From positions 1 through 64,000 of IMG/VR virus record IMGVR_UViG_3300009506_000015: a stretch of DNA of 64,000 nt. One strand, written 5' to 3'. The DNA comes from a virus. Shown here one piece after another: positions 1 through 64,000 of the stretch (positions are counted from its first letter, which is position 1; each line of letters begins with the position of its first letter). The translations under genes and the position numbers were made by a program. The notes below the pieces were generated by a model, which was given only the letters and a program-made list of their open reading frames with translations, did no database searches and was not told where the DNA came from.

Positions 1-1095
1 GACAAGCTGATGCTCCAACTACAGTTCTTCAGGCTGCCGGGTGGGGAGATACGCCTCATGGAAGGGCGTGACCTGCTGTTCTACCTATCCAAGATAGAGG
101 AGAACACAAGGCCGCTGGAAGGTATCTGGAACGTACCTGAAGGTATGCGGGTATGGGTGCCAATCGAGTCAACGTTCTATGGTAACTGGCGCGACAAGCA
201 GGGCGCGGGGACGGAAGGGGAATTCGGCCCTGCCGCAGACAAGATGTACGATGCCGCAGGTCTGTTCAGGCAAGCGGTGGAAGACTTCAAGGCTGGCGTA
301 GCGGCCAGAGCAAAGGCGCTAGGGTTGGAGGATACCACGTTCATACCCGATATAGGGTGGCCGTACTCCGCACCTGAAGAGCTGCCGCCAGCATGGCTGG
401 GCGCTCTCGAATCATCGGTCAGGGAGTTCGGGAACTACGTAGCTCTATTCGGCCAGTGGGGCAACGGTCCGGTATCGGCTGAACAGAACCAGACCAGGAT
501 GCCCGCGTGGTGGGGGCCGCTACAGGAAGCTCTGCTGAACTGGTCACAGCAGAGTGGCCAGTATCCGACCACGGAACAGCGCGAAGAACTACCGAAAGAA
601 TCGTGGAACCCTCACACGGCAGGTGAAGGGCTTAGCAGCGAATTCAAGATCGCCGTAGACAGGCTGATGACTAACATCGGGCTGATACTATCGGCGGACG
701 AGCGCAAGCAGTCCACGTGGGGTTCTCTGAACGAACAGACCGGACCGCCAAAGATAGATATACCAGAACCGCTTGGCGTGAATATCAACCAGGGCGAAAT
801 GACGACGTCGGTACGCGCAGGCGTCATGTCATCGACCCTGCCAATCGGCATGATGACCTTGGCTACGGCGATGGGCAGCGTAGCCAGCAGCATGATGCTC
901 CAGATTATGTACCTGTCCACAATCGCCAGGAATACGGCGTCACAGCCGACCATTATCATCGAGCAGCCAGCCAGTGGCGGCGGCGGTAGTGGCGGTGGTG
1001 GCGGGGACAATGACTGGGGAGGTCTGCAATCGGCTAAGCCCACATTCACGCGGGAGTGGAAGTTCGCTCCAGGCACATATGAGGTACCGATATAA
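1..1095 (+). CDS. C-terminal part of a large structural protein, possibly tape measure (partial)
   Basis: The reading frame is open from the first base, so the gene probably begins left of the window; the first ATG is at base 10, with too little upstream sequence to judge a ribosome site. The protein is Trp-rich and mostly helical in look, has a hydrophobic Met/Ala-rich stretch around residues 280-306, then a Gly/Ser linker (about 323-335) and a short polar tail. It sits directly upstream of tail-hub genes, where siphovirus/myovirus tape measure genes end. Tape measure is an inference from position and hydrophobicity; no diagnostic motif is seen. The stop overlaps the next start (TAATG). Confidence 0.5.
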   Translation, partial: DKLMLQLQFFRLPGGEIRLMEGRDLLFYLSKIEENTRPLEGIWNVPEGMRVWVPIESTFYGNWRDKQGAGTEGEFGPAADKMYDAAGLFRQAVEDFKAGVAARAKALGLEDTTFIPDIGWPYSAPEELPPAWLGALESSVREFGNYVALFGQWGNGPVSAEQNQTRMPAWWGPLQEALLNWSQQSGQYPTTEQREELPKESWNPHTAGEGLSSEFKIAVDRLMTNIGLILSADERKQSTWGSLNEQTGPPKIDIPEPLGVNINQGEMTTSVRAGVMSSTLPIGMMTLATAMGSVASSMMLQIMYLSTIARNTASQPTIIIEQPASGGGGSGGGGGDNDWGGLQSAKPTFTREWKFAPGTYEVPI

Positions 1096-1469
1096 TGAGC
1101 TGGCCTACTCCTAATCATCAAATAGGTAGTGTTGGTCTATACGTAGACGACGAGAGTCCGAGCAAGGCGGCGGTAGTGGGCACGCTCCACCCGCTCGACG
1201 CCACGGAAGACACGATACATCACAGCGGGTCCAACAGCAGGCGGCTCACCATAGTGGGCACGCTAGTGACGTCTGGCTCCGGTAGTGGTCTGGGCACGGA
1301 GTACGAGACGCTGGAAGGGTACTCTGAATCGGACACCGCCAGGTCATACGTATCCGATCAGGGGACGATTGGCAACTTCATCGTATTGAAGGTGGATGGG
1401 AAAAGGAAGAACGCCGTGAACTATGCATATCCGATCTACAGGGTGACGGTGGAACTGGTAGCCGCATGA
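1095..1469 (+). CDS. putative tail/baseplate structural protein
   Basis: 124 aa, beta-rich, Ser/Gly/Thr-rich, no Cys and no membrane segment. The start overlaps the preceding stop as TAATG and the end overlaps the next start (ATGAG at 1466), so it is translationally coupled inside the tail operon. A role in the distal tail or baseplate is inferred from position between a tape-measure-like C-terminus and a hub protein. I do not recognise a named family. Confidence 0.55.
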   Translation: MSWPTPNHQIGSVGLYVDDESPSKAAVVGTLHPLDATEDTIHHSGSNSRRLTIVGTLVTSGSGSGLGTEYETLEGYSESDTARSYVSDQGTIGNFIVLKVDGKRKNAVNYAYPIYRVTVELVAA

Positions 1470-2449
1470 GCAGAGTCCTGCACGCCGACATCACGGGGTC
1501 ATCCGATATCTACTCCGTGACCATAGACCAGGACTACAGCCAGCCTACGTCGTCCATGATATTCGAGTGTGACAGCACAACGCTTTCCCTAGGCGATTCT
1601 GTACAGGCGGACGTGGGATTTGACGACGATCACGCAGTCCTTTTTACAGGATACGTTCTGGAGAAGGACGTACAACGGGACCAGAACGGTGTAAGATACT
1701 CCGTCCGGTGTCGTGATCAGCTATGGCGTGCTATGGCGTACTTTATTGCAGCGGAAGACCCACAATCGCCGCTAGAGTACAGCAACATCGAATCCGCGAC
1801 GCTGGTACAGAACATGCTGGAAATGTCAGGCATTACGAGCTACAGCCTTGACGTTCCTGGCTTTACGTTCGCGCCCGAGGAGCCGCTGGAAGTGCAGCTA
1901 ACGTCTGCATGGGATATGATACAGCGCATCTGCCAGCTAATCGCGTGGCATTGCTACGACGACTACGGCACGGTACGATTCCTAGATCGCAAGCCATACA
2001 ACGTGGCTGGCGATTCGCCAGTGGCTACGCTGATAACTGGTACGGGCGAAGCGATCCTGGCCGTACAGCCGTTCTCCATAGGGAGTGATAAGATAAGGAA
2101 CAGGGTAGTCGTGTACGGGCGCGAAGGCGTGTATGCATCCGCCCAGGCATCAAGCCCGTTCCTACCAGCGGGCTTCTACAAGACGGAGGCCATATCCGCA
2201 CCGGACCTGATAGACACTACGTCTATGGCCCAGGATATCGCGGATTACAACCTCGAGCTGCTGAACAGACTGGAAAAGACTGCAACGGTGAACATAGAAG
2301 GGAACCCAACGGTCAGGGCCAGGCGGGTCGTAACGGTGACGGAAGAAGATACGGGGGTATCTGGAGACTGGTTCGTGTATGGGTGCAGACACGAGATACG
2401 CGACACGTACACGACGAACATGACACTCGTACAAAGGCAGACATCATGA
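1466..2449 (+). CDS. tail hub protein, gpD/gp27-like
   Basis: 327 aa. The N-terminal half reads as beta-barrel repeats, with segments such as LFTGYVLEKDVQRDQNG and YSVRCRDQLWRAMAY. A central part follows (LVQNMLEMSG, AWDMIQRICQLIAWHCYDDYG, VRFLDRKPYN) that resembles the late-control gpD / gp27 hub group, in which a lysine-motif-like middle domain is followed by a second barrel. The C-terminus (residues about 265-327) is beta-rich. It overlaps the next gene by ATGA. Role: central baseplate hub between tail tube and cell-puncturing or fibre proteins. Family assignment is by pattern recognition only. Confidence 0.6.
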   Translation: MSRVLHADITGSSDIYSVTIDQDYSQPTSSMIFECDSTTLSLGDSVQADVGFDDDHAVLFTGYVLEKDVQRDQNGVRYSVRCRDQLWRAMAYFIAAEDPQSPLEYSNIESATLVQNMLEMSGITSYSLDVPGFTFAPEEPLEVQLTSAWDMIQRICQLIAWHCYDDYGTVRFLDRKPYNVAGDSPVATLITGTGEAILAVQPFSIGSDKIRNRVVVYGREGVYASAQASSPFLPAGFYKTEAISAPDLIDTTSMAQDIADYNLELLNRLEKTATVNIEGNPTVRARRVVTVTEEDTGVSGDWFVYGCRHEIRDTYTTNMTLVQRQTS

Positions 2450-4884
2450 GCGTTAGCGTGACGGTAGATGGAACGGATAGGACATCCAGCCTGATAAGGA
2501 TGGAACGGCGGGACCAGTATTGCGACCCCGGCGCGTCGGTAGAACTTGTGTTCGACAACGTGTTTGAGATCCTGCCCTGGAAGGATGTTGTGGTATACGA
2601 GAACGGGACAAAGACATTCACCGGGACCACGTCGCAGATAGAGGCGTCCCGCGACGTGTTACAGTTGACCATCAGGGCCAGCGACGACATACGCCGCATC
2701 AAGGAATACTTCGTTGCTGAGGACTACGAGACCGCTGGCGAAGGTGTGAAGTATTGGCTCAACCTGTTCGCCACAGCAGCAGGGTGCTCGGTATCGTTTG
2801 ACACCGACTACGACCCAACGCCGCTGGTCGGTATGACGATGGGTAAGATGATGGCGGTGGAGATCGTCAACGAACTTCTGTTGTTTGCCGGGTGGGACAT
2901 GTGGTGCGACGCCGACAACACCCTGCATTTTGGCTACAGGATGACAGACGCCGGGGTGTCATACAGCCTTGCCGCTGGCGACAACCTGGTCGGTATGCTC
3001 AGGACAAGGGATTCCGAGTCTTGCAGGAATAGGGCCATCGTGTACGGGGCCATCGGTTCGGCTGTGGCCCAGGCCCAGTTCGGGTGGGAGATAGACGACG
3101 ACGACTGGCGTACTATGGTTGTCAGCAGCGTGTATCTCGAGACTGTTACCCAGGCTTATGACCTTGCCAATAGGATGGTAAGTGTGGCTGGCCCAGAATG
3201 GGACATCAAGCGTTGCGACCTGGACGCAGTCTATGAAGACATAGAGATAGGCGACCGCGTATCGTTCGATGATGGCGTCGGCAACAGTGGCACCGACCAC
3301 GTGACGACGCTCACGACGGTGTGGGAAGGCGACAGCGGCATGGAGACGATGCACGTCGTCCTGGGCGAACGGTGTCCTATCGTCGGATCGCCTGGAGCGG
3401 CTCCAATAGATGGCCGGGACGTGATCGTAGCCACCTATGAATGTGGCGTGTGGCGATGCCGAGACATATGGGCAGATACCATCCATTGGGAGTCGATGAA
3501 CAATGGCCTGGAGGATGACGGCCTGAACTGTGAGTGGTTCATACGCGATCCGTTCGAGCCGAATACGCTGGCGTTCCTACTGACTCAGGAAGCCCTGTAC
3601 CAGACGTTATCCACTGAGCCTGGGTATGAATACTGGATGCCGAAGCATTTGCAATTCGAGGGGGACGTAGAGGATTGGTACATAGCCAAGATAAGGTCTA
3701 CGGTCGCAAGGCGCGGCGCTTACTATTTTGCGTTAACCAGGAAGGCCGATCCAGCCTATTGGTCTGCCGTTGCATTGTCGAATGATGGATGTGATACGAT
3801 AAGGCTTGCAGACAGAGTCGATAAATGTTCTGGCCAGTATACGGTATATGACTGCGGTGTAGGCAGACCACCAACATTCAGTGGTAGGCTTTTTGGTTCT
3901 AAATGTAATTATACATACCAGACGGAATGTGCTGTACAATGCTGGCACAACCCACAGGCGTATGGTGGCCTTGGTGGTTCTGGAGGCCTTGCTGCGTGGC
4001 ACAGGAACGACCACGGATGTACTATAACAGGGCTAACGTCACCTAGGGCGTCAAATGCAAGGCCAGCGTATTGGCATTGCACACGTGCGAGTGTTGGATA
4101 CTCAATGGACGGTGTCTATAATGGTGATATTGCAGAGGGTTTATGCGTAGACCCTGATTCAGTTATACTATCTCCGTGGACGTTTAGTAGGGGCACGGCT
4201 ATATGGTTCTGCTACGCAAGTGGTGGGATATTAGAATACAATATCTGTACTACTCCGAACGCCACTGGAACAATAAGCGTGCCAGCATCTAGCTGGACAC
4301 AGATGTTCTCACTTCATATACCGTATAACCAGTCATACACACAGGACGCGTTCGATAGTTCTGAATTTCCAAGTATTATATACTTCACCCCTGGAAAGTG
4401 GGACGGTGGTGTTTTAACTGGAATAACTGATAGGTGGCCCACAAGGAACGGTGTTGCGCTTGAACTTCCCTGGGGATCAAGCCCTGCGTCTATATGTCAT
4501 GACTGCCAGGGGTCTATCGGGACGTACTCACCGGATAGGACCAAGGTATATTGCTTCAGCGGCGGTAGCCCATCTAGGTTTGCCACAAGTGACGACGAGG
4601 GCGACACGTGGACAGAGGGCGCATCCATTCCATTCAATACTGCGTGCTTTTCAGGGTTCCCGTACTCGTCTGCAAAGGTATATGCTGGCAGACACGCTAT
4701 CAGGGACGGGACGACGGATGAAGATACCGCGCTGATATACGTATCGTGGGACCGTGGTGAGTCGTGGCAGGACGTCACTGGCGATCTGTACGAGCAGACA
4801 AAGGCTATGGGTCGAAGGTATACTAAGTCTGGCGACCCTCTAGGTGCATCTGGATTGGTCACGATAGCTCCGAGGTATTCATGA
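2446..4884 (+). CDS. hub-domain protein fused to a C-terminal Asp-box (BNR) propeller
   Basis: 812 aa from the ATG at 2446, chosen because it overlaps the previous stop (ATGA); an upstream in-frame ATG at 2383 lies inside the previous gene and is unlikely. Residues 1-320 repeat the architecture of the preceding hub protein (FTGTTSQIEASRDVLQLTIRA, NELLLFAGWDMWCDADNTL). The C-terminal half changes in character (Cys/Tyr/Trp-rich) and carries sialidase-type Asp boxes S-x-D-x-G-x-T-W: SDDEGDTW and a variant SWDRGESW. It likely combines a baseplate hub anchor with a carbohydrate-binding or cleaving beta-propeller at the tail tip. Codons in the last third are more AT-rich than the first third, as if the propeller were acquired separately. 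Confidence 0.6.
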   Translation: MSVSVTVDGTDRTSSLIRMERRDQYCDPGASVELVFDNVFEILPWKDVVVYENGTKTFTGTTSQIEASRDVLQLTIRASDDIRRIKEYFVAEDYETAGEGVKYWLNLFATAAGCSVSFDTDYDPTPLVGMTMGKMMAVEIVNELLLFAGWDMWCDADNTLHFGYRMTDAGVSYSLAAGDNLVGMLRTRDSESCRNRAIVYGAIGSAVAQAQFGWEIDDDDWRTMVVSSVYLETVTQAYDLANRMVSVAGPEWDIKRCDLDAVYEDIEIGDRVSFDDGVGNSGTDHVTTLTTVWEGDSGMETMHVVLGERCPIVGSPGAAPIDGRDVIVATYECGVWRCRDIWADTIHWESMNNGLEDDGLNCEWFIRDPFEPNTLAFLLTQEALYQTLSTEPGYEYWMPKHLQFEGDVEDWYIAKIRSTVARRGAYYFALTRKADPAYWSAVALSNDGCDTIRLADRVDKCSGQYTVYDCGVGRPPTFSGRLFGSKCNYTYQTECAVQCWHNPQAYGGLGGSGGLAAWHRNDHGCTITGLTSPRASNARPAYWHCTRASVGYSMDGVYNGDIAEGLCVDPDSVILSPWTFSRGTAIWFCYASGGILEYNICTTPNATGTISVPASSWTQMFSLHIPYNQSYTQDAFDSSEFPSIIYFTPGKWDGGVLTGITDRWPTRNGVALELPWGSSPASICHDCQGSIGTYSPDRTKVYCFSGGSPSRFATSDDEGDTWTEGASIPFNTACFSGFPYSSAKVYAGRHAIRDGTTDEDTALIYVSWDRGESWQDVTGDLYEQTKAMGRRYTKSGDPLGASGLVTIAPRYS

Positions 4885-5678
4885 GCGATAACGACATAAG
4901 GCTATTCGTAAGGGATATCATACGCTACATTAACCACCGGCTGGATAGACCAGAGCGGCTGATACTCGGCGGCACGTCCGGGTCTGGTGGGGGATATGGA
5001 GGCCCACCGGCTGGCGTGATAGGCAAGCTGCCACAGTCGTATGTGTGCTACGACACTGACGAGCTTACGACGGCTGGCTCTAGCCCTGCACCGAGCCTGT
5101 TGCACAACCTGAACCGCATACGTGGTGGGCACGCGATAGGTGACGATGCCATTATCGAGCGCCACATGGCGTGGTCGCCAGATGATACATTTAGCTCTAG
5201 CGGCTGCATAGACGCCAGCCATATCCCGTTCTTCAACGATGCCACGGCCATACCAGATGACAACGTCAGGGATACCATAGAATGGGTGTATACCCATAGG
5301 GCGGACGATCTCACGTCGAACTTCTATGTGACGCAGCAGTTTATATTCACAGTAGAAGGAGAGATAGAGGCGGTTACTGGCAACATCGAGATATGGATTC
5401 CATGTACGCTTACCATTTCCGAGGTACGTGCCAGGGTTAGCGTAGCACCTGTAGGACAGGATATCATCATTGACATCAACAAGAATGGAACGTCGGTGTT
5501 AGACGTTGATAAATTAGTCATAGAGGATGGGGCATACTATGGCACAGCGACTCCCGACACAACGGCGCTTGCTGACGGCGATATATTGACGATGGACGTG
5601 GACCAGCGAGGTTCATCAACACCTGGTTCGTATCTGGTCGTCAGTATCATCTGCATACAATATTTACAGGGGGCATAG
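4881..5678 (+). CDS. putative tail fibre / baseplate protein
   Basis: 265 aa, coupled by ATGA overlap to the hub-propeller gene. Residues 1-30 are polar and helical, 30-48 form a Gly/Pro linker, and 120-265 look like beta-sandwich repeats (IEAVTGNIEIWIPCTLTISEV, DIIIDINKNGTSVLDVDKL). The last part resembles receptor-binding-type domains common in tail fibres. Function is inferred from operon position and domain texture only. Confidence 0.5.
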   Translation: MSDNDIRLFVRDIIRYINHRLDRPERLILGGTSGSGGGYGGPPAGVIGKLPQSYVCYDTDELTTAGSSPAPSLLHNLNRIRGGHAIGDDAIIERHMAWSPDDTFSSSGCIDASHIPFFNDATAIPDDNVRDTIEWVYTHRADDLTSNFYVTQQFIFTVEGEIEAVTGNIEIWIPCTLTISEVRARVSVAPVGQDIIIDINKNGTSVLDVDKLVIEDGAYYGTATPDTTALADGDILTMDVDQRGSSTPGSYLVVSIICIQYLQGA

Positions 5679-6671
5679 ATGGTATTCACTCCAGAGTTTG
5701 GAACTGGATACGAGCAAGGAAGTACGGAGGTTATAGCCGCAGTTGACTACTATGGGCAGTTGGCCATGTCAACAAGCGTTGTACATACTGGCGTATATTC
5801 TATGTGCATACAGGCATATGGCAGCGGTGCCATCAGATACATACAATACCACACGTCCGCCGGGAGTGAAATATATATCGGGGTTTGGGCGTACCTCCTG
5901 TACACCACGTACCCCGCACGTGTCAGAGTCTATCTTACGGACGGTAACTTCCTTGAGGTAAAATATGAATCTGGAAACACGTGGAACGCATACGTCAATG
6001 GTGGACTTGTTGAGAGTGGTTCTGTAACAGTAAACGTCAATGAGTGGCACCACCTTCAGGTGAGGTTTAAGGTGGACGATAGCGTTGGTGTGATCCAGAC
6101 AAAGATAGATGGTGTATCGGATGTGGACTACTCCGGTGATACCAAACCTGGTTCATCCTCAACGCTAGAACATATCTGGCTCATCATGGGCGGTAGTGGT
6201 ACTATACGCCGCGATGTGTACTACGATGACTTTGTGTACGGTACTGGTGACTGGCCCGGAGATATAAGGTTCCAGGTAATGGTTCCAGATGGCGACGATA
6301 CGGCGGAGTGGATTCCTTCAACTGGTGTAGATAACTATGCACTAGTAGACGAGATACCGCCATCCGATGCCGATTACGTTACATCTGGCAGTTCAGGCCA
6401 GAAAGATTTATACACAATGGATTCGTGGGATGGTACACTGAAAACGCCACAGTTCTTGGTACAGTGGATACGGGCGAAGAAGGACTCCGCAGGGACACGG
6501 CAGTTACAGATGGTGGTGGATAGCAACGGTACTGAAGATGCCGGAGATGCGTTCGACTTAACTACGGACTATGCGTACTACAACAGAGTCATAGAGGAAG
6601 ACCCCGACACAAGCTCTGCCTGGACGGAATCTGCAATCAACGCCTTGAAAGCAGGGATGGAGTCCACATAA
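5679..6671 (+). CDS. tail protein with LamG/concanavalin-like lectin domain
   Basis: 330 aa, starting immediately after the previous stop. Residues about 15-185 read as a jellyroll: YSMCIQAYGSGAIRYIQYHT, IGVWAYLLYTTYPARVRVYL, NEWHHLQVRFKVDD, then YYDDFVYGTG, the typical last strand of phage LamG-like domains. The C-terminal third (from DIRFQVMVPDGDD) matches a segment often seen after the lectin in phage structural proteins. A role in glycan binding on the virion surface is likely. No catalytic residues are apparent. Confidence 0.6.
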   Translation: MVFTPEFGTGYEQGSTEVIAAVDYYGQLAMSTSVVHTGVYSMCIQAYGSGAIRYIQYHTSAGSEIYIGVWAYLLYTTYPARVRVYLTDGNFLEVKYESGNTWNAYVNGGLVESGSVTVNVNEWHHLQVRFKVDDSVGVIQTKIDGVSDVDYSGDTKPGSSSTLEHIWLIMGGSGTIRRDVYYDDFVYGTGDWPGDIRFQVMVPDGDDTAEWIPSTGVDNYALVDEIPPSDADYVTSGSSGQKDLYTMDSWDGTLKTPQFLVQWIRAKKDSAGTRQLQMVVDSNGTEDAGDAFDLTTDYAYYNRVIEEDPDTSSAWTESAINALKAGMEST

Positions 6672-7127
6672 ATGACGGAGGTACTATATTCTAGCCAAAC
6701 TCTTATAGAGGTAGGCTACGAAGTACCATCGAATATATTACTGACTCAGACTCTTGTCGAGATAGGCTATATAATCCCGACAGAGCAGCAGATACAGGCC
6801 GATGTCGGCGTCATCATATTGCAGACAATGACGCCGACGATATACGTCGTGCCGCTACCGACAGTTTCGGCACAGGTAGGTGTGATACTTATCTCCACGC
6901 CAAGCGCGTCGATAGGTGGGCCTCAGACCGTATCTGCGCAGGTTGGTGTCATACTGGTATCTGGACCACAGGCTTCACCACAGGTTATAATTGGCATGGC
7001 AGTATCCAATGCAGTTATAGAGGTCGGCTACATACCATCTGTGCAACTAATGGTATCTGAGGCATTGTTAGAGGTTGGGTTTGTAAAACATTACAGGAAG
7101 TACGGTCCGCCCGTACAGCACGCGTAG
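6672..7127 (+). CDS. short-repeat beta protein of the tail operon
   Basis: 151 aa built from at least seven degenerate copies of a 9-residue motif of the type (A/L)-x-V-G-(V/Y/F)-I: LIEVGYEVP, LVEIGYIIP, ADVGVIILQ, AQVGVILIS, AQVGVILVS, VIEVGYIPS and LLEVGFVKH. The repeats alternate with Pro/Ser/Thr linkers, suggesting stacked beta strands. It abuts the preceding gene with no gap. Probably a minor virion decoration protein; I do not know the function. Confidence 0.55.
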   Translation: MTEVLYSSQTLIEVGYEVPSNILLTQTLVEIGYIIPTEQQIQADVGVIILQTMTPTIYVVPLPTVSAQVGVILISTPSASIGGPQTVSAQVGVILVSGPQASPQVIIGMAVSNAVIEVGYIPSVQLMVSEALLEVGFVKHYRKYGPPVQHA

Positions 7128-7136
7128 GAGACTCGA

Positions 7137-7601
7137 ATGGCAGAAGGTGATTTCCTAATCTATAATGCGTTCCTTGAAAAGCTAGGGGCTGGAGATATAA
7201 GCCTTGAGGCTACTGTAGACGGTGGGCACGTGTTCCACGTCATACTCGTTTCTGGCTACTCGCCAGATATCGACAACGACGAGGGGTACAGCGACGTGTC
7301 GGCGTATGAGTACGCAACTGGTGATGGATATACAGAGGGTGGTGAAACTATAGCAAGCCAGACGTATACGCGTGACGACGCAAACGATATGATGGTGTTC
7401 GACGGTAGCCCTGCGTTCTGGGATGCCCTTGGGCCACTATCTCCAGCCACTCCTAGTCACGCCATCGTTGTCGATGTATCCACGTCTGGCAGCACACTCG
7501 CCGCATGTATCGAAATAGGATCGACTGCCACTAATGGGCTTGACTACATGGTCGTGTGGAACGCCAGCGGGATATTCAATATCAAGCAGGAAACGGCGTA
7601 G
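7137..7601 (+). CDS. putative virion structural protein
   Basis: 154 aa with a good ribosome site (AGGAG) before the ATG. The protein is acidic and beta-rich (VFHVILVSGYSPDIDND, DMMVFDGSPAFWDAL), a style common in small virion proteins placed after fibre genes. It is the last gene of the plus-strand tail operon; its stop codon lies inside a long palindrome shared with the convergent minus-strand gene. Confidence 0.5.
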   Translation: MAEGDFLIYNAFLEKLGAGDISLEATVDGGHVFHVILVSGYSPDIDNDEGYSDVSAYEYATGDGYTEGGETIASQTYTRDDANDMMVFDGSPAFWDALGPLSPATPSHAIVVDVSTSGSTLAACIEIGSTATNGLDYMVVWNASGIFNIKQETA

Positions 7602-7618
7602 GGCACGTGCCCTACGCC
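7595..7618. terminator. 24-nt perfect palindrome at convergent gene ends
   Basis: Two 12-nt arms (GGCGTAGGGCAC and its complement) meet with no spacer. The palindrome contains the stop codons of both converging genes, ending at 7601 (+) and 7612 (-). The U-tracts are poor on both sides (TATTT on plus, GTTTCC on minus). A bidirectional transcription barrier is the natural reading. Confidence 0.6.
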
Positions 7619-8328
7619 ACTATTTCCACCGTGACGCCAAGTCTGTCAGCGAGCCAGTGCGCCACGGGTTCGGGCAACGGTATCCTATTGCCACTCTCCT
7701 GTCGGGCGGTGAACACCACGTTAAACCGCATGTCCATTCTTGGCATTTCGTAGACAAACTCGGCGTACATAGTACCGGAAGCATACACCACCCGCGTGGG
7801 ATAGATACGCACATCCCCCATCGCGTCGCTCACCATCTGCCTGGCGTGACCAGGCCCAGGCGCGGATGCAATGGCTTCCAGTAGACCTGCCACAGAACCA
7901 CCAGGCAGGGACGATTCGTCTATGTGGGATAGCAGGTCGCCGTTACCAGTAGTAAGGCGCGTCCTTACTTCGTGACCCGCTGTTGGCGCGTAGGCCAGGA
8001 TATTCAGAATAGTATCCCACTCCGTGCCAATACGCACATAGTCCTCGATATCCATAGCGCGGGTGCGTATCAGCGACGCCGATATCGGCAGACCTATGTC
8101 GTCCACCCACGCAGACCAGCTCGTATATCCCGTCAGCCGTTCGGCTTCACGCCTGGTGCTGGCGGACTCGAACAGCTTTTTCATCCGCCAGCAGGCTATG
8201 AGCGTAACGCCACGCAGCACGGCCCAGGATACCGCCCCGCGCCGTGCTATGGCGTCTACGATTGGCACGTCATCCGTCGCCACCAATTCCTGTATGAATC
8301 GGACCTCGCCCATCTGGGCGACAGTCAT
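7612..8328 (-). CDS. unknown protein downstream of the Rad52-like gene
   Basis: 238 aa from the ATG at 8328, which follows the Rad52-like stop as TAA-c-ATG; a further in-frame ATG at 8355 lies inside that gene. The N-terminal part is helical (FIQELVATDDVPIVDAIA, SWAVLRGVTLIACWRMKKLF) and contains a stretch that could be a helix-turn-helix (TGYTSWSAWVDDIGLPISASL). The C-terminal 60 residues are beta-rich. It is the last gene of the replication-recombination operon, so a DNA-related accessory role is possible. I do not recognise the family. Confidence 0.55.
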   Translation of the reverse strand: MTVAQMGEVRFIQELVATDDVPIVDAIARRGAVSWAVLRGVTLIACWRMKKLFESASTRREAERLTGYTSWSAWVDDIGLPISASLIRTRAMDIEDYVRIGTEWDTILNILAYAPTAGHEVRTRLTTGNGDLLSHIDESSLPGGSVAGLLEAIASAPGPGHARQMVSDAMGDVRIYPTRVVYASGTMYAEFVYEMPRMDMRFNVVFTARQESGNRIPLPEPVAHWLADRLGVTVEIVA

Positions 8329-8329
8329 G

Positions 8330-9727
8330 TTACTTACTGAGTCGGCTAAATCCATACTCGAAAGCCTTCTTGAGTGCTTCTTCTGGCACTCCCTGTTTGA
8401 ATACGTCTATCGTCTTCATCATTAGGTCGGTATATTCTACCCGCCACTCGTCATACGCGACGCCCTGTAGCAGAGCAGACAGGAAGTCATCGGGCTTCTC
8501 GACGCCAGCGTCCTTGGCGTATTTCAACAGGCCCGTAGGAACAGACTTGCCAGTACCAGCCGCTACTGCGCCGACATTGATCGGCGGCGTCTCGTGTACG
8601 CTGTTGACCTCGGCGGCGTCTACGCTTTGTTCCTGTTCCAAGGACTTGTCTGTAGGCGCTCGTTCGCCGCCGTAGTATTCTGGATATGCGAATTCTGCTG
8701 CGGAGCTGCCTTCCTTGCAGTAGATGTACAGGGCTTGCAGCATACCCCACGTGATCTTGCGCCCGTCCACGATACCAAAGTGCCGCTTTAGATGGTTCAT
8801 CACACGCGGGTTGTTCGGTGAAAATGGGTCTATCTTGTGTTCCGGGTCCAGCTTGTCGCGCAGCATTTCCACAAACGCTTCGGTGTTGACCAGTACGCGC
8901 CACTCACCCTTGCCGCTGGTTACTTCGTCCTTCGGCTTCATGTCACCGAACCACATCTTGACCATTTCGCGCTTATCTTTCTTGCGCTCGCTATCCTCAA
9001 ATTCCTCGACGGCATCCATCGCTTGCTGTTCGCGCATCTTGTAGTACGCGATGAACTTCTCATTCATCGCACCCTTGGCGTTCTTGTCCACGGCCCACTT
9101 CATGGCGGATATGCCATCGGCGTCGTCAAAGATTTCGGCCAGCGTCATGCCCTTGAACTTACCTTCGCTGCCCCAGCCGTCGCACACGTACATCCCCAGC
9201 TCTTCTTCGCTGTTATTAGAACGCTGCGTAGCCTTATCGCCTTCTTCTTCCCAACCTAACACCTGGGCCATGCGCTCGTCAAAGTATAACTCACCGCCCA
9301 GGTGGCGACCGAACTGTGACAGCGCGTTCTTGATAGCGTCGGTCTTGGCAGACTTTGCGGCGGTGTCTAGCTGCTGTGCAGTAGGCGGGTTCACTTCCCC
9401 TGTCCTGCGGTTATTGCTACACCTGGCTACACCAACGCCCCGGCCTAGCCTGGACGTGCTGCGAATACTGTTGTCCTCTATCAGATAGTATATCTGTACA
9501 TCGACATCCATAGTGAAGACATAGTCGCCATATTCATTTGTGAAACGGTCGTCACCCACCTTGGTGGCGGACCACCCATCGAAGCCGAATATCTCGTTCG
9601 CTTCCTGTATCGCCCATTGCCCGGTGACGTACTTACCAAAGATGCCCTTGCTTGAATCGCCAGGGTGTACGGCTTCACTGGGCACTTCCTGGTCCAACGC
9701 GTGTTGGACCTCCTCGTAAGACTTCAT
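8330..9727 (-). CDS. Rad52-family single-strand annealing protein
   Basis: 465 aa. Residues about 25-150 match the Rad52/Rad22 annealing core: GWSATKVGDD, YVFTMDVDVQIYYL, GRGVGVARC, then the conserved helix AAKSAKTDAIKNALSQFG-RHLGGELY, the counterpart of the Rad52 motif in which a TDALKRAL helix is followed by FGxxLGNxLY. Family members anneal complementary single strands for recombination-dependent replication. Residues 150-465 form a long acidic/helical extension with no recognised domain, possibly for SSB or helicase contact. It overlaps the methylase stop by ATGA and lies in the helicase operon. Confidence 0.85.
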   Translation of the reverse strand: MKSYEEVQHALDQEVPSEAVHPGDSSKGIFGKYVTGQWAIQEANEIFGFDGWSATKVGDDRFTNEYGDYVFTMDVDVQIYYLIEDNSIRSTSRLGRGVGVARCSNNRRTGEVNPPTAQQLDTAAKSAKTDAIKNALSQFGRHLGGELYFDERMAQVLGWEEEGDKATQRSNNSEEELGMYVCDGWGSEGKFKGMTLAEIFDDADGISAMKWAVDKNAKGAMNEKFIAYYKMREQQAMDAVEEFEDSERKKDKREMVKMWFGDMKPKDEVTSGKGEWRVLVNTEAFVEMLRDKLDPEHKIDPFSPNNPRVMNHLKRHFGIVDGRKITWGMLQALYIYCKEGSSAAEFAYPEYYGGERAPTDKSLEQEQSVDAAEVNSVHETPPINVGAVAAGTGKSVPTGLLKYAKDAGVEKPDDFLSALLQGVAYDEWRVEYTDLMMKTIDVFKQGVPEEALKKAFEYGFSRLSK

Positions 9728-10641
9728 TGACTTCCTCCAAAGTTGAATAGTGGTCCCATGATAGACTCAGTGTCGTAGTTACTTATGAGCAGCTCTTTCG
9801 TATCCTTGACGTAAGTACCAGGTTCATGTACGGTTCCGCACGTGTACGTTATATCGTATGGCCTGATGATGATACCTGGCCTTCCTTCATACAGACCTAT
9901 AATATCCGGGTGGTTGTTAATCGTCAGCAGCCACCTATTCTTGGCGGCAGCGTTCAGGTCGGCAAGATCGGAGTGATCCTGCCAGCTAAACTGCTCGTAA
10001 TAGTCGTTGCCACCTGCGACACCCCAATACGGCGGGTCTTGGAACACGAACGTGGACTCATTGTCATACCTGCGGCCAATCATTTCGTAGATATGCCGAA
10101 AATCCCTGTTGAACACCTGCACACCAGACAGCCTATCGTGGAACGCCTGTATCCTACCATATGGCAGGTCGAGATAGTGCCTTCCGGTATACCTTGCCGC
10201 CTCATACTTGTACGATGTAGACCTTGCCGCGTTCCTGCCAGTGAACGTCTGCTTCTGCGTCATCCAGAACGCGACTGCGGCTTCCACATCTGGTATCTCT
10301 ATCGGTTGCTTCAACCTGGCGACGTGCATATGGTACATGCGCTCCGAGTCGAAGATATAGCCATCACGAAAGAACGACAGGAATTCATCTGGTAAATCTC
10401 TGATGACTATAAAGAAGTTCACCAGCACATCATATTTATCGTTGAACCACTCCGATTCGCTTATGGCTTGCGGCTTAGCCAGCGAAACTGAAAGCATACC
10501 GCAGAACATATCCACGTATAGCTTGTGGGCGGGGAACATGTTCACCAGAAAGTCTGCCACCCTGCTCTTGCCACCAGCATACGGTACGATACTGTTAAGC
10601 GTTTTCCACTCGCTGATAATAGCTGTCTGATGCTCCGTCAT
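9724..10641 (-). CDS. D12-class N6-adenine DNA methyltransferase (Dam-like)
   Basis: 305 aa. SAM-binding motif I region is VPYAGGKSRVADFLVNMF (residues 19-36) followed by YVDMFCGMLSVSLAKP, and the catalytic motif IV is DPPY at 202-205 (FVFQDPPYWG), giving the order typical of the alpha (D12) group. It methylates adenine in DNA, plausibly protecting phage DNA from host restriction or marking replication. The start overlaps the end of the helicase gene by 47 nt. No downstream nuclease partner is seen, so this is an orphan methylase. Confidence 0.9.
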   Translation of the reverse strand: MTEHQTAIISEWKTLNSIVPYAGGKSRVADFLVNMFPAHKLYVDMFCGMLSVSLAKPQAISESEWFNDKYDVLVNFFIVIRDLPDEFLSFFRDGYIFDSERMYHMHVARLKQPIEIPDVEAAVAFWMTQKQTFTGRNAARSTSYKYEAARYTGRHYLDLPYGRIQAFHDRLSGVQVFNRDFRHIYEMIGRRYDNESTFVFQDPPYWGVAGGNDYYEQFSWQDHSDLADLNAAAKNRWLLTINNHPDIIGLYEGRPGIIIRPYDITYTCGTVHEPGTYVKDTKELLISNYDTESIMGPLFNFGGSQ

Positions 10642-11842
10642 AACCTAATGTAAACTCCCAGTCTAGCAGGTTGGCCTGGACATATGCCTTGGGCAACCTG
10701 TCCTTCTTGCACTTGCAGAACTCCGTGTCTGGCAGCGACCAATGTCTGCATATGATACCTATCTGGTCCGCCGCATGATACAGCCTGGCGCTACCGAACA
10801 GCGTCACTTCCCGTAGGTCGTGCTTCTTCTTGAACTCTTCCGACTTTTCCTTACTGAACTGTCCGAAACCTATGATGGTACACCCGTGGTTGCCAGCGAG
10901 CGTGGCTAGGCCGCTGCCTAACCGTGCGATTAACTGGTGTTCTGGCGTCCTGGTGTCCGACCCTTCCGGTACACGGATATAGTCATATATGACAACTTTA
11001 GGTTTGTGCCAGTACATTATCCTGTTGAGCGCGTCCACGTCGCCGTAGTTATAGTCATAGATAGGCATGTACCTATCTATCATGTCCACGTATGGGTACA
11101 CGCGTTCGTCCTTGGACCTGACCAGCCTGTCTGACATATGGGCAAGCGGCTTGAGCACGCCAACGGTAACTTCGTTAGGCGGCATTTCCGTACTCACGAA
11201 TAGGGTGTCGATACCACGCTCTATAAGCCTGGCGGCTATCGTGTATGCGAGCGTGGATTTGCCGTGGTTGCTTATACCGCCGAACAGAGCAAGTGCATTG
11301 TTCCATATGCCACCCTTCATGAACCTGTCCAGGTGCGGGATGCCGATCTGCCCGACGACGGTACGTAGTTCGCCCTTATAATGCGTGGACGCCCTGGGGT
11401 CGTAGGTTGTGTCCCTAGTCACGGCGTCCAATTCAGACATTATGGTCGGTAGCCACTGTGATATGTCACGTGGGTACTTTTTGCGCATCGTATTCATTTC
11501 GGCTACGATGACGTCTACGTCACGTAGCATTACTGCGGAACGGAGCGGGGCTACAAACGTGCCCCACTGGTCTGGCGGGTCTGGCTTCTTCCAGATATCT
11601 ATGAGTTCGTTCCATCGTTCTGGCTTAATGCCGTTCGTGCTGAACGACATCACGGTCAGGGGGTTGACATCCGCTCCCTGCATCCTTAACTTTATTGCCG
11701 CTTCCACCGTCGAAGCGTACAATGGGTCCGAAAACCATCTACGTGACACACCGCGCAGTATCAGGTCGTCTACGATTGTTGGGTTTGCTGCGATATGTCG
11801 GATGATTGACTGCTCTGCTGAGAGATTCCTAGCCGGGTCCAT
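10595..11842 (-). CDS. DnaB-like replicative helicase (RecA-fold ATPase)
   Basis: 415 aa. Residues 7-70 resemble the DnaB N-terminal domain (LSAEQSIIRHIAANP, LYASTVEAAIKL). Walker A is GGISNHGKST (188-197), preceded by LDRFMKGGIW as in DnaB; FVSTEMP follows, Walker B is VVIYDYI with Asp287, and the next motif is IIGFGQFSKEKSEE. The Walker A carries Asn-His where DnaB usually has small residues. Likely role: hexameric fork helicase for phage replication. The first 73 nt overlap the upstream gene in another frame, which may supply a loader. Confidence 0.85.
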   Translation of the reverse strand: MDPARNLSAEQSIIRHIAANPTIVDDLILRGVSRRWFSDPLYASTVEAAIKLRMQGADVNPLTVMSFSTNGIKPERWNELIDIWKKPDPPDQWGTFVAPLRSAVMLRDVDVIVAEMNTMRKKYPRDISQWLPTIMSELDAVTRDTTYDPRASTHYKGELRTVVGQIGIPHLDRFMKGGIWNNALALFGGISNHGKSTLAYTIAARLIERGIDTLFVSTEMPPNEVTVGVLKPLAHMSDRLVRSKDERVYPYVDMIDRYMPIYDYNYGDVDALNRIMYWHKPKVVIYDYIRVPEGSDTRTPEHQLIARLGSGLATLAGNHGCTIIGFGQFSKEKSEEFKKKHDLREVTLFGSARLYHAADQIGIICRHWSLPDTEFCKCKKDRLPKAYVQANLLDWEFTLGYDGASDSYYQRVENA

Positions 11843-12315
11843 AGTGTTTTTGAAACCTCGTATTTAATGTCACCTATGATATCCTTTAGCCAATCTTCGT
11901 TCTTCCGTGGATCATCCCGTAGGTAGATACCGTCCCATGCGCCACACTTTATGGCCTGTTCGCCGTACCTGCGCACCCACTTGTCGTAGTCTGCGCTGTA
12001 TATCTCTGGAGGGTCTGGTGGTCTTAGGAACCGTTCCATGAGCGGAGGCTCGCCCCATGAATATAGTATCTCCATCCCGTCGATAGGAAGCCTGGGCAGC
12101 TTGTTCTCCTCGTACCCAAACTCCCAATACCTACCGCCAACGATGGCGTCTAGTGCTGCAATGATAGCGTCTGGATCGTACTTCATTTCGTGTATGAGGA
12201 CACGTGCGGCTTTCATATGCCTGCCACGAAAGTCTGCGAGTGTCCACTTGCGATTAGCGACGTTGTTCACGAACCAGTGAGCCAGTTCGTATGTCGGGCC
12301 TGATGCTTTAGGCAT
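11770..12315 (-). CDS. unknown protein upstream of helicase (possible loader/accessory)
   Basis: 181 aa. The N-terminal part is helical and basic, with aromatic residues (YELAHWFVNNVANRKWTL, ARVLIHEMKYDPDAIIAALDAI); the C-terminus is a low-complexity Gln/Ser tail (residues about 164-181) encoded in the 73-nt overlap with the helicase gene. Its position just before a DnaB-like helicase suggests a helicase-loading or primosome accessory role, but no ATPase or zinc motif supports this. Confidence 0.6.
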   Translation of the reverse strand: MPKASGPTYELAHWFVNNVANRKWTLADFRGRHMKAARVLIHEMKYDPDAIIAALDAIVGGRYWEFGYEENKLPRLPIDGMEILYSWGEPPLMERFLRPPDPPEIYSADYDKWVRRYGEQAIKCGAWDGIYLRDDPRKNEDWLKDIIGDIKYEVSKTLWTRLGISQQSSQSSDISQQTQQS

Positions 12316-12490
12316 ATTCCTCCCAGTCTTCGGTGTACATCCAGTATTCTACGTCTGTGAGTAGAGCGTTGTCCTGGGGCTTATCGACTATGCGGATAAG
12401 TATATATTTCCTTAGAGTCGATATCCACAGGACAACGCCCAAGATGCGCGGGTCTTTCCGGTTGTGTACTTTAGACCCTACGTGTATCAT
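12308..12490 (-). CDS. small unknown protein at head of the replication operon
   Basis: 60 aa, basic N-terminus and aromatic/acidic C-terminus. Its ATG at 12490 overlaps the E1-like stop codon (TAATG) and also overlaps the -10 box of the promoter at 12489-12517. The full frame can therefore only be read from mRNA coming through the upstream ubiquitin-like operon, or from a later start. Its end overlaps the next gene. Coding status is moderately supported by spacing. Confidence 0.5.
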   Translation of the reverse strand: MIHVGSKVHNRKDPRILGVVLWISTLRKYILIRIVDKPQDNALLTDVEYWMYTEDWEEYA

Positions 12491-12517
12491 TATAACATAT
12501 CCGGCGGAATCTGTAAA
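12489..12517 (-). promoter_or_regulatory. phage promoter P1 (TTTACA-N17-TATAAT), replication operon
   Basis: Read on the minus strand: -35 TTTACA, 17-nt spacer GATTCCGCCGGATATGT, -10 TATAAT with extended TGT. One of seven near-identical promoters with GCC in the spacer. It lies inside the last codons of the E1-like gene. Confidence 0.8.
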
Positions 12518-13179
12518 TCAATTTGTGCTAGCCACCCTAGCATGTCAAACTTGATATGATACGGAACGGGTTCACCGTTGATCGCGGCGACAACTTCTCG
12601 CGCCGCCAGCGATGCTAGGAACATCCCGTTGTACGCCACCGAGCGCATCGAGCATGGAATCTCCATAGGGTGGTCGTCCAGTATCGAGCTTGTGTATGCC
12701 TCTGACGTGAGCGTTGGTGGCGTGACATGATACAGTTCCACCACGTTGCTGCCCATGCGGCAGTCAAAGTAGTATTCCCACCAGTTCGATGCCGCCAGCG
12801 TCTTGGCTATCGCTTCGCGTGATTCGTGAGAGTCCACGGCGGATACGACTATGACATCATCGTTGAAGTTGTAGAACTCTTCTTCGGTCCCGTTCCACCT
12901 GAACGCGCCCGGTACTATGGATACGTCGTCCACGAACTCGAGCACGTTCTTGACGATGGCTGTGACCTTCTTGTCGGGAACATCACTTGGCTTGTAGAAC
13001 TGTGGCTCGATGTTCTCCGGCGACACTATGTCGTCGTCGTACACGTTGATCGTGCCAACGCCCAGCTTGGCGAGCAGGTACACCAGATTGCTGCCAACGG
13101 CACCAGAGCCAACCACGACTACAATCCTGCTTTTCAGGATATCGTGATCGACAAGATCGTCCGAGCGTGACCTATCCAT
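12490..13179 (-). CDS. ThiF/MoeB-family E1-like ubiquitin-activating enzyme
   Basis: 229 aa. The Rossmann nucleotide loop is GSGAVGS (24-30, in VVVVGSGAVGSNLVYLLAKLG). The E1 signature region reads YDDDIVSPENIEPQ (47-60), where typical family members have D-x-D-x-V-x-x-x-N-x-x-R-Q; Pro59 replaces the usual Arg. Asp116 (SAVDSHESR) fits the Mg-ATP aspartate, and Cys176 in IPCSMRS is the best candidate catalytic cysteine. It would adenylate the C-terminus of the ubiquitin-like protein encoded three genes upstream and pass it as a thioester. The start overlaps the JAMM stop. Short single-domain form, as in prokaryotic Ubl systems. Confidence 0.85.
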   Translation of the reverse strand: MDRSRSDDLVDHDILKSRIVVVVGSGAVGSNLVYLLAKLGVGTINVYDDDIVSPENIEPQFYKPSDVPDKKVTAIVKNVLEFVDDVSIVPGAFRWNGTEEEFYNFNDDVIVVSAVDSHESREAIAKTLAASNWWEYYFDCRMGSNVVELYHVTPPTLTSEAYTSSILDDHPMEIPCSMRSVAYNGMFLASLAAREVVAAINGEPVPYHIKFDMLGWLAQIDLQIPPDML

Positions 13180-14116
13180 ACGCCGACTCCATCACGCTGT
13201 AGAGCGCGTCATAGCACTTGTCGCACAGCGCCAGGTCGGGCATACCGTCTATACCTGGCACGATGTTGACATGCCCCTCGATATCACCGGCGCAGGTGAA
13301 GCACTTCATTTCACCTACGTGCGCACACTCCAGGCAGATAGGCGGGGTCGCGCTGTCCAGACAGTTCTCGCACACTTCGGCAGCACACAGGCCGCATGTA
13401 CGCAGTCTGCCAACTTCGTGGCACAGCTCGCACACACCGTAGTTCATTACTCTATCGTAGCCATGCAGGTGTGGCCGATGCACCGAGCCGTTCTTCGGAG
13501 ACTTGAACTTGTCATAAAGTGGCTGGTTGACTCCGTACTCCAGCGTGACATTCAAGTCTTCGTAGCTGCCCAGCGTGTCGCGCCTGGCGATCACGATATC
13601 GGACCCGAACTCGATAGACACCGTGGTTGCGTCTTCAGACTGCTGCATCTTCAGCGCGTCTTCTATGGCGTCCAGGTCAGTACCGGACCAGAACGCCGAC
13701 ATGGGATGTCTGTGGACCCAGGCGAAGCGATACTCGTCCAGGTCGTAGCCATCATCCATAGCGAGCATGACTGCCTGAGCGTAGTGCATAGCAGTAAGCT
13801 CCGTCGTGGCATGGGAGTCGTTTTCGTGTTCGCTGAGTACGTACAGCCTAACGACGTGCATATCGCCACTTTCGGTTTCCCTATACAGCCCGTAACCGGA
13901 CCACTCCAGGGATGTCGCATGGTTCAGGACCAGCGCTCGAACAGTCACTTCGCTGTCTAGGTGGATAGTATGGATGGTTGGCAACTGGTCCTTACGTGGC
14001 TTGAGCGGTAGTTGGTGGAATTGTTTCACTACGGGTGGCGTAGAACTTTGCCTGTACCCCTGCGTCACGCTCCGGTTCCTATGCTTCTTCTTGAACAGTT
14101 TATCCATCAGTCGCAT
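13172..14116 (-). CDS. JAMM/MPN (JAB) deubiquitinase-like protease with C-terminal cross-brace zinc domain
   Basis: 314 aa. The JAMM centre comprises Glu71 (EWSGYG), His135-x-His137-Pro (VHRHP), Ser144 and Asp147 (FWSGTD). There are six residues between His137 and Ser144 where seven is usual. A basic leader (1-45) precedes it. Residues 229-264 carry eight cysteines as C-x2-C-x8-C-x2-C-x4-C-x2-C-x8-C-x2-C, a RING/FYVE-like cross-brace spacing, and four more follow (C272, C275, C298, C301). Expected role: processing the ubiquitin-like C-terminus or removing it from targets; the zinc part could bind targets or the E2. The start at 14116 has GAGGTG before it. Confidence 0.85.
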   Translation of the reverse strand: MRLMDKLFKKKHRNRSVTQGYRQSSTPPVVKQFHQLPLKPRKDQLPTIHTIHLDSEVTVRALVLNHATSLEWSGYGLYRETESGDMHVVRLYVLSEHENDSHATTELTAMHYAQAVMLAMDDGYDLDEYRFAWVHRHPMSAFWSGTDLDAIEDALKMQQSEDATTVSIEFGSDIVIARRDTLGSYEDLNVTLEYGVNQPLYDKFKSPKNGSVHRPHLHGYDRVMNYGVCELCHEVGRLRTCGLCAAEVCENCLDSATPPICLECAHVGEMKCFTCAGDIEGHVNIVPGIDGMPDLALCDKCYDALYSVMESAYG

Positions 14117-14765
14117 GTATCACCTCGTGCAGTCTACACCTGCCACCCATATGGCAGTAGCTACTCGGGCAGGTACGCGGGATGTGGACGTTACAGTAGT
14201 AGCCGAACGTCCTGGCGCACCTGTACCCGATCTCCTCGGACAAACATGATGGGCATAGCTTACGCCCACAGAACTCGCAATGATGGTACGAGCGCGGGGC
14301 GTACCATTCGCCCTTGTGCGATGGGCACTCCTCCGCGTCCGGGTTATACTTTGAGTTGGTCCACCAGCCTTCGTATGCCCCAGGAATGTAGATACTGCGC
14401 AGGAAATCGACGGACATGCCGTACAAAGCGACTATGTCGCCCTCTCTTAGCAGCACGTCGAACCCGTCTTTCGTGTTGCCCATGCATGGGTGGCCCATAT
14501 GCACGTGCGGGTGCGGCTGGCCGCGCATGACCACGCCGCCCTTGACCCTCCTGCCGGTGAACTCAAGTTCGTACTTGCCGAAGTTAAAGTCATCCAGCTC
14601 CGGCGCTATGATATCGTCGGTAGTAACAATGGCGCTGCCTACCTTTACCTTCCACACCCTGCCATCCCATTCGGTTTCATAGTATCCGCCAGAACCTCTG
14701 GGCGCTCTGCTCATAGCTTTCTTGAACACGCCCGTGTATATCAGATTTGGTACGTCTGTTATCAT
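14100..14765 (-). CDS. E2-like (UBC-fold) conjugating enzyme with C-terminal zinc domain
   Basis: 221 aa from the ATG at 14765, preceded by GGAGAG; a TTG 18 nt upstream lacks a ribosome site. The hallmark is HPHVHMGHPCMG (85-96), matching the prokaryotic E2 pattern HPH-x(n)-G-x-x-C-(L/M)-G, with Cys94 as the predicted thioester cysteine; beta strands precede it (KYELEFTGRRVKGGVVMRG). Residues 147-210 are a Cys/His-rich zinc module (CEFCGRKLCPSCL) resembling that of the adjacent JAMM protein. Predicted to accept the ubiquitin-like protein from the E1-like enzyme. Without the genomic context the E2 call would be weaker. Confidence 0.75.
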   Translation of the reverse strand: MITDVPNLIYTGVFKKAMSRAPRGSGGYYETEWDGRVWKVKVGSAIVTTDDIIAPELDDFNFGKYELEFTGRRVKGGVVMRGQPHPHVHMGHPCMGNTKDGFDVLLREGDIVALYGMSVDFLRSIYIPGAYEGWWTNSKYNPDAEECPSHKGEWYAPRSYHHCEFCGRKLCPSCLSEEIGYRCARTFGYYCNVHIPRTCPSSYCHMGGRCRLHEVIHATDG

Positions 14766-14774
14766 TATGCTCTC

Positions 14775-14813
14775 CAAACACAAAAGCCGGGGGGACGTGG
14801 CAATCCCCCCGGC
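14775..14813 (-). terminator. Rho-independent terminator between Ubl and E2-like genes
   Basis: Minus strand: stem GCCGGGGGGA / TCCCCCCGGC (10 bp, 8-nt loop) followed by TTTTGTGTTT. It lies in the 63-nt gap after the Ubl stop, so it should reduce read-through into E2, JAMM and E1 and give excess Ubl. Confidence 0.75.
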
Positions 14814-14828
14814 ACAAGATGTAGACCG

Positions 14829-15188
14829 TCAAGCTCCCTTGACGGTGCCACTAAAGACGAGAACCTGACCGGGAGCTACGTGATCCATTTCCTCTGCGTA
14901 GCTGCCGTTCATGATCACCTGCATTGCCTCGGCGTCTTCCCTGCCCATAGATACGAGCCGCTTGCGCAGCGTCCCTACGGTTTCATCGTGGGCGACCTCC
15001 ACGGTCATCGGTCTGCCGTTGTGGAACATCACCCTCACCGAGCCAGCAGGGACCGTCAGGTCTACCATTTCTGGCTCATCATCAAAGTCATCCTCGATCT
15101 CGTCGTCGTCATCGAAGATGGCGTAGATTTCTTCGTCATCGAAATCATCGTCTTCCTCGAGTGGCGGCCTCTCATTCCAGTCTGTCAC
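14829..15188 (-). CDS. ubiquitin-like protein with acidic N-terminal tail
   Basis: 119 aa, GTG start at 15188 with GGAGGTGA six bases upstream. Residues 1-42 are strongly acidic and probably disordered. Residues 43-119 read as a beta-grasp: two strands (VDLTVPAGSVRVMF, NGRPMTVEVAHDETV), helix TLRKRLVSMGREDAEAMQ, strand VIMNGSY, then EEMDHVAPGQVLVFSGTVKGA, like ubiquitin's last strand. It ends VKGA rather than GG, so either Gly118 after removal of Ala119 or a non-canonical end is used. It is the first gene after promoter P2, ahead of E2, JAMM and E1. Confidence 0.75.
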   Translation of the reverse strand: MTDWNERPPLEEDDDFDDEEIYAIFDDDDEIEDDFDDEPEMVDLTVPAGSVRVMFHNGRPMTVEVAHDETVGTLRKRLVSMGREDAEAMQVIMNGSYAEEMDHVAPGQVLVFSGTVKGA

Positions 15189-15221
15189 GATGCATCACCT
15201 CCATTTTTAATGTGCTACAAG

Positions 15222-15250
15222 ATTATAACATTTGCGGCTGGAAGTGTAAA
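15222..15250 (-). promoter_or_regulatory. phage promoter P2, ubiquitin-like operon
   Basis: -35 TTTACA, spacer CTTCCAGCCGCAAATGT (17), extended -10 TGT-TATAAT on the minus strand. It starts exactly where the upstream gene stops. Confidence 0.85.
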
Positions 15251-15616
15251 TCAAGATTTCCGCGCCACCTTTAGCACATAGTCGGTAGGTTCTCGTATCC
15301 TATCCGACATGGTAGTGTAGTGCCAGATTCCCTGAGAAAACAAGACGCCCTTGCTGTTGATGACGTGCTGACCATGCGGCCCTCGTCTGTTGACACGATA
15401 TTTGGGCGGGATAGATATCTGGTGTACTTCCGCCATATACCCCGCTACTACATACTCGACGTACCAACCATATGGCCTGATGGCGGCACGGACGTAGAAC
15501 AAACCATACGAGTCCGGCAGCCACCTTGTGAGCTTATACAGTACGTCCAGCCACCTGGACCTGCTACTATCGGGCCAGATGGCTGTCCGTACCGCAAGGA
15601 CTATCGACCTATGCAC
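15251..15616 (-). CDS. unknown basic protein
   Basis: 121 aa, GTG start at 15616 with AGAGGAA upstream, overlapping the previous stop. Basic and aromatic (WLDVLYKLTRWLPDSYG, YGWYVEYVVAGYMAEV). No zinc, signal or ATPase motif. Last gene of the operon running down from P3; P2 begins right after its stop. No family recognised. Confidence 0.55.
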   Translation of the reverse strand: MHRSIVLAVRTAIWPDSSRSRWLDVLYKLTRWLPDSYGLFYVRAAIRPYGWYVEYVVAGYMAEVHQISIPPKYRVNRRGPHGQHVINSKGVLFSQGIWHYTTMSDRIREPTDYVLKVARKS

Positions 15617-15830
15617 CGCCTTCCTCTTTCTTGTCCAGCATCCGCCAGCCAGTAGCTCCGGGCGGATATATCAGGTCGAAGCTCGGTTGTTCTTCACTGT
15701 ACTCGGTGTTCACAACCCTGACGATGATAGGTCCAGGCTCGAACAGTAGGTCTACGCTGCTCTGCCCATTGACGTTGACGCCCGTGAGCGTCTTTCCTAG
15801 AACCTTGGCTATCCACGCATCCCAGTCCAT
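15609..15830 (-). CDS. small unknown protein
   Basis: 73 aa. The ATG at 15830 follows the upstream stop as TAA-c-ATG with GGGGGT ahead; in-frame ATGs further upstream lie inside that gene. Mixed alpha/beta (WIAKVLGKTLTGVNVNG, PIIVRVVNTEYSEEQPSFDLIYPPG). Overlaps the following gene by 8 nt. Function unknown. Confidence 0.55.
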   Translation of the reverse strand: MDWDAWIAKVLGKTLTGVNVNGQSSVDLLFEPGPIIVRVVNTEYSEEQPSFDLIYPPGATGWRMLDKKEEGGA

Positions 15831-15831
15831 G

Positions 15832-16503
15832 TTACCCCCAGACAAACCACCGGGTAACGATGGGTGGTTCTTGCGGTTCGGCGCAACCGATAGCCGCCAG
15901 GACGTAGAACTTTTTGTCATCAGTGCGGGCGAGCCGCTGCGCCTCGCGCATTGCTGCGCCTGCGCTATCATGCCTGACAGTGGACGCCAGCGTCCTTTGG
16001 TCACTGGATACCACGTAGAACTCCGGCTTGCCTATTTGGCCTATTTGGTCGGCCAGATATCGCACTATCTTGTCGTCCAGGCGGTCGTATGCAGGTGGCG
16101 GCGGTACAACCTCTGCCCAGTCATAGTTGTTGACCATTTCCGACCGGGAAATGGTCGTCCCGGTCACGGTATCGACAAGCCCGCTGACCGAGTTGTAGTA
16201 TACCAGCGTGGCTTTCCTGTGGTCGCCAGTGTTCTTGGCGATCCAGTAGTATTCGCCCATCACAGGCGGGTGGCCGCTGTGCCACCCGTAGTTGTGCCGA
16301 TACTTGAACTTCGGTTCGTCCATGTCTGGCGTGAGCGGACCCTTGTGCATCATGTCGGGGACCAGCTCGGGTGCTAGCCGCGCACCCGATGGGCCGCGCA
16401 GCATATGGTCGTCGTTGGTGTACCAATACACGGCGTCTTCCGTGCCTGGACGCCGTATCCAGTAGAACCCGCTCTCCACGGGTTCGCCTCTAATCCATTC
16501 CAT
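15832..16503 (-). CDS. unknown protein with duplicated GxYWI module
   Basis: 223 aa. Two related segments, SGFYWIRRPGTEDAVYW near the N-terminus and MGEYYWIAKNTGDHRKATLVYY near residue 83, resemble GYYWIRYG and GYYWVKAS in the next two genes upstream. It therefore belongs to a local family of small beta modules of the kind often found in phage accessory genes. Function unknown; the C-terminal third is a charged helix. Confidence 0.6.
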   Translation of the reverse strand: MEWIRGEPVESGFYWIRRPGTEDAVYWYTNDDHMLRGPSGARLAPELVPDMMHKGPLTPDMDEPKFKYRHNYGWHSGHPPVMGEYYWIAKNTGDHRKATLVYYNSVSGLVDTVTGTTISRSEMVNNYDWAEVVPPPPAYDRLDDKIVRYLADQIGQIGKPEFYVVSSDQRTLASTVRHDSAGAAMREAQRLARTDDKKFYVLAAIGCAEPQEPPIVTRWFVWG

Positions 16504-16505
16504 GT

Positions 16506-16784
16506 TTATCCTCCGTTTTCGTAGATATCCAGCACCGAATATTCCTTGCGCACTGGTTCTGTATCAGCCAGCGTCCTATCCGGTTCTGGGATTGGCCCCA
16601 TCCACTCGAAGTGCTCGGAGCCTAGGAAGTCAACAACGCCATCGTAAGAACGGTCATCGCCATGTATCCAGATATTCCCCTGAGACAGCAGGACAAGCTC
16701 CCGCATGTCCAGATGGTTCCCATACCGTATCCAGTAGTAGCCTTCCTGGTCGATTGATACTAGCTTCCCGTCATTCCAGACCAT
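16506..16784 (-). CDS. unknown protein with GYYWIR module
   Basis: 92 aa from the ATG at 16784, which overlaps the upstream stop in GGAATGA; longer in-frame starts lie inside that gene. One copy of the local module (QEGYYWIRYGNHLDMRELVLL), then FEWMGPIPEPD, a motif like the GPL-x-PD segments in its two neighbours. Clearly paralogous to both neighbours; function unknown. Confidence 0.55.
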   Translation of the reverse strand: MVWNDGKLVSIDQEGYYWIRYGNHLDMRELVLLSQGNIWIHGDDRSYDGVVDFLGSEHFEWMGPIPEPDRTLADTEPVRKEYSVLDIYENGG

Positions 16785-17484
16785 GCTGCACCAGCTTGTC
16801 ATACAGCCTGGCGGCGTACTCCCTGGCCTCGTCGCGTTCCTTCCCGACCTGAGCGTGCCAGCTAGCCCTGTCGCGCAGGGTGTTTCGTGCGACATTCAGC
16901 TCTTGTTCCAGCCGCTCCACGTCTAGGACGAGTAAGTGCTGTGCGTGTTCCGCCATATTACGGGCAGCGTCCAGTTCCAGAACGCGCCGTTCCAGAAAGG
17001 ATACACGTCCAGTTGCGCCTTCCGCCCTGGATTCTGCATCCCGTATGGCCATGTCGCTCGCGTTCCGAGCATCCTGAAGTTCCATATCGTGCTGAGCGTT
17101 GACGTGTTCCAGTTCTTGGCTGAGCATGACAGCCGTTGCCGACAGTTCGCGGATAGTATCCGTGGCTTCTATGGCGAGTTGCTGGTACGTGGCGCACACC
17201 GCACGCCACGTGTTCTGTCCGTGGTAGAACTTTCGCGCCCACTCACGAGCTTCGCGCACGTCCGCTACGAGAGCATCTTCACGTGTCACGTAGTCCGGCA
17301 CGAGCGGCCCTGCATACTCTAGGCCAAGGAAATACGAGTCCACGTCATATGTCTCCGGCACGTGTGCGGCATAGTACGATATCACGTTGTCCCCAACCAC
17401 TCTGACGAGCCAGGTGCCGAACAGCGACGCCTTAACCCAATAGTAGCCGTCGAAGTCAGGTGTCCCTTGTTGCCATTCAGTCAT
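16771..17484 (-). CDS. GYYWVK-module protein with long coiled coil
   Basis: 237 aa. Residues 1-65 carry the local module (DFDGYYWVKASLFGTWLVRVV, LEYAGPLVPDY). Residues about 70-237 are a continuous charged, Ala/Glu/Arg-rich heptad-like coiled coil (LEHVNAQHDMELQDARNAS, LERRVLELDAARNMAEHAQ). Probably a structural or scaffolding oligomer. It overlaps the sigma-like stop. Confidence 0.6.
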   Translation of the reverse strand: MTEWQQGTPDFDGYYWVKASLFGTWLVRVVGDNVISYYAAHVPETYDVDSYFLGLEYAGPLVPDYVTREDALVADVREAREWARKFYHGQNTWRAVCATYQQLAIEATDTIRELSATAVMLSQELEHVNAQHDMELQDARNASDMAIRDAESRAEGATGRVSFLERRVLELDAARNMAEHAQHLLVLDVERLEQELNVARNTLRDRASWHAQVGKERDEAREYAARLYDKLVQHGLE

Positions 17485-18092
17485 GTTTCCTCCTCTCTCG
17501 CGGAGTCTATTGCACTCCGCGCTTTTTCCCTAACCGACTTGATTATCCTGCTGGCGTACAGGGTATTGGTAGACAGAATCGGGGCGAGTTTCCTACTGGA
17601 AACGGCCCCGTCCAGTGCTACCATGAATTTCAGACATGTGCGTTCGCGTTCGTCAAGGTTGCCCCACAGGTCGTTGAGCCACTGTGGCGTCTCATCGTCC
17701 AGGTGGTACTCGTCCGTGACCGCGTTGCGTTCCTCCATGTCCGATATCACCCCGTTGTCATCTCTGGGCATCTCCAGTTCGTGGTACAGGTGGCGGTTCT
17801 GTCTGTGTACGGCGTGCTTGGTACTGTCCTTGCCAGCTTCGTCCGCCATGGACAGTATGATGCCCTTGCCAATACCTATAACCCATGTCGGGAACGCCGA
17901 CAATCGTGGGTTATAGTCTTCCTTGCGTAGCATGGCTGTTTCCCAGGCGGCCTGTACAACGTCGTCTGAAGCCCAGCCCATGCCGCGTATGTACGCATAC
18001 TTGCGGATAGATTGTTCGATATCTGCGCCAAATACACGTACATATTCTGCGAACCAGTCAATCTCAATCCGTTGCTTCCTTGCTCTCGTCAT
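17481..18092 (-). CDS. sigma-factor-like protein
   Basis: 203 aa from the ATG at 18092 with GGAGGCGA upstream. Residues about 15-85 resemble sigma region 2 (YAYIRGMGWASDDVVQAAWETAML, AFPTWVIGIGKGIIL). Residues about 145-195 resemble region 4, with a helix-turn-helix (LDERERTCLKFMVALDGAVS, LAPILSTNTLYASRIIKSVREKA). Size fits ECF-type factors. It could redirect RNA polymerase to phage genes. Divergent, so the call is moderate; it might instead be a sigma-derived regulator. Confidence 0.55.
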   Translation of the reverse strand: MTRARKQRIEIDWFAEYVRVFGADIEQSIRKYAYIRGMGWASDDVVQAAWETAMLRKEDYNPRLSAFPTWVIGIGKGIILSMADEAGKDSTKHAVHRQNRHLYHELEMPRDDNGVISDMEERNAVTDEYHLDDETPQWLNDLWGNLDERERTCLKFMVALDGAVSSRKLAPILSTNTLYASRIIKSVREKARSAIDSAREEET

Positions 18093-18333
18093 TGCCAGTC
18101 GCCTCCGCCTCAAGGCCATACCGGGACAGAAAGTCCTCGTAGCTATCGGGGCTAGCGCCCCGATTCATTGCTTCGCAATGAACGAGTACATAGGCCCGGA
18201 ATGGACTAAGTCCTTGCAGGTCAGCGACGCCACAGACAGCGTGTGTAGCATCCATGTGTCTGATGTATGCACGCCGTTCCTGTTGGTGCCACGCGACCTG
18301 AATTTCTGTTCTGCGTCTAGCCCAACGGTTCAC
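18064..18333 (-). CDS. small unknown protein upstream of sigma-like gene
   Basis: 89 aa, GTG start at 18333 with AAAGGGGGTGA upstream. Basic N-terminus (RWARRRTEIQVAWHQQERRAYI), acidic end. It overlaps the sigma-like gene by 29 nt and is the first gene after the long non-coding RNA region. Possibly a partner or inhibitor of the sigma-like protein (inference from coupling only). Confidence 0.5.
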   Translation of the reverse strand: MNRWARRRTEIQVAWHQQERRAYIRHMDATHAVCGVADLQGLSPFRAYVLVHCEAMNRGASPDSYEDFLSRYGLEAEATGNDESKEATD

Positions 18334-18381
18334 CTATCGTGTCACCCCCTTTCCGAAACAAAGCATCCCCCTCGTTATCTT

Positions 18382-18397
18382 TGTGAAATATTTCACA
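18382..18397. promoter_or_regulatory. 16-bp palindrome, candidate operator
   Basis: TGTGAAATATTTCACA is a perfect dyad, flanked at a distance by ATCCCC and GGGGAT arms that could extend it into a hairpin. It lies about 50 nt upstream of the 89-aa gene. Typical size and symmetry for a dimeric repressor site. Confidence 0.45.
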
Positions 18398-18761
18398 GCA
18401 GGGGATACAACCCTTTCCGCCAGAACACACCGGGCTTTTTAGAGTTTACACCTCATCGAGGGACTCTACTTTCAGCTTCTCCAAATGGAGGGGTGCTCGG
18501 TTCCGCTATCCACCCCACAGGCTGGTATTAACAGGTCACGGGTTGCTGATTTCGCATGGAACGGTCGGCCCCGCGCTAGCAGGACCACATCGAGTGCCCT
18601 TGGACGTGTGCGTATTGCGCTCTGCAAGGCGTGTCAGCCCGCACACGTTTCGTGTTCGTCGTGCCAGTTGGTGTCGTAGTTCTTGGCAACCTACGGTACT
18701 ACCGATATTCCGGTCGCCACCATCCTTGCAGGGATAGCGCAGTTACCAAGGTGTCATATAC

Positions 18762-18859
18762 AGGGCGGGTTGGATTCGATACCAACATATCCTGGTCCGC
18801 TCACCACGTCCGTGTCTACGTGGCACTTTCCCAGGTGAGGAACTTTCCTCCACCGCCCT
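18762..18859 (-). ncRNA. tRNA-like module with 35-nt anticodon loop
   Basis: 98 nt. Acceptor AGGGCGG/CCGCCCT (7 bp), D-arm GAGG-AAAGTT-CCTC, anticodon-type stem CCTGG/CCAGG, variable ATAT, T-arm GTTGG-TATCGAAT-CCAAC. The anticodon loop is expanded to 35 nt and holds its own hairpin CCACGT-AGACACGG-ACGTGG. It may be an intron-bearing tRNA or a tRNA mimic inside the larger RNA. Confidence 0.5.
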
Positions 18860-18862
18860 AAG

Positions 18863-18981
18863 TTGTGGGGCAGGATTCGAACCTGCTTCCCGCGTTCAGC
18901 CCGTCACTGAGTGTCCGGTAGGGTCATGCATCGGGAACACTAACCCCTATCGCTGCGTGTCACCGTCCACGCCGCCCACAA
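18863..18981 (-). ncRNA. tRNA-like module, 119 nt, abnormal middle
   Basis: Acceptor TTGTGGG/CCCACAA (8 bp if the flanking G-C is counted), a standard T-arm GCAGG-TTCGAAT-CCTGC and a D-like arm GCGTG-GACGGTGA-CACGC. About 67 nt lie between D- and T-arms where 22-40 are normal, including TAGGG/CCCTA and CCG/CGG stems. No anticodon can be assigned. It ends 3 nt before the second module. Confidence 0.5.
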
Positions 18982-18987
18982 CGTGTA

Positions 18988-19149
18988 CTACCTTTTGCGC
19001 TTCGGCTCCGTCTCTTCCGCCTTGGCCTTCTCGTATTCTTCCATCGCCTTCTCGATATCGGGGATAACTTCGTCCCCCGCCTTGCCAGTGCGGTACTGGT
19101 CGTGGATGTCCTCTGCGTCGCGGAGAATCCTATCGCTTCTGTTTCCCAT
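18988..19149 (-). CDS. small acidic/basic unknown protein
   Basis: 53 aa. The ATG at 19149 overlaps the end of the upstream 52-aa gene by 20 nt in another frame. Entirely helical and charged (DRILRDAEDIHDQYRTGKAG, DIEKAMEEYEKAKAEE) with a basic KRKR end. Likely real because of the overlap and the coding-like composition. Function unknown. Confidence 0.55.
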   Translation of the reverse strand: MGNRSDRILRDAEDIHDQYRTGKAGDEVIPDIEKAMEEYEKAKAEETEPKRKR

Positions 19150-19288
19150 CGTCTTCCTCCTCGAGCGCCCTGCTCAGTTCTTCGCCCAGGTCTTCAAGTT
19201 CATCGTAGTGCCTATTCTTGATCCTGCCCCTGGACGCCTTATCGTTCAGTTGAACGAGGTCTTCTACAATCTGCTGGCTTTTCTTCAT
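19130..19288 (-). CDS. small charged unknown protein
   Basis: 52 aa from the ATG at 19288 with GGAGTG upstream; the longer in-frame reading would start upstream of promoter P3 and is rejected. Helical, charged (MKKSQQIVEDLVQLNDKA, YDELEDLGEELSRALEEEDD). First gene after P3, with a hairpin in its leader. Function unknown. Confidence 0.55.
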   Translation of the reverse strand: MKKSQQIVEDLVQLNDKASRGRIKNRHYDELEDLGEELSRALEEEDDGKQKR

Positions 19289-19312
19289 GGCACACTCCGT
19301 AGGTATGAAAAT

Positions 19313-19330
19313 AGCCCGTCTAGACGGGCT
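19313..19330 (-). terminator. 18-nt palindrome in P3 leader (possible attenuator)
   Basis: AGCCCGTCTAGACGGGCT is followed on the minus strand by ATTTTC, 24 nt before the 52-aa gene start. The short U-tract suggests partial termination within the leader. Confidence 0.45.
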
Positions 19331-19415
19331 GCTTGTTAAGATGCGCCTGGTGGGACAGGGCTTGAGGTTCATGGAGTAGCCCTGTCCCGTGGTAGGACGC
19401 CCTGCGTTCATATTC

Positions 19416-19444
19416 ATTATAACATTTTGGGCAGAAAGTGTAAA
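19416..19444 (-). promoter_or_regulatory. phage promoter P3
   Basis: -35 TTTACA, spacer CTTTCTGCCCAAAATGT (17), extended -10 TATAAT on the minus strand. Heads the small genes, the structured RNA and the sigma-like operon. Confidence 0.85.
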
Positions 19445-19461
19445 TGTCGAGATACGGACGG

Positions 19462-20049
19462 TCATAGCGGCTCTAATTCTGCGATTTCCGCATATACAAT
19501 ATAAGCTCTTTGCGGCAGGCCGTACTTCTTTATATGCAGGTCTCGCGAATGATCGTAGAACTCCAAGAGCGTGACCGCCCTACGCTTGCCGTCCTTGAAT
19601 GTGCTCCTTTCGACGTAGTATGCCGGGAACTCGTGCGGCACAAACTTTATCCACCACACACTCGACAGGCCGTACCGTTTCCGCAAAGCGCCCACAAAGA
19701 AGTCCAGTTCGTACACGTCGTCCACGCGTATAATCTGGTCTGGCGTTGCGTTGTCCAGCAACCTTACCGATAGAAGCCTTATGGGCTTGCCGTACTTGCT
19801 GTCGTAGTATTCCTGCTTTGCCATGTAGTGCGGCCATTTCGTCTTTCTACCCAACCTGCGGTAGAACGTCTTACAATTCTGAGCTTCGCCTTCGAGTTCT
19901 ATGAAGTATATCGGGTACGCAAGTCGCTGTCCTGTTGTGACGCCATCCGTACATCTGCTAGGGTCTTCCAGGCCGGTCCGTCGCTTGATGTAATCTACGT
20001 AGGCGTCGTATTCCTTGCTGTCGTAGACGACTACAATTCTTTCCACCAT
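19462..20049 (-). CDS. unknown protein, paralogue family A (YPxYxxE)
   Basis: 195 aa with a good ribosome site (AGGAGG). It shares a pattern with the two genes ending at 20691 and 21017: R-x-V-x-V near the start, a helix ending in AYVDYI or AYRERI, then YPIYFIELEG or PVYYLEKKG, and a C-terminal YG-L/V-P-x-x-A segment. Here the pattern is nearly doubled (second half ends HEFPAYYVERSTF and KKYGLPQRAYIVYAEI). Function unknown; local gene duplication is clear. Confidence 0.6.
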   Translation of the reverse strand: MVERIVVVYDSKEYDAYVDYIKRRTGLEDPSRCTDGVTTGQRLAYPIYFIELEGEAQNCKTFYRRLGRKTKWPHYMAKQEYYDSKYGKPIRLLSVRLLDNATPDQIIRVDDVYELDFFVGALRKRYGLSSVWWIKFVPHEFPAYYVERSTFKDGKRRAVTLLEFYDHSRDLHIKKYGLPQRAYIVYAEIAELEPL

Positions 20050-20080
20050 AGCTGCCTCCTTTTCTGATTTATCACGCCAG

Positions 20081-20153
20081 TTGCGCGGGCGGGATTCGAA
20101 CCCGCATATCCAGGCTCATGAAGCCTGTGCCTTACCAGTCGAGCCACCGCGCA
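20081..20153 (-). tRNA. tRNA with CAU anticodon (Met or Ile2)
   Basis: Cloverleaf: acceptor TGCGCGG/CCGCGCA, anticodon arm CAGGC-TTCATGA-GCCTG (anticodon CAT, U33 and G37), T-arm GCGGG-TTCGAAT-CCCGC, discriminator A. The 3' CCA is not encoded. It could be elongator Met or a lysidine-modified Ile tRNA. Confidence 0.9.
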
Positions 20154-20167
20154 GGTTGTAGGCCCAC

Positions 20168-20350
20168 TTACCTACGTGTTCGCCCCCTAAGTTTATAGGG
20201 GTCTTTCCCATTCACATCGAACGGGTCTTTCTGCCCCAACCGCGACCTGAACGGTTGCGTGAGACCGGCGGATCGCTTTTTCCGCGCACGCCGCTTCTCA
20301 GCGCCCCACATGTAAGGCCACGGCCCACGGTATTTGTGTGGGATAGCCAT
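20168..20350 (-). CDS. small basic protein between tRNAs
   Basis: 60 aa with AGGAGGGG seven bases before the ATG. Strongly basic and aromatic at the start (HKYRGPWPYMWGAEKRRARK), rich in Arg/Lys throughout, no structured motif. Possible nucleic-acid binder. The strong ribosome site supports it as real. Confidence 0.6.
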   Translation of the reverse strand: MAIPHKYRGPWPYMWGAEKRRARKKRSAGLTQPFRSRLGQKDPFDVNGKDPYKLRGRTRR

Positions 20351-20375
20351 ATTACCCCTCCTAATAACGTGATAA

Positions 20376-20448
20376 TGGGCGCGGCTGGAATCGAACCAGC
20401 GACCTGAACCTTATAAGAGCCCTGCTCTCACCGCTGAGCTACGCGCCC
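20376..20448 (-). tRNA. tRNA-Ile (UAU anticodon)
   Basis: Acceptor GGGCGCG/CGCGCCC, D-arm with AGCTCAGCGGTGAGAGC, anticodon loop CTTATAA (anticodon TAT), T-arm GCTGG-TTCGATT-CCAGC, discriminator A, no encoded CCA. It reads AUA, a codon used often in this window's genes. Confidence 0.9.
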
Positions 20449-20449
20449 G

Positions 20450-20497
20450 ATGCAAAACAAAAGGAACGCTAGGGCTGCCCACAAGAGCAGCCCTAGC
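20450..20497 (-). terminator. Rho-independent terminator before tRNA-Ile
   Basis: Minus strand: 11-bp stem GCTAGGGCTGC / GCAGCCCTAGC with 8-nt loop, followed by a T-rich run (GTTCCTTTTGTTTT). It closes the operon from the phosphoesterase/SSB side, after the zinc-ribbon gene. Confidence 0.8.
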
Positions 20498-20507
20498 ATA
20501 AGGACAA

Positions 20508-20681
20508 TCATTCTTCTGCCTTCACCGTGACTGGTACGGCTACCATCCGCTGGACTTCGTTGCCACACACAGTACACCGCGCCTTGCCGCCCTTGCACAG
20601 ATTGAACACGCGTTGTTTGTGACCGTACTTCTTGTCCTGCCACTCGTGTTCGCACCTGCACGTCATGATGACACTGGGCAT
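20508..20681 (-). CDS. small zinc-ribbon protein
   Basis: 57 aa with GTAGGAGG before the ATG. MTCRCEHEWQDKKYGHKQRV with CK and CTVCG further on: four to five cysteines forming a compact zinc knuckle. This type of small phage protein (C-x-C-x(1)-HEFQDK-x-YG ... C-x-x-CG) recurs in many phages with unknown role. Located just before the terminator. Confidence 0.7.
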   Translation of the reverse strand: MPSVIMTCRCEHEWQDKKYGHKQRVFNLCKGGKARCTVCGNEVQRMVAVPVTVKAEE

Positions 20682-20690
20682 TGTCGCCTC

Positions 20691-21011
20691 CTACGCCAGC
20701 ATCTTGACTGGCTTGTCGAATACCAGCTCCCAGAGGATTTCCGCTTGCTGCGTGAACCCGTAGACCATCTGGTACTCTTCCGCCTGGTCCTCGTAGTTGG
20801 TCAACCTGCTGATCTTGCAGGTCACTGAACCGCACCAACCCTGGTCGCTGATCCGTTCGAGCATGTACGCCGGGTACTCATCTGGGTCTGTCCACTGACT
20901 GTTACCATCGGTGTCGTACCTGGCCACGTGGTCCTCCTCGATGCGCTCCCGGTAGGCGTTCAGCTCTTCTTCGCTTTCCACGACGATCAACCGTTCCGTA
21001 TCCGAACTCAT
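20691..21011 (-). CDS. unknown protein, paralogue family A
   Basis: 106 aa from the ATG at 21011 with GGGGGTGA upstream. Shares with its two neighbours RLIVVESEEELNAYRERI, a central YPAYMLERI and a C-terminal MVYGFTQQAEI. Acidic. Function unknown. Confidence 0.6.
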   Translation of the reverse strand: MSSDTERLIVVESEEELNAYRERIEEDHVARYDTDGNSQWTDPDEYPAYMLERISDQGWCGSVTCKISRLTNYEDQAEEYQMVYGFTQQAEILWELVFDKPVKMLA

Positions 21012-21016
21012 ACCGA

Positions 21017-21370
21017 TCACCCCCTTTCCGTTTCGAGTGGTTCTATTTTAGCTTCGAGATATACCGCCGCCGACTCCGGCACTCCATGTTCCTGTATGTA
21101 TTCCGATGCCAATATGGCGTAATCTCGGAGCTGTTCTATCCTGACGAAAGCTTTTTGCCATACAACCTCGCCGCCTATTATCGAGCCTTTCTTTTCCAGG
21201 TAATATACTGGAAACCTGGATGGTCTTCCTGCGAAGATCGCCCCTTTGAACGAGATGTCACTGCCAACCTTGTAGTCGTCCAAGCTCGAAGCGCCTACCT
21301 CTTCGAGCCAGTAATTGACATATGCGTCCAGTTCTTCAGCGGTGTTCACTCTTACTAGCCTCGTCTTCAT
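21017..21370 (-). CDS. unknown protein, paralogue family A
   Basis: 117 aa. LVRVNTAEELDAYVNYWLEE, then FPVYYLEKKGSIIGGEVVW and QEHGVPESAAVYLEAKIEPL align with the 195-aa and 106-aa neighbours. Directly downstream of ssb in the same operon. Function unknown. Confidence 0.6.
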   Translation of the reverse strand: MKTRLVRVNTAEELDAYVNYWLEEVGASSLDDYKVGSDISFKGAIFAGRPSRFPVYYLEKKGSIIGGEVVWQKAFVRIEQLRDYAILASEYIQEHGVPESAAVYLEAKIEPLETERG

Positions 21371-21381
21371 CCTGGCCCCCG

Positions 21382-21792
21382 CTAGAATATCAGCGTTTCC
21401 TGTTCCTGGCTTTCCTCCTTCTGCTTTCTGTCAGATATGACAGTTACGTTGAGGGCGGTCAGGTCGTAGCTAGACCTGCACCCACTCGTGTCCTGCCACA
21501 CGTGAGGAGATTGCTCGCCGTTTTCGGCGTCGCCGCCGATCTCGCCTTCGACAAGGACCACGCTGCCTTTGGCTACGCGATCATACGCATACTGCGCACG
21601 GTCGCCCCAACAGGTAACGCGCCACCAAGTGGTTAGCGCGTATCCCTGCCCAGCTTCCTTCCAGCCCTTAATCTGCTTCGAGCTGTACTTGCTGGTCGCT
21701 ACGCTGAACGTCGTCAGCGCCGTTCCACTGTTGGTGTACTTCATTTCCGGTTCGCCACCAACGCGCCCTACGATTGTTACTTTGTTAAACAT
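21382..21792 (-). CDS. ssb: single-stranded DNA-binding protein
   Basis: 136 aa OB-fold protein. MFNKVTIVGRVGGEPEMKYT, GTALTTFSVATSKY, TTWWRVTCWGDRAQYAYDRV and KGSVVLVEGEIGG follow the bacterial/phage SSB pattern. The C-terminus is acidic and ends ETLIF, a variant of the usual DDDIPF-type tip that recruits partner proteins. It coats single strands during phage replication and probably cooperates with the Rad52-like annealer. The start overlaps the upstream small ORF. Confidence 0.9.
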   Translation of the reverse strand: MFNKVTIVGRVGGEPEMKYTNSGTALTTFSVATSKYSSKQIKGWKEAGQGYALTTWWRVTCWGDRAQYAYDRVAKGSVVLVEGEIGGDAENGEQSPHVWQDTSGCRSSYDLTALNVTVISDRKQKEESQEQETLIF

Positions 21793-21919
21793 ACCATTCT
21801 CCGTTTAGACATATAGCGGAGGGCAGGTCAGAGCGAGTGAGCCTGCCCTCCGCATCAAGAAAGGAGGTGTCCTCTAGGGACCATTGCCTGGGGAGACGCG
21901 CACTAACATTGTACCACAT
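21785..21919 (-). CDS. possible small leader protein upstream of ssb
   Basis: 44 aa from the ATG at 21919, which has GGGGGG six bases upstream; its stop overlaps the ssb start. It is the first frame after promoter P4, but it contains a large inverted repeat (21816-21853), so the region may instead be a structured leader. Composition is plausible (SLEDTSFLDAEGRLTRSDLP). Confidence 0.35.
   Translation of the reverse strand: MWYNVSARLPRQWSLEDTSFLDAEGRLTRSDLPSAICLNGEWYV
21816..21853 (-). repeat. 12-bp stem inverted repeat in ssb leader
   Basis: Arms GCGGAGGGCAGG (21816-21827) and CCTGCCCTCCGC (21842-21853) with a 14-nt loop, about 25 nt before the ssb start. No U-tract. Could regulate ssb translation. 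Confidence 0.5.
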
Positions 21920-22001
21920 ATTCATCCCCCCAGGCGTATGCAAGGAGTTGGCCGGGCTATGTACGGCAGCTACCAGATTTCCGTACACCTTCCGACACCC
22001 T

Positions 22002-22030
22002 ATTATAACATTTCTGGCGCGTTCTGTAAA
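22002..22030 (-). promoter_or_regulatory. phage promoter P4, ssb operon
   Basis: -35 TTTACA, spacer GAACGCGCCAGAAATGT (17), extended -10 TATAAT on the minus strand. Confidence 0.85.
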
Positions 22031-22045
22031 TGGTGGCGTGCGCGC

Positions 22046-22861
22046 TCACAACGTGCGCAATGACACGTCTATGTCCGGCTGCCCATCGTGGCGGCGCGTT
22101 ATGTCGATCCTGGCGTATCCCGCGACTGGCGTCGTACCGCCCCTGTTTTCCAGGTACGTATGTTTCCCGGTGATAGGCATGGATATCACGCCCCACCGCA
22201 TCTGCGGTTCTTCGTAGCCAGCGCGGTTCAGGACATCCACACTTTCAGGGAATATCATGCCCCTGTGTGTGTGGGCGACAAGCACCACATCTGCGTTCTT
22301 CTTCCAGGTAAGCCGTTGCAGTTTCAACGCATCCCCGCCTCTAAGTTCACCTCCGCCCCACCCATGCGTCACGTAGATATCTACGGCATACCTGTATTTC
22401 CCGTTTTTATTCCTCAGCCGTACTTTAAGCCAGCCGGATTGCAGGGTAGAACCAGTATACGGAGCGGACATTCGCTCCGCAATCACCGCCGCGGCGTCGA
22501 TGTGATACATCTTTGCGGCTTTAGACTCGTGGTTTCCAGTAACCATCATGGCCCATTTACCTGCCGTCGGTGCCCATATCTTGCAGAATCTAAGGGCCTG
22601 TATGTAGAATATGTTATGTATCAGTTCGGGGACTATGGGGGTTGACAGTTCGTGAGGGTCGAACCTTCTGTCACTTGGGGCTATCGCTTCTATATAGTCA
22701 CCTGCACCGATGATCATGCCGTATTCGTCCTCTGCCACTATCTTCGCGAGTCTTCCTTGCTTGTCTTCGCACGATGCCACAGAACCCACGTGCGTGTCGT
22801 TTACAGCGTAAAGTCGCAGGACTGGCTTGTCCCAGTCTATGATGACGGCTTTCCTCTTCAA
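22046..22861 (-). CDS. calcineurin-like metallophosphoesterase
   Basis: 271 aa, TTG start at 22861 with GGAGGG upstream. All five metal motifs are visible: D-x-H (Asp22, His24 in NDTHVG), GDYIE (54-58), GNHE (109-112), THG (His166) and a final AHTHRG (His197, His199). It hydrolyses phosphodiester or phosphomonoester bonds using two metals; the substrate (DNA, nucleotide or signalling molecule) is not evident. Phage relatives often sit near DNA metabolism genes, as here. A terminator lies in its leader. Confidence 0.85.
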   Translation of the reverse strand: MKRKAVIIDWDKPVLRLYAVNDTHVGSVASCEDKQGRLAKIVAEDEYGMIIGAGDYIEAIAPSDRRFDPHELSTPIVPELIHNIFYIQALRFCKIWAPTAGKWAMMVTGNHESKAAKMYHIDAAAVIAERMSAPYTGSTLQSGWLKVRLRNKNGKYRYAVDIYVTHGWGGGELRGGDALKLQRLTWKKNADVVLVAHTHRGMIFPESVDVLNRAGYEEPQMRWGVISMPITGKHTYLENRGGTTPVAGYARIDITRRHDGQPDIDVSLRTL

Positions 22862-22869
22862 TGTTCCCT

Positions 22870-22908
22870 CCTATAAAAATAGGGCATACCGACGTGGTAT
22901 GCCCTATT
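22870..22908 (-). terminator. Rho-independent terminator, partly in the phosphoesterase leader
   Basis: 13-bp stem AATAGGGCATACC / GGTATGCCCTATT, 5-nt loop, followed on the minus strand by TTTTTATAGG. It ends the upstream three-gene operon; the phosphoesterase then depends on read-through, as no promoter is seen between. Confidence 0.8.
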
Positions 22909-22930
22909 CTACAGGATTACGGGATATCTG

Positions 22931-23215
22931 TCAATCTTTTCCTACGGAACTCAGGACCGACTCCATGAGTTCAAGAGCCTGGTCGAACCAGGGATTGGCG
23001 AAGCGGTCGATGCGCTCTTTCGGCGGCAGGGACTTCCTATCCCTGAACTTGATGGGCGCGACAGCCTGTGCGGCGCTTATGAACCCGCCCTTGTCGAGGA
23101 TCATCGTCGCCTTGCGGTCCCACGACTTGTTAGGGTCTTGGTAGATGTCCTTGAACACCTGAGCGAGAGCGCCTATCATGTGGGCTTGAATGAGGGCGAT
23201 GTCGTCGTCCATCAT
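22931..23215 (-). CDS. unknown helical protein
   Basis: 94 aa, ATG at 23215 overlapping the previous stop (ATGA). Helical (DDIALIQAHMIGALAQVFKDIY) with a basic middle (KFRDRKSLPPKERIDRF). Third gene of an operon with the next two. Function unknown. Confidence 0.6.
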   Translation of the reverse strand: MMDDDIALIQAHMIGALAQVFKDIYQDPNKSWDRKATMILDKGGFISAAQAVAPIKFRDRKSLPPKERIDRFANPWFDQALELMESVLSSVGKD

Positions 23216-23700
23216 TCCAGCTTCCTGTAGCCGCACGCCGGGCAGTCGTTGACGTGTTCTTCGTAGTCCTCGCCGTACTCTTCCACTACTTCGTCGTAGG
23301 GTGGCAGGTCGGCCCCGCACGTGCCGCACACGCGTGGCTGGATGCGCGTATCGAGTCCCATCTCGCGCACGACCCAGGCCACGAACATGGCTTGTGCCAG
23401 GGATGTGATGACGTTGGACAGCACGTAGTCGTCGTCGTTGATGACGGCGTCATGTACCATCGTGGCCATTTCCACGGTCAAGACGGCTTTCAGGACGGCG
23501 AAATTCCCGAATCCTTCCGCTTCTGCCAGGAACGCGATAGCCTTGCGGGTATCCTTCCTGGTCATCAATTCGGCGGCCAGCGGGTACAGTTCCTCGTCAA
23601 GGAATAGCTTCTGAAGCTCGTCCGACGCGATCAGGAAGTCGTGTTCTTTCATGGTTTCCACGAGTTCGTGGAGCTGTTCTGCGAGTTCTGAACTACGCAT
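23212..23700 (-). CDS. unknown helical protein with C-terminal zinc ribbon
   Basis: 162 aa. Residues 1-115 are helical (LDEELYPLAAELM, FAVLKAVLTVEMATMVHDAV); residues 124-158 carry CGTCG and CPACG, a two-knuckle zinc ribbon. The LYPLAAELM segment resembles LYPIYDELF in the following gene, suggesting an ancient duplication. Function unknown. Confidence 0.6.
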   Translation of the reverse strand: MRSSELAEQLHELVETMKEHDFLIASDELQKLFLDEELYPLAAELMTRKDTRKAIAFLAEAEGFGNFAVLKAVLTVEMATMVHDAVINDDDYVLSNVITSLAQAMFVAWVVREMGLDTRIQPRVCGTCGADLPPYDEVVEEYGEDYEEHVNDCPACGYRKLE

Positions 23701-24073
23701 CGCCCATACCCTCCTGCCACAGCTTGATGCACAGACACGTCGCGGCGCGCTCTACAAACACGGTACACTGGATAGCGTTGGAGAACTCCGCGCTTTGCTG
23801 TAGCACGGCCAGAGCAGCGGCCTGCGCCGGTAAAGGCCCGAACAGCGCCTTCACAACGGTCCGGTTCTGGTACGCCGACGTCGTGGAGAGCGGCCTTGCC
23901 ATCAGGCTAATGACGCCGTCTTGGCTAAACAGCTCGTCGTAGATCGGGTACAGAGATTGGTCCAGAAGTATGTCGAGCGACTTCACCAGATCGGGGTCCG
24001 AAGCTATGGATTCCTGTTCCATGAGGTAGTCCCACACGGTCTTGAGCTGGTGCTTCTCTTTCTTTGGTTCCAC
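23693..24073 (-). CDS. unknown helical protein
   Basis: 126 aa, helical, possible paralogue of the adjacent zinc-ribbon protein (LDQSLYPIYDELF; TVVKALFGPLPAQAAALAVL). First gene of the operon, with GGAGGTGAG upstream of the start (GTG). Function unknown. Confidence 0.55.
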   Translation of the reverse strand: MEPKKEKHQLKTVWDYLMEQESIASDPDLVKSLDILLDQSLYPIYDELFSQDGVISLMARPLSTTSAYQNRTVVKALFGPLPAQAAALAVLQQSAEFSNAIQCTVFVERAATCLCIKLWQEGMGDA

Positions 24074-24163
24074 TAGATACTCACCTCCAAGTATATTACA
24101 CGTTCACAACCTGCGGGCCGAGTCCCTGGGTTTGTGCAGGTTTGACGTGCCTGTCTCGGTCGT

Positions 24164-24185
24164 GCCCCCTGCACGTGCAGGGGGC
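24164..24185. terminator. 22-nt perfect GC-rich palindrome downstream of SNF2-like gene
   Basis: Arms GCCCCCTGCAC and complement without a loop. T-rich sequence (TTTGTGCTACTTTTT) lies on its right side, which suits plus-strand transcription; all local genes are minus-strand and there it lacks a U-tract. Placed 14 nt after the helicase stop. Confidence 0.45.
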
Positions 24186-24198
24186 TTTGTGCTACTTT

Positions 24199-26091
24199 TT
24201 ATATCAGGTCCAGTATGTGCCTGACGCTGGTCACGACGAACAATTCCGCCATGTCCTGCTCTCCGCCGTCGATTGCCTCGTCAAAGGCCGACTGCTTCGA
24301 TCTAAGCACCTTAGACATCGTTTCATCTATTGTGCCTCGCAGCGCGGGGAATAGCGCCACCACCTGGCCTTTTTGTCCGAACCTCCAAATTCTTCCCAGG
24401 GCTTGGATCACGTCCTTGGGCAGCCACGGTAGGTTTAGGAACACGCCATAGACCGTGTCTGATTCCCCGACGCCACCCTGGAGGTTCATGCCTTCGAACG
24501 CGGCGGGTGACAGCAGCAGGACTTTGATATCCTGCCTGGTGTTCCACGCCTGTTGGAGGATGAACCTGCTCTCCTTCGGCACGCTGGAGTCGATGTACGA
24601 TATGTAGCCTTCCGGGTGCTTGGTGATTCCTTGCGGGACTAGCTGTTTGTTCCTGACGACCAGGATGTCCAGTTTGTTCTCCTTGCACAGTCGCCTGATG
24701 AGCGGTCGTAAAGCGCCTGTCCAGTCCGAGAACACAACCAGCTTATCGCCGTTACCGATAATCTGGTCGTCAATGAAATTCACCAGCCAATCTTGCTTGG
24801 CACCCTTGTCCGAGATAGGAATACTGAGGTCCGGCGCAAACTCCGGCTTGTGTCCGGCGATGGCGGCGGAGAATTCCTTCGGCGTCATGGTGGTCACTCG
24901 CCTGAAGTACATCAACTGCGCGAGTATGGAACGAATCCTTGTCGGTTCGTACCCATCTTCGCCGTCGTACATCATCAGGAACCCTTCTCGGAGACGCTTG
25001 TACAGCGTCTTCTGGTCCGGGGTTGGGTCCAGCATGACATGTTCGTACTGCGGCTTCGGCGCTTTGATAACTTCCGCACGACGCCAGCGAATCATGCCAT
25101 ACCGCCTCAGTCTGTCGTTCAGTTCTGGCATATTCCTCTGGTTTGCACCGGAGACATAGCCCCACGAGCTGAACGAACAATACTTGAGCCTGAATTGGTC
25201 GAACGACCCCCACGTGGGCGGCCTGGAGCGGTAGCGTATGGTCAGGGAGTCGACCTTGTCCCTAAAGGGCTTCTGGCCAACCTTGCCCCTATCATACAGC
25301 TTGCACGTCTTCTTTCTGGACATCCAGTGTTCACACCCGTTGCACCCATCGCCGCGCCCTATCAGGTTTCGCTGCTTCCACGATTCCAGCGGGCAGATGC
25401 CGTGGATGGGTTCCGGTGGCTTACCCTTGTACGTCTTATCATACGTGTCGGCGTTGTCGAGCCATGCCACGACGCCCCACAACGAATCAGGTTTGTTCGA
25501 TAGTGGCGTGCCTGTCAGGGCGACATTGAACCCGGCGGTGATAGAACGCACGGCGACGGAACGTTTGCGCTCTGACCACTTGATGTAGTGGGCTTCGTCG
25601 CAGACTACGGCTAAAAAGAACGGGTGGTGCCCATCCTTATCTAGCCACTGGAATGTCTGCTGGTGAATCCGAACAAGGTCGTAGTTGACAATCACGAACT
25701 TGGGCTTCAGCAGTTTCATGAATTCCAGTTGTTGGTCCCGTTCGCCAGGGTTGCCGTCGATCACCCAGATATCGGACGGCCTGGGGTTCGCCCATGTCTT
25801 TATCTCGTCCAACCAGTTGTACTTGACGCTGGCTGGCACGATATACAGAACTGGCGATTCTGCGCGTTTGTCCTTCTTCTTGCGCAGATACTCGCGCACC
25901 ATGTTGATGTAGACGATGGTACTGGGCGTCTTGCCTGTCCCTACGTCTGCGAACAGCGGCAGCTTGAACCCGTTAAGGTCTTTGCCGCTGGCCTCATAGT
26001 ACGCTGCCCCTCGCTCCAGGGCGGCTACTAGGTCGCGGCGCTGGTACTCGCCACGACCGTCACCGACCAGCTTCTTGAGTATATCGGTCAT
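24199..26091 (-). CDS. SNF2/RapA-like superfamily 2 helicase-ATPase
   Basis: 630 aa from the ATG at 26091 with GGAGGTGG upstream. Motif I is DVGTGKT (49-55), motif II DEAH (165-168), motif III LTGTP (192-196), and the helicase C-terminal lobe includes KLVVFSDWTGALRPLI and motif VI QALGRIWRFGQKG. A Cys-rich insertion (CPLESW...CNGCEHW...CKLYDRG, about residues 240-275) likely binds zinc. Members translocate on double-stranded DNA; in phages they assist replication, recombination or transcription. Stands alone between two hairpins. Confidence 0.85.
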   Translation of the reverse strand: MTDILKKLVGDGRGEYQRRDLVAALERGAAYYEASGKDLNGFKLPLFADVGTGKTPSTIVYINMVREYLRKKKDKRAESPVLYIVPASVKYNWLDEIKTWANPRPSDIWVIDGNPGERDQQLEFMKLLKPKFVIVNYDLVRIHQQTFQWLDKDGHHPFFLAVVCDEAHYIKWSERKRSVAVRSITAGFNVALTGTPLSNKPDSLWGVVAWLDNADTYDKTYKGKPPEPIHGICPLESWKQRNLIGRGDGCNGCEHWMSRKKTCKLYDRGKVGQKPFRDKVDSLTIRYRSRPPTWGSFDQFRLKYCSFSSWGYVSGANQRNMPELNDRLRRYGMIRWRRAEVIKAPKPQYEHVMLDPTPDQKTLYKRLREGFLMMYDGEDGYEPTRIRSILAQLMYFRRVTTMTPKEFSAAIAGHKPEFAPDLSIPISDKGAKQDWLVNFIDDQIIGNGDKLVVFSDWTGALRPLIRRLCKENKLDILVVRNKQLVPQGITKHPEGYISYIDSSVPKESRFILQQAWNTRQDIKVLLLSPAAFEGMNLQGGVGESDTVYGVFLNLPWLPKDVIQALGRIWRFGQKGQVVALFPALRGTIDETMSKVLRSKQSAFDEAIDGGEQDMAELFVVTSVRHILDLI

Positions 26092-26163
26092 AGTCCACCT
26101 CCTTGATATTCGACCGCTCACCTTGCCCTTTGATGCTATCTCAGGGCAAAGTCGGTTGTCGAA

Positions 26164-26403
26164 TCAGTCCATGATTGCCGCTATGACCAGGGCAACCACG
26201 GATACGATGGCGAGTATCGTGAATATGACTATCGTGGCAGAAACGACCAGTCCGGCGTATATCCACACTGGACTGATCACCCATATCCACTCCCAGTCTA
26301 TCACGTTAGTCAATTTGAGTCCTACGAACAGCACTGTCAGGAGCACGGCCAACAACCCGCCGCACCCTATGGTCCCAGTGGTTGTGGTTCGCTCGTTAGA
26401 CAC
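26164..26403 (-). CDS. small two-pass membrane protein
   Basis: 79 aa. Two hydrophobic segments (GGLLAVLLTVLFVGLKL and GLVVSATIVIFTILAIVSVV) are separated by NVIDWEWIWVISPVWIYA, a pattern common in small phage membrane proteins that carry a VIDWxWxWVxxPxWI core. Function unknown; not an obvious holin because the lysis genes are elsewhere. Confidence 0.65.
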   Translation of the reverse strand: MSNERTTTTGTIGCGGLLAVLLTVLFVGLKLTNVIDWEWIWVISPVWIYAGLVVSATIVIFTILAIVSVVALVIAAIMD

Positions 26404-26599
26404 GACGAGACCTGCCTTTCAGGTGTCGGAACCCGTTGAGCATATCGACTGCGCCGTGTTCCCGCGCCCACTCGGTTGCCCGGTCCCACCCGTTGGAACG
26501 GATCACGCGTTTCAGTTTGTTGCGGATATCATGCCGTTCCAGCCAGTACCGCTTCTTCGTTGGCTTCTTCTTGAACCGTCCGAACTGTTTAGGTGCCAT
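26396..26599 (-). CDS. small basic unknown protein
   Basis: 67 aa from the ATG at 26599 (an in-frame TTG two codons earlier is less likely). Very basic (KQFGRFKKKPTKKRYWLERH), helical. Overlaps both neighbours. Possibly nucleic-acid binding. Confidence 0.55.
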   Translation of the reverse strand: MAPKQFGRFKKKPTKKRYWLERHDIRNKLKRVIRSNGWDRATEWAREHGAVDMLNGFRHLKGRSRRV

Positions 26600-26963
26600 C
26601 GTCAATCGCCTCCAGGTTTAGCTCTCCATTTTCAATGGCCTGAATAATGGAGGCCATGAGCGCCCTGCGCCGGTCCCAGGTCTCGTCGTTCAGGTGCCTG
26701 TAGACGCCTGACGCGCCGTCCTGCAACACGCACACGAGCGCATTGCCTTGCTCTACCTTGTAGAACGTGGCTTCGTAACTGCCAGTGAGCCGCACGAACT
26801 GACCGTTTTCCAGGTGGCCCAGTTCGAACCACGCGAGTTCGGCCCAGTATGCAGCCTTCTTGTTGCCCAGCGGGACACCCGCCGGTGGTGCTGCGCGTTC
26901 TACAAGGCTCCACTTCGCACCGTTGAAGACTGTGCTGTTGAAGTAGCCTTGTACTGTATCCAT
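26589..26963 (-). CDS. unknown protein
   Basis: 124 aa from the ATG at 26963 with AGGAGGTG upstream. Beta-rich middle (FVRLTGSYEATFYKVEQGN, ALVCVLQDGASGVYRHL) and helical acidic end. First gene after tRNA-Gln. No family recognised. Confidence 0.6.
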   Translation of the reverse strand: MDTVQGYFNSTVFNGAKWSLVERAAPPAGVPLGNKKAAYWAELAWFELGHLENGQFVRLTGSYEATFYKVEQGNALVCVLQDGASGVYRHLNDETWDRRRALMASIIQAIENGELNLEAIDDGT

Positions 26964-26988
26964 ACTCACCTCCTGATTATGGGATAAG

Positions 26989-27061
26989 CGGGTCGGGCGG
27001 GATTCGAACCCGCAACCTGCGGTTCCAAGGACCGCTGCTCTACCATTTGAGCTACCGACCT
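26989..27061 (-). tRNA. tRNA-Gln (UUG anticodon) with odd features
   Basis: D-arm AGCTC-AAATGGTA-GAGC, anticodon arm GCGGT-CCTTGGA-ACCGC (anticodon TTG; position 33 is C, not the near-universal U), T-arm GCGGG-TTCGAAT-CCCGC. Acceptor AGGTCGG/CCGACCC leaves an A1-C72 mismatch, discriminator G. Reading the loop one base later would give TGG (Pro), with a poorer stem. Confidence 0.75.
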
Positions 27062-27072
27062 GATTCTTACTC

Positions 27073-27351
27073 CTAGATATCTGTACGTTCTAAGTACAGG
27101 CTCACGGACTTTATCTCTTTGCCAGACAAGTCCGTGGTTGTGGTCAGGACGACGTTCAGGTCGTCACGACCTTCCAATATTTCGCCAATAGCGACCAGCG
27201 CCGCAGCTAGGCCGGACTGTGCCAGGAATACGCCATCGTCGGCGTTGATGAAGATCACCGCTCCCTGGTCCACAGCGCCCGAATAGTGCGCCGGTTCTAT
27301 CAGCAGCGTGTCGTTGGTTGTGACTGAACGGATATAATGTGATTTTGGCAT
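27073..27351 (-). CDS. unknown protein
   Basis: 92 aa from the ATG at 27351 with CGGAGGA upstream; a longer in-frame reading to 27480 is rejected because a hairpin and ribosome site lie directly before this ATG. Beta-rich (GAVIFINADDGVFLAQSGL, LNVVLTTTTDLSGKEI). Function unknown. Confidence 0.6.
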   Translation of the reverse strand: MPKSHYIRSVTTNDTLLIEPAHYSGAVDQGAVIFINADDGVFLAQSGLAAALVAIGEILEGRDDLNVVLTTTTDLSGKEIKSVSLYLERTDI

Positions 27352-27361
27352 GTGTCCTCCG

Positions 27362-27383
27362 GTTCTGTCATATTTGACAGAAC
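27362..27383 (-). promoter_or_regulatory. hairpin abutting a ribosome site
   Basis: Arms GTTCTGTCA and TGACAGAAC (9 bp, 4-nt loop) lie immediately before the CGGAGGA ribosome site of the 92-aa gene, in a position to control its translation or to be an operator. Confidence 0.45.
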
Positions 27384-27476
27384 GCCCGACCGGCTCCCGT
27401 AGCCTGGTGCCAGGGTACGATGGTGCTGTCCTGTTCGGTCCCCACGCGGGATTGAACCGCGAGTCAGGCGCATCTG

Positions 27477-27986
27477 TCATTTGGGCGGCGCTAGTGCGGC
27501 AAGGCTATCCCGTACATACAGTTCGTGCAGGATAGGGTCTTGCTCGAGCGCCGCATCCGGGTCTACCACCTTGAACGCCCGAAAACAGATGGTACACAGC
27601 TTGTCGTCTGGGTCCAGGTCGTAGAGCGCCTTCCGTTCGAAGGCGTCGGCGTCGTACACAGCGGTTCTGCCGCACACCGGGATATCAGGATTGTCGGGGC
27701 GCGGCAGATGCCACGCGCCGTCTTTCCATCTGACGTGTCCGGCAACGCCGCCCTTATGTCTGAACATCCAGGTGGGCCTGTGCAGGATCAGGATAGGGCG
27801 GATAGGCCAGACCCAGCCGCCGTACTTCAGCACGTGCAGAAGCAGTTCTATCCTGCCCGCGATGGTCCAGTGCTCCTTGCCGACGACTCTGGACAGCGTG
27901 TCGTGGGCTTCCTTGATTTCCCATTCCAGGGACTTGTTTAAGTCCTCAAGGTAGTTCACTCGCTCCAGAAGTTCATCGTCCGTCAT
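27477..27986 (-). CDS. unknown protein with coiled-coil start and CxxC
   Basis: 169 aa with AAAGGAGGTG before the ATG. N-terminal coiled coil (ERVNYLEDLNKSLEWEIKEA), then an aromatic basic part (HRPTWMFRHKGGVAGHVRW), then PVCGRTAVYD and KLCTICFRAF, which could form a zinc site like the FRF-type knuckles of small phage proteins. Function unknown. Confidence 0.6.
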   Translation of the reverse strand: MTDDELLERVNYLEDLNKSLEWEIKEAHDTLSRVVGKEHWTIAGRIELLLHVLKYGGWVWPIRPILILHRPTWMFRHKGGVAGHVRWKDGAWHLPRPDNPDIPVCGRTAVYDADAFERKALYDLDPDDKLCTICFRAFKVVDPDAALEQDPILHELYVRDSLAALAPPK

Positions 27987-27989
27987 AGT

Positions 27990-28085
27990 TCACCTCCTTT
28001 GAACTAGTCACGCCTACCCTTGCGGGTATCACCGACTCTACGGTGACTGGGATGTACGCCCGGCCCAAGTAGCGTACACCCCGCG
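27990..28085 (-). other. structured leader
   Basis: The 108-nt gap before the 169-aa gene contains stems CACCG/CGGTG, TACCC/GGGTA and GTACGC/GCGTAC, and AGTCAC/GTGACT could close the first two into a three-way junction right before the ribosome site. No U-tract. Regulatory leader suspected. Confidence 0.35.
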
Positions 28086-28094
28086 CACGACTGA

Positions 28095-28499
28095 CTAGCC
28101 TTTCTTCTCCGCCCAGCAGATGGAGTACCCTTCGCAATTCGGGTTGCACTCCTCCTTGGGCTTATCGGGCATGACGCCCTTGCCCACCAACCACGCGAGC
28201 AGCCGGTTGGACACCAGTTCGGCGTCCCGCACGATCTCGATGGCGGTTTCTGCGCCTGCTTCTGCGGCGGACCCTATCATGGCAGCCATCAGTGGGTTGC
28301 TTGCTATGATCATGTAGTGGGACATTTCTTCCTCGCTTGTCCCCGAGTCTGACATGAACTCGTAGGGGTCCAGACCTTCCAGGCTCACGCCGTTGATTTC
28401 GCCTACCGTCTCCTTGGGCGGTTCGGGAACCTTGAACTCGGTTGCCATAGGCGAGAACAACAGGCTCGAATACTGGTCTTCTGCTTTTGTTGCGCTCAT
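28095..28499 (-). CDS. unknown acidic protein with Cys C-terminus
   Basis: 134 aa from the ATG at 28499 with CAGGAGGTG upstream, directly after the promoter at 28518; longer readings start upstream of it. Helical centre (YMIIASNPLMAAMIGSAAEA, EIVRDAELVSNRLLAWL), and ECNPNCEGYSICW near the end. Function unknown. Confidence 0.6.
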   Translation of the reverse strand: MSATKAEDQYSSLLFSPMATEFKVPEPPKETVGEINGVSLEGLDPYEFMSDSGTSEEEMSHYMIIASNPLMAAMIGSAAEAGAETAIEIVRDAELVSNRLLAWLVGKGVMPDKPKEECNPNCEGYSICWAEKKG

Positions 28500-28517
28500 C
28501 GTACACCTCCTGTGTGC

Positions 28518-28545
28518 ATTATAGCATAATTGGCTTGGGCCGCAA
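28518..28545 (-). promoter_or_regulatory. promoter, weak -35 with extended -10
   Basis: Minus strand: TTGCGG, 16-nt spacer, TGC-TATAAT. TATAAT ends about 10 nt before the ribosome site of the 134-aa gene. Lacks the GCC/ATGT pattern of the P1-P7 family at the usual place. Confidence 0.55.
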
Positions 28546-28548
28546 CCA

Positions 28549-28583
28549 TTGTCCCGGTGACTAGGGGGATTGCACCGGGACAA
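28549..28583 (-). repeat. 11-bp stem hairpin without U-tract
   Basis: Arms TTGTCCCGGTG and CACCGGGACAA around a 13-nt loop, between the lipoprotein stop and the promoter. Possible terminator or processing site. Confidence 0.45.
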
Positions 28584-28586
28584 TAG

Positions 28587-28826
28587 TCACTGTCCAGCGC
28601 CCTTGGTGGGCTTTGGGGCGTCCGCCGTGGCGTTCGCCCTGGTCGCTTCCGTGGTCGCTGCCGACGACGTCTGGGCGTCCTTGATCTTCGTGACTGCCGT
28701 CGAGCAGCTGCCGTCTGAGTCATCGCTGTAGCACGGTGGTCCGCCGGTACGTTCGCCGCACGCCGTGGTGGCGAGCAAGATCACGATGATGAAGACCAGG
28801 ATGGCGGCCTGGTTTCTAGTCTTCAT
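28587..28826 (-). CDS. small putative lipoprotein
   Basis: 79 aa from the ATG at 28826, overlapping the previous stop (ATGA). Signal peptide MKTRNQAAILVFIIVILLATTACG with a lipobox-like ending TTAC; the mature part is Ser/Thr/Ala-rich and disordered. Exported, perhaps membrane-anchored; such phage lipoproteins can act in superinfection exclusion (inference). Confidence 0.65.
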   Translation of the reverse strand: MKTRNQAAILVFIIVILLATTACGERTGGPPCYSDDSDGSCSTAVTKIKDAQTSSAATTEATRANATADAPKPTKGAGQ

Positions 28827-29308
28827 CGTATCTTGCACGATACGGACGAGTACCGGACATCCGCTTGAGGTTCCACGTGACACTCGCACCCGTCTGGCAA
28901 CTTGTTGCCACGCATTTCCTCGGCGTCCAGTGCTATCAGGATGGAGTCTTCGCCCTTGTCCATGCGCCACGAAGCGGTACGCATGAACACGGTCTTGTAG
29001 GACCGTGGGTCTTGCACGTTCGCCGTCCACGTGATCGACCAGTTCAGGTTGTCCCGGTTGGCGATCTCATGCAGACGCCCACGGTGCTTTAGCGGCACGT
29101 GGAACAGGATAGTGCTGCCCCAGTAGTCAACCGATTCCGCTATGCCCAGCAGGTCTCCCAGCTTGTACTTTTTCAGCACTCGCTTCAGGTAGCGGATACT
29201 AGCCCGGTCAGTCTTGAGCTGCTGCTTGTGACTCTCAATCTTATTGGCGAGAATCACGTCCAGCAGTTCCAGGCCGCCAGTTCCAGTTGCTTCTAACTGA
29301 CTGTGCAT
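28823..29308 (-). CDS. unknown protein
   Basis: 161 aa with AGGAGGTG upstream. N-terminal coiled-coil-like helix (LLDVILANKIESHKQQLKTD, LKRVLKKYKLGDLL), beta-rich C-terminal half (STILFHVPLKHRG, TVFMRTASWRMDKGEDSILI). Function unknown. Confidence 0.6.
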   Translation of the reverse strand: MHSQLEATGTGGLELLDVILANKIESHKQQLKTDRASIRYLKRVLKKYKLGDLLGIAESVDYWGSTILFHVPLKHRGRLHEIANRDNLNWSITWTANVQDPRSYKTVFMRTASWRMDKGEDSILIALDAEEMRGNKLPDGCECHVEPQADVRYSSVSCKIR

Positions 29309-29342
29309 TTGACACCTCCTCAGTGTTTTAGGCCGCCACCGC

Positions 29343-29369
29343 TGCCTGTATCACGTGCAGATACAGGCA
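29343..29369 (-). repeat. 10-bp stem hairpin without U-tract
   Basis: Arms TGCCTGTATC and GATACAGGCA with a 7-nt loop in the gap between the 60-aa and 161-aa genes. Confidence 0.45.
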
Positions 29370-29380
29370 ATCGTGGATGT

Positions 29381-29563
29381 CTAAAGCTCGTCCAGTATAC
29401 GGATAAGGTACGCCTTATCATCGTCCGTGAACCACGCCGGTAGCTCGTCTGCGAACTCGGTACAGTAGTACGCTACTCGCTCGCTAGCCGGGATAGATGG
29501 ATCGTCGGAGCCTGAGTCTATCAGGATTGCCAGCTCCGTAAGCACAGCGCCCTTCTCGTCCAT
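29381..29563 (-). CDS. small acidic unknown protein
   Basis: 60 aa from the ATG at 29563 with GGGAGGTG upstream. Acidic (LAILIDSGSDDPSIPASERV, AWFTDDDKAYLIRILDEL), with the look of a small helical regulator. Function unknown. Confidence 0.55.
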   Translation of the reverse strand: MDEKGAVLTELAILIDSGSDDPSIPASERVAYYCTEFADELPAWFTDDDKAYLIRILDEL

Positions 29564-29604
29564 AGCGGGTACACCTCCCTTCTGTTGGATAATGGACAAG
29601 TGAC

Positions 29605-29625
29605 GTGGTAGGAGATTCCTACCAC
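29605..29625 (-). repeat. 9-bp stem hairpin without U-tract
   Basis: GTGGTAGGA / TCCTACCAC with a 3-nt loop, between the 67-aa and 60-aa genes. Confidence 0.45.
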
Positions 29626-29683
29626 GATGAACCTGGCCACTATCGGGTACCGTAGTGGGATGCGGGATACACCTGGCGGGCAC

Positions 29684-29887
29684 TCACCAGCGGGACAGGA
29701 TACCTGGTCGTCCGATGGGATCTCTGCTCCGATACACGGCGCAGCTACCCCTCAGCGGGCAGACCTGGCACTTCTGACCTGGTCGTGTGCAGCCCCCGGC
29801 AGTCCTGACCAGGACGGGCGAGAGCTTGCCTTGAACCCTGCTAGCTGTGGGCATCGCTGGGCGATACCGACGTTTTGTCTTACTCAT
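29684..29887 (-). CDS. small basic Cys-containing protein
   Basis: 67 aa with GGGGAGGTG upstream of the ATG. Very basic N-terminus; GQKCQVCPLRGSCAVYRSRD has C-x2-C-x5-C, similar to small metal-binding knuckles. Function unknown. Confidence 0.5.
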   Translation of the reverse strand: MSKTKRRYRPAMPTASRVQGKLSPVLVRTAGGCTRPGQKCQVCPLRGSCAVYRSRDPIGRPGILSRW

Positions 29888-29905
29888 CTAGGATCACCTC
29901 CCCTC

Positions 29906-30105
29906 AAGGTTAGTCAATACGGCACGGCAGGGTAGAACGATTGTTCTACCCTAGCGTGCCGGGTTGACCAGACCCGGCTATTCAATTCGGCAGCGTTTGT
30001 TTAGCGGGGGCTGCCGCTCCCGCAACTATGACATTCTATTTTCGATCAAATGTTCTACCTCCAGTAGAATTGGGTGAGGGGTGAGACATCATTGTCTCAC
30101 CCCTC
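29906..30105 (-). other. hairpin-rich intergenic region
   Basis: 229 nt without a gene. Nested stem 29920-29926/29955-29961 enclosing 29929-29938/29943-29952 (10 bp, loop GATT); CCGGGT/ACCCGG near 29960-29980; and a 13-bp stem at 30076-30088/30093-30105 (loop TCAT). No U-tracts. Downstream of the 284-aa gene, so it may stabilise or process its mRNA or encode a small RNA. Confidence 0.45.
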
Positions 30106-30116
30106 GCGTCCGACCT

Positions 30117-30971
30117 TTAGGATTGGGGCCACCAATCCTTCCGGTGCCAGAACGAGCCGTAGTAGGTGCCCTCGTTCTTAGCGAAGAAGTCTTTGAGCGC
30201 TGCCTCGAGCATCTCTGCCGTTTTGCCCTCAGCGATTGTCCCGATGTCCTGCCCGTTCCTAGTAGCAGTCACTTTGTGGGTGCCGTTTTCCAGTGTATGG
30301 GTGTAACCATACTTTGAACCGCCCCCACCGCTACCGCTGTTGCGCGGTTTGCGGCTGCCACCGCCTGTCGTGAGGGTGATCTTCCCATCATCGGATATCT
30401 TGCATCCGACCTTGAGAATCTTGCGATCAACTCCCTCGTTTTTGGCCACGCCGTCCACGATGCTAAAGATATGGGCTTCCGCCAATCTCAGCATATCGGG
30501 TACTTTCGCTGCCGCCTTCGCGAGGTCACTGTCGATCTTGATCTTGTACTCAGCGCCCAGGATGTCCTCGTTCTCGACATCGGTGCCGATCTTGACCCAG
30601 CTTTTGGCCGCCCCGGAATATTCACAGGACGTCGGCAGTCCGGCTTCTTCGAGCAACTGGCGGAAGTAGGAGAGCGCGCCTGTATAGTCTGCAATCGACT
30701 TTTTCAGGCTCCTATTGCTCTTGAGTGCCTTGGCGATCACTGGGGCCGCGAGTTCCTGGAGGTCGGGCACGACCTCTTCAGGCTTTGCAGCCTTTTTGAA
30801 CACACTGGACATCGCCTGCACAGCCGTCCATGCATTGTCCCGTGCTGCGGACTCGGGCATCTTGAGGTCTGTGAATCTCTTCACGAGGTCTTCAAACGCC
30901 GTGAAGACCTCACCAGGTACCTCAAAACGTCCTGCGCTCACTTCTACCACATGCTTCTCATTCTCTGCCAT
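30117..30971 (-). CDS. unknown DNA-metabolism-style protein with Gly linker
   Basis: 284 aa from the ATG at 30971 with GGGAGGTG upstream. Residues 1-205 are helical with Lys-rich segments (ALKSNRSLKKSIADYTGAL); a Gly/Ser linker (about 207-221) leads to a compact C-terminal domain (YTHTLENGTHKVTATRNG, EMLEAALKDFFAKNEGTYYG). The arrangement suggests an oligomeric core plus a binding domain. I do not recognise the family. Confidence 0.6.
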   Translation of the reverse strand: MAENEKHVVEVSAGRFEVPGEVFTAFEDLVKRFTDLKMPESAARDNAWTAVQAMSSVFKKAAKPEEVVPDLQELAAPVIAKALKSNRSLKKSIADYTGALSYFRQLLEEAGLPTSCEYSGAAKSWVKIGTDVENEDILGAEYKIKIDSDLAKAAAKVPDMLRLAEAHIFSIVDGVAKNEGVDRKILKVGCKISDDGKITLTTGGGSRKPRNSGSGGGGSKYGYTHTLENGTHKVTATRNGQDIGTIAEGKTAEMLEAALKDFFAKNEGTYYGSFWHRKDWWPQS

Positions 30972-31010
30972 TGTAGTACACCTCCCTGAAGTTTGTAATA
31001 TCACCTGGCA

Positions 31011-31331
31011 TAGTGACATCTGCTAAAGCATAAGGCCCATTGTATCACCTCACGCCGGATGCTTGCAGACTACAATCTCGTGTCCCATTACCGGATCGAG
31101 ACTGTCAGTCATCCTATGATGCTTCGTGAAGAATTTAGGCGGAGCATCATACATGGTAGCATAGATGGGAAAACCGCACAGCGGGCAATAGATATACATC
31201 CCGCATAGCTGTAGACTGACATCCACTCGATTATATGTCATCTTATAGGTCACTGTGAATTTTATCCTAGGCTCAGCCATAATCACCCTCCCTCACATGG
31301 TAGTGACCTTATGCCCTAGCAGATGTCACTA
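31011..31331. repeat. 25-nt inverted repeat pair bracketing the 76-aa gene
   Basis: Left arm 31011-31035 (TAGTGACATCTGCTAAAGCA then TAAGG). Right arm 31307-31331 is its reverse complement with two mismatches (AA to GG). The arms flank the gene 31050-31280. Confidence 0.75.
31050..31280 (-). CDS. small protein with CPLCG zinc knuckle
   Basis: 76 aa from the ATG at 31280 with GGGAGGGTG upstream. Beta-rich start (IKFTVTYKMTYNRVDVSLQL), then YCPLCGFPIY and a final VVCKHPA that could complete a metal site. Bracketed by inverted repeats. Function unknown. Confidence 0.55.
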   Translation of the reverse strand: MAEPRIKFTVTYKMTYNRVDVSLQLCGMYIYCPLCGFPIYATMYDAPPKFFTKHHRMTDSLDPVMGHEIVVCKHPA

Positions 31332-31349
31332 ACTAACTAACTGTATATC

Positions 31350-31655
31350 ACTGCCACCTGGTCACTATATACAAGCGTTCCTATAATCAGTTTAACGTGA
31401 TGTCAGGCCAGATGGCCGCATCTAGTTTAATCTTCACTACCATACTGGACTCAAAGGCAATGTAGCCTTGTAGCATGGTAGCACCATATACCATATACTT
31501 GCCACTGGCGGATAACCTCAGCTTCCCTGTCATGCTAAAGCAGATGTCCCCAAACCTCTGAACCGTTACTGTCTTGCCCAGTAGATTGTTTAACTCCTCA
31601 GACATTGTACCCTCCTATGGTATGATACGCTTGTATACAGTGACCAGGCGCCAGT
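31350..31655. repeat. 29-nt inverted repeat pair bracketing the 72-aa gene
   Basis: Left arm 31350-31378; right arm 31627-31655 (ACGCTTGTATACAGTGACCA onward) is its reverse complement with three mismatches. Shorter matches continue outward (TTAGTGAC at about 31676 versus GTCACTAA at 31325). The arms flank the gene 31387-31605. Confidence 0.75.
31387..31605 (-). CDS. small beta protein
   Basis: 72 aa with AGGAGGGT before the ATG. LLGKTVTVQRFGDICFSMTGKL suggests a small SH3/OB-type barrel. It lies between the two arms of a 29-nt inverted repeat. Function unknown. Confidence 0.55.
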   Translation of the reverse strand: MSEELNNLLGKTVTVQRFGDICFSMTGKLRLSASGKYMVYGATMLQGYIAFESSMVVKIKLDAAIWPDITLN

Positions 31656-32302
31656 GACTACCCTACATTCAGTAGTTAGTGACGCCTTGTTTCCTTTTTC
31701 ACAATCTCCGGTCGGTTCCGGTCACGCGCCCAGCCGGAGGTGTGGCGTGGCGCGCTTGCTCCCGTGTCTTCTCATTCTATGATGCCAGTGACGCTCAGAT
31801 GCTATACGTACACACGGTCACTACTCGCAGCACAGCTTAGGATGCTATCGGGAGACTGCTATGTCAGGCTGACAAGGTAGAGCGAAAGTATCACGCGCCG
31901 CATCTAGTCTAGCAGACAAACCGCCCTGCCTACAGAGGTTCGCCCTCCACCGCGCTAATTCATGGGAGTTGTCTTTCACCGTGAGGTCAGGTCTAGGTAA
32001 GGCGTTACACCGTAGCGTTCCAGTGATACACTAGACGCGTCCGGCTGCCCGCACTCGAGTCGAAGCACATTCACGCGGCAGCGATTGCCTGTTGTCCGTT
32101 CCAGATGACTAACTTGCGTTTTCGCGTTCCCTATGCTGTTGTTAACGTTCCTTACTATCTATAGTATACCCCATTTTTCGGAGCGTAGGTAAACCTGTTT
32201 TCGACCACGCGGGCGGGGGTAGACCCTCACGTAAAAATTAGGGTAGTCAGGACTTTGATTGAGGTTAGTGGGGGGAGATTGTTAGGTCTCCCCCCGATGG
32301 GA
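31656..32302. other. non-coding region with repeated GTCACT/AGTGAC motifs
   Basis: About 650 nt with no supported gene. AGTGAC or GTCACT occurs repeatedly (about 31653, 31677, 31787, 31818, plus those in the neighbouring repeats). Stems on the minus strand include GCTGCC/GGCAGC and CTCCGG/CCGGAG. A TATACT box (about 32158-32163, minus) with TTTACC 19 nt upstream may be a promoter. Candidates: structured RNA, long leader, or replication origin with iterons. The end near 32270 holds a G-rich hairpin. Confidence 0.4.
32270..32295 (-). repeat. 9-bp G-rich hairpin after the 141-aa gene
   Basis: GGGGGGAGA / TCTCCCCCC with an 8-nt loop, 8 nt downstream of the stop. No U-tract on the minus strand. 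Confidence 0.45.
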
Positions 32303-32728
32303 TTACAAGAGGAATGGGAATCCGGGGGCACCTGTTCTATCGGTCAGGTGTTTCATGATTTGGGACATGAGTCGTTCTGGTGTATCTTCTTTATGGCGGA
32401 GGACCACGGGTTCTTGCCATATCCAGGCACCGTAGTTTGTTTTGCGTTTAGTTTGTTGTTCTATGGCGGCGTATTCTGTTTTGCTGATATCGTGGAACAG
32501 GTGTTTATAGGAATGTACCTGTCCTATATAGTAGGTTTCCACTGATTTCCAGCCATGGAAGCCGCCTCTGGCTACGGCCCAATGGGTATCGGGTTCGTAG
32601 TAGATGATAAATTCGGCATCGTTGCCATAAGAGTACCGCCAGAACTTTGGGTAAGGCGGGTCGAAGAAGGCGGTATTGAACTTGACGCCTTGTGCGCGTA
32701 TGATAGTTCCGACTTCCTGGGCGTTCAT
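32303..32728 (-). CDS. unknown protein with FFDPPYPKFWRY segment
   Basis: 141 aa. VKFNTAFFDPPYPKFWRYSYG carries a DPPY tetrapeptide as in amino-methyltransferases, but the protein is too short and has no SAM-binding motif, so methylase activity is doubtful. Aromatic-rich (HWAVARGGFHGWKSVETYYI). Function unknown. Confidence 0.5.
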   Translation of the reverse strand: MNAQEVGTIIRAQGVKFNTAFFDPPYPKFWRYSYGNDAEFIIYYEPDTHWAVARGGFHGWKSVETYYIGQVHSYKHLFHDISKTEYAAIEQQTKRKTNYGAWIWQEPVVLRHKEDTPERLMSQIMKHLTDRTGAPGFPFLL

Positions 32729-32761
32729 GGTTGTTCTTCGATGTATTCTACCATAAGGTAT

Positions 32762-33013
32762 TTAATCGCTTTCATCATCCATATTCCCTTCGAGAATCAT
32801 TTGGGCGATAACGCGTTTTACGCCTTTATCGGCTATGTCGTTGGCTATGGTGGCGAGGACCGTGAGTTGGTCGATGTACCACTGTTGGTCGCCGTCATCC
32901 GTTTCAGCCGCGACGACGAGTCCCACCATACAGGACAGGATGCATTGTACGTCGTCGCGGCCAAACGTAGTAGCCAGGTATTTTAGCATGGTTAGCTTAT
33001 CTTCGCTGGTCAC
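32762..33013 (-). CDS. small helical protein
   Basis: 83 aa from the GTG at 33013 with AGGGGGT upstream; the longer reading overlaps the next gene in another frame. Helical (DVQCILSCMVGLVVAAETDD, YIDQLTVLATIANDIADKGV). Function unknown. Confidence 0.5.
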   Translation of the reverse strand: MTSEDKLTMLKYLATTFGRDDVQCILSCMVGLVVAAETDDGDQQWYIDQLTVLATIANDIADKGVKRVIAQMILEGNMDDESD

Positions 33014-33021
33014 TATACCCC

Positions 33022-33453
33022 CTATGCGTAGTAGGCGATTATGCCGAACTTGATTTCCACGTGTTTGGCGGCTTCGCCAATGGTGGCGATCTGTTGGGCA
33101 TAGTTCCGCTTGAAGTTCTGTACGGTGATGTCGCGTGTTTCTGCCGATATCGGGTAGTCGTCCCCGAAATTGACATGTACGCCACACGGGCTGTGGTTTC
33201 CGACGATAACCCAGTAGTCGGAATCGACGTTTTCGATCTGTGACAGAGATTCGTCGTCGCCCAGGACGTCGTACAGGGTAGCAGTACGTTCGCGTACTAC
33301 GGGTACGAGTTCCTTGCCGCACAGCGGACAGAACTTGTAGTTACTGTGGGTTGATCTCCCGCAGCCAGGGCACATATGTCCTGATTCATATTCGATTTTT
33401 GGCGGCGTTGCCGTGAGATAGGCTCCTACGAACACGTTTGCGTCTACACTCAT
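33022..33453 (-). CDS. unknown protein with N-terminal zinc ribbon
   Basis: 143 aa, ATG at 33453 overlapping the upstream stop (ATGA). Residues about 27-46 form a classic ribbon (CPGCGRSTHSNYKFCPLCG), followed by a mixed alpha/beta part (WVIVGNHSPCGVHVNFG, NYAQQIATIGEAAKHVEI). Function unknown. Confidence 0.6.
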   Translation of the reverse strand: MSVDANVFVGAYLTATPPKIEYESGHMCPGCGRSTHSNYKFCPLCGKELVPVVRERTATLYDVLGDDESLSQIENVDSDYWVIVGNHSPCGVHVNFGDDYPISAETRDITVQNFKRNYAQQIATIGEAAKHVEIKFGIIAYYA

Positions 33454-33689
33454 GATGTTACCGTCACTTCCAGCCATTCTATGGCGTCTGGCAAAGAACC
33501 GTCAGGGTTCTCTGGGTGGTACTCGGTATATCGCTGCACGGATATTGTAGCTTCTGGGATGTGTTCGTAGCGCATATACTCGAGCAACATTTGCCCGACC
33601 TCCATCGACAGAGTGCGTCGGGCATGTTCGTCTATTTCGGGCGTCGATGGTTGCCGTAGTGCGATACCTTGTCTCAGTTCGCGTATCAT
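33450..33689 (-). CDS. small unknown protein
   Basis: 79 aa, overlapping both neighbours by ATGA-type junctions. Charged helix (EIDEHARRTLSMEVGQMLLE) then beta (ATISVQRYTEYH). Function unknown. Confidence 0.55.
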   Translation of the reverse strand: MIRELRQGIALRQPSTPEIDEHARRTLSMEVGQMLLEYMRYEHIPEATISVQRYTEYHPENPDGSLPDAIEWLEVTVTS

Positions 33690-34057
33690 AGGTCTACGTC
33701 TCCCTGGCTGACGACGCCATCGTCTACCGTTAGGGTAGAAATGCTGTCTCCGCCTTCCCAGACGACCAAGGCTTCCAGGCGGCCCTTGCTACGGCGCAGG
33801 ATATCCAGAAAGTCATCCCAGGAATTGCCAGAACCGTCACTATAGGTTGTGATTTCCGTCACAGACAGAACGTTCATATCGTCCCTGCGACCCTGTAGTA
33901 TGTACCCCTCGGACAGGTTGGCGTCGAGTTGCCACACTCCGCCATTGAACAGGACCAGTCGTGCGTATTGCAGATGGTTACACGCCTCGAGCAGGTCGGC
34001 AATGGCGAACGTCAGGTTTTGCTTCTTGACTCGGAACGCTGTTATGTTATAGGACAT
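33686..34057 (-). CDS. unknown protein
   Basis: 123 aa from the ATG at 34057, which follows the upstream stop as TAA-g-ATG and has AGGAG 10 nt ahead. Mixed alpha/beta (FAIADLLEACNHLQYARLVL, DFLDILRRSKGRLEALVVW). Function unknown. Confidence 0.55.
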   Translation of the reverse strand: MSYNITAFRVKKQNLTFAIADLLEACNHLQYARLVLFNGGVWQLDANLSEGYILQGRRDDMNVLSVTEITTYSDGSGNSWDDFLDILRRSKGRLEALVVWEGGDSISTLTVDDGVVSQGDVDL

Positions 34058-34058
34058 C

Positions 34059-34286
34059 TTATACATTCTCCTCATCTTGTAGGTTTTGTAACACGACACG
34101 CATGGCGTTATAGTGTGCGCCTTCGGCTGTGCCGACCATTTCGATCAGCTTTTCTGCCAGGGCGTCCACTTCCGCCACGAACTCTTCGATGATACGCACC
34201 CTGTCGTTGTTACAGTGGTAGCACATGTACGCCGTACCGCCACATTCAGGGCACGGGACTCCGCTTACCAGCATCTTTAGGGTCAT
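34059..34286 (-). CDS. small zinc-knuckle protein
   Basis: 75 aa, ATG at 34286 overlapping the upstream stop (ATGA). CPECGGTAYMCYHCNND gives C-x2-C-x6-C-x2-C, followed by an acidic helix (RIIEEFVAEVDALAEKLIEM). Possible DNA/RNA or protein adaptor. Confidence 0.55.
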   Translation of the reverse strand: MTLKMLVSGVPCPECGGTAYMCYHCNNDRVRIIEEFVAEVDALAEKLIEMVGTAEGAHYNAMRVVLQNLQDEENV

Positions 34287-34720
34287 ATCAAATCGCCCAG
34301 ATACTCGAGTGCGGCTATCATGTGGTCGAACACGATGTCGGCGGCTTCCAGCACGAACGCGTGGCGGTGCGGGTTGTCTTCGGGCATCACCACGATGGTG
34401 TGCTTGTGCTGTCTGTAGGCCCAGGCGAGTTCCATCATGCAGCCGATACTGACCTTTTCCGCGCCGGTGAGGTCCACCAGGACGATGTTCGCCAGGCTCA
34501 CCATCCACGAATCACGTTCGATGATGGCGTGGTCCGTAGACGCGGGTATCTGGTAGCCCGTGGGCTTCAGTTCCTTTTCGGTGCGCAGGTACGACTTGCC
34601 GCGCATGGGCGACAGCACCATATAGCCGAGCAGTCGCAGTTGGTGTTCCAGAGTGTTAAAGTACGTCATCACGTCGTCGTAGGCCAGTCCGGTGATCGGG
34701 TGCGCCAGATAGACTATCAT
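34283..34720 (-). CDS. nucleoside 2-deoxyribosyltransferase-like protein
   Basis: 145 aa. The start YLAHPITG (4-11), the middle SLANIVLVDLTGA and the catalytic-region motif SIGCMMELAWAY with Glu97 match the nucleoside 2-deoxyribosyltransferase fold. The enzyme exchanges or removes bases on deoxyribonucleosides via a Glu-bound sugar. In phages it may salvage or remodel nucleotide pools. No modified-base synthesis genes are nearby. Confidence 0.75.
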   Translation of the reverse strand: MIVYLAHPITGLAYDDVMTYFNTLEHQLRLLGYMVLSPMRGKSYLRTEKELKPTGYQIPASTDHAIIERDSWMVSLANIVLVDLTGAEKVSIGCMMELAWAYRQHKHTIVVMPEDNPHRHAFVLEAADIVFDHMIAALEYLGDLI

Positions 34721-34741
34721 TTCATGCCTCCTGATTATAGG

Positions 34742-34771
34742 ATAGCTGCCCAGTTCGCGCTGGGCAGCTAT
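34742..34771 (-). repeat. 12-bp stem hairpin without U-tract
   Basis: ATAGCTGCCCAG / CTGGGCAGCTAT, 6-nt loop, 4 nt downstream of the membrane-protein stop and about 25 nt before the next start. Confidence 0.5.
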
Positions 34772-34774
34772 AGC

Positions 34775-35083
34775 TTACTTGAACGTCGAGATTAAGAGTT
34801 GTATGGCGTAGTAGTCCGGGTTCATCAACTGGCCTATAACGCACGCCAGGACGAATACGATTATGAACGCCAGGACGACTTCCAGAACTGCGGCCCAGAA
34901 CTTGTTTTCCCTATCCGACGTCCGTTTCCGGTACTCGTTCGTGAAGACGAATACGATTACGGCAAACCAGCCCCAGATTGAAAGCTGCAACGCCTGGACG
35001 AACACCTGCGCCCTATAGACGCCCCACACGACAGAACTTGCTTCCTTGACGAACTCCATGATCTGCTGGAATACTTCAGTCAT
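34775..35083 (-). CDS. two-pass membrane protein
   Basis: 102 aa from the ATG at 35083 with GGAGG ahead. Two hydrophobic segments, SIWGWFAVIVFVFTNEY and VVLAFIIVFVLACVIGQL, with a basic loop between. Topology fits small phage membrane or holin-like proteins, but it lies in an early-type operon with exported proteins. Function unknown. Confidence 0.6.
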   Translation of the reverse strand: MTEVFQQIMEFVKEASSVVWGVYRAQVFVQALQLSIWGWFAVIVFVFTNEYRKRTSDRENKFWAAVLEVVLAFIIVFVLACVIGQLMNPDYYAIQLLISTFK

Positions 35084-35339
35084 CGCTTCCTCCTCCGAAG
35101 CACCATGCACTCACACCTTTCATGTAGAAGATGTAGCACAGGTTGTCACGCTTTGCGTCGTACATTTGGTACACCGATCCGGTAAGCCCGAAACTGCCGA
35201 TCTGCTGAATGTCCACCGACGCCGCGTCGGCCTTTTCAGGACCGCCTGGCACGGGCGTTGCGTGTCCGCACGTACCGGCGGACACGCCGATGAGCAGGAC
35301 GATAAGGATGGCTGCTAGGTATACGGTTTCATCTTTCAT
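35076..35339 (-). CDS. small exported protein
   Basis: 87 aa, ATG at 35339 overlapping the previous stop. Signal segment TVYLAAILIVLLIGVSAGTC, possibly a lipoprotein though the lipobox is imperfect. Mature part ends YDAKRDNLCYIFYMKG-VSAWCFG, with two cysteines likely paired outside the cytoplasm. Confidence 0.6.
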   Translation of the reverse strand: MKDETVYLAAILIVLLIGVSAGTCGHATPVPGGPEKADAASVDIQQIGSFGLTGSVYQMYDAKRDNLCYIFYMKGVSAWCFGGGSDD

Positions 35340-35461
35340 CAGGAACGCTCCAGGCAGATACAAAAGAACCATAGCGCGAATGTGGTATATCTCACGCCAT
35401 CATAAAAGGCGTGATAAATCCCAATCAATCGGTCTATGCGTTCTCGGTAAATGCGCAACAT
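35339..35461 (-). CDS. 40-aa protein with C-terminal hydrophobic segment
   Basis: Starts on the TAATG junction with the previous gene and ends on the ATGA-type junction with the next, which supports translation. Basic start (MLRIYRERIDRLIGIY), hydrophobic TTFALWFFCICL. Function unknown. Confidence 0.45.
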   Translation of the reverse strand: MLRIYRERIDRLIGIYHAFYDGVRYTTFALWFFCICLERS

Positions 35462-35910
35462 TAGTATACCGCCCCTATCAGTTCTGGCAATCCGCTTGAA
35501 CCGATGCTCTCCGTATAGTAGATGACCACGTCTGACTCTGTGATTTCGTGTTCGCATACCGTTACGCCTGACTCGTGGCATATGTCTGGTTCGGTCTTGA
35601 CGTAGTTATTCGCCTTTGAATCCGGTATGTCGAACGTGTACTTCTTGCCAGCGTCGGGCACGGGCAGGACGCCCTTGCCACCTGGGTTGAGCTGCGTGGC
35701 CGACTCCACTTGTATAGTCCACAACCACTTGCACCCACCGCTGTCACAGAACAGCTTTGCCGTTGTTAAGGTTCCCTTGACCTCGATGATCTGCGTGTCC
35801 ACGTACTTACCCTTGAAAGGCTGGGCGATAAGCGTGCCAAGTCCGACGACGATCAGTACGATAGCCACAACGACCATCCAGGTAATTAACGTCCTCTTTC
35901 CAGAATCCAT
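35461..35910 (-). CDS. membrane-anchored exported protein
   Basis: 149 aa. N-terminal anchor TWMVVVAIVLIVVGLGTLIA, then an extracytoplasmic beta-rich domain with four cysteines (LFCDSGGCKW, ICHESGVTVC). Part of an exported-protein cluster at 34.8-36.1 kb that may alter the host envelope (inference). Confidence 0.6.
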   Translation of the reverse strand: MDSGKRTLITWMVVVAIVLIVVGLGTLIAQPFKGKYVDTQIIEVKGTLTTAKLFCDSGGCKWLWTIQVESATQLNPGGKGVLPVPDAGKKYTFDIPDSKANNYVKTEPDICHESGVTVCEHEITESDVVIYYTESIGSSGLPELIGAVY

Positions 35911-35920
35911 GTTTCCTCCT

Positions 35921-36103
35921 TTATTGACAGAATTCGCTGCATTGGCAGAACGGCGTGATAAGCGGGCATCCGCCCGGCTTGTTCGTTATCTCCCCGTTGG
36001 CGCACGTGGTCAGGTGTCGCAGTTCCCTGTCGGGCGCACACCCGCACGACGCCACCAAGAACAGCAGGACGACCAGCAGGACGATAAGAATCTTACCAGC
36101 CAT
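35921..36103 (-). CDS. small Cys-rich lipoprotein
   Basis: 60 aa from the ATG at 36103. Signal KILIVLLVVLLFLVASCGC with lipobox VASC; six further cysteines in the mature part. Overlaps the upstream gene's end. Confidence 0.65.
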   Translation of the reverse strand: MAGKILIVLLVVLLFLVASCGCAPDRELRHLTTCANGEITNKPGGCPLITPFCQCSEFCQ

Positions 36104-36389
36104 CACGGTTCCACTCCCACTCGCTGATCACTTCCAGCACGTCGGCGTGAAGATGTTTTAGCAGTTCGTAGTCTTTCATGACTATAGAGCCGACGACTGC
36201 ATGGTGGAACAGGTTTACGGTGCTGGACCCCGGGCTTATGCCGTTGTCATACATCCACCGCAGGTAGGCCGCCGCCTTCTCCAAGACTTCGGCGCGGTAC
36301 TGCACCTGTTCTGCGAACGTCTTCTGCGCCCGCATGTCCATCACCGCCTGATACTCCTCGTCGTTCAGAGTTATTGTATGTAGCGGCAT
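36093..36389 (-). CDS. unknown helical protein
   Basis: 98 aa, AAGGTGG before the start. Helical (YQAVMDMRAQKTFAEQVQYR, VLEKAAAYLRWMYDNG). Function unknown. Confidence 0.55.
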   Translation of the reverse strand: MPLHTITLNDEEYQAVMDMRAQKTFAEQVQYRAEVLEKAAAYLRWMYDNGISPGSSTVNLFHHAVVGSIVMKDYELLKHLHADVLEVISEWEWNRDGW

Positions 36390-36659
36390 CTAACACCACC
36401 TTTCTAGCGCAGCCAGGACATCGTTCTGGTCCACGCTGTCCACGACGTACAAGTCCTGTAGCGCCGTGGCTTCGCTGTTGAACCTCGTGCGCAAGACGCC
36501 CAACTTCCCCTTGCGCCAGTACCGGCAGAACGCGAACGTCGATGTGACGGACGTCACAAACCCGTACTCCACATCCTTGTGGCCGAGGTGTCCGTTGGCG
36601 TGCGTAGGGATGTATGCGACCTGCGTACCCCTGCGCAACTGGTCACTCGTCACGGCCAT
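36390..36659 (-). CDS. conserved phage small protein (HANGH...FCRYW type)
   Basis: 89 aa from the ATG at 36659 (an in-frame GTG lies three codons earlier). GTQVAYIPTHANGHLGHKDV, GFVTSVTSTFAFCRYWRKG and LRTRFNSEATALQDL match a small protein widely seen in unrelated phages, with an SH3-like appearance. Role unknown. Confidence 0.65.
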   Translation of the reverse strand: MAVTSDQLRRGTQVAYIPTHANGHLGHKDVEYGFVTSVTSTFAFCRYWRKGKLGVLRTRFNSEATALQDLYVVDSVDQNDVLAALERWC

Positions 36660-36924
36660 CTGGTTCACCCATGAGCACCATCCTGGCGACTACGCGGTCC
36701 CTGATCGCGCAGTCCCCATCAGACGGGCATCGTTTACACAGGTCATGCTTGATACACTTCTCGGCCAGAAGCTCGGCCACCAGCATGGGGCCGTATAGCA
36801 CTTCCAGGGTGTCCAGTATGAGCCGACCCATGTCCTTGGGGACATGGCCGACATATTCGATCAAATCCTCGATCTTCGCCATCTCCCCTGGCTTTATATC
36901 ATTCCTATCGACATTCGTCACCAT
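36643..36924 (-). CDS. small Cys-containing protein
   Basis: 93 aa from the ATG at 36924 with AAGGAGGTA. Helical with CIKHDLCKRCPSDGDC, a possible metal site. Overlaps the next gene. Function unknown. Confidence 0.55.
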   Translation of the reverse strand: MVTNVDRNDIKPGEMAKIEDLIEYVGHVPKDMGRLILDTLEVLYGPMLVAELLAEKCIKHDLCKRCPSDGDCAIRDRVVARMVLMGEPDGRDE

Positions 36925-36931
36925 TACCTCC

Positions 36932-37252
36932 TTAGATTGTGAACTGCCACCATACCTGGCAGCCGTACACCACCGACCCATCGTCCATGACGATCTTAGG
37001 GTTTGCAGTTAACACGGTATGCATCGCGCCTGCCGCTAGTAGCTGGCCGACGCGTTCCGGGCTGGGCAGTTCTTCGGCATCCGTCAGGGACACGATGATC
37101 CCGTCCGGCATGTGGAATATGTGAACTTCCACGTCATCCGCGTAGACGCCCATGCCCAGGTATTTCGTGCCGTCACCCGACCACACTTTCACCCGTGTAC
37201 CCTGCGTAGCCCTGCGTAACTGTGGTTCTTCTTTTGGCACGTAGATTCCCAT
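36932..37252 (-). CDS. unknown protein
   Basis: 106 aa. Beta-rich (TRVKVWSGDGTKYLGMGVYA, EVHIFHMPDGIIVSLTDAEE); resembles small barrel proteins. The first 80 nt overlap the upstream gene in another frame. Confidence 0.55.
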   Translation of the reverse strand: MGIYVPKEEPQLRRATQGTRVKVWSGDGTKYLGMGVYADDVEVHIFHMPDGIIVSLTDAEELPSPERVGQLLAAGAMHTVLTANPKIVMDDGSVVYGCQVWWQFTI

Positions 37253-37496
37253 TGTCGTCTAATTCCTCCCCTAACATCCTCCCCGTTACTTCGGGTTCTT
37301 CGTTGGTCCCGCTTATCAGTATGTCGAACAGCGTTGGATTGTAGCTCGGGCGAGGGTACGCATTGACGGCCAGACCGTTCTTGAGCCACTCCACGTGTAC
37401 GGAAAACATATCGGTGTATATGTACACTTCTTCGCCCTCGTCCAGCTCGACATCGAGAGCGCCGTCACCGTCCAGCGTGTCCACTTTCATCGACAT
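37173..37496 (-). CDS. unknown acidic protein
   Basis: 107 aa. Acidic start (DGDGALDVELDEGEEVYI). The last 27 residues overlap the downstream gene, so the C-terminus is less certain to be functional. Function unknown. Confidence 0.45.
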   Translation of the reverse strand: MSMKVDTLDGDGALDVELDEGEEVYIYTDMFSVHVEWLKNGLAVNAYPRPSYNPTLFDILISGTNEEPEVTGRMLGEELDDNGNLRAKRRTTVTQGYAGYTGESVVG

Positions 37497-38232
37497 CCTC
37501 CGCTCGCGGGTCGTCCTGCGTCACCGCCGCTACGACTCCACGGTCTGCGTACTTTTCAGGCACTTCCGTATCGTTCCTGCCTAGCACGTAGACAATGTCC
37601 GTGATCCACGACAGCCCGAACACGCCCTGGTGAAACTCCGTGCGCGTGTACTCCATAAAGTCATCGAGCGTGTCGTCTCTGTCCATGTCCGATACGAACT
37701 TGTAGAACTCTGTGTGCGGGTGCAGCAGGTAGCTGTCATCACCCACCCTGCCAAGAGATTCCGCGTCGCGCCACGGCCTGGTGTCGATCTCCGCTACGTC
37801 AAAGTACCTGTCCACGAACTGCCAGTCGCCAGTGGGTACGGACACGAACCCCTCCACGTGCATCATCAGCACGGGATACGGTGGCGTCAGGCTTGGCACG
37901 CCACTAATTCGTCTGGATACACCTAGACGCCGCGTCTCCTCGATTACGTCCCATACATGGTCGTACCCGAACGACTTACCCCACAGATCGGCTACGCCGT
38001 ACTGTGGCAACCCGGCGAAAGGCCCATTCCCATCGCCGCGTGCTTCCAGTCGCATTGCACGCAATGTCGCGCCTACGTCTATCATTTGGTAAGATTTAGG
38101 ATTCGCTATTCGATCCTCAAACGGCGCTACGAGCGCCGTGAACGGTAGCAACCCGCCGCCTGGGGCCATACGCCCGATTGCGTACAGCCCCTTGCGCGGC
38201 CTACCGCATTTCCGGTTAGGCAACACTATCAT
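37465..38232 (-). CDS. unknown 255-aa protein
   Basis: 255 aa with GGAGGTG ahead. GPFAGLPQYGVADLWGKSFG and RRLGVSRRISGVPSLTPPYPVLMMH resemble a family of phage proteins with a GLP(Q)-x-G ... SRR(I/V) core, often annotated only as hypothetical. The C-terminal part is acidic. Function unknown. Confidence 0.6.
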   Translation of the reverse strand: MIVLPNRKCGRPRKGLYAIGRMAPGGGLLPFTALVAPFEDRIANPKSYQMIDVGATLRAMRLEARGDGNGPFAGLPQYGVADLWGKSFGYDHVWDVIEETRRLGVSRRISGVPSLTPPYPVLMMHVEGFVSVPTGDWQFVDRYFDVAEIDTRPWRDAESLGRVGDDSYLLHPHTEFYKFVSDMDRDDTLDDFMEYTRTEFHQGVFGLSWITDIVYVLGRNDTEVPEKYADRGVVAAVTQDDPRAEDVDESGHAGR

Positions 38233-38461
38233 GTGGTATCACCTCCCTCCAGTGTGAAACATCTTTGCCCAACTCTTTCGCCCTAGCGACCACCTCGTCC
38301 ATGCTGAATGGCCCAAAGTACGGCTCGCTAGTGTCAGGTCCGGTTAGCGCCCACATCGTGAGGCAGATATCACACCTGCACTCGCAACCATGATCTGCAC
38401 CGGACATAAGGGCTGCATATACGTCGTCGCTGATTCCTAGCAACTTTGCCAATCCTGACAT
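38216..38461 (-). CDS. small Cys-cluster protein
   Basis: 81 aa with AAGGAGGTG. CECRCDIC in the middle forms a tight possible metal site; helical C-terminus (MDEVVARAKELGKDVSHW). First gene after promoter P5. Function unknown. Confidence 0.6.
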   Translation of the reverse strand: MSGLAKLLGISDDVYAALMSGADHGCECRCDICLTMWALTGPDTSEPYFGPFSMDEVVARAKELGKDVSHWREVIPHDSVA

Positions 38462-38479
38462 GATGCACCTCCTTATGTT

Positions 38480-38508
38480 ATTATAACATTATGGCTAAAA
38501 ACCGTAAA
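38480..38508 (-). promoter_or_regulatory. phage promoter P5
   Basis: -35 TTTACG, spacer GTTTTTAGCCATAATGT (17), extended -10 TATAAT on the minus strand. GCC is shifted by one base relative to the other members. Confidence 0.8.
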
Positions 38509-39048
38509 TCAGATGCCACCGTCATCTGGATCGCTGGTCCACGCCATAAGGACCGCCGCAGCTTCCTGTTCCGCCAGAACGCCAACGCACGTATCGCCCT
38601 CTTCCGGTATCACGAACCTGCCATCCTTTAGGCAGACGACGACTAGGTCTTCCGGTGTGTCGTCGGGCAGTTCTTCGTGCTTGAATGGCTTGAACGCTTC
38701 ACCTACCGTGGAACCGCTGATCCAGCCACCGAACAGCCAGCTCGAGATACGCGGGTACGTCAGTCCAATACCGTGGGCGACTACGAGCAGCCGGTCGTGG
38801 TTCGCCTTGATGTGCGCCGTCTTGCGCACACATTCCTGGCCACATATAGGACACACACTAATAGGACCGTTATAATAGATGCCAACATAACGCTTGGCAG
38901 CGCGAGCGGTCCCCTCGTTGCAGCTAAAGTCTGCCGCGATTTTGGATAGCGGTTCTCGTTCGAGGTAGTCCCGGTGTCGTTCGTACAAGTGTTGTCCGAG
39001 TGATGAGAATCGTTCGCCGCAGAAAGTACACGTTCTAAAATGTCCCAT
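38509..39048 (-). CDS. C2H2-type zinc-finger protein
   Basis: 179 aa from the ATG at 39048. Two C2H2-like fingers: CTFCGERFSSLGQHLYERH (residues about 7-25) and CPICGQECVRKTAHIKANH. Between them is a helix-turn-helix-like segment (LSKIAADFSCNEGTARAAKR). Likely a DNA-binding regulator. Its 5' half is overlapped by another frame. P5 begins right after its stop. Confidence 0.7.
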   Translation of the reverse strand: MGHFRTCTFCGERFSSLGQHLYERHRDYLEREPLSKIAADFSCNEGTARAAKRYVGIYYNGPISVCPICGQECVRKTAHIKANHDRLLVVAHGIGLTYPRISSWLFGGWISGSTVGEAFKPFKHEELPDDTPEDLVVVCLKDGRFVIPEEGDTCVGVLAEQEAAAVLMAWTSDPDDGGI

Positions 39049-39176
39049 AGTTCTCTTACATCCCTTTCGTCCGCCATAAGGTGCAGCTTGCGCCAGGACA
39101 GCACGGTACTGTGCAGCCACGCCTTATATGCTATGATCTCCCCGTCCGTTATGGTGTCTTGGTCGATTGCGTCCAT
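38781..39176 (-). CDS. possible overlapping gene with membrane segment
   Basis: 131 aa from the ATG at 39176. The first 43 residues (DGEIIAYKAWLHSTVLSWRK) lie in otherwise unused sequence and look coding; the rest overlaps the zinc-finger gene by 268 nt in another frame and includes a hydrophobic segment SVMLASIITVLLVCVLYVA. The N-terminal part is credible, the long overlap less so. Confidence 0.4.
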   Translation of the reverse strand: MDAIDQDTITDGEIIAYKAWLHSTVLSWRKLHLMADERDVRELWDILERVLSAANDSHHSDNTCTNDTGTTSNENRYPKSRQTLAATRGPLALPSVMLASIITVLLVCVLYVARNVCARRRTSRRTTTGCS

Positions 39177-39526
39177 ACTACCTTGTATTCCTTTTCGTCT
39201 ATGTAAAACTCGCCGTCTACGGTGATTTGCACACACTTGGCCCCTGGGGCATGTGGATACCTGGACCTGTCGGCATAACCGATGATCGGTATCTCTGTCG
39301 GTCTTTTCAGCTTTATGAGCAGCCGAGCCTTGCCCCGACGCCCATGAGCTTCATTGTACGGCCAAGACAAAATGCCCGCCTGTTCCATGCGACGCATAGA
39401 AGCCCAAACCTCTTTGGAGCTTACATACCCTATGCGCATACACACCCACCGAACAGACGGGCATATGTCCGTGTCATTGTCAATGCAGTATTCGATTATC
39501 GCTTCCAGAACTTCCCTGTCGGTCAT
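39149..39526 (-). CDS. winged-helix DNA-binding protein
   Basis: 125 aa. Residues about 5-60 form a winged-helix pattern (VLEAIIEYCIDNDTDICPSV, RIGYVSSKEVWASMRRMEQAGIL, then the wing), like LexA/MarR-type N-termini. Probable transcription regulator; upstream of the zinc-finger gene and downstream of a terminator. Confidence 0.6.
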   Translation of the reverse strand: MTDREVLEAIIEYCIDNDTDICPSVRWVCMRIGYVSSKEVWASMRRMEQAGILSWPYNEAHGRRGKARLLIKLKRPTEIPIIGYADRSRYPHAPGAKCVQITVDGEFYIDEKEYKVVWTQSTKTP

Positions 39527-39539
39527 TCATGCTTCCTAC

Positions 39540-39577
39540 AGAATTAAAAATGGCTCGGCATATTGCTATGCCGAGCC
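39540..39577 (-). terminator. Rho-independent terminator after the AAA+ gene
   Basis: 11-bp stem GGCTCGGCATA / TATGCCGAGCC, 4-nt loop, followed on the minus strand by ATTTTTAATT. Confidence 0.85.
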
Positions 39578-39605
39578 GGTGTTACTAGCCAGGTGACAAA
39601 AAAAC

Positions 39606-41048
39606 CTAGAGCGGGACTCCGGTGGCCTCTTGGAACTTTTCCACGGTCACGAACCGACCGTCCACGACCTTGGCGACCGATTTCTCGAACGCCGTGCTCA
39701 TGGGGTCGTCCACCTCTTCCTTGACGTCGGCCATCAGCTCGTACTGCGGGCGGAGTTCGGTCAGCGCGTCGATGACGTCCTGAACCGTGATGTCCTTGGC
39801 GTCGCGTCCGCCTGAAATGGCGTACATCGACGCCCTCTGCGTGGCGTTGGCGACGAACGCAGCCGGGTACTTGAGCGCGGCCTGGTGCAGACCGTCCTTC
39901 TCGGCTTCCGTCATGTCAGCCACGTTCAGAACGGACGAGTAGACCCCGACGAGTTCTGCGACGCTGTCCCTGTCCAGATCACCGAGCTTGATGATAGCAT
40001 CCACGCGACCGGGCCGGAGCATGGCGCGGTTGATGCGGTTCAGGTGGTTGGTGGTCAAGATGGTCATCACGGCGTCGTTCTTGCCGATGATGCCGTCTGC
40101 GGTGTTCAGGATCTCGTTCACGTGCGTGGTGCGCTCGCTGCCGCTGATCTCGGAGTCGATGTCCTCGAAGAACACGACTGCGGGCTGGAACAGCTTTGCG
40201 AACCGCAGCGACGGCGCGATGCTGTCACCAGGGCGGACGTAGATAAACGTCCAGCCGTATTCTGTGGACAGTTGTGACGCCCGGAGCGCGGTCAGCGTCT
40301 TGCCCGAACCGTAAGGCCCGTACAGGAGCACCGTGCGTTTGACGTTCACGCCCAGCCCACGCAGCGTGTCGCGGTGGGTGATTGGGCTGAACAGGTTGGC
40401 CTCGAGCTGGCGGCGTTCCGCCCGGCTGTAGACCAGGCGGCTGGTGTCCCCAGTCATGTCAAGGAACTCGAACCCGGAGTTGATCGCCTTGCCTGCGAAG
40501 ATGCTGTTGTCCCGCAGGTACGCTTTCCAGGTGTTGTCGATGTCGAGGACGTAGGGTTCGAATTTGCGGCGGTACTTGTACAGCACCCGCACGTACCCTT
40601 GCAGCGGCTCTTCACCGTTGTAGCGGTGACTGACCTCCATGATGAAATCATCCTCGAGGCCGGGGATCACGATGCGGCCTGACACAACGGGCCGCGACTG
40701 GTTGTACCCAGTCGTGATGGTGACCTCGCCGGGCAGGTCGCTGAAGAAGCCACGGATGACGTTGCCGAACACGTTTCCGAACTTTTCGCGCAGCACGACG
40801 TCCAGGGCGTTCAGGCCATCGTCGGGGTAGCACCTGACGACCGACTCCCGCTCGGTGGCGGATTCCATCTTTTTCAGGTATGACTGCAAGGCATTGATGC
40901 CGTCAGCCACGCTTGACATGTGGGCGGGCAGAATAATCTGGTCCCCCTCAAAGATGACCGCCTGTTGCGCCTGGTACTGCTGCACCAGAGCGCGCTCGAG
41001 CGATTCCTTTGCCTTTTGAATAGCAGTTTTCCTCGCTGGTGTTTCCAT
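39606..41048 (-). CDS. AAA+ ATPase (Cdc48/BCS1-style single ATPase domain)
   Basis: 480 aa from the ATG at 41048 with GGGAGG ahead; the frame upstream belongs to the promoter region. Residues 1-200 are a mixed substrate-binding-type domain. Walker A is GPYGSGKT (244-251), Walker B VVFFEDID (291-298), sensor 1 TTN (332-334), and the arginine fingers are in RAMLRPGRVD. C-terminal helical lid, then an acidic tail. Likely hexameric protein unfoldase or remodeller. Monocistronic, between promoter P6 and a terminator. Confidence 0.85.
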   Translation of the reverse strand: METPARKTAIQKAKESLERALVQQYQAQQAVIFEGDQIILPAHMSSVADGINALQSYLKKMESATERESVVRCYPDDGLNALDVVLREKFGNVFGNVIRGFFSDLPGEVTITTGYNQSRPVVSGRIVIPGLEDDFIMEVSHRYNGEEPLQGYVRVLYKYRRKFEPYVLDIDNTWKAYLRDNSIFAGKAINSGFEFLDMTGDTSRLVYSRAERRQLEANLFSPITHRDTLRGLGVNVKRTVLLYGPYGSGKTLTALRASQLSTEYGWTFIYVRPGDSIAPSLRFAKLFQPAVVFFEDIDSEISGSERTTHVNEILNTADGIIGKNDAVMTILTTNHLNRINRAMLRPGRVDAIIKLGDLDRDSVAELVGVYSSVLNVADMTEAEKDGLHQAALKYPAAFVANATQRASMYAISGGRDAKDITVQDVIDALTELRPQYELMADVKEEVDDPMSTAFEKSVAKVVDGRFVTVEKFQEATGVPL

Positions 41049-41100
41049 ATTTGCCTCCCTTTTTAATGTGCGCGTTAGGGTACATGTACCCCCGCATATT

Positions 41101-41129
41101 ATTATAACATTTCGGGCTAAAAGTGTAAA
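41101..41129 (-). promoter_or_regulatory. phage promoter P6, AAA+ gene
   Basis: -35 TTTACA, spacer CTTTTAGCCCGAAATGT (17), extended -10 TATAAT, minus strand. Confidence 0.85.
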
Positions 41130-41154
41130 TTCCTGGCACCCAAAAAATTTGAGG

Positions 41155-41183
41155 TTGACAAATAGAATGATGGCGGTTATAAT
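41155..41183 (+). promoter_or_regulatory. consensus sigma70 promoter, terminase operon
   Basis: TTGACA at 41155-41160, 17-nt spacer, TATAAT at 41178-41183. The expected transcription start coincides with the ATG at 41190. Divergent from P6, 25 nt apart. Confidence 0.9.
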
Positions 41184-41189
41184 GGACGC

Positions 41190-41492
41190 ATGAGGTATGC
41201 ACACAAGGTGGACGATAATCAGGGAGACCTCATTCAAGTAGCCAGGTCTATAGGTGCAGCCGTACAACCGCTATCTATGGTCGGTGGCGGCTGTCCAGAC
41301 GTCCTAGTAGCGTTCCGTGGGCTGTGGTACGTCGCGGAGATTAAGGACGGTAACAAACCGCCGTCGCGCAGAAAGCTGACAAAGCGCGAACGCGAGTGGC
41401 ATGACGTGTTCGGTGCTGTAGCGCCGGTACATATCTGGGAGACGAGGGAAGATGTATTCAGGACGTTGGGTGTTGTAGATGAAATGGGATGA
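41190..41492 (+). CDS. VRR-NUC nuclease
   Basis: 100 aa. DDNQGDLIQVARSIGA, then VGGGCPDVLVAF (GGG-x-PD, Asp37) and AEIKDG (Glu50, Lys52) give the VRR-NUC PD-(D/E)xK core. Stand-alone versions of this size cut branched DNA such as Holliday junctions, which would resolve replication products before packaging; it heads the terminase operon. No ribosome site; its ATG is at the predicted transcription start, so the mRNA may be leaderless. Confidence 0.85.
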   Translation: MRYAHKVDDNQGDLIQVARSIGAAVQPLSMVGGGCPDVLVAFRGLWYVAEIKDGNKPPSRRKLTKREREWHDVFGAVAPVHIWETREDVFRTLGVVDEMG

Positions 41493-42264
41493 CTGGCACG
41501 ACGTCCCTCAGGACGTCGTAGAGAAGACGAAGACTCTAAAGACATATCAGAAATTGGCGTATACCTACTGCAACAAGAATGGTATGCGCTACGAAGACAT
41601 GACAGACGACGACTGGCGTCAGGTATACTACGAACGGTCCGTCAGTCGCAACAAATACTACCGCAAGCACGAACTATTGAAAATGGCCGAGGAGTCCGTT
41701 GGCGAAGAACTGCCGCCAGCTCCAGACCATGCCAGGCTCGTGACCGTCGATCAATACCTATCCTACTATTCCGACCCCGCCCCTAACGACATCGAAGCTA
41801 TCAAGCAGCTCGTGTCCATGCAGAACCAACTGGTGATCATAGATGAACGCATACAGGCGGAACTCGAAGCGGAAGAACTGTCCACTAAGCGGTGGGGCGA
41901 CCTGGCCAAGATACAGAAAGAACTATCAGCAGAGACCAGGCTCTTGCAGGACAACCTTGGCATATCGCGGAAGCTGCGCGATTCCCGCAAGGAACAGGAA
42001 GAACTGGCAGACTACTTGCAGGAGAACATCAAGCAGGCGCGTGAGCTGCTACAGGACTACGGGTTTGAGATCGTCTGCCCTCATTGTCTGGCCAAGGGCA
42101 CGAAGATACTGGCGGGTAGGGGATATCACCACTTTCCAGAAATGGGACTTACTATCAAGACGCGGTGCCACGCTTGCCAGCAGGAATACGAGATCGTGAG
42201 GCAGCCGACCGTGTGGCACAGGGAGATCAAGAAGAATGGCGCTACAAGAACGAATCCCAGTTGA
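41479..42264 (+). CDS. terS: putative small terminase subunit
   Basis: 261 aa, immediately before the large terminase and overlapping it by 29 nt. Basic N-terminal segment (TLKTYQKLAYTYCNKNGMRY), a long coiled-coil centre (MQNQLVIIDERIQAELEAEE), and a C-terminal zinc ribbon (CPHCLAKG...CHACQQEY). Small terminases bind the packaging site and regulate TerL. The assignment rests on position and on coiled-coil oligomerisation texture. Confidence 0.6.
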   Translation: MKWDDWHDVPQDVVEKTKTLKTYQKLAYTYCNKNGMRYEDMTDDDWRQVYYERSVSRNKYYRKHELLKMAEESVGEELPPAPDHARLVTVDQYLSYYSDPAPNDIEAIKQLVSMQNQLVIIDERIQAELEAEELSTKRWGDLAKIQKELSAETRLLQDNLGISRKLRDSRKEQEELADYLQENIKQARELLQDYGFEIVCPHCLAKGTKILAGRGYHHFPEMGLTIKTRCHACQQEYEIVRQPTVWHREIKKNGATRTNPS

Positions 42265-43909
42265 CGACCTCGCCCTGGGCCTGGTACTGATAGACCCGCT
42301 GCTGATTATGCTGCGCTTCTGGGAAGGCGACATGACCATGCCAGACGGGTCGCAGGAGATCAGCCTTGAACAGCGGTCGTTCCTGTGCGACGAGTCCGAC
42401 AGGGTACTACTGTGTTCCGGCAGACAGATTGGCAAGACGCTATCCCTGGAGCGCGATATCATCCAGATAGGCATCACGCACGAACGCATAGGCACGCTGG
42501 ACGAAGGTATCTTCTTCACGCCAGGACAGGCGCAGATGGACCCCGTGCGCGACCGCATATTCTCCAAGATTGTCCGTGAGCCTCTGTTCTACGAAATGAT
42601 AGAACGCTCGACTCGCGGCACGGCCATGCTATCCAAGGGCGATGGCTACATCCAGTTCAAGACGGGGTACAAGTGGCAACTGCGTATCGAGGGCACGTCA
42701 GGCACAGACACGAACATGGTCGGTCTGCGCAACAGGTTCATCATCGGTGACGAAATGGCGTTCGGTAATGAACTGTGCCACAGGTCCAGGGTGAACTCGG
42801 CGCAGCCGGGCTGCAAGTGGAAGTATTGCGGCGTGCCAAACGGCGTGCGCGGCACTCCTTTCTGGAAGCTGGACCAGACAGAAGCAGGTTCCGCGTGGTC
42901 CAGGCACAAATACCCGCAGTTCGCCAACCCGATCTTTGCTTCAGAATCCGAACGCAAGCGGCTGATCACCGACCATGGCGGCGAACACACTCATAGCTAC
43001 ATCACCCAGGTGCTAGGCATGTGGGGCGACGAAGTGATGTCGTCTTTCCCGCCTGGGACTATCGCCACGTACAGCAGCGGCCAGTATAGCTACCACCTGC
43101 ACGAATGGACAAAGTCGATGGGCACGAGGGCCACATACAGGGCCGAACACCTGGATTCGCTGGTGAAACAGCTCGGGGAAGAAGGCCAGGACAGGTGCGT
43201 GATAGGGTGGGACTACGGTATGTCGCCGGACCCCTGCGCTATATCTCTGTTCTTCGAACACCAGCCCGGAGTGTGGTATCTGCGCGTGATGTACGTTATG
43301 TACGGTATCCCGTTCCCGCACCAATGTGAATTTTTGAACCAGCTCGAGGACAGGTTTAACGTTGCGTTCTTATGTACTGATGAGGCCCTTGGAGTCCAGC
43401 AATTATCATACGACGCTCGCTGGACTCCGTATAGCGAAGAGGAGGTAACAGGCAACATCCAGTGGGCAAACCTAAACGGCAGGATCGAACTGCTTGACGG
43501 TCTAGGTATGCCCGTACTGGACGAGCTTGGAAACACCATTAAAGAACAACGCAAGAAGTGGTCCACCGACGAACTGCGCAATGCGATGATCCACGCTCGC
43601 GAGAACCTCACATATCCTTACAAGATATGGCTTCCAGAAGAAGACAAGTATCTTCTGGACGAGCTTATGGGCACGACGGAACACAAGACCGCCGGGGGGT
43701 ACACGCAGTACCTCACCGCCAAGAAGACCGAAGGCAGCAAGTCCCCTGACGACCACAGGACTGACGCCTGTAGATACGCCGTGCTAGGCATGTACAGCCT
43801 GTTGGGTAGCAAGTACGTCGAGCGGCGTCGTCCGTTCAGCGAATACCGCTCCCACATGGGCTGGTCCAGGGGCGGTTCCAAGAACTGGAAGGCTCCCTGG
43901 GGCAAGTAG
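42236..43909 (+). CDS. terL: large terminase subunit (packaging ATPase-nuclease)
   Basis: 557 aa, full length. Walker A-like CSGRQIGKT (60-68), Walker B IIGDE (Asp172, Glu173),  coupling region in YCGVPNG. The nuclease domain starts at GWDYG (Asp326), continues with FLCTDEALG, and its last acidic residues are in DDHRTDACRYAVLG. It pumps DNA into the prohead and cuts it at the end. The gene ends 1 nt from a convergent small gene. Confidence 0.95.
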   Translation: MALQERIPVDDLALGLVLIDPLLIMLRFWEGDMTMPDGSQEISLEQRSFLCDESDRVLLCSGRQIGKTLSLERDIIQIGITHERIGTLDEGIFFTPGQAQMDPVRDRIFSKIVREPLFYEMIERSTRGTAMLSKGDGYIQFKTGYKWQLRIEGTSGTDTNMVGLRNRFIIGDEMAFGNELCHRSRVNSAQPGCKWKYCGVPNGVRGTPFWKLDQTEAGSAWSRHKYPQFANPIFASESERKRLITDHGGEHTHSYITQVLGMWGDEVMSSFPPGTIATYSSGQYSYHLHEWTKSMGTRATYRAEHLDSLVKQLGEEGQDRCVIGWDYGMSPDPCAISLFFEHQPGVWYLRVMYVMYGIPFPHQCEFLNQLEDRFNVAFLCTDEALGVQQLSYDARWTPYSEEEVTGNIQWANLNGRIELLDGLGMPVLDELGNTIKEQRKKWSTDELRNAMIHARENLTYPYKIWLPEEDKYLLDELMGTTEHKTAGGYTQYLTAKKTEGSKSPDDHRTDACRYAVLGMYSLLGSKYVERRRPFSEYRSHMGWSRGGSKNWKAPWGK

Positions 43910-43910
43910 A

Positions 43911-44228
43911 TTACCTAGACAGCTCTATGGCCCACCACTGTTTGGCTATCGTCATGGATAGGTATTGGTCGTCCTCTGGCAGCAGCAGAAACATGTCCCT
44001 GAGCCGCTCGCAGTATGATTTGTGGTCAAAGTCCACCCATTCACATAGCCACTGGCACCATTCGGATTCTGCAAAGGTTATCACCTGAGAAACCGAGTTG
44101 GCGTCGAATGTCTCTCGCCTGTTAAGGTAAGATTCCATCACGTATACGTAGTGGTACAAGATGCCGAACGCGAGTTGTCGCCACGGTTCAGTCGGCAACT
44201 CGTTTTCTCCGCTCGAATAACCCTGCAT
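43911..44228 (-). CDS. unknown protein opposite the terminase end
   Basis: 105 aa from the ATG at 44228 (an in-frame GTG is two codons earlier). Rich in Trp/Tyr/Cys (EWCQWLCEWVDFDHKSYCER), helical. Overlaps the end of the HNH gene and is transcribed with it from P7. Function unknown. Confidence 0.5.
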   Translation of the reverse strand: MQGYSSGENELPTEPWRQLAFGILYHYVYVMESYLNRRETFDANSVSQVITFAESEWCQWLCEWVDFDHKSYCERLRDMFLLLPEDDQYLSMTIAKQWWAIELSR

Positions 44229-44472
44229 CTTCACGACTCATTAAACCCCGTGATATCTGTATCTCTATTACGTCATACTTTGGTATCTGACCGTTATGTA
44301 CCTTGGAATGACAGTTGCTACATAACGATATGATCGCTTTCGGGTCGTCATTCATGCGCCCGAACATGTGGTGCGGGTCCGTAGCGTCTTTTGTGACGCC
44401 GCACGCGTGTAGATGGTACTGACATACGAACCGATCTCTTTGTAGTGCTACCCAGCTCGCGTCGGTCCTCAT
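44188..44472 (-). CDS. HNH endonuclease
   Basis: 94 aa from the ATG at 44472 with CGGAGG upstream; longer readings begin inside promoter P7. CQYHLHACGVTKDATDPHHM followed by LCSNCHSKVHNG is a standard HNH beta-beta-alpha metal site with flanking zinc cysteines. HNH genes beside terminase often cooperate with packaging at cos ends, but here it faces the opposite way; a homing role is also possible. Confidence 0.8.
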   Translation of the reverse strand: MRTDASWVALQRDRFVCQYHLHACGVTKDATDPHHMFGRMNDDPKAIISLCSNCHSKVHNGQIPKYDVIEIQISRGLMSREDAGLFERRKRVAD

Positions 44473-44491
44473 ATCTGCCTCCGTGTATACC

Positions 44492-44520
44492 ATTATAACA
44501 TTTTTGGCAAGAACTGTAAA
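44492..44520 (-). promoter_or_regulatory. phage promoter P7, HNH pair
   Basis: -35 TTTACA, spacer GTTCTTGCCAAAAATGT (17), extended -10 TATAAT, minus strand. Confidence 0.85.
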
Positions 44521-44531
44521 TCCATAAACCG

Positions 44532-44560
44532 TTGACAAGTTGGCTGGCGTGTGGTATACT
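44532..44560 (+). promoter_or_regulatory. promoter of the portal / glycan operon
   Basis: TTGACA (44532-44537), 17-nt spacer, TATACT (44555-44560). Divergent from P7 with 11 nt between the -35 boxes. Confidence 0.85.
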
Positions 44561-44598
44561 TGCAGTACAGTATTATCACACACATGTACAGGAGTAAT

Positions 44599-46902
44599 AT
44601 GAACGATCTCGAGGGTGTCCGAATATACAACAAGGAGAGGGGGATCGGCGGATACGACCCGACCACGCAGAAATGGCGCGACGGTATGGGTCGTTTTGCT
44701 AAAAGGGAAGATGTAGAACGAAACCCGATCTCGTCAGGCAGGTTCGTTGCGATACCGACATTCAACAGGGTGTCGAAGCTGGCGACGGACCTCGAGCTTA
44801 TTATAGGCGGCCTGGACCCCAACCAGCTACGCGTTGCGGAAGCCGCCGTAGAACCCATGCCGTCTGCCATGCTGGCCATGATGCGCCTGTCCGAGTTCTA
44901 CTGTCGCACGGAGGGCGACATATTCCAGACGATTGAAGTGCCTCTGGACGTCGCATTGAAGCCGCTTGAGTTCGAATCTCCTGACGCCGGGTATCAGAAG
45001 GAACTCGAAGAACTGTACAGCGAATATAACCTAGATATATACCAGAACCTATACTATATCTGGCTGTGCAGCGGTATCTACGGGCAGGCGTTCCCCTACG
45101 AGATATGGGGTGAAAGCCCGGAAGACACGCGTATTGTCTTGCTACCGCCCAAGAATGTGGACGTGGGCCAATCGTTCAGCCTGTACGGTGGCGGGCTGTC
45201 AATCGCCACGGATAGCAGGATACGCTGGACGGAACAACTGATAGCCACGAACTTCCCGCCCATGATGTACAATAGGCGATCCGCAGACTGGAACGAAGCG
45301 GTAGCGCAGGGGATCAACCTGCCGATCAGGTCGGAAGACTGCTACCCTGTGCGCGAGAAGTCCCTGCCGTTCCAGCGGTACGCGGTCCCGCCGGTGGTCA
45401 GGGCCAGTAGGGCGATATCCACGCGCCGCGTGTTCGAGGAAATGCGCCGCGCCACAGTAGAAGGCTACAAGAACCAGCTCTGGCTATTCCTGCTTGGCGA
45501 CGCAGAAAACAGACCGCTGCCAGACGAGATCGCGCACCTGGCCGACGAAGTCGAGGGTATCGGCGGCGAGCGCACAGGCGTCATGGTCTGGACGGGCGAC
45601 CTGCGCGTGGAGGTAATCGCGCCGAACGCACCGGACAAGATGATGGCGAACGAGACGTACATCGGCCTGACTCTGGAAGTGTTCAGGAAGATGGGCATTA
45701 GCCTGATGGTCGTGTCAGGTGAGCGCGGCCCTATGGGCGGGTCAGGCAAGACTGGCGATATGAACATCGACATCAGCATCATGCTCGAACGACTGAAGTT
45801 CAAAGTGAACCAGATGCTACGGTGGGAACGCCAGTTCAGGAACAAGCTGGCCAAGAAGATGGGTCCGAAGGCTGTAAAGGCCAACAAGGACACCAGGGTC
45901 CATTTCGGGAAGATTGGAATGGAAGTGGAACGAGAGATTAGGGAGCGGTTACTGCCAGCATACCAGGCCGGGCCGCTGTCCATCCAGACGTTCCTGCAAG
46001 AAGGTGGCTGGAAGTGGGTCACGGAACTGGAACGCAAAAAGGACGAGGAGAAGCTCCGCGAACTGTTCAGCCCACCAGCCACGTATGCGCAGCAGGTGGT
46101 GAACCAGCAGGGTCAGGCGGTAAAGGAAATCAAACAGGTTCCGTCACCTGGCCGACCGCCTAACAAGCTCGAGTCGCCACAGGCTATGGTCAAGAAGGAA
46201 CAGAGGGACCAGCAGGTCAAGGCCGGGTTCTACCTGGAAGCGTCCGCCAATTTCGACACGTATGTCGAAGAGGTATACGACGCCTATGATCGCATGATAG
46301 CCTACAAGGACGTGCCCAGCTTCATCAGCGAACTGAAGCAGATCAACGAGGACTACATGCTGGACTTCGCCAAGGATGGCTATGAGTCCGTTGGTGGCGC
46401 GTTCGACGTGGACGCAGAATGGGTTGACGGCGCTGTGGCGTTTGTGAATTCTTACGCAGACTCATTCGGGCAGAGGCTCGAGGGTGCGATTGACGACACA
46501 ACCGCGCTCGAAGACAAACGGTACAACGCATACCTGTATCCACAGGAAGGCAGACACCTGGCGTACATGTACGGCGTGCAACAGGCCATGAAGGAAAAGG
46601 GTGCCAGGGGGTGGCGCAGGGTGCTGCACCCCGAGCTGTCCAAGACAGGTCCGTGTCAGCAATGCATGGCGGATTCTGCGCTTGTGCATCCTATCACAGA
46701 AGGGTTCTTCGAGTTCCATCCTAACGGCGTTTGTTCCGCTCAGGGGGTCGCTTTCTACACATCGACCGCAGAAATCCCGGTAGAAATCCCCGTTCCCGGC
46801 AAGGTATTCGACAGGGAATTGATCATGAAATTCCTCAGAAAACTAGGTAGGGCTATCACTGGCCCGATACAGAACATAGTAAGAAGGGTGAGGAGTGACT
46901 AA
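44599..46902 (+). CDS. portal protein fused to MuF-like head morphogenesis domain
   Basis: 767 aa from the ATG at 44599 with AGGAGT ahead. Residues about 90-480 follow the portal pattern (YYIWLCSGIYGQAFPYEIWG, NKMMANETYIGLTLEVF-like segment, GGSGKTGDMNIDISIMLERL). Residues about 560-740 resemble the MuF minor head protein, with a zinc-type ending (GPCQQCMADS, EFHPNGVCSAQG). The portal forms the DNA gateway; the MuF part is injected or assists assembly. A fusion of the two is unusual but known. Directly follows the terminase. Confidence 0.8.
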   Translation: MNDLEGVRIYNKERGIGGYDPTTQKWRDGMGRFAKREDVERNPISSGRFVAIPTFNRVSKLATDLELIIGGLDPNQLRVAEAAVEPMPSAMLAMMRLSEFYCRTEGDIFQTIEVPLDVALKPLEFESPDAGYQKELEELYSEYNLDIYQNLYYIWLCSGIYGQAFPYEIWGESPEDTRIVLLPPKNVDVGQSFSLYGGGLSIATDSRIRWTEQLIATNFPPMMYNRRSADWNEAVAQGINLPIRSEDCYPVREKSLPFQRYAVPPVVRASRAISTRRVFEEMRRATVEGYKNQLWLFLLGDAENRPLPDEIAHLADEVEGIGGERTGVMVWTGDLRVEVIAPNAPDKMMANETYIGLTLEVFRKMGISLMVVSGERGPMGGSGKTGDMNIDISIMLERLKFKVNQMLRWERQFRNKLAKKMGPKAVKANKDTRVHFGKIGMEVEREIRERLLPAYQAGPLSIQTFLQEGGWKWVTELERKKDEEKLRELFSPPATYAQQVVNQQGQAVKEIKQVPSPGRPPNKLESPQAMVKKEQRDQQVKAGFYLEASANFDTYVEEVYDAYDRMIAYKDVPSFISELKQINEDYMLDFAKDGYESVGGAFDVDAEWVDGAVAFVNSYADSFGQRLEGAIDDTTALEDKRYNAYLYPQEGRHLAYMYGVQQAMKEKGARGWRRVLHPELSKTGPCQQCMADSALVHPITEGFFEFHPNGVCSAQGVAFYTSTAEIPVEIPVPGKVFDRELIMKFLRKLGRAITGPIQNIVRRVRSD

Positions 46903-46904
46903 GG

Positions 46905-48011
46905 TTGAAGATACTATACGTGTATGCCGACGTAGCTGGTTCGGACGGCGGTTATTGTTCTAGCTGGCTGTGCGCGTTTCCCGTAACGGCCCTGGAGAGG
47001 GCGGGGTACGACGTGGACATGGTACACGCTACGGAGTTCATAGCAGATAGGCCGAAAGCAGACATCATCGTCGTAGAGCGTCTTCTCTGGGTTGGCAACG
47101 AGGGTTTCGATCTGTCCGAATATCCAGATGGGCCGCGCAAGAATTCGCTCCGGTATTACACAAGGATGAACACACTGGACGCCATCACGGACGCCCAGGA
47201 GAATGGCAGCAAGGTCATAGCCGTTCTGGACGACTACTACGAAGCTCATCCAGGCGGCAAGTTCAAGTTCATCAGGGACATGTGGCTCGATGGCGTGAGC
47301 CGTGGCGTTGACATGGGCTTCAAGCCCATAGAAGACCTGAAAGCGGTGCTCGGAGTTGTGGACGCCGTGATGACTCCGTCCAAGTTCCTGACGTTCCATT
47401 ATGGCCAATATGCACACAAGGCATACTATGTCCATAATAGGCCGATACTCGATATGTTCCCGACAAGACCAGTCGATACCGTATCCGGCGATAAGATAGT
47501 CATAGGCTGGAGTGGTACTGGACAACACGTCGAAACGTGGGTCGATAACCCAATGATTGACGCCCTCGCAAGGCTCAGGAAGGACATTGTCGTGTCTGGC
47601 GTCATACCGGACATGGTGTGTGACATCATAGAACATGCGGGCGTAGAGGTACGGCAGATAGGTCCGGTAGAGATAGAAAAGTTCCCGCACGTCGTGGCTG
47701 GTTACGACATAGGCATCTGCCCGCTATGGGGTGAATACGACAAGGGGAGGTCGTGGATCAAGTGGCTGGAGTGCAGCCTAATGGGCAAGCCGGTCGTAGC
47801 ACAAGACCTGGCTGGCGTGTATTCAGAGTGTAAGGGTGGATATCTTGCGTCCACGCCAGAAGAATGGCACGATGCTCTCAGCACGCTCGTATATGATGAA
47901 CGAGCGAGGCGTGGAGAGTCGCTAGCCGGACTGTCGTGGTCGTGGCGGCAGGGGCTAGAAGAAAATCTGGACGAACTCCTGGGGGTGTTTGATGAAGTCA
48001 GGCATGGATGA
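46905..48011 (+). CDS. glycosyltransferase, GT-B fold (GT4-like)
   Basis: 368 aa, TTG start at 46905. N-terminal domain LYVYADVAGSDGGYCSSWLC with VVERLLWVG; C-terminal domain has IGWSGTGQHVETW and SWIKWLECSLMGKPVVAQD-LAG, the donor-binding region of GT1/GT4 enzymes (E-x7-E replaced in part). Transfers sugar from a nucleotide donor. First gene of the glycan island, coupled to the next by overlap. Confidence 0.75.
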   Translation: MKILYVYADVAGSDGGYCSSWLCAFPVTALERAGYDVDMVHATEFIADRPKADIIVVERLLWVGNEGFDLSEYPDGPRKNSLRYYTRMNTLDAITDAQENGSKVIAVLDDYYEAHPGGKFKFIRDMWLDGVSRGVDMGFKPIEDLKAVLGVVDAVMTPSKFLTFHYGQYAHKAYYVHNRPILDMFPTRPVDTVSGDKIVIGWSGTGQHVETWVDNPMIDALARLRKDIVVSGVIPDMVCDIIEHAGVEVRQIGPVEIEKFPHVVAGYDIGICPLWGEYDKGRSWIKWLECSLMGKPVVAQDLAGVYSECKGGYLASTPEEWHDALSTLVYDERARRGESLAGLSWSWRQGLEENLDELLGVFDEVRHG

Positions 48012-48789
48012 ATTCAAGACGGACGTTGTGGTGCCGACGTACAATCAGTTCAATCTGGTGACACAGTGCATCGCGTCACTGTCTGGGCAGGAAGGTATAG
48101 GGACTATCATCGTTGTGGACGACGCATCCACGGACTTTGCGACCGTGGAGTATCTAAGCTATATGCACAACGAGGGGTCGATAAGGCTTCTACGATCTGA
48201 CAGCAACCGTGGGTTTATCAGGTCGGTCAATGCAGGTATGAAGATGGTAGAGACCCAGTACGCAGTAATCGTGAATTCCGACACGGTGCCGACGGGCCGG
48301 TACGCGCTGTATAATCTTGTTGTGGGCGTACATAACGCCAGGGCGCAGGTGGGTGGTGCGAAGCTGCTGTTCATGCCAGGTTCGAAATACGGAAAGAGGT
48401 TCACAATCCAGCACGCTGGCATAGCGTTCGACCCAGAGCTGGTGCCCTATCATCCGTTCATGCACTTGCACCGCGACACGAAAGCCGCGAACGTTACCAG
48501 GAAGGTGAACGCCGTGACAGGGGCGATATTCTGTGTGGAGGTCGATACGTGGACGAAGGTCGGTGGATTCGACCCAGTGTTCGGTGGTGGTGTGTACGAG
48601 GATGTGGACTACTGCCTGAGAGCTGGCGATGTGATGTACATATCTGGTTCAGAATGGCTACATATGATGCACGGTTCACAGACGCAGGGACACGATCTGT
48701 TTGATCTGTCGGACCACAACCTGGAAATATTGCACAAGAAGTGGCGGCACGCGCTGAAGTGCGACCAGAAACTATTCTACGGAGTATAA
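47992..48789 (+). CDS. glycosyltransferase family 2 (GT-A)
   Basis: 265 aa from the ATG at 47992 with GGGGGTG upstream. DVVVPTYNQFNLVTQCIASL, IIVVDDASTD, RGFIRSVNAGM and NSDTVP (metal site), then VTGAIFCV and GGGVYEDVDYC (catalytic ED) give a complete GT2 rhamnosyl/glycosyltransferase pattern. Cytoplasmic, no membrane segment. Confidence 0.9.
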   Translation: MKSGMDEFKTDVVVPTYNQFNLVTQCIASLSGQEGIGTIIVVDDASTDFATVEYLSYMHNEGSIRLLRSDSNRGFIRSVNAGMKMVETQYAVIVNSDTVPTGRYALYNLVVGVHNARAQVGGAKLLFMPGSKYGKRFTIQHAGIAFDPELVPYHPFMHLHRDTKAANVTRKVNAVTGAIFCVEVDTWTKVGGFDPVFGGGVYEDVDYCLRAGDVMYISGSEWLHMMHGSQTQGHDLFDLSDHNLEILHKKWRHALKCDQKLFYGV

Positions 48790-48790
48790 G

Positions 48791-49810
48791 GTGAAGATAG
48801 GTGTCATCAGCGAGGTATATGGCGGCATAACGACGCCGCCTAAGAACTACGGTGGCATTTCGGCATCGGTACACAATCTGACTGAGGCGCTTATAGCTCG
48901 TGGGCACGACGTGACGCTATTTGCACCTGCGGGTTCGTGGACTAGCGGCAGGCTGGTGGTCGTTGCCGGTGGGGACGCTCCGTCTAATGACGGGTCCAAG
49001 ATGCCACCATACGTGTACGACTGTATGGCGGAAGTAGGCAACATTGATGTATGGATAGATGGGTCGCACCACAAGAGGTTCGCCCGGTACTGTAAAGAAT
49101 ACGAACCGTGGGTGCCGATCCTGTGCCCCTCGTGGAACCCTAACAAGGCAGACCTGCCACAGAATACCGTGTGCCAGTCGCCACACATGCCATCGGTTAT
49201 AGGTGACATGCCAGATGATACTCCGTGGATGTTCGCCGGTATCCCGTCCGAGCAATACAGCACATCAGAGGGACCATATGGCCCGGCAGTATCCATCAAT
49301 GTCATAGCGCCGTACAAGGGCATCGACCTGCTCGTCCGTGCTGCGGCCAAATATAACATACCGCTTGTCCTTTATGGGCATTGCCCTAGCCAGAAGTGGT
49401 ACGACCAGGCGGTGGGTCCGTATGTGGACAAATCTGACAACATCGAGTACAAAGGGCTGATAGGCAACGAGCGCATCGACATACTGGCGCACGCCGTAGC
49501 CTCGTTCACCCTGGCGAACTGGCCCGAACCTGGGTCCAGAGTGTCCATAGAATCGTTTGCTAGTGGCTGCCCCGTTATTGCGACGAAGTGCGGTTGTTTT
49601 CCATACTATATAGAGGACGGTATAAACGGCTCGCTCGTTGACCAAAATGAAGAATCGGTATATAATGGATGGCGACAGGTTATTGATAGTGGAGACGCCA
49701 TGAGGAAAGCGGCCAGAATGACGGCGGAGACAAAATTCGATATGGAACACTGGGTATCTGGTTGGGAGACACTGATGCAAAGGGTGATAGGTGGGGAGAG
49801 GTGGGAGTAA
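48791..49810 (+). CDS. glycosyltransferase, GT4 family
   Basis: 339 aa, GTG start one base after the previous stop. KNYGGISASVHNLTEALIARGHDVTLFA is the GT4 acceptor loop; NVIAPYKGIDLLVRAAAKYN and the C-terminal EPGSRVSIESFASGCPVIATKCG (E-x7-E region) complete it. Confidence 0.9.
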   Translation: MKIGVISEVYGGITTPPKNYGGISASVHNLTEALIARGHDVTLFAPAGSWTSGRLVVVAGGDAPSNDGSKMPPYVYDCMAEVGNIDVWIDGSHHKRFARYCKEYEPWVPILCPSWNPNKADLPQNTVCQSPHMPSVIGDMPDDTPWMFAGIPSEQYSTSEGPYGPAVSINVIAPYKGIDLLVRAAAKYNIPLVLYGHCPSQKWYDQAVGPYVDKSDNIEYKGLIGNERIDILAHAVASFTLANWPEPGSRVSIESFASGCPVIATKCGCFPYYIEDGINGSLVDQNEESVYNGWRQVIDSGDAMRKAARMTAETKFDMEHWVSGWETLMQRVIGGERWE

Positions 49811-50832
49811 GGATTCCAGTAAGCAGACCGACGACACATTCTATACTCAGGACTGCCACGGCGATTGGCCCCGCAATGCAGCGCGGTATCCTGACCAACA
49901 ATGGGCCGATAGTCAGCGAATTTGAAAGATCAATCTCTGAGACAGTACATGCGCCGTTCGTAGCAATGGCGAACGGGACGCTCGCCCTCGAAGCGGCCCT
50001 ATCCGTCCTATTCCCCAGACCAGTACCTATAGGCATACCGTCGTTCACGTTCGTCGCCGTCGCGTCGTCTGTAGTCAGGTGCGGACATACGCCAGTATTC
50101 ATCGACATAGATATGGATACCTGGACAATGGACCCTGACCTTGCAGCCAGGAAGATGGCGCACGTCGCCGGGTTCATCGTGGCCAACACCTTCGGTGTGC
50201 AGCCGCATGAATTCTTCAGCGGCGGCATGATAACGATCTACGACAATGCGGAAGGGTTTGGCACGACAGACAGGCGCTTTGGGACTATGGACACGTACTC
50301 GTTCCATGCTACCAAGGTGGTCAACTCGTGCGAGGGCGGCGGTGTCGTATGCGCGTCACAGGAAGATGCTGTGGAGCTTAGGAAGTGGCGCAACTTCGGC
50401 CTGGACGGTGTCACGGGCGACGCCGACATGGTCGGGTCCAATGCGAAGATGAGCGAAATTCACGCCGCGTTCGGCTTGCAATCTCTAAGGGACGCGGATA
50501 GACAGGTCAATGCCCGTCACGACCTGCTCGGCATGTACAAGGAACGACTGGAAGGATATGTCGTGTTTCAGTCCGGCAATCCGTTGAACTGCGTCGTGCT
50601 GGTAGACGACAGGAGTGCGGTGGAGAAAGCCCTGGACGATGCTGGCATAGACACCAGGGCGTATTTCTTCCCCATACATAAGATGAAACCGTATGCCAGG
50701 TATACCACAGAACATCTGCCGGTGACGGACTACATATCCAGCAGGTCGTTAGCCCTGCCACTGTGGGCTGGCATGACCGCAGACACGGTAGAGTGTATTT
50801 GCGACATTATCAGGGAGGCGATAGATGGATGA
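49801..50832 (+). CDS. DegT/DnrJ/EryC1/StrS sugar aminotransferase
   Basis: 343 aa from the GTG at 49801 with GGGGAGA ahead. GILTNNGPIVSEFERSISE, ANGTLALEAAL (PLP phosphate loop), SFTFVAVASSVVRCGHTPVF, YDNAEGFG (Asp148) and FHATKVVNSCEGGGVV (PLP lysine 172) are the family landmarks. It makes an amino group on a keto nucleotide-sugar. With the SDR and acyltransferase that follow, it suggests synthesis of an N-acylated amino sugar; the upstream dehydratase is not in the window. Confidence 0.9.
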   Translation: MGVRIPVSRPTTHSILRTATAIGPAMQRGILTNNGPIVSEFERSISETVHAPFVAMANGTLALEAALSVLFPRPVPIGIPSFTFVAVASSVVRCGHTPVFIDIDMDTWTMDPDLAARKMAHVAGFIVANTFGVQPHEFFSGGMITIYDNAEGFGTTDRRFGTMDTYSFHATKVVNSCEGGGVVCASQEDAVELRKWRNFGLDGVTGDADMVGSNAKMSEIHAAFGLQSLRDADRQVNARHDLLGMYKERLEGYVVFQSGNPLNCVVLVDDRSAVEKALDDAGIDTRAYFFPIHKMKPYARYTTEHLPVTDYISSRSLALPLWAGMTADTVECICDIIREAIDG

Positions 50833-51508
50833 CATGATCATCGTGGGTGCGTCTGGCGGTATCGGCGTCGTGTTAGCGAACGCGTTCCGCAAAGAATACA
50901 ACCTGTACCTGACGCATAATGACAACCCGCTATATACATTCCAATCCACGCAGGTGGACCTTTCCGGTCCTGATATCTTCGGATACGTTGACAGCATTGC
51001 CAACGTCCTGTCCGACAAAGTAATCGTGGTCAACTGTGCTGGCGTTACTAGGAGCGCGATGGGCCACGTGATGGGCATACCATCGTTCGAAATGTTGCTG
51101 AACATTAACCTAGTCGGTGCGTTTAGGGTGTGCAGCGCGGTCCTGCCAATCATGCGCAAGAAGGGTTGGGGCAGGATCATCAACCTGTCGTCCGTGGTGG
51201 GCCACTTAGGCGTGCCTGGGACGAGTGCATACTCCGCATCGAAAGCTGGCCTCGAGGGTATGACCAGGACGCTGGCCGTAGAGAACGCGTCCAAGGGCAT
51301 AACGGTGAACTCGATTGTCCTGGGCTACATGGAAGCTGGTATGATAACATCTGTCCCAATGGGCTACCTGGAATCGGTTGTAAAGCTGATCCCGATGAAA
51401 AGGCTCGGCGGTGTGGTAAACATTGTCGAAGCGGTGAGGTTCCTGGTGGCCGCCGATTATGTCACCGGGACAAGCATAACGGTTGACGGAGGGTTGTTAT
51501 GCGCGTAG
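50825..51508 (+). CDS. short-chain dehydrogenase/reductase
   Basis: 227 aa. NAD(P)-binding GASGGIG (8-14), NCAG (70-73), catalytic Ser123, Tyr136 and Lys140 (SAYSASK), ending SITVDGG. FabG-like classical SDR. In this island it likely reduces or epimerises a sugar intermediate rather than a fatty acid (inference from context). Confidence 0.9.
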   Translation: MDDMIIVGASGGIGVVLANAFRKEYNLYLTHNDNPLYTFQSTQVDLSGPDIFGYVDSIANVLSDKVIVVNCAGVTRSAMGHVMGIPSFEMLLNINLVGAFRVCSAVLPIMRKKGWGRIINLSSVVGHLGVPGTSAYSASKAGLEGMTRTLAVENASKGITVNSIVLGYMEAGMITSVPMGYLESVVKLIPMKRLGGVVNIVEAVRFLVAADYVTGTSITVDGGLLCA

Positions 51509-52032
51509 GGAAAGATGTCACAATCTATCCGTGGTGCAGGGTTGTGCGCCCAGATATGATAGAAATAGGGGATCACGTTATCATAGACGACTTCGTGTTC
51601 CTAGACGGTGGCAGAGGGACGACCATAGGGGATTACGTGCATATCGCCGCGCATACGGCGATAATGGGTGGCGGTTCGCTTATCATGGAGGACTTCAGTG
51701 GCTTCTCCGGCGGCGTCCGGGTGTACACTGGCGGTGATGACTATCTGGGCAATTACCTCACGAACCCGACGATACCGGACAAGTACAGGGGCAAATACTT
51801 CAGTTTCATACACATGCATAAACATGCCCTGATAGGGAGTGGCTGTATCGTACTCGCACCGCCGGAAGGTCTAATCGTAGGAGAGGGAGCTGCGGTCGGC
51901 GCGATGTCGCTCGTCAAGGACAATCTGGAACCGTGGACGTTATACGCTGGCGTGCCAGCAAAACCGATCAAGAGCCGCAACAGGGAAAGGATGCTGGCGC
52001 TTGAACGACAGCTTAGGGAGGATTTGGGATGA
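51499..52032 (+). CDS. left-handed beta-helix acyltransferase
   Basis: 177 aa. Hexapeptide repeats (IGDHVIIDDFVFLDG, IGDYVHIAAHTAIMGG, IGSGCIVLAPPEGLIVGEGA) and the closing YAGVPAKPIKSR motif typify LbH O-/N-acetyltransferases. Probable acylation of the amino sugar made by the neighbouring aminotransferase. Overlaps both neighbours. Confidence 0.9.
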   Translation: MRVGKDVTIYPWCRVVRPDMIEIGDHVIIDDFVFLDGGRGTTIGDYVHIAAHTAIMGGGSLIMEDFSGFSGGVRVYTGGDDYLGNYLTNPTIPDKYRGKYFSFIHMHKHALIGSGCIVLAPPEGLIVGEGAAVGAMSLVKDNLEPWTLYAGVPAKPIKSRNRERMLALERQLREDLG

Positions 52033-53828
52033 AAGCCTGTATCACAACGTCGCATCTTTATGGAATGGGTGGCGGGGCTAAGGCAGTCTTCGCCGTGGCA
52101 TCAGCACTGAAGCATATGTACGGGCACGTGACCATTTTTGTTAGGTCACAGATACCGGAGCTGGTTCTGGACGAAAAGCCAGACGGGATGCTGTACGCAT
52201 CGTGGTATGAAGGGTGCGCGTTGGGCTACGACGTGCTGTTCAACGTAGATCATTTCCATTACACAAAGCCGCAAGCCGCTAAGAACTATGCGTTAATATT
52301 CCATCCTCACAGTATGAACAAGCCACCGGAAGGATACGACATGCTGTTCTCCATCAGTGAGTATACACAGGTCGAGGTCGAAAGGCTATGGGGTCTAAAG
52401 TCCACGCTGTTGTATCTGCCTGTAGAGGATGATTATTACACGGGCGTCAAAGACAAAGTAATCCTCCACGTATCCAGATTCTCCGCGCCAAACCAATATG
52501 CAGACAAGGGCCACAGGCAGATGATCACGGCGTTCAAGTCCATATCGGACCTTGGCTGGTCATTCATCTTGGCTGGGTCTGTAGACCCGAAGCAGGCTGG
52601 GTATCTATCGTCCCTGATGGCCGATGCGTCGGGCTACGATATACAGTTTGCCATATCGCCATCTAGGAAAGAACTTCTCGGTCTATACGCCAACGCGTCT
52701 ATCTACTGGCACGCAACTGGCATAGGGATGAGGAAGGTAGTGGGCGCTCAGGAACACCTGGGCCTGACAACTATAGAGGCGATGGCTTCTGGCTGTGTCC
52801 CGGTCGTATATGGTACTGGCGGCCAGAAGGAGATCGTGAAGAGTGGCATCAACGGTATCCTTGTCGGTAGCGAGAAGGATATGGCTAGGGCTACGGTCGA
52901 GCTTACTAAGAAGCTCGACGTGTGGTCTATATTGCAACAGCAAGCAGCGAGGAGCGGCAAGGCATGGTGTGGACTTGATGGGTTCTACGATAGGTTCGAA
53001 GAAGCATTGTCCGGTGTAGACAACGGCGTTCCATCGGGATACGTGCCGAGCTTGAAGTATAAGAGATCAGACGTGGACATCATCATACCGGTGTGGAACA
53101 GCACGACGATACACAGATGTCTCGATGGCATACCAGAGGGGCCAAATGTCATCGTCGTTGACAACGGTTCAGACAATATCGTAGAACACCCACGTATCGA
53201 CAAATATATCAGACTCGAAGAAAACAGAGGGTTCAGCGGTGGCAACATGGCTGGATTTGCAGAGTCTACGAGGCCGCTCGTGCTGGCCCTAAACGACGAT
53301 TGCATCCCCAGTGGTGAAATGTGGCTCGATATCATGTTGCTGTCCATGAGCGAAGAGGGCGTCGGCGTAGTCGGCGCTAAGTTGACATACCCAGATGGCA
53401 GGCTTCAACATGCTGGCGTGTTGATAGACTGGAACAGGGAGGATATATGCTTCCATAGGTGGTACGGCGGTGCTGACCACCCTGCGGCAAACGTGATGAC
53501 TAAGGTAACGGCAGTCACCGGGGCATGTCTGTTGTGTAAGAGGGAGCTGTTCGATATGCACCCAGAGCTATACAAACTTGGCAACTATGAAGACGTCCAC
53601 TTGTGTCTCAGTGCATGGATGAATGGCTACTCGGTGATATATCAACCTGGCGCATCGTTGATACACATTGAAGCCGTCACGAAGTCGGGTACGGATGTGG
53701 ATTATACAGCCACAAACAGGCCCGAGTTCGTCCGCCAGTGGCGAAGTGTGTACCTCGATTCCGAAGAGATGAAAGTCGTTCGGGAGGTGAATGATGCCTC
53801 AGGGTGGGGCAGAACTAGTAATGACTAA
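52029..53828 (+). CDS. bifunctional glycosyltransferase (GT4 + GT2)
   Basis: 599 aa. Residues 1-335 form a GT4-like unit (GMGGGAKAVFAVASALKHMYG, HLGLTTIEAMASGCVPVVYG). Residues about 345-560 form a GT2 unit (DVDIIIPVWNSTTIHRCLDG, VIVVDNGSD, RGFSGGNMAGF, LNDDCIPSG, VTGACLLCKR, NYEDVHLCL). Such two-headed enzymes add two sugars in sequence to build a glycan. Confidence 0.9.
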   Translation: MKACITTSHLYGMGGGAKAVFAVASALKHMYGHVTIFVRSQIPELVLDEKPDGMLYASWYEGCALGYDVLFNVDHFHYTKPQAAKNYALIFHPHSMNKPPEGYDMLFSISEYTQVEVERLWGLKSTLLYLPVEDDYYTGVKDKVILHVSRFSAPNQYADKGHRQMITAFKSISDLGWSFILAGSVDPKQAGYLSSLMADASGYDIQFAISPSRKELLGLYANASIYWHATGIGMRKVVGAQEHLGLTTIEAMASGCVPVVYGTGGQKEIVKSGINGILVGSEKDMARATVELTKKLDVWSILQQQAARSGKAWCGLDGFYDRFEEALSGVDNGVPSGYVPSLKYKRSDVDIIIPVWNSTTIHRCLDGIPEGPNVIVVDNGSDNIVEHPRIDKYIRLEENRGFSGGNMAGFAESTRPLVLALNDDCIPSGEMWLDIMLLSMSEEGVGVVGAKLTYPDGRLQHAGVLIDWNREDICFHRWYGGADHPAANVMTKVTAVTGACLLCKRELFDMHPELYKLGNYEDVHLCLSAWMNGYSVIYQPGASLIHIEAVTKSGTDVDYTATNRPEFVRQWRSVYLDSEEMKVVREVNDASGWGRTSND

Positions 53829-54126
53829 ATATCCACCGACTAAGGAAGACCTGTGGAAGCAGAACTGCGATCTACAGGAGCGCATGTTAAAAGTGATAGA
53901 GCGCAACAACGAAGTAATAACCAAGAACACAGAAGCGCAAACCAGCATGAACAGCATGATTGCTTCTATGCAGTCATCCCTAGACATGCTCGTGAAGCAG
54001 TTGCTTACTGTGTCCAACGGCGTGCCGCTGAGGGTATTTATGATCGTCGTGGTCACGCTTGTGGTGATCCTGTTCATAGTTGTCGGCATCAGCATGTCGG
54101 ACATTCAAAGACTAGTAGGAGGATGA
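53791..54126 (+). CDS. coiled-coil protein with C-terminal membrane segment
   Basis: 111 aa, ATG at 53791 with GGGAGG ahead, overlapping the previous gene by 38 nt. Helical coiled coil (LWKQNCDLQERMLKVIERNN) then VFMIVVVTLVVILFIVVGIS. Could anchor glycan enzymes at the membrane or be a virion component; function unknown. Confidence 0.6.
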   Translation: MMPQGGAELVMTKYPPTKEDLWKQNCDLQERMLKVIERNNEVITKNTEAQTSMNSMIASMQSSLDMLVKQLLTVSNGVPLRVFMIVVVTLVVILFIVVGISMSDIQRLVGG

Positions 54127-54127
54127 C

Positions 54128-54916
54128 GTGTTAGTAGGGTTGACGGTTGTGAAAAATGCAACAAAGATGGGCTACCCGTGGGTAGAGTCCATCCTGTCCG
54201 TGATAGACTATGTAGACCACTTCCATATCGGGTACGGTCATTCCGAGGATAACACGTGGGAAGTGATAGAGACGATGATGCACAGCGACCGTTTCGGGCC
54301 GAAGATATCGGTTAGCACGTTCGAGTGGCCCACGATGGACACCGGATTTGCGATAGGTGCGGCGACGAATGACGCCCTAGCGCACATCAGGAAGTTCGGC
54401 GGCAAGGTGCTATATGTCCAGGCAGACGAACTGTGGCATCCAGAGTCCGTGGAAGAAATGGTAAGGCTGTCTGGCGAGGACTATGATGCGTACTCCGTCC
54501 CATATTTGCATCTGGAACACAACTTGCAGATAGTACAGGAAGGGGCTGGCTACCAGAGGGCTATCCGCATGGTAGCCAATAGGCCAGAGATCGTCGCCCA
54601 CAGGGACGCCTGGACGTTCGAGGGGTATTCCAAGCTGCTCGACATCCATTCGCTGCCACACCCGCTTGTACATTGCAACTACTTCCTGTGGGACAACGTG
54701 CCTGTCAAGAAGTGGGTCCAGGCCACAGAGCTGTACCAGGACTTGGGTCACTACAAGATGGCGGCAGAGCTGGCGTTCGGTGAGTGGAAGAAGCACGACG
54801 TTCCGCCGGAAATGTTCTTGGAACGCACATCGCCATTCGCAGAACATCTGCCAGAATGTATATTGCCGATGCTAGGCAAAAGGCGATATTATGTAAGGGA
54901 AGGCTTGATACAATGA
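54128..54916 (+). CDS. putative GT-A glycosyltransferase
   Basis: 262 aa, GTG start. LTVVKNATKMGYPWVESILS, HFHIGYGHSEDNTWEVIETM, then VLYVQADELWHPESV, in which QADE takes the place of the metal-binding DxD, as in GT2-like enzymes. Substrate unknown. Confidence 0.65.
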   Translation: MLVGLTVVKNATKMGYPWVESILSVIDYVDHFHIGYGHSEDNTWEVIETMMHSDRFGPKISVSTFEWPTMDTGFAIGAATNDALAHIRKFGGKVLYVQADELWHPESVEEMVRLSGEDYDAYSVPYLHLEHNLQIVQEGAGYQRAIRMVANRPEIVAHRDAWTFEGYSKLLDIHSLPHPLVHCNYFLWDNVPVKKWVQATELYQDLGHYKMAAELAFGEWKKHDVPPEMFLERTSPFAEHLPECILPMLGKRRYYVREGLIQ

Positions 54917-55134
54917 CGGGAGTCGATGATTGTACAGTAACGGTAGGCGTATTCGGCACGCCTAAGATGGGAGCCTGGGAGTGCCCGCGTTGCCACATGA
55001 TCAACGCGCCGTGGGTGGAGCAATGTAATTGCCAGCCACAGCGTCGCGTCGTAACGTGGCCCGACCAAAATGCCACAGATGCGACAAGTGAGTACGGGCA
55101 CGTATACCCTGTTGGGGAGGTGGTTTATGGGTGA
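54913..55134 (+). CDS. small zinc-ribbon protein
   Basis: 73 aa, ATG at 54913 overlapping the previous stop. WECPRCHMINAPWVEQCNC has the RanBP2-like spacing W-x-C-x2-C-x10-C-x-C with the central Asn. Function unknown; overlaps the sulfotransferase start. Confidence 0.55.
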   Translation: MTGVDDCTVTVGVFGTPKMGAWECPRCHMINAPWVEQCNCQPQRRVVTWPDQNATDATSEYGHVYPVGEVVYG

Positions 55135-55729
55135 TTGCGTTGTCGTACTCAGTAACCACAGAACCGGGAGCAGCGCGTTGGCTGGCGCACTATACCACCT
55201 CGGTGTGTATATGGGCGACCCAAGGCACATCACGAAAGAAGGTACGAACTTCGAAGCATACGATCTGTATCAAGAACACGTCAAGATGATGCCCGTGTGG
55301 ACGCACCCAGAATATCTGACAATGGATGACGTGTACCCGCCCGAGAGCTACGTGGAACTTGTGCGCAAGCGGGAGCGGCGCAAGCTGTGGGGCGTCAAAG
55401 ACCCGCGACTGTGCTTCCTGTTCCCGGTATTCCTGAGTGCCCTGTCGGAAAAGACTAAGGAAGTCAAGGTTATCTCTATGGAAAGGTCGCTAGAGGCGTC
55501 CGTACAGAGCCTCGTTGCCCGTGACGGGCTGGACTTTGACGAAGCGAGGCGCATCATCGTAGCCTACGAGAACGCAAGGTCGGGTATGCTGGAACTGTAT
55601 GGACCTCATTTCCAAATGCTGGCCGTGTACTATAGCGACCTGCGTGATAACCCGAGGAGGCAAGTTACCAGGATTGCCGATTTCCTTGGCGTGGAGGTTA
55701 CTGACGAAGCGGTAGATCACATCAAATGA
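55127..55729 (+). CDS. sulfotransferase-family protein
   Basis: 200 aa from the ATG at 55127 with GGGGAGG ahead. VLSNHRTGSSALAGALYHLG is the PAPS 5'-phosphosulfate loop; VISMERSLEASVQSLVARDG is the 3'-phosphate region, and the end (RITRIADFLGVEV-type) matches the family C-terminus. It would transfer sulfate to a sugar or protein. Confidence 0.8.
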   Translation: MGDCVVVLSNHRTGSSALAGALYHLGVYMGDPRHITKEGTNFEAYDLYQEHVKMMPVWTHPEYLTMDDVYPPESYVELVRKRERRKLWGVKDPRLCFLFPVFLSALSEKTKEVKVISMERSLEASVQSLVARDGLDFDEARRIIVAYENARSGMLELYGPHFQMLAVYYSDLRDNPRRQVTRIADFLGVEVTDEAVDHIK

Positions 55730-56466
55730 AGATAGTCACCTACTGTATAACCTTTCCAGACGAAGCAGACATCCTGCCGAACATGATAGCCCAGGCGAGC
55801 AAGCTGGGCGACGTATGGCTGTTCGACGGCGGTAGGGTGGGCAGTCATTGCCAGAACAACAAGCGTGCGCCATCTGGCATTATGATAACCGACGACGGTC
55901 TACAGTATGCACCCGAGGATATCGAAATACCGGATGATGCTATACAGAAGATAGAAGGGTGCAGGTATACCTCCCTGCCCTGGCCTGGAAGCCCTGGCAA
56001 GCAGCGCAATGCTGCGCTGGACATAATGGGTAACGAGTACGACTGGATCATCCAGAACGACAGTGACGAGGTGTGGACCGACCAGGCAGTAGAAATGATT
56101 CCCAAACTGCTAGGTGAAGTGAGTCATAACATAACAAACATCCTGGTAAAGATGCTCCATCTAGTCAAAGACGAGGACCATTACTGGCGCAGACACTACA
56201 GGCACTTGGTACACGCGAGGATACACAGGCCGGGTTCTGCCAGGTGGGTCGAGGGCTGGCATGAACATCAGAACTACACAGGACAGAGGATGTCAACAGA
56301 CATGGTCTTGCTGCACACGAAGCACCTGTTCGTGAACAGGCTACAGAGGTTCTACGGTAAGGGGCTGGAAATGTGGGGCGACCTGGACTACACGCCGCTG
56401 CCGCCAGGGAGGTTCGGTCTGACGTGGCCAGATATGGTGTACCCCAGGGAGGACAGACATACGTAA
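55726..56466 (+). CDS. putative glycosyltransferase (GT-A-like)
   Basis: 246 aa, overlapping the previous stop (ATGA). IVTYCITFPDEADILPNMIA, GSPGKQRNAALDIMG and IIQNDSDEVW (metal-binding DSD) fit a GT2-type fold; the His-rich middle (YWRRHYRHLVHARIHRPGS) is unusual. Confidence 0.65.
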   Translation: MKIVTYCITFPDEADILPNMIAQASKLGDVWLFDGGRVGSHCQNNKRAPSGIMITDDGLQYAPEDIEIPDDAIQKIEGCRYTSLPWPGSPGKQRNAALDIMGNEYDWIIQNDSDEVWTDQAVEMIPKLLGEVSHNITNILVKMLHLVKDEDHYWRRHYRHLVHARIHRPGSARWVEGWHEHQNYTGQRMSTDMVLLHTKHLFVNRLQRFYGKGLEMWGDLDYTPLPPGRFGLTWPDMVYPREDRHT

Positions 56467-56491
56467 GCGGGTCGGGTTCGCCGTAGACAAT

Positions 56492-57178
56492 GTGGACGAC
56501 GTTGTGCGCAGATATATGACCGCCGCCGGTACTGACAAGGCGATCACGGGCGAGCACTGTGGTACGTGGCGTGATTTCCATGCCTGGACATACAACCGAT
56601 ACTGGAAGCGCCTGAAGGTTGTGGTCGTGATGTCCAACCGTTTTGTGCCGTATCTCGAGTATGAACGACACAAGACTGGCATAAGGTTCGTCGCTCTTGA
56701 TACATACGAACGCGTATTCGGCTTCGAGTTTGATAGGCGTCTATCGGCGCACGACGTCGGGTGGGGCGTGGACACGGAGCAATATGACTCTGTAGTGAAT
56801 ACCAGGCCGTGGTCTAGAAGTCCGGTATTCTTCTTTGCGAATGGTATGAATGACCTCGCCAATGATATTGTCGCCCTGGGGTATGACGTCACGGACCAGA
56901 TGGTACTCGGAAACGTAGCGGTCATACAGGACGCGGAAGTAGTACCGATGAACATATACGCCGCTGCCGCCGCTGGCATGGCCGTTGTTACTACGGAGAG
57001 GAACGCCAGGTGGCTGGACGCTGTAGTTGACTTTGGCGTATACACAGAGGATGGGGCCGCTGGAATAGTGAAGGCGGTGGCGGGGGCAGACTACAAATTC
57101 GCTGGCATGATGTCTAGGGACATAGTCCCGAGCATGGACGACTTTGAAAATAGGTTCAAAAACCTATTGATGTTTTAG
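56492..57178 (+). CDS. putative GT-B-like protein, possible non-ATG start upstream
   Basis: 228 aa from the GTG at 56492; the frame stays open upstream, and an AGGGAGG site at 56446-56452 points to an ATA at 56459 as the start (11 codons longer, beginning RKRVGFAVDN). MNIYAAAAAGMAVVTTERNA near residue 150 resembles the donor-binding C-terminus of GT4 enzymes. Last gene of the island. Confidence 0.6.
   Translation: MDDVVRRYMTAAGTDKAITGEHCGTWRDFHAWTYNRYWKRLKVVVVMSNRFVPYLEYERHKTGIRFVALDTYERVFGFEFDRRLSAHDVGWGVDTEQYDSVVNTRPWSRSPVFFFANGMNDLANDIVALGYDVTDQMVLGNVAVIQDAEVVPMNIYAAAAAGMAVVTTERNARWLDAVVDFGVYTEDGAAGIVKAVAGADYKFAGMMSRDIVPSMDDFENRFKNLLMF
57149..57168 (+). terminator. weak hairpin at the end of the glycan island
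   Basis: AATAGGTT-CAAA-AACCTATT followed by GATGTTTT, inside the last codons of the gene and overlapping the next promoter's -35. Confidence 0.45.
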
Positions 57179-57195
57179 ACATCGTATGGTATATT
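57167..57195 (+). promoter_or_regulatory. promoter of the surface-protein operon
   Basis: TTGATG, 17-nt spacer, TATATT at 57190-57195; the following gene starts at 57214 with AGGAGATG. Confidence 0.6.
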
Positions 57196-57213
57196 TGTTT
57201 CAGGAGATGAGAT

Positions 57214-57672
57214 ATGACAGACTACTTTGAAGTTATCCACCCGCTAGAACTCAGGGACGCCGATGGCGACGAAGTGAACGCGTCCCTTCTGAGGAAGTGG
57301 TCGGACCAGGGCGATGGGTCGCACTCACCTGCCAGCTCCGGTTCGTCCAGTGCGGTGCAGATGAATTCGGCAGATACAGCCACGGCTGCGGCAGACACGG
57401 CGGTGGCGATCACATACGCCGCCACTGCCAGCGTCGCGCACAAGTTCAGGAAGCTCGTATGGTCGTACAGTGAAGACCCGACTGGCGGTGCGCTGACCAT
57501 TACCGATGGCGGGACCACCGTGTTTCAGATCAATATCACGGCTGGTGGGCCTGGGTTCATACCGCTGGATGACATGAAGTTCACATCCAATTCCGCTGTC
57601 GTGGTGACACTAGCCGCAGGTGGCGGGACTTGCGTTGGTATGCTGAATGTGATTGGTAAGTCCACGGAATAG
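57214..57672 (+). CDS. virion surface protein, beta-rich
   Basis: 152 aa. Low-complexity Ala/Ser/Thr segment (about 38-70), then a beta-sandwich-like part (FRKLVWSYSEDPTGGALTIT, FIPLDDMKFTSNSAVVVTLA) typical of small phage head-decoration or fibre proteins. First gene after its own promoter. Confidence 0.55.
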   Translation: MTDYFEVIHPLELRDADGDEVNASLLRKWSDQGDGSHSPASSGSSSAVQMNSADTATAAADTAVAITYAATASVAHKFRKLVWSYSEDPTGGALTITDGGTTVFQINITAGGPGFIPLDDMKFTSNSAVVVTLAAGGGTCVGMLNVIGKSTE

Positions 57673-57676
57673 GGCT

Positions 57677-59467
57677 ATGGGACTAGGTGGCATTAGTGCG
57701 CTGTCTGGTTTGTCCGGCGTCGTTGGTGCGTCTCCTGGCGAACCAGCCACAAGGCTGGTGGTATCTATAGACAACTCCGCTGGTGGAGATTTGGTAGATT
57801 ACCAGATAAGTGCAACCATACCATTCACAGAAGGCATGGAGGCAGACTTCTCTGATGTCAGATTCAGAGACACAAATGGTTCCACTCTCCTTGACTTTTG
57901 GATAGAGTCGTACACAGAGAGCACTTCTGCGCTCGTGTGGGTCAAGGTTCCAAGCATAGGCGCAAGTTCCTCAAAGACTATCTATGCGTACTATGGGGAC
58001 TCTGAGGCTGAAGGTGGTAGTGATATATGCGCCACGTTTGTTTTTGGTGATGATTTCAACCGCACAAATCTAAACCCGACTTGGACAAAGAGCGCGTCTA
58101 ACCCACTTACTGCCGCTGGATATGGCGATCCTGGTGTGTTCTATGAGTCAGAGACTTTCTACATATTTGTAGATAACTTCTCAACTGGCAACATCGATCT
58201 ACTAACTTCCAGTGACGGAACGACACTATCGAGCCAGGGTTCGGTTTTAGACAAAGGTTCTGAGGGCGCATGGGACGACTACTTTGTCCGTGATCCAAGT
58301 ATCGTAAAGATAGGCAGCACGTACCATATGTGGTTTGCAGGCCAGACCGACGCGGAGGGTGGTACGACGACCCACAAAATTGGACATGCTACTGCGCCAG
58401 CTATAACTGGTCCGTGGACTAAAGATGCAAGCAACCCTATAATAGACCGTAGCGGGGATGGATACGGCTGTAACGAACCATGCGTTGTCTATGATCCAGA
58501 CGACGATGGATACGAGTATAAGATGCTGTACACCTATGGGACGTTTGATAAGGGCGACGTCGGCGCTGAAAACATAGGGTATGCGTATTCATCTGATGGA
58601 TCGTCATTCACACTATACGGCCAGGTTATGGATTTTGGCGATATGCAGGACCAGTTTGTTGTCAAGGAGGGCAAGGTTTATACCTGTCTTGTTGACAACT
58701 CCTCTGCCGCTGTGCTCAGGACTATATCGAAGGACTTCATAAATTGGTTAGCGACTACAACCATCGGTGGTATTCCTGAGGGCGGAATCGGTGAGTACGA
58801 TCACGACGGGGTATATGCTCCTTGCGTTGTTCTTGTAGACGGAACATACTACTGCTACTATCAATCTGCGGATGCTGGCGACCACACTATATCTCTAGCA
58901 ACAACGACAGACCCTCTGAATATGGCAAATTGGGTTAACTACGTTGCAAACCTGTTTACGATTAGTGATAACAGGATGTATAAGTCGTTAGTATCTACTG
59001 GGAGCTGGCGCTCGTCAAAGATTGGGTGGGGGTTCGACCCTCCGTATATTGTCGAGTGTGAGATAGAGTTTCAGTACCAAGATGACGGTGCATACCACGC
59101 TGGCATATCAATCGGTGATATTTCCGGTTATCATGTTATAGTCATCTTCGACGTTAACTCAGACGTTACCGCCATAGCTCTGACGCAGTATCCAGATTAT
59201 GGTAGCGGCGGGTCGTCTCTTGGAACATCTACAGATGTGTCTCTATCTCTATCTACCGTGTATAAGATTCGCGCAATCGTGACTTCGTCCTCGGTGCAGG
59301 TCGATCTATATGATGGAAGCTGGCATACAAACATTCTGAGTAGCGAACAATCTATGCTGACAGGGTATCCAGCGGGATATGGATATAACAACGATAATGA
59401 ATTTTTCATTGACAACTTCCGTATCCGTAAGTATGCCAGCACGGAACCATCCGTAGAGGTGAGTTAA
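57677..59467 (+). CDS. virion protein: DUF2341 domain, five-blade propeller (GH43-like), lectin-like domain
   Basis: 596 aa from the ATG at 57677. N-terminal tag GLGGISALSGLSGVVG, then a DUF2341-type domain (LVDYQISATIPF, VRFRDTNGSTLLDFWIE, IYAYYGDSEA). A propeller resembling GH43/GH32 enzymes follows (GDPGVFYESETFYIFVDNF, VRDPSIVKIGSTYHMWFAG, EPCVVYDPDDDGYEYKMLYT). The last 150 residues are a jellyroll (YIVECEIEFQYQDDG, FFIDNFRIRKY). Likely glycan-binding or degrading spike. Codon use is more AT-rich than its neighbours. Confidence 0.65.
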   Translation: MGLGGISALSGLSGVVGASPGEPATRLVVSIDNSAGGDLVDYQISATIPFTEGMEADFSDVRFRDTNGSTLLDFWIESYTESTSALVWVKVPSIGASSSKTIYAYYGDSEAEGGSDICATFVFGDDFNRTNLNPTWTKSASNPLTAAGYGDPGVFYESETFYIFVDNFSTGNIDLLTSSDGTTLSSQGSVLDKGSEGAWDDYFVRDPSIVKIGSTYHMWFAGQTDAEGGTTTHKIGHATAPAITGPWTKDASNPIIDRSGDGYGCNEPCVVYDPDDDGYEYKMLYTYGTFDKGDVGAENIGYAYSSDGSSFTLYGQVMDFGDMQDQFVVKEGKVYTCLVDNSSAAVLRTISKDFINWLATTTIGGIPEGGIGEYDHDGVYAPCVVLVDGTYYCYYQSADAGDHTISLATTTDPLNMANWVNYVANLFTISDNRMYKSLVSTGSWRSSKIGWGFDPPYIVECEIEFQYQDDGAYHAGISIGDISGYHVIVIFDVNSDVTAIALTQYPDYGSGGSSLGTSTDVSLSLSTVYKIRAIVTSSSVQVDLYDGSWHTNILSSEQSMLTGYPAGYGYNNDNEFFIDNFRIRKYASTEPSVEVS

Positions 59468-59469
59468 TT

Positions 59470-61464
59470 ATGGGCCTGACTGGTCTATCTGGTCTATCGG
59501 GGATAAGTGGTGCGTTCGGCGGCTCCGAATGGACGCCACTAAGCCTTGGCAGCAGTTTGGTTCTATGGCTATCTGCTGAGGATGTTGGCGGTTCAGATGG
59601 TAGTGTTATAAGTGCCTGGGTATCTAGGGAAGGCAACAGCTACCTCTTTCATCAGAACAACCTGTCCAAACAGCCCGTCCTCAAGACTGGTGCGAATGGC
59701 ATCAACGGGTACAGTGTTGTCAGATTTGACGGTTCTGATGACTTGTTGGCCTACAACGGCACACTGACGACGGCAACCGATGGGGTAGTCGTTGCCCTTA
59801 TCAGGCTGTCATCTGGCTTTGCCGCATATCAGACCGTGTTGGCGTCGTGTGATGTGGGTGCCTCAACAAGATACTTCGCCCTGCGTGCCTATGAGGACAT
59901 AGACCCACGGTTTGCTATATCCATTGCACAGCGGGATAACGACACTGCCGAAGATATGTACGGGAACTCCGAGGTAACCAGCGACGTTCCGTATGTAATG
60001 TCGTGGATCAGCACCGGGACCGAATACCGTATGCGACACAATGGCGTTGAGCAATCTGTGAATATCCAGGCTGGCGCTAACAATGGCGACTGGTTCGGTG
60101 ACACGACACAGAGGGACACTGTCACATTGGGAGCCTTACAGCGAAACACTGAAGCCCAATTCCTGAAGGGTGATATATGCGAACTGGTTATATGCGCACC
60201 GAATATTTCAAGCGCAGACCTCTCCAGGCTAGAACAGTACATGTCCGAACGTGGAGATGTCGTACTTGGTGGGTGGGAGTTGGCAAGTGGCGCAGAGGGA
60301 GCGTCCGGTTCTTGGTGCTGGTTTGCACAGCCACGAGCAGTAGTGAGTGGTGGCAAGACCTATGCTGGATGGGCGACGCCAACAGGCAAAGTTGTGTATT
60401 CAGCGATTGAAGCTGGTGAGTCGCCGTCCAGCCCATACGTCCTGCACGACTTCAGCGCACCCGATGACCATATGAACCCTGCGTTCTTTGTACGTGCCGA
60501 TGGGACGCTGTTCGCTTTCTACTCCGACCACTCGGGTGGCGCTCTGTACATCATGGAATCCGTCAGGCCATACGAGGGTGTGTGGCTCAAGGAAATCGAC
60601 CTAGACAGCCAGCTAGAGGAAGCCAACTATACATACCCGCACCCCATACAACTGACCGGGGAGACGAACGATCCGATCTACCTGTTCTACAGGTCTGCTG
60701 ACTCTGGTACGTCTGGCGAAGGGTGTCACTTTTCTACATCGGAAGACGGGGGCGTGACGTGGGCTACCAGCCAGGCGCTACTGACGAATGGCGACGAGCG
60801 ACCGTACTTCGTAGTGGCCCAGAACGGCGATGACAGGATCGATATCGCCATCAACGACGGGCACCCCACCAGTGTCACAACGAACTGCACGTATCACGGC
60901 TATATCACCGGCGGCAACCTGTACAAATCGGACGGCACACTGGTTGGGGCTATCGGTTCAGGACCATACTCACCGAGTGACCTAACCCTGGTATACGATG
61001 GCACTACATACAGGTCTTGGGTCTGGGACATAGCCATAGACGACAGCGGCTATCCGGTCATAGCCTACGCCGACTTTGTATCCACTACCGACCACCGCTA
61101 TAGATACGCGAGGTGGACTGGTTCCGCCTGGGACGACCATGAGATTGTTGCTGCTGGCGGGACTATTTATCCAGTTGCGGGATCGCAGGATTATTATAGT
61201 GGCGGCATTAGCATAGACAGGGCCGACACGTCAATCGTGTACCTATCGCGTGAGGTGAGTGGAGTGCATGAAGTATACAAGTACACGACTTCCGATGGTG
61301 GTACGAACTGGTCGGCGGTTGCGATAACGTCGGGTTCGGAGAATGGCAACTACCGACCATTCGTCCCGTACAATGCCATTGAGGACTCCCCGATGTTCTA
61401 CATGGCCGGGGTGTACACGACATACGAAGATTTTGCGACAGAGATCACGGCATATCTGCCGTAG
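59470..61464 (+). CDS. virion protein: LamG-like domain plus sialidase-type propeller
   Basis: 664 aa. The same N-terminal tag as the previous protein (GLTGLSGLSGISGAFGG). Residues about 30-230 are LamG-like (NGYSVVRFDGSDDLLAYNGTL, ICELVICAPNISSADLSRLEQYM). The remainder is a propeller with Asp-box-like strands (FSTSEDGGVTW, YTTSDGGTNW). Probably a receptor-binding or host-glycan-degrading protein. Confidence 0.65.
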   Translation: MGLTGLSGLSGISGAFGGSEWTPLSLGSSLVLWLSAEDVGGSDGSVISAWVSREGNSYLFHQNNLSKQPVLKTGANGINGYSVVRFDGSDDLLAYNGTLTTATDGVVVALIRLSSGFAAYQTVLASCDVGASTRYFALRAYEDIDPRFAISIAQRDNDTAEDMYGNSEVTSDVPYVMSWISTGTEYRMRHNGVEQSVNIQAGANNGDWFGDTTQRDTVTLGALQRNTEAQFLKGDICELVICAPNISSADLSRLEQYMSERGDVVLGGWELASGAEGASGSWCWFAQPRAVVSGGKTYAGWATPTGKVVYSAIEAGESPSSPYVLHDFSAPDDHMNPAFFVRADGTLFAFYSDHSGGALYIMESVRPYEGVWLKEIDLDSQLEEANYTYPHPIQLTGETNDPIYLFYRSADSGTSGEGCHFSTSEDGGVTWATSQALLTNGDERPYFVVAQNGDDRIDIAINDGHPTSVTTNCTYHGYITGGNLYKSDGTLVGAIGSGPYSPSDLTLVYDGTTYRSWVWDIAIDDSGYPVIAYADFVSTTDHRYRYARWTGSAWDDHEIVAAGGTIYPVAGSQDYYSGGISIDRADTSIVYLSREVSGVHEVYKYTTSDGGTNWSAVAITSGSENGNYRPFVPYNAIEDSPMFYMAGVYTTYEDFATEITAYLP

Positions 61465-61472
61465 GAGGGAAA

Positions 61473-63032
61473 GTGCTAGAGATTCACACCATACCCCATC
61501 ACCATTGGGGCACTGACAGGAATTGGTTTGCCGAAGTTCGTTCCGCCGGAGGTGAACACTTCCACAAGGTAGTGTGGGGCGGGCTGCCACCGTATGCAGA
61601 TGACATGCCAGCGGGGTCTATCTACGTGTACCGCAACTATGACTTCGATGACCCAGACCAGCCTTACCGCAGGATGATGGCTACGGACCCGCTAGGGCTG
61701 GCGGACCTGCACGTCCAATCCAGCGTCAAATCGTCTGCGTGGCTTGAAGCGCATGGCGTGTCCAAGGACCACCAGCTATTCACCAGCGTAAATGAGCCGC
61801 ACATCTGGAGCGACGAAACTCCGCACAACGTCGCCGTATACGGGGCGCGGTTCCTTAATGGCCTGCACGCTCACGGTCTTCATGGTGGCTGGCCAGAGTT
61901 GAGCGTAGGGTGGCCTGGGAACGGCAGAAACGCCTCGCTAGGCAATCCTGGCAGCAAAGACCCGCCACACTGGGCGTGGGCGCAGCCAGCCATAGAAGCG
62001 ATGAACGACGGTGACTACCTTACAGTCCACGAATACTGGGCCGATGGTGGCGCACGTGAAATGTGGGGCTGGTGGGGTGGTCGCGTACTGCAATGCCCGT
62101 ATCACGTCAGGATTCTCGTCACCGAGACAGGCATCGACATGGGCGTAAAGTACCCGCAGCTAGACGTCTATAAGGGCTGGCTGGCGCTACCAGGGACTAC
62201 GGACGAGAAGGCGCGACGCTACACCGACGAACTGTGGGACTACATGGGCCTTATGGCCGAGGATTCACGGGTGCGGGGCGTGTTCCCGTTCACGTATGAT
62301 GGCGCGGGGGACAAATGGGCATGGTTCGAACAGCGGAACGAACAACTACAGGCCGCTCACAGGCGAAAGTGGGCGCTGGAAGGCATACCACATCCTAGAC
62401 CGTACAACCCTGGCGACGATCCTGACCCGCCGCCGACGTGGCCGCCTGACCCAGACCCGCTGCCAGAACCAGAGTTCGCGGTAGAATATGTGGTAGGTGG
62501 CCCATACATTGTTGGGAGCTACCCGCAGAAGGGCGCGATGCTGGTCCTGCGCGACCCGTGGGGCAACACTACGCACTGTACGGCGGGTGACAAACCAGAG
62601 TATGGGCCTGGAGGGTTCCTGTTCACAGCCATTCCTGGGTATGCATCTACCATCGTGGCTGGCGGGCAGGACTACAGAGTGGAGGTGAAGCCTGGAAATA
62701 CATCTAAGGTAACATTCGGCACTATCCCAGACCCGATAGAACCGCCACCAGACCCGGACCCAGACCCCGAACCTGGAGAGTACCACATCGAATACGCCCC
62801 AGGTCTGCCACTTGTCGTTGGCAACTACACAAGGGCTGGCGCTGATATGCTGTTACGTGACCCGTGGGGCAACGAGCAGCGCGTCAGGTCTGGAAGCAAG
62901 CCAGAGTATGGTAGCGGTGGATTCGAGTTCATTGGGATTGTCGGTGGGCAAGTCTACACACTGATCGTAGATGATGTAGTATGGCCCGTAGAGACAATGG
63001 CTGGCATGATAGCCACAATAAAGTGGTCCTAG
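61473..63032 (+). CDS. TIM-barrel glycoside hydrolase with two C-terminal repeats (probable endolysin or depolymerase)
   Basis: 519 aa, GTG start. The barrel has FTSVNEPHIW (acid/base Glu108 after Asn) and LVTETGID (nucleophile Glu218), the Glu-Glu pair of clan-A hydrolases; TVHEYWADGG lies between. A Pro/Asp linker (about 309-335) leads to two copies of a roughly 80-residue beta module (VLRDPWGN...KPEYGPGGFLF; LLRDPWGN...KPEYGSGGFEF). Being directly upstream of a holin, it is the best endolysin candidate; a virion depolymerase is the alternative. Confidence 0.75.
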   Translation: MLEIHTIPHHHWGTDRNWFAEVRSAGGEHFHKVVWGGLPPYADDMPAGSIYVYRNYDFDDPDQPYRRMMATDPLGLADLHVQSSVKSSAWLEAHGVSKDHQLFTSVNEPHIWSDETPHNVAVYGARFLNGLHAHGLHGGWPELSVGWPGNGRNASLGNPGSKDPPHWAWAQPAIEAMNDGDYLTVHEYWADGGAREMWGWWGGRVLQCPYHVRILVTETGIDMGVKYPQLDVYKGWLALPGTTDEKARRYTDELWDYMGLMAEDSRVRGVFPFTYDGAGDKWAWFEQRNEQLQAAHRRKWALEGIPHPRPYNPGDDPDPPPTWPPDPDPLPEPEFAVEYVVGGPYIVGSYPQKGAMLVLRDPWGNTTHCTAGDKPEYGPGGFLFTAIPGYASTIVAGGQDYRVEVKPGNTSKVTFGTIPDPIEPPPDPDPDPEPGEYHIEYAPGLPLVVGNYTRAGADMLLRDPWGNEQRVRSGSKPEYGSGGFEFIGIVGGQVYTLIVDDVVWPVETMAGMIATIKWS

Positions 63033-63035
63033 CTA

Positions 63036-63064
63036 TTGACAAATTTATAGACTTAACATATAAT
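63036..63064 (+). promoter_or_regulatory. consensus sigma70 promoter before the holin
   Basis: TTGACA (63036-63041), 17-nt spacer, TATAAT (63059-63064); a normal leader with AGGAGG follows. Confidence 0.9.
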
Positions 63065-63084
63065 CCACTTAGGAGGAGCAAAAA

Positions 63085-63381
63085 ATGGGTGGTTTGCCTG
63101 ATTGGTCAGCGTATGGAACACCGGCGCTCGTATGGCTAGTTGCAACGATCAACTACCTGAAGGAAAATTTCGGGCTGGAAACGAAGTATGCCCTTCCGGT
63201 GGCGGTTGCTATTTCCGCCGCGATTGGCACTGCTCTGTATTTTGGGCAGATGTATAAGGTCGTAATGGACGTCACTAATATCGTTCTAGGGGCGGTCCTA
63301 TTAGGGTTTGCGGCGACCGGATACTACAGCGGCACGAAGAAGAATGTTGAAACCAGGAACGGATCGAAGACAGAGGAATAA
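63085..63381 (+). CDS. holin-like membrane protein
   Basis: 98 aa. Three hydrophobic segments (TPALVWLVATINYL, YALPVAVAISAAIGTALYFG, DVTNIVLGAVLLGFAATGYY) and a charged tail, as in class I holins. Would form pores that release the upstream hydrolase at lysis. It has its own strong promoter. Confidence 0.75.
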   Translation: MGGLPDWSAYGTPALVWLVATINYLKENFGLETKYALPVAVAISAAIGTALYFGQMYKVVMDVTNIVLGAVLLGFAATGYYSGTKKNVETRNGSKTEE

Positions 63382-63384
63382 ATC

Positions 63385-64000
63385 ATGCCCTACCCAGGTG
63401 TGCCTAAAGATAAATGGCCAGCTATGGAAGAGTGTGTGGCTGGCATTATGAAGGACCACGAAGGGGAGAAAGATTTTGACAAGGGCAACGCGATTGCCAT
63501 TTGTCACAATAGGATCATGGGCGAATTTGTAGTGGAGATCGTAGAAGACCCGACGTCGATCAATGAGGCGCTCGGTGCAAACTACATGCCAGGCGAACTA
63601 TTGCGGTTCGAAGGTATGGAGCTGGCCCACGTCGGTACTAACGCCAATCAAGACGAGTACAACGACGACAATATAGGCGAACTCGCGTCCACGCTACCTT
63701 TAATGCCGATCACTGACGAACATGGGCGCGATAGGGTTGTCGGTGTGTTCACGGCTGCGAAGAAGACTGGCGATGGCGCTCTATCGACAGATGGGCTTGT
63801 GTACGCAAGACGCTTCCCAGAAGTGGCCCAGGACATCCTAGAAGGCATCAAGAGGCCATCTGTGGAGGCGTATGCAGATGTGGCGATGTGTTCTATCTGC
63901 GGCGAGGAGTTCATCACCGCGAAGGACTACTGCAACCACCTGCGAGATAGGCGGGGGAGCGGCGCATCGCGCCGCTTTAAGAATATGCACGCTGTTGGTG
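63385..64000 (+). CDS. prohead protease / scaffold-like protein (partial)
   Basis: Over 205 codons, running off the right edge. Starts MPYPGVPKDKWPAMEECVAG; the small N-terminal part (IMKDHEGEKDFDKGNAIAIC) is a module often found before phage prohead proteins. LELAHVGTNANQDEYN-like sequence (here MELAHVGTNANQDEYND) resembles the H-x-(N/A)-x-D neighbourhood of XkdF-type prohead proteases. CSICGEEFITAKDYCNH adds a zinc finger. Capsid genes are expected beyond the edge. Confidence 0.65.
   Translation, partial: MPYPGVPKDKWPAMEECVAGIMKDHEGEKDFDKGNAIAICHNRIMGEFVVEIVEDPTSINEALGANYMPGELLRFEGMELAHVGTNANQDEYNDDNIGELASTLPLMPITDEHGRDRVVGVFTAAKKTGDGALSTDGLVYARRFPEVAQDILEGIKRPSVEAYADVAMCSICGEEFITAKDYCNHLRDRRGSGASRRFKNMHAVG

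Follow-up and report, generated by a model that had tools for sequence, protein, structure and literature searches.

Results

We find that a 64,000-nucleotide stretch of viral DNA (IMG/VR record IMGVR_UViG_3300009506_000015, positions 1 to 64,000; here called the window) carries what we read, at a probability of about three in four judged from sequence, as a phage-encoded pathway for ubiquitin-like conjugation and deconjugation that is transcribed with the replication module. Window positions 12490-15188 hold genes for a ubiquitin-like protein (Ubl), an E2, a JAMM protease and a ThiF-type E1 in that order, all on the minus strand, so that the four open reading frames were found where a preliminary description had placed them, and in the same order. 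The E2 and JAMM genes overlap by 17 nt, and the JAMM and E1 genes by 8 nt. The features of the region are as follows.

15222..15250, minus strand: promoter-like site, TTTACA-17-TATAAT with an extended -10 (TG), upstream of Ubl; 11/12 consensus match
14829-15188, minus strand: Ubl, 119 aa; GTG start with ribosome-binding site
14786..14813, minus strand: terminator- or attenuator-like hairpin, GCCGGGGGGA...TCCCCCCGGC TTTTGTGTTT, between Ubl and E2; z -3.1
14100-14765, minus strand: E2, 221 aa; HPHVHMGHPCMG; UBC-like core and C-terminal Cys/His-rich putative zinc domain
13172-14116, minus strand: JAMM/JAB metalloprotease, 314 aa; EWSG...HRHPMSAFWSGTD; C-terminal Cys-rich putative zinc domain
12490-13179, minus strand: E1-like adenylating enzyme, 229 aa; single ThiF domain
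12489..12517, minus strand: second promoter-like site of the same type as that of Ubl, at the E1 end; would start the next unit

A simple similarity search found no close relatives of the four window proteins, and the family was recovered by a motif scan of IMG/VR with profile iteration. A DNA pattern for JAMM that kept the spacing seen in the window gave 0 matches in IMG/VR and one chance match in a genome (locus L044), because the relatives have an additional residue; a pattern corrected for this did recover them, and the locus counts obtained with it are lower bounds. E2, JAMM and E1 genes occurred in order on one strand at no fewer than 124 loci, and the complete Ubl-E2-JAMM-E1 set was present in 90 of 90 loci among the matches listed, so related phages do not keep the genes apart. 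Since both the gene order and the catalytic residues are retained by relatives at over 100 further phage loci, a chance origin of the four-gene set is excluded. On these comparisons the window operon represents a deeply diverging branch within a large phage family.

Among cultured phages, the set is carried by the gut phage crAss001 (gp79-76), by Dulem virus 41 and by Flavobacterium Fpv phages including Fpv3, whose records label the genes hypothetical, metalloprotease or "thiamine biosynthesis". The cassette goes unmentioned in papers on crAss001 and crAss-like phages, and we found no description of it in a literature search that took in neither preprints nor most subscription journals. Pairwise distances of the four genes were correlated (Mantel r 0.71-0.95; permutation maxima no higher than 0.23), and median dN/dS values across the four ranged from 0.12 to 0.38. 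By these measures the genes evolve under purifying selection and are kept as a unit in many divergent phages. When the E2 profile was run against 395 bacterial genomes of one phylum, with at most 8 candidates scored per genome, there was no match, which leaves room for rare chromosomal copies; the positive control recovered 16 of 17 phage records, and Prok-JAB was found in 156 of the same 395 genomes.

The Ubl consists of an acidic N-terminal tail (about residues 8-40), a beta-grasp domain (49-113) and a C-terminus reading ...TVKG-A. The beta-grasp fold proposed for this 119-aa protein held up in an AF2 model, in which pLDDT was 87-96 per ten-residue block over residues 51-110, and a Foldseek search with the model matched ubiquitin, Caldiarchaeum subterraneum Ub and ISG15 (best 6e-5). 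The family profile matched PF1061/SAMP2 at 8e-10, with ThiS, TtuB and MoaD also among its best matches. A Pfam match of the Ubl to MIS13 (0.00066, below cut-off) was rejected as probably caused by the acidic tail. The C-terminal Gly, with 0-5 trailing residues, was found in 110 of 111 family Ubls. There is a single Ubl domain in the window and apparently also in most relatives; one phage locus (L219) encodes three head-to-tail Ubls with KG-N junctions, adjoining an intact E2-JAMM-E1.

In the E2, an HP[NH]-x-G-x-x-C loop follows a beta meander and is itself followed by helices, as the UBC/E2 fold requires. Residues H85, P86, H87, G91, C94 and G96 were invariant across 52 phage E2s, and Cys94 of the window protein is presumed to be the catalytic residue. 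The family profile finds UBC E2s (best 9.6e-5). A fold search with the window's own E2 returned weak matches (RWD 0.03, Ubc3 0.33), and for this reason the UBC assignment of the 221-aa protein depends on the family profile and the motif, both of which relate the E2 family to UBC as had been proposed. Matches of the zinc tails to FYVE, TRIM and RNF213 (0.07-0.5) were too weak for naming the fold. No separate E3 gene was identified.

The active-site residues of the window JAMM are E71, H135, H137, S144 and D147, and the E/H/H/S/D set was complete in each of the 114 relatives that had been picked out solely by their E2 motif. The JAMM family profile matched Rpn11 at 4.8e-14 and the C. subterraneum Rpn11 homologue at 1.8e-12, and Prok-JAB was matched in 23 of 31 relatives. 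The window E1 matches Pfam ThiF at 2.4e-21; the E1 family profile matches Uba1 (7.8e-19) as well as MoeB and UBA5, and in most relatives the alignment covers roughly 200-275 aa. Cys176 of the E1 is invariant (181 of 181 relatives), in the context CSMR in the window and CTxK in many relatives. We do not claim that it is homologous to the catalytic Cys of Uba1/UBA2, because a profile of the C-terminal half of the E1 failed to align with canonical E1.

The four genes had been described as expressed from one phage promoter. The near-consensus promoter-like site upstream of Ubl agrees with this, but the strong terminator-like hairpin splits Ubl from E2; the four genes are therefore probably transcribed at unequal levels from one promoter. 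Counterparts of the hairpin lie at the same position in crAss001 (z -6.0) and Fpv3 (z -5.2), and a terminator was found between Ubl and E2 at 49 of 97 loci versus 16 in shuffles.

The location among replication genes, outside any defence island, was confirmed both in the window, where the neighbours are Rad52, Dam and DnaB, and in relatives, where Sak4-like AAA_24 (31/97 loci), DnaB (28/97) and HNH/endonuclease VII-like genes (15/97) recur. No gene for a sulfur-handling or target enzyme turned up among the recurrent neighbours or those genes of the window that were scanned.

Discussion

All four activities of prokaryotic Ubl-conjugation cassettes (Ubl, E1, E2 and JAMM) are encoded together here, and the E1 Cys, the E2 Cys, the JAMM E-H-H-S-D residues and the Ubl C-terminal Gly are all intact. 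BIL operons (BilABCD) have the same order, Ubl-E2-JAMM-E1, in a single operon, and presumably likewise serve a conjugation cascade. However, the BIL E1, BilD, consists of IAD, AAD and Cys domains (PMC11354881), whereas the phage E1 is one ThiF domain of 229 aa without that architecture. BilB carries a CEHH motif after the Cys; the phage family consensus is instead HPHxxxGxxC, in which HPH precedes the Cys and CEHH is absent, and the window E2 continues after C94 as MGNTKDGFDVLL, with no E-x-H. BilA has two Ubl domains and the phage Ubl usually one, and the phage cassette lies in the replication region of phages. No window protein was named BIL among the PADLOC matches listed, and the crAss001 E1 matched BilD weakly (2.5e-5). 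Equivalence of the set to BIL is thus not supported.

Nor is there support for placing it in the PRTRC type, with which it shares Ubl, E2, JAB and E1 activities and a partial match of the window E1 to PRTRC_ThiF (51 bits, below the cut-off of 144.75). The PRTRC E2, JAB and Ubl models matched no window protein, and no other PRTRC genes were seen near the phage cassette. We take row 6d of Iyer et al. 2006 to be PRTRC. The row 6d E2 lacks a histidine before the Cys (PMC1779556), in contrast to the phage E2, in which H85 and H87 are invariant in 52 sequences. Lambda tail proteins I and K of caudate phages also form a phage-encoded Ubl and JAB pair (JAB-NlpC), but they act in tail assembly without E1 or E2 (PMC1779556), whereas the present cassette has a complete E1-E2 cascade and lies in the replication module. 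CBASS Cap2 (an E1-E2 fusion) and Cap3 (JAB) share E1, E2 and JAMM activities with the cassette, and the window E1 matches CBASS E1-E2 models at 1.7e-11; however, the E1-E2 fusion typical of type II CBASS is absent from every locus, a separate Ubl is encoded, and no cyclase was seen adjoining the cassette. The ubiquitin system of Caldiarchaeum subterraneum resembles it in that the Ubl model and profile match CsUb and the JAMM profile matches the Rpn11 homologue, but that system is cellular and archaeal, not phage-borne.

Because the ordered set recurs, the profiles match the counterpart Ubl-system proteins of eukaryotes, archaea and bacteria, and the catalytic residues and Ubl C-terminal Gly are conserved, conjugation is very likely. 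We infer the steps from the families to which the proteins belong, their conserved active sites and the order of the genes. JAMM would trim the Ubl precursor after the conserved C-terminal Gly (KG-A in the window, KSG-AMSR... in crAss001), and the small E1 would use ATP to adenylate that Gly and load the Ubl onto its invariant Cys. The Ubl would then move to the Cys of the E2 HPHxxxGxxC loop, and the E2 would link it to lysines of target proteins, with the fused zinc domain perhaps providing an E3-like surface for substrates or docking. JAMM may also strip the Ubl off again, and the terminator between Ubl and E2 could yield more tag than enzyme. Genomic position points, tentatively, to phage or host proteins in DNA replication, recombination or host takeover as the likeliest targets.

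We weighed three other explanations. A BIL-like cassette that defends against competing phages in co-infection by tagging incoming virion proteins would fit the shared gene order, and phages often carry genes directed against competitors. The four activities are shared as well (components in PMC11354881). We nevertheless regard this as unlikely, given the PADLOC and BilD results above and a position in the replication core, rather than a moron or defence region, of distantly related phages. Quite unlikely, too, is a sulfur-carrier pathway in which the Ubl is a thiocarboxylate carrier like ThiS, MoaD or TtuB, the E1 its activator and the JAMM a release protease, providing sulfur for tRNA, DNA or cofactor modification. 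The E1 and Ubl taken alone would fit sulfur transfer too: the best Ubl profile matches include sulfur carriers, the E1 is single-domain and of ThiF/MoeB size, and phage records label it "thiamine biosynthesis protein". But at no fewer than 124 loci JAMM and E1 are accompanied by a conserved E2 whose catalytic motif is invariant, sulfur transfer needs no E2, and no sulfurtransferase, rhodanese or modification enzyme is among the recurrent neighbours.

Very improbable is a role in counter-defence, in which the JAMM would remove conjugates made by the BIL or CBASS systems of the host and the remaining proteins would serve as decoys. Hosts do encode Ubl-type defences (PMC10097602; PMC10286901), and the JAMM active site is fully conserved, but E1, E2 and the Ubl C-terminus are conserved equally strictly, which a JAMM-only function would not need. 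There is good support for the earlier proposal that Ubl conjugation is used by the phage itself: many divergent phages retain the four proteins together, with their catalytic residues intact and under purifying selection. Tagging of host proteins and virion maturation, which were suggested along with it, would be candidate purposes.

Phages themselves thus probably use a ubiquitin-like system during infection. The wider proposition, that many tailed-phage lineages own a complete system of this kind as a core early module modifying replication or host proteins during infection, we hold to be evenly balanced. If true, phages would not only face Ubl defences, but many would operate a conjugation system of their own, and Ubl signalling would be widespread among viruses and not only in cells, with polyUbl precursors and E2s bearing RING/FYVE-like zinc domains among its parts. 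Four conserved genes of unknown role in crAss001 (gp76-79) and the Flavobacterium phages would also gain a function that can be tested. Small four-protein systems would then be available for reconstitution, and so diverse a family of E2, JAMM, E1 and Ubl proteins would bear on the question of the origins of the ubiquitin system.

Results

The window derives from a tailed phage with recognisable TerL, tail proteins and DnaB (source record 75,428 bp), and the two weak matches of its TerL in INPHARED indicate a distant relationship only. We located the four consecutive genes of the preliminary description in the order that it gave, with overlaps of 17 nt (E2/JAMM) and 8 nt (JAMM/E1). The cassette is flanked by two near-identical promoter-like sites:

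15188 to 12490, minus strand: cassette of Ubl (119 aa), E2-like protein (221 aa), JAMM (314 aa) and ThiF-type E1 (229 aa), in that order
15222-15250, minus strand: near-consensus promoter-like site (TTTACA-17-TATAAT with TG), upstream of Ubl
12489-12517, minus strand: promoter-like site of the same form, at the E1 end

Because such sites stand both before Ubl and at the E1 end, the cassette looks like a transcription unit of its own.

The 229-aa protein is certainly an E1 (Pfam ThiF, 2.4e-21). Searched singly, Ubl, E2 and JAMM gave no significant relevant match in Pfam, PHROG or NCBIfam, so family-level evidence was needed for their assignment; simple searches of IMG/VR and INPHARED returned no close relatives of the window E1, E2 or JAMM. 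We therefore ran a degenerate DNA pattern for the E2 motif HPH[VIM]xxGxxC[LMIF]G on IMG/VR. It returned 39 stretches, about 33 with E2-like proteins, and downstream of most of these E2-like genes came first JAMM, then E1. Two more motif scans enlarged the set to at least 248 loci, a motif-scan yield that is a lower bound and not a prevalence, some loci sharing one contig. Among the 248 listed, iterated profiles found E2-JAMM-E1 in order on a single strand in at least 124; most others were partial sets, in many cases probably because contig or locus ends cut the cassette or the profile missed E2. A Ubl-like ORF lay immediately upstream of E2 in 111 of the 135 examinable loci listed, and the gene order was invariant in all 90 listed loci with four identified genes. 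Thinned at 55% E1 identity, the loci listed comprised 70 lineages, among which the window is a long branch of poorly supported placement.

Matches to the window E1 came from Flavobacterium phages and from Dulem virus 41, a virome genome without a cultured isolate; crAss001, DAC15, Kolpuevirus and PhiCrAssBcn isolates were reached with related queries. The full gene order was established for crAss001, Flavobacterium phage Fpv3 and Dulem virus 41, the other named phages being known from query matches. ThiF genes of Flavobacterium phages are likewise the E1 of the cassette. In crAss001 the cassette is gp76-gp79, though annotated otherwise:

gp79: Ubl, annotated hypothetical; ...EKKIKSG, then a C-terminal extension
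gp78: E2, annotated hypothetical
gp77: JAMM, annotated metalloprotease; EWSG...HSHNNMATFFSGTD
gp76: E1, annotated thiamine biosynthesis protein; ETICSYKQTTF

To examine family identity, we compared PDB sequences with a profile of each of the four families. The JAMM profile matched Rpn11 (4.8e-14), CSN5, AMSH and archaeal JAMM1, and that of E1 matched Uba1 (7.8e-19), MoeB, UBA5 and the NEDD8/SUMO E1s. All 114 relatives retrieved solely through the E2 motif have the complete set of JAMM residues E, H, H, S and D, and none of the 181 alignable E1 sequences lacks the cysteine. The Ubl profile matched PF1061 (annotated hypothetical) and SAMP2 (8e-10), and also MoaD, ThiS, TtuB and C. subterraneum ubiquitin. 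The beta-grasp fold claimed for the 119-aa protein was confidently modelled by AlphaFold2, and Foldseek returned ubiquitin and ISG15. Ubls ended in Gly plus 0-5 residues in 110 of the 111 listed. At its N-terminus the window Ubl also carries an unusually acidic tail, some 40 residues long (EEDDDFDDEEIYAIFDDDDEIEDDFDDEPE; 15050-15188, minus strand) and absent from aligned relatives.

The E2 assignment of the 221-aa protein held at the family level, nearly all profile matches being ubiquitin-conjugating enzymes (best 9.6e-5), and its model has a core (meander, HPH...C loop, two helices) with pLDDT of about 90 across most of residues 31-120, although fold matches were weak (RWD, Ubc3). At least two CxxC pairs follow the core in 25 of 134 E2s, the window E2 included, and the window JAMM has six. 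Similarities of the zinc tails to FYVE/TRIM/RNF213 were weak; an E3-like or docking role for these putative zinc domains is an idea, not a result. One relative (L196:3921-6055, plus strand) carries two tandem E2-like genes, with HPH...C motifs and Cys-rich tails, ahead of JAMM and E1.

Another relative bears on JAMM function:

L219:10546-11196, minus strand: a single ORF with three Ubl repeats arranged head to tail, upstream of E2-JAMM-E1

Each repeat ends ...LIVLVKQIKGN, with junctions KG/N, and the adjoining E2-JAMM-E1 is intact. Judged by its sequence, this ORF is a polyubiquitin-like precursor, and is the clearest hint that JAMM may act as the maturation protease.

In the window, a GC-rich hairpin and then a T tract occupy the Ubl/E2 gap. 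Of 97 loci, 49 had a terminator-like hairpin there, where mononucleotide shuffling predicted 16 (hairpin strength z -3.1 in the window, -6.0 in crAss001, -5.2 in Fpv3). The tag would thus likely be produced in excess of the enzymes.

Pairwise distances of the four proteins correlated strongly with one another (Mantel r 0.71-0.95, against permutation maxima of at most 0.23). Median dN/dS was 0.12 for Ubl, 0.16 for E1, 0.18 for JAMM and 0.38 for E2; ORF ends and regions of poor alignment may have raised the E2 value.

The cassette does sit among replication genes, its window neighbours being DnaB, D12 adenine methylase and Rad52. Across 97 dereplicated loci the top neighbours were an AAA_24 (Sak4-like) ATPase (31), an unnamed protein of about 206 aa (30) and DnaB helicase (28), followed by an HNH/endonuclease VII-like protein (15) and Gp157 (11). 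In crAss001 the flanks are DnaB/Sak4/primase and UDG/resolvase/exonuclease/RNR. The window also carries, on the minus strand, a probable phage-encoded sigma factor (17481-18119; Sigma70_r2 0.00013, just under the Pfam cut-off), three adjoining ORFs, apparently paralogues, with a common short W..G.P....G.YWI/V-like motif (15832-17484) and a SNF2-type helicase gene (24199-26121), as well as three tRNA genes (Met, Ile, Gln; 20080-27061).

Discussion

Together these data suggest, with a probability of roughly 0.85, that the phage cassette is a conjugation cascade. Its working resembles that of BIL and PRTRC, to which the preliminary description had likened it, and of further Ubl cassettes from bacteria. 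By the features tested, however, it lies outside both BIL and PRTRC. When 395 genomes from a single bacterial phylum were searched with the E2 profile, no match emerged, and the controls worked. Literature searches found no paper describing the cassette; preprints and most subscription papers lay outside their reach, and an earlier description may exist. Genomic position is circumstantial evidence for a role early in infection, in DNA metabolism. The targets may lie in replication/recombination or in takeover, a tentative proposal to which we would give somewhat less than even odds.
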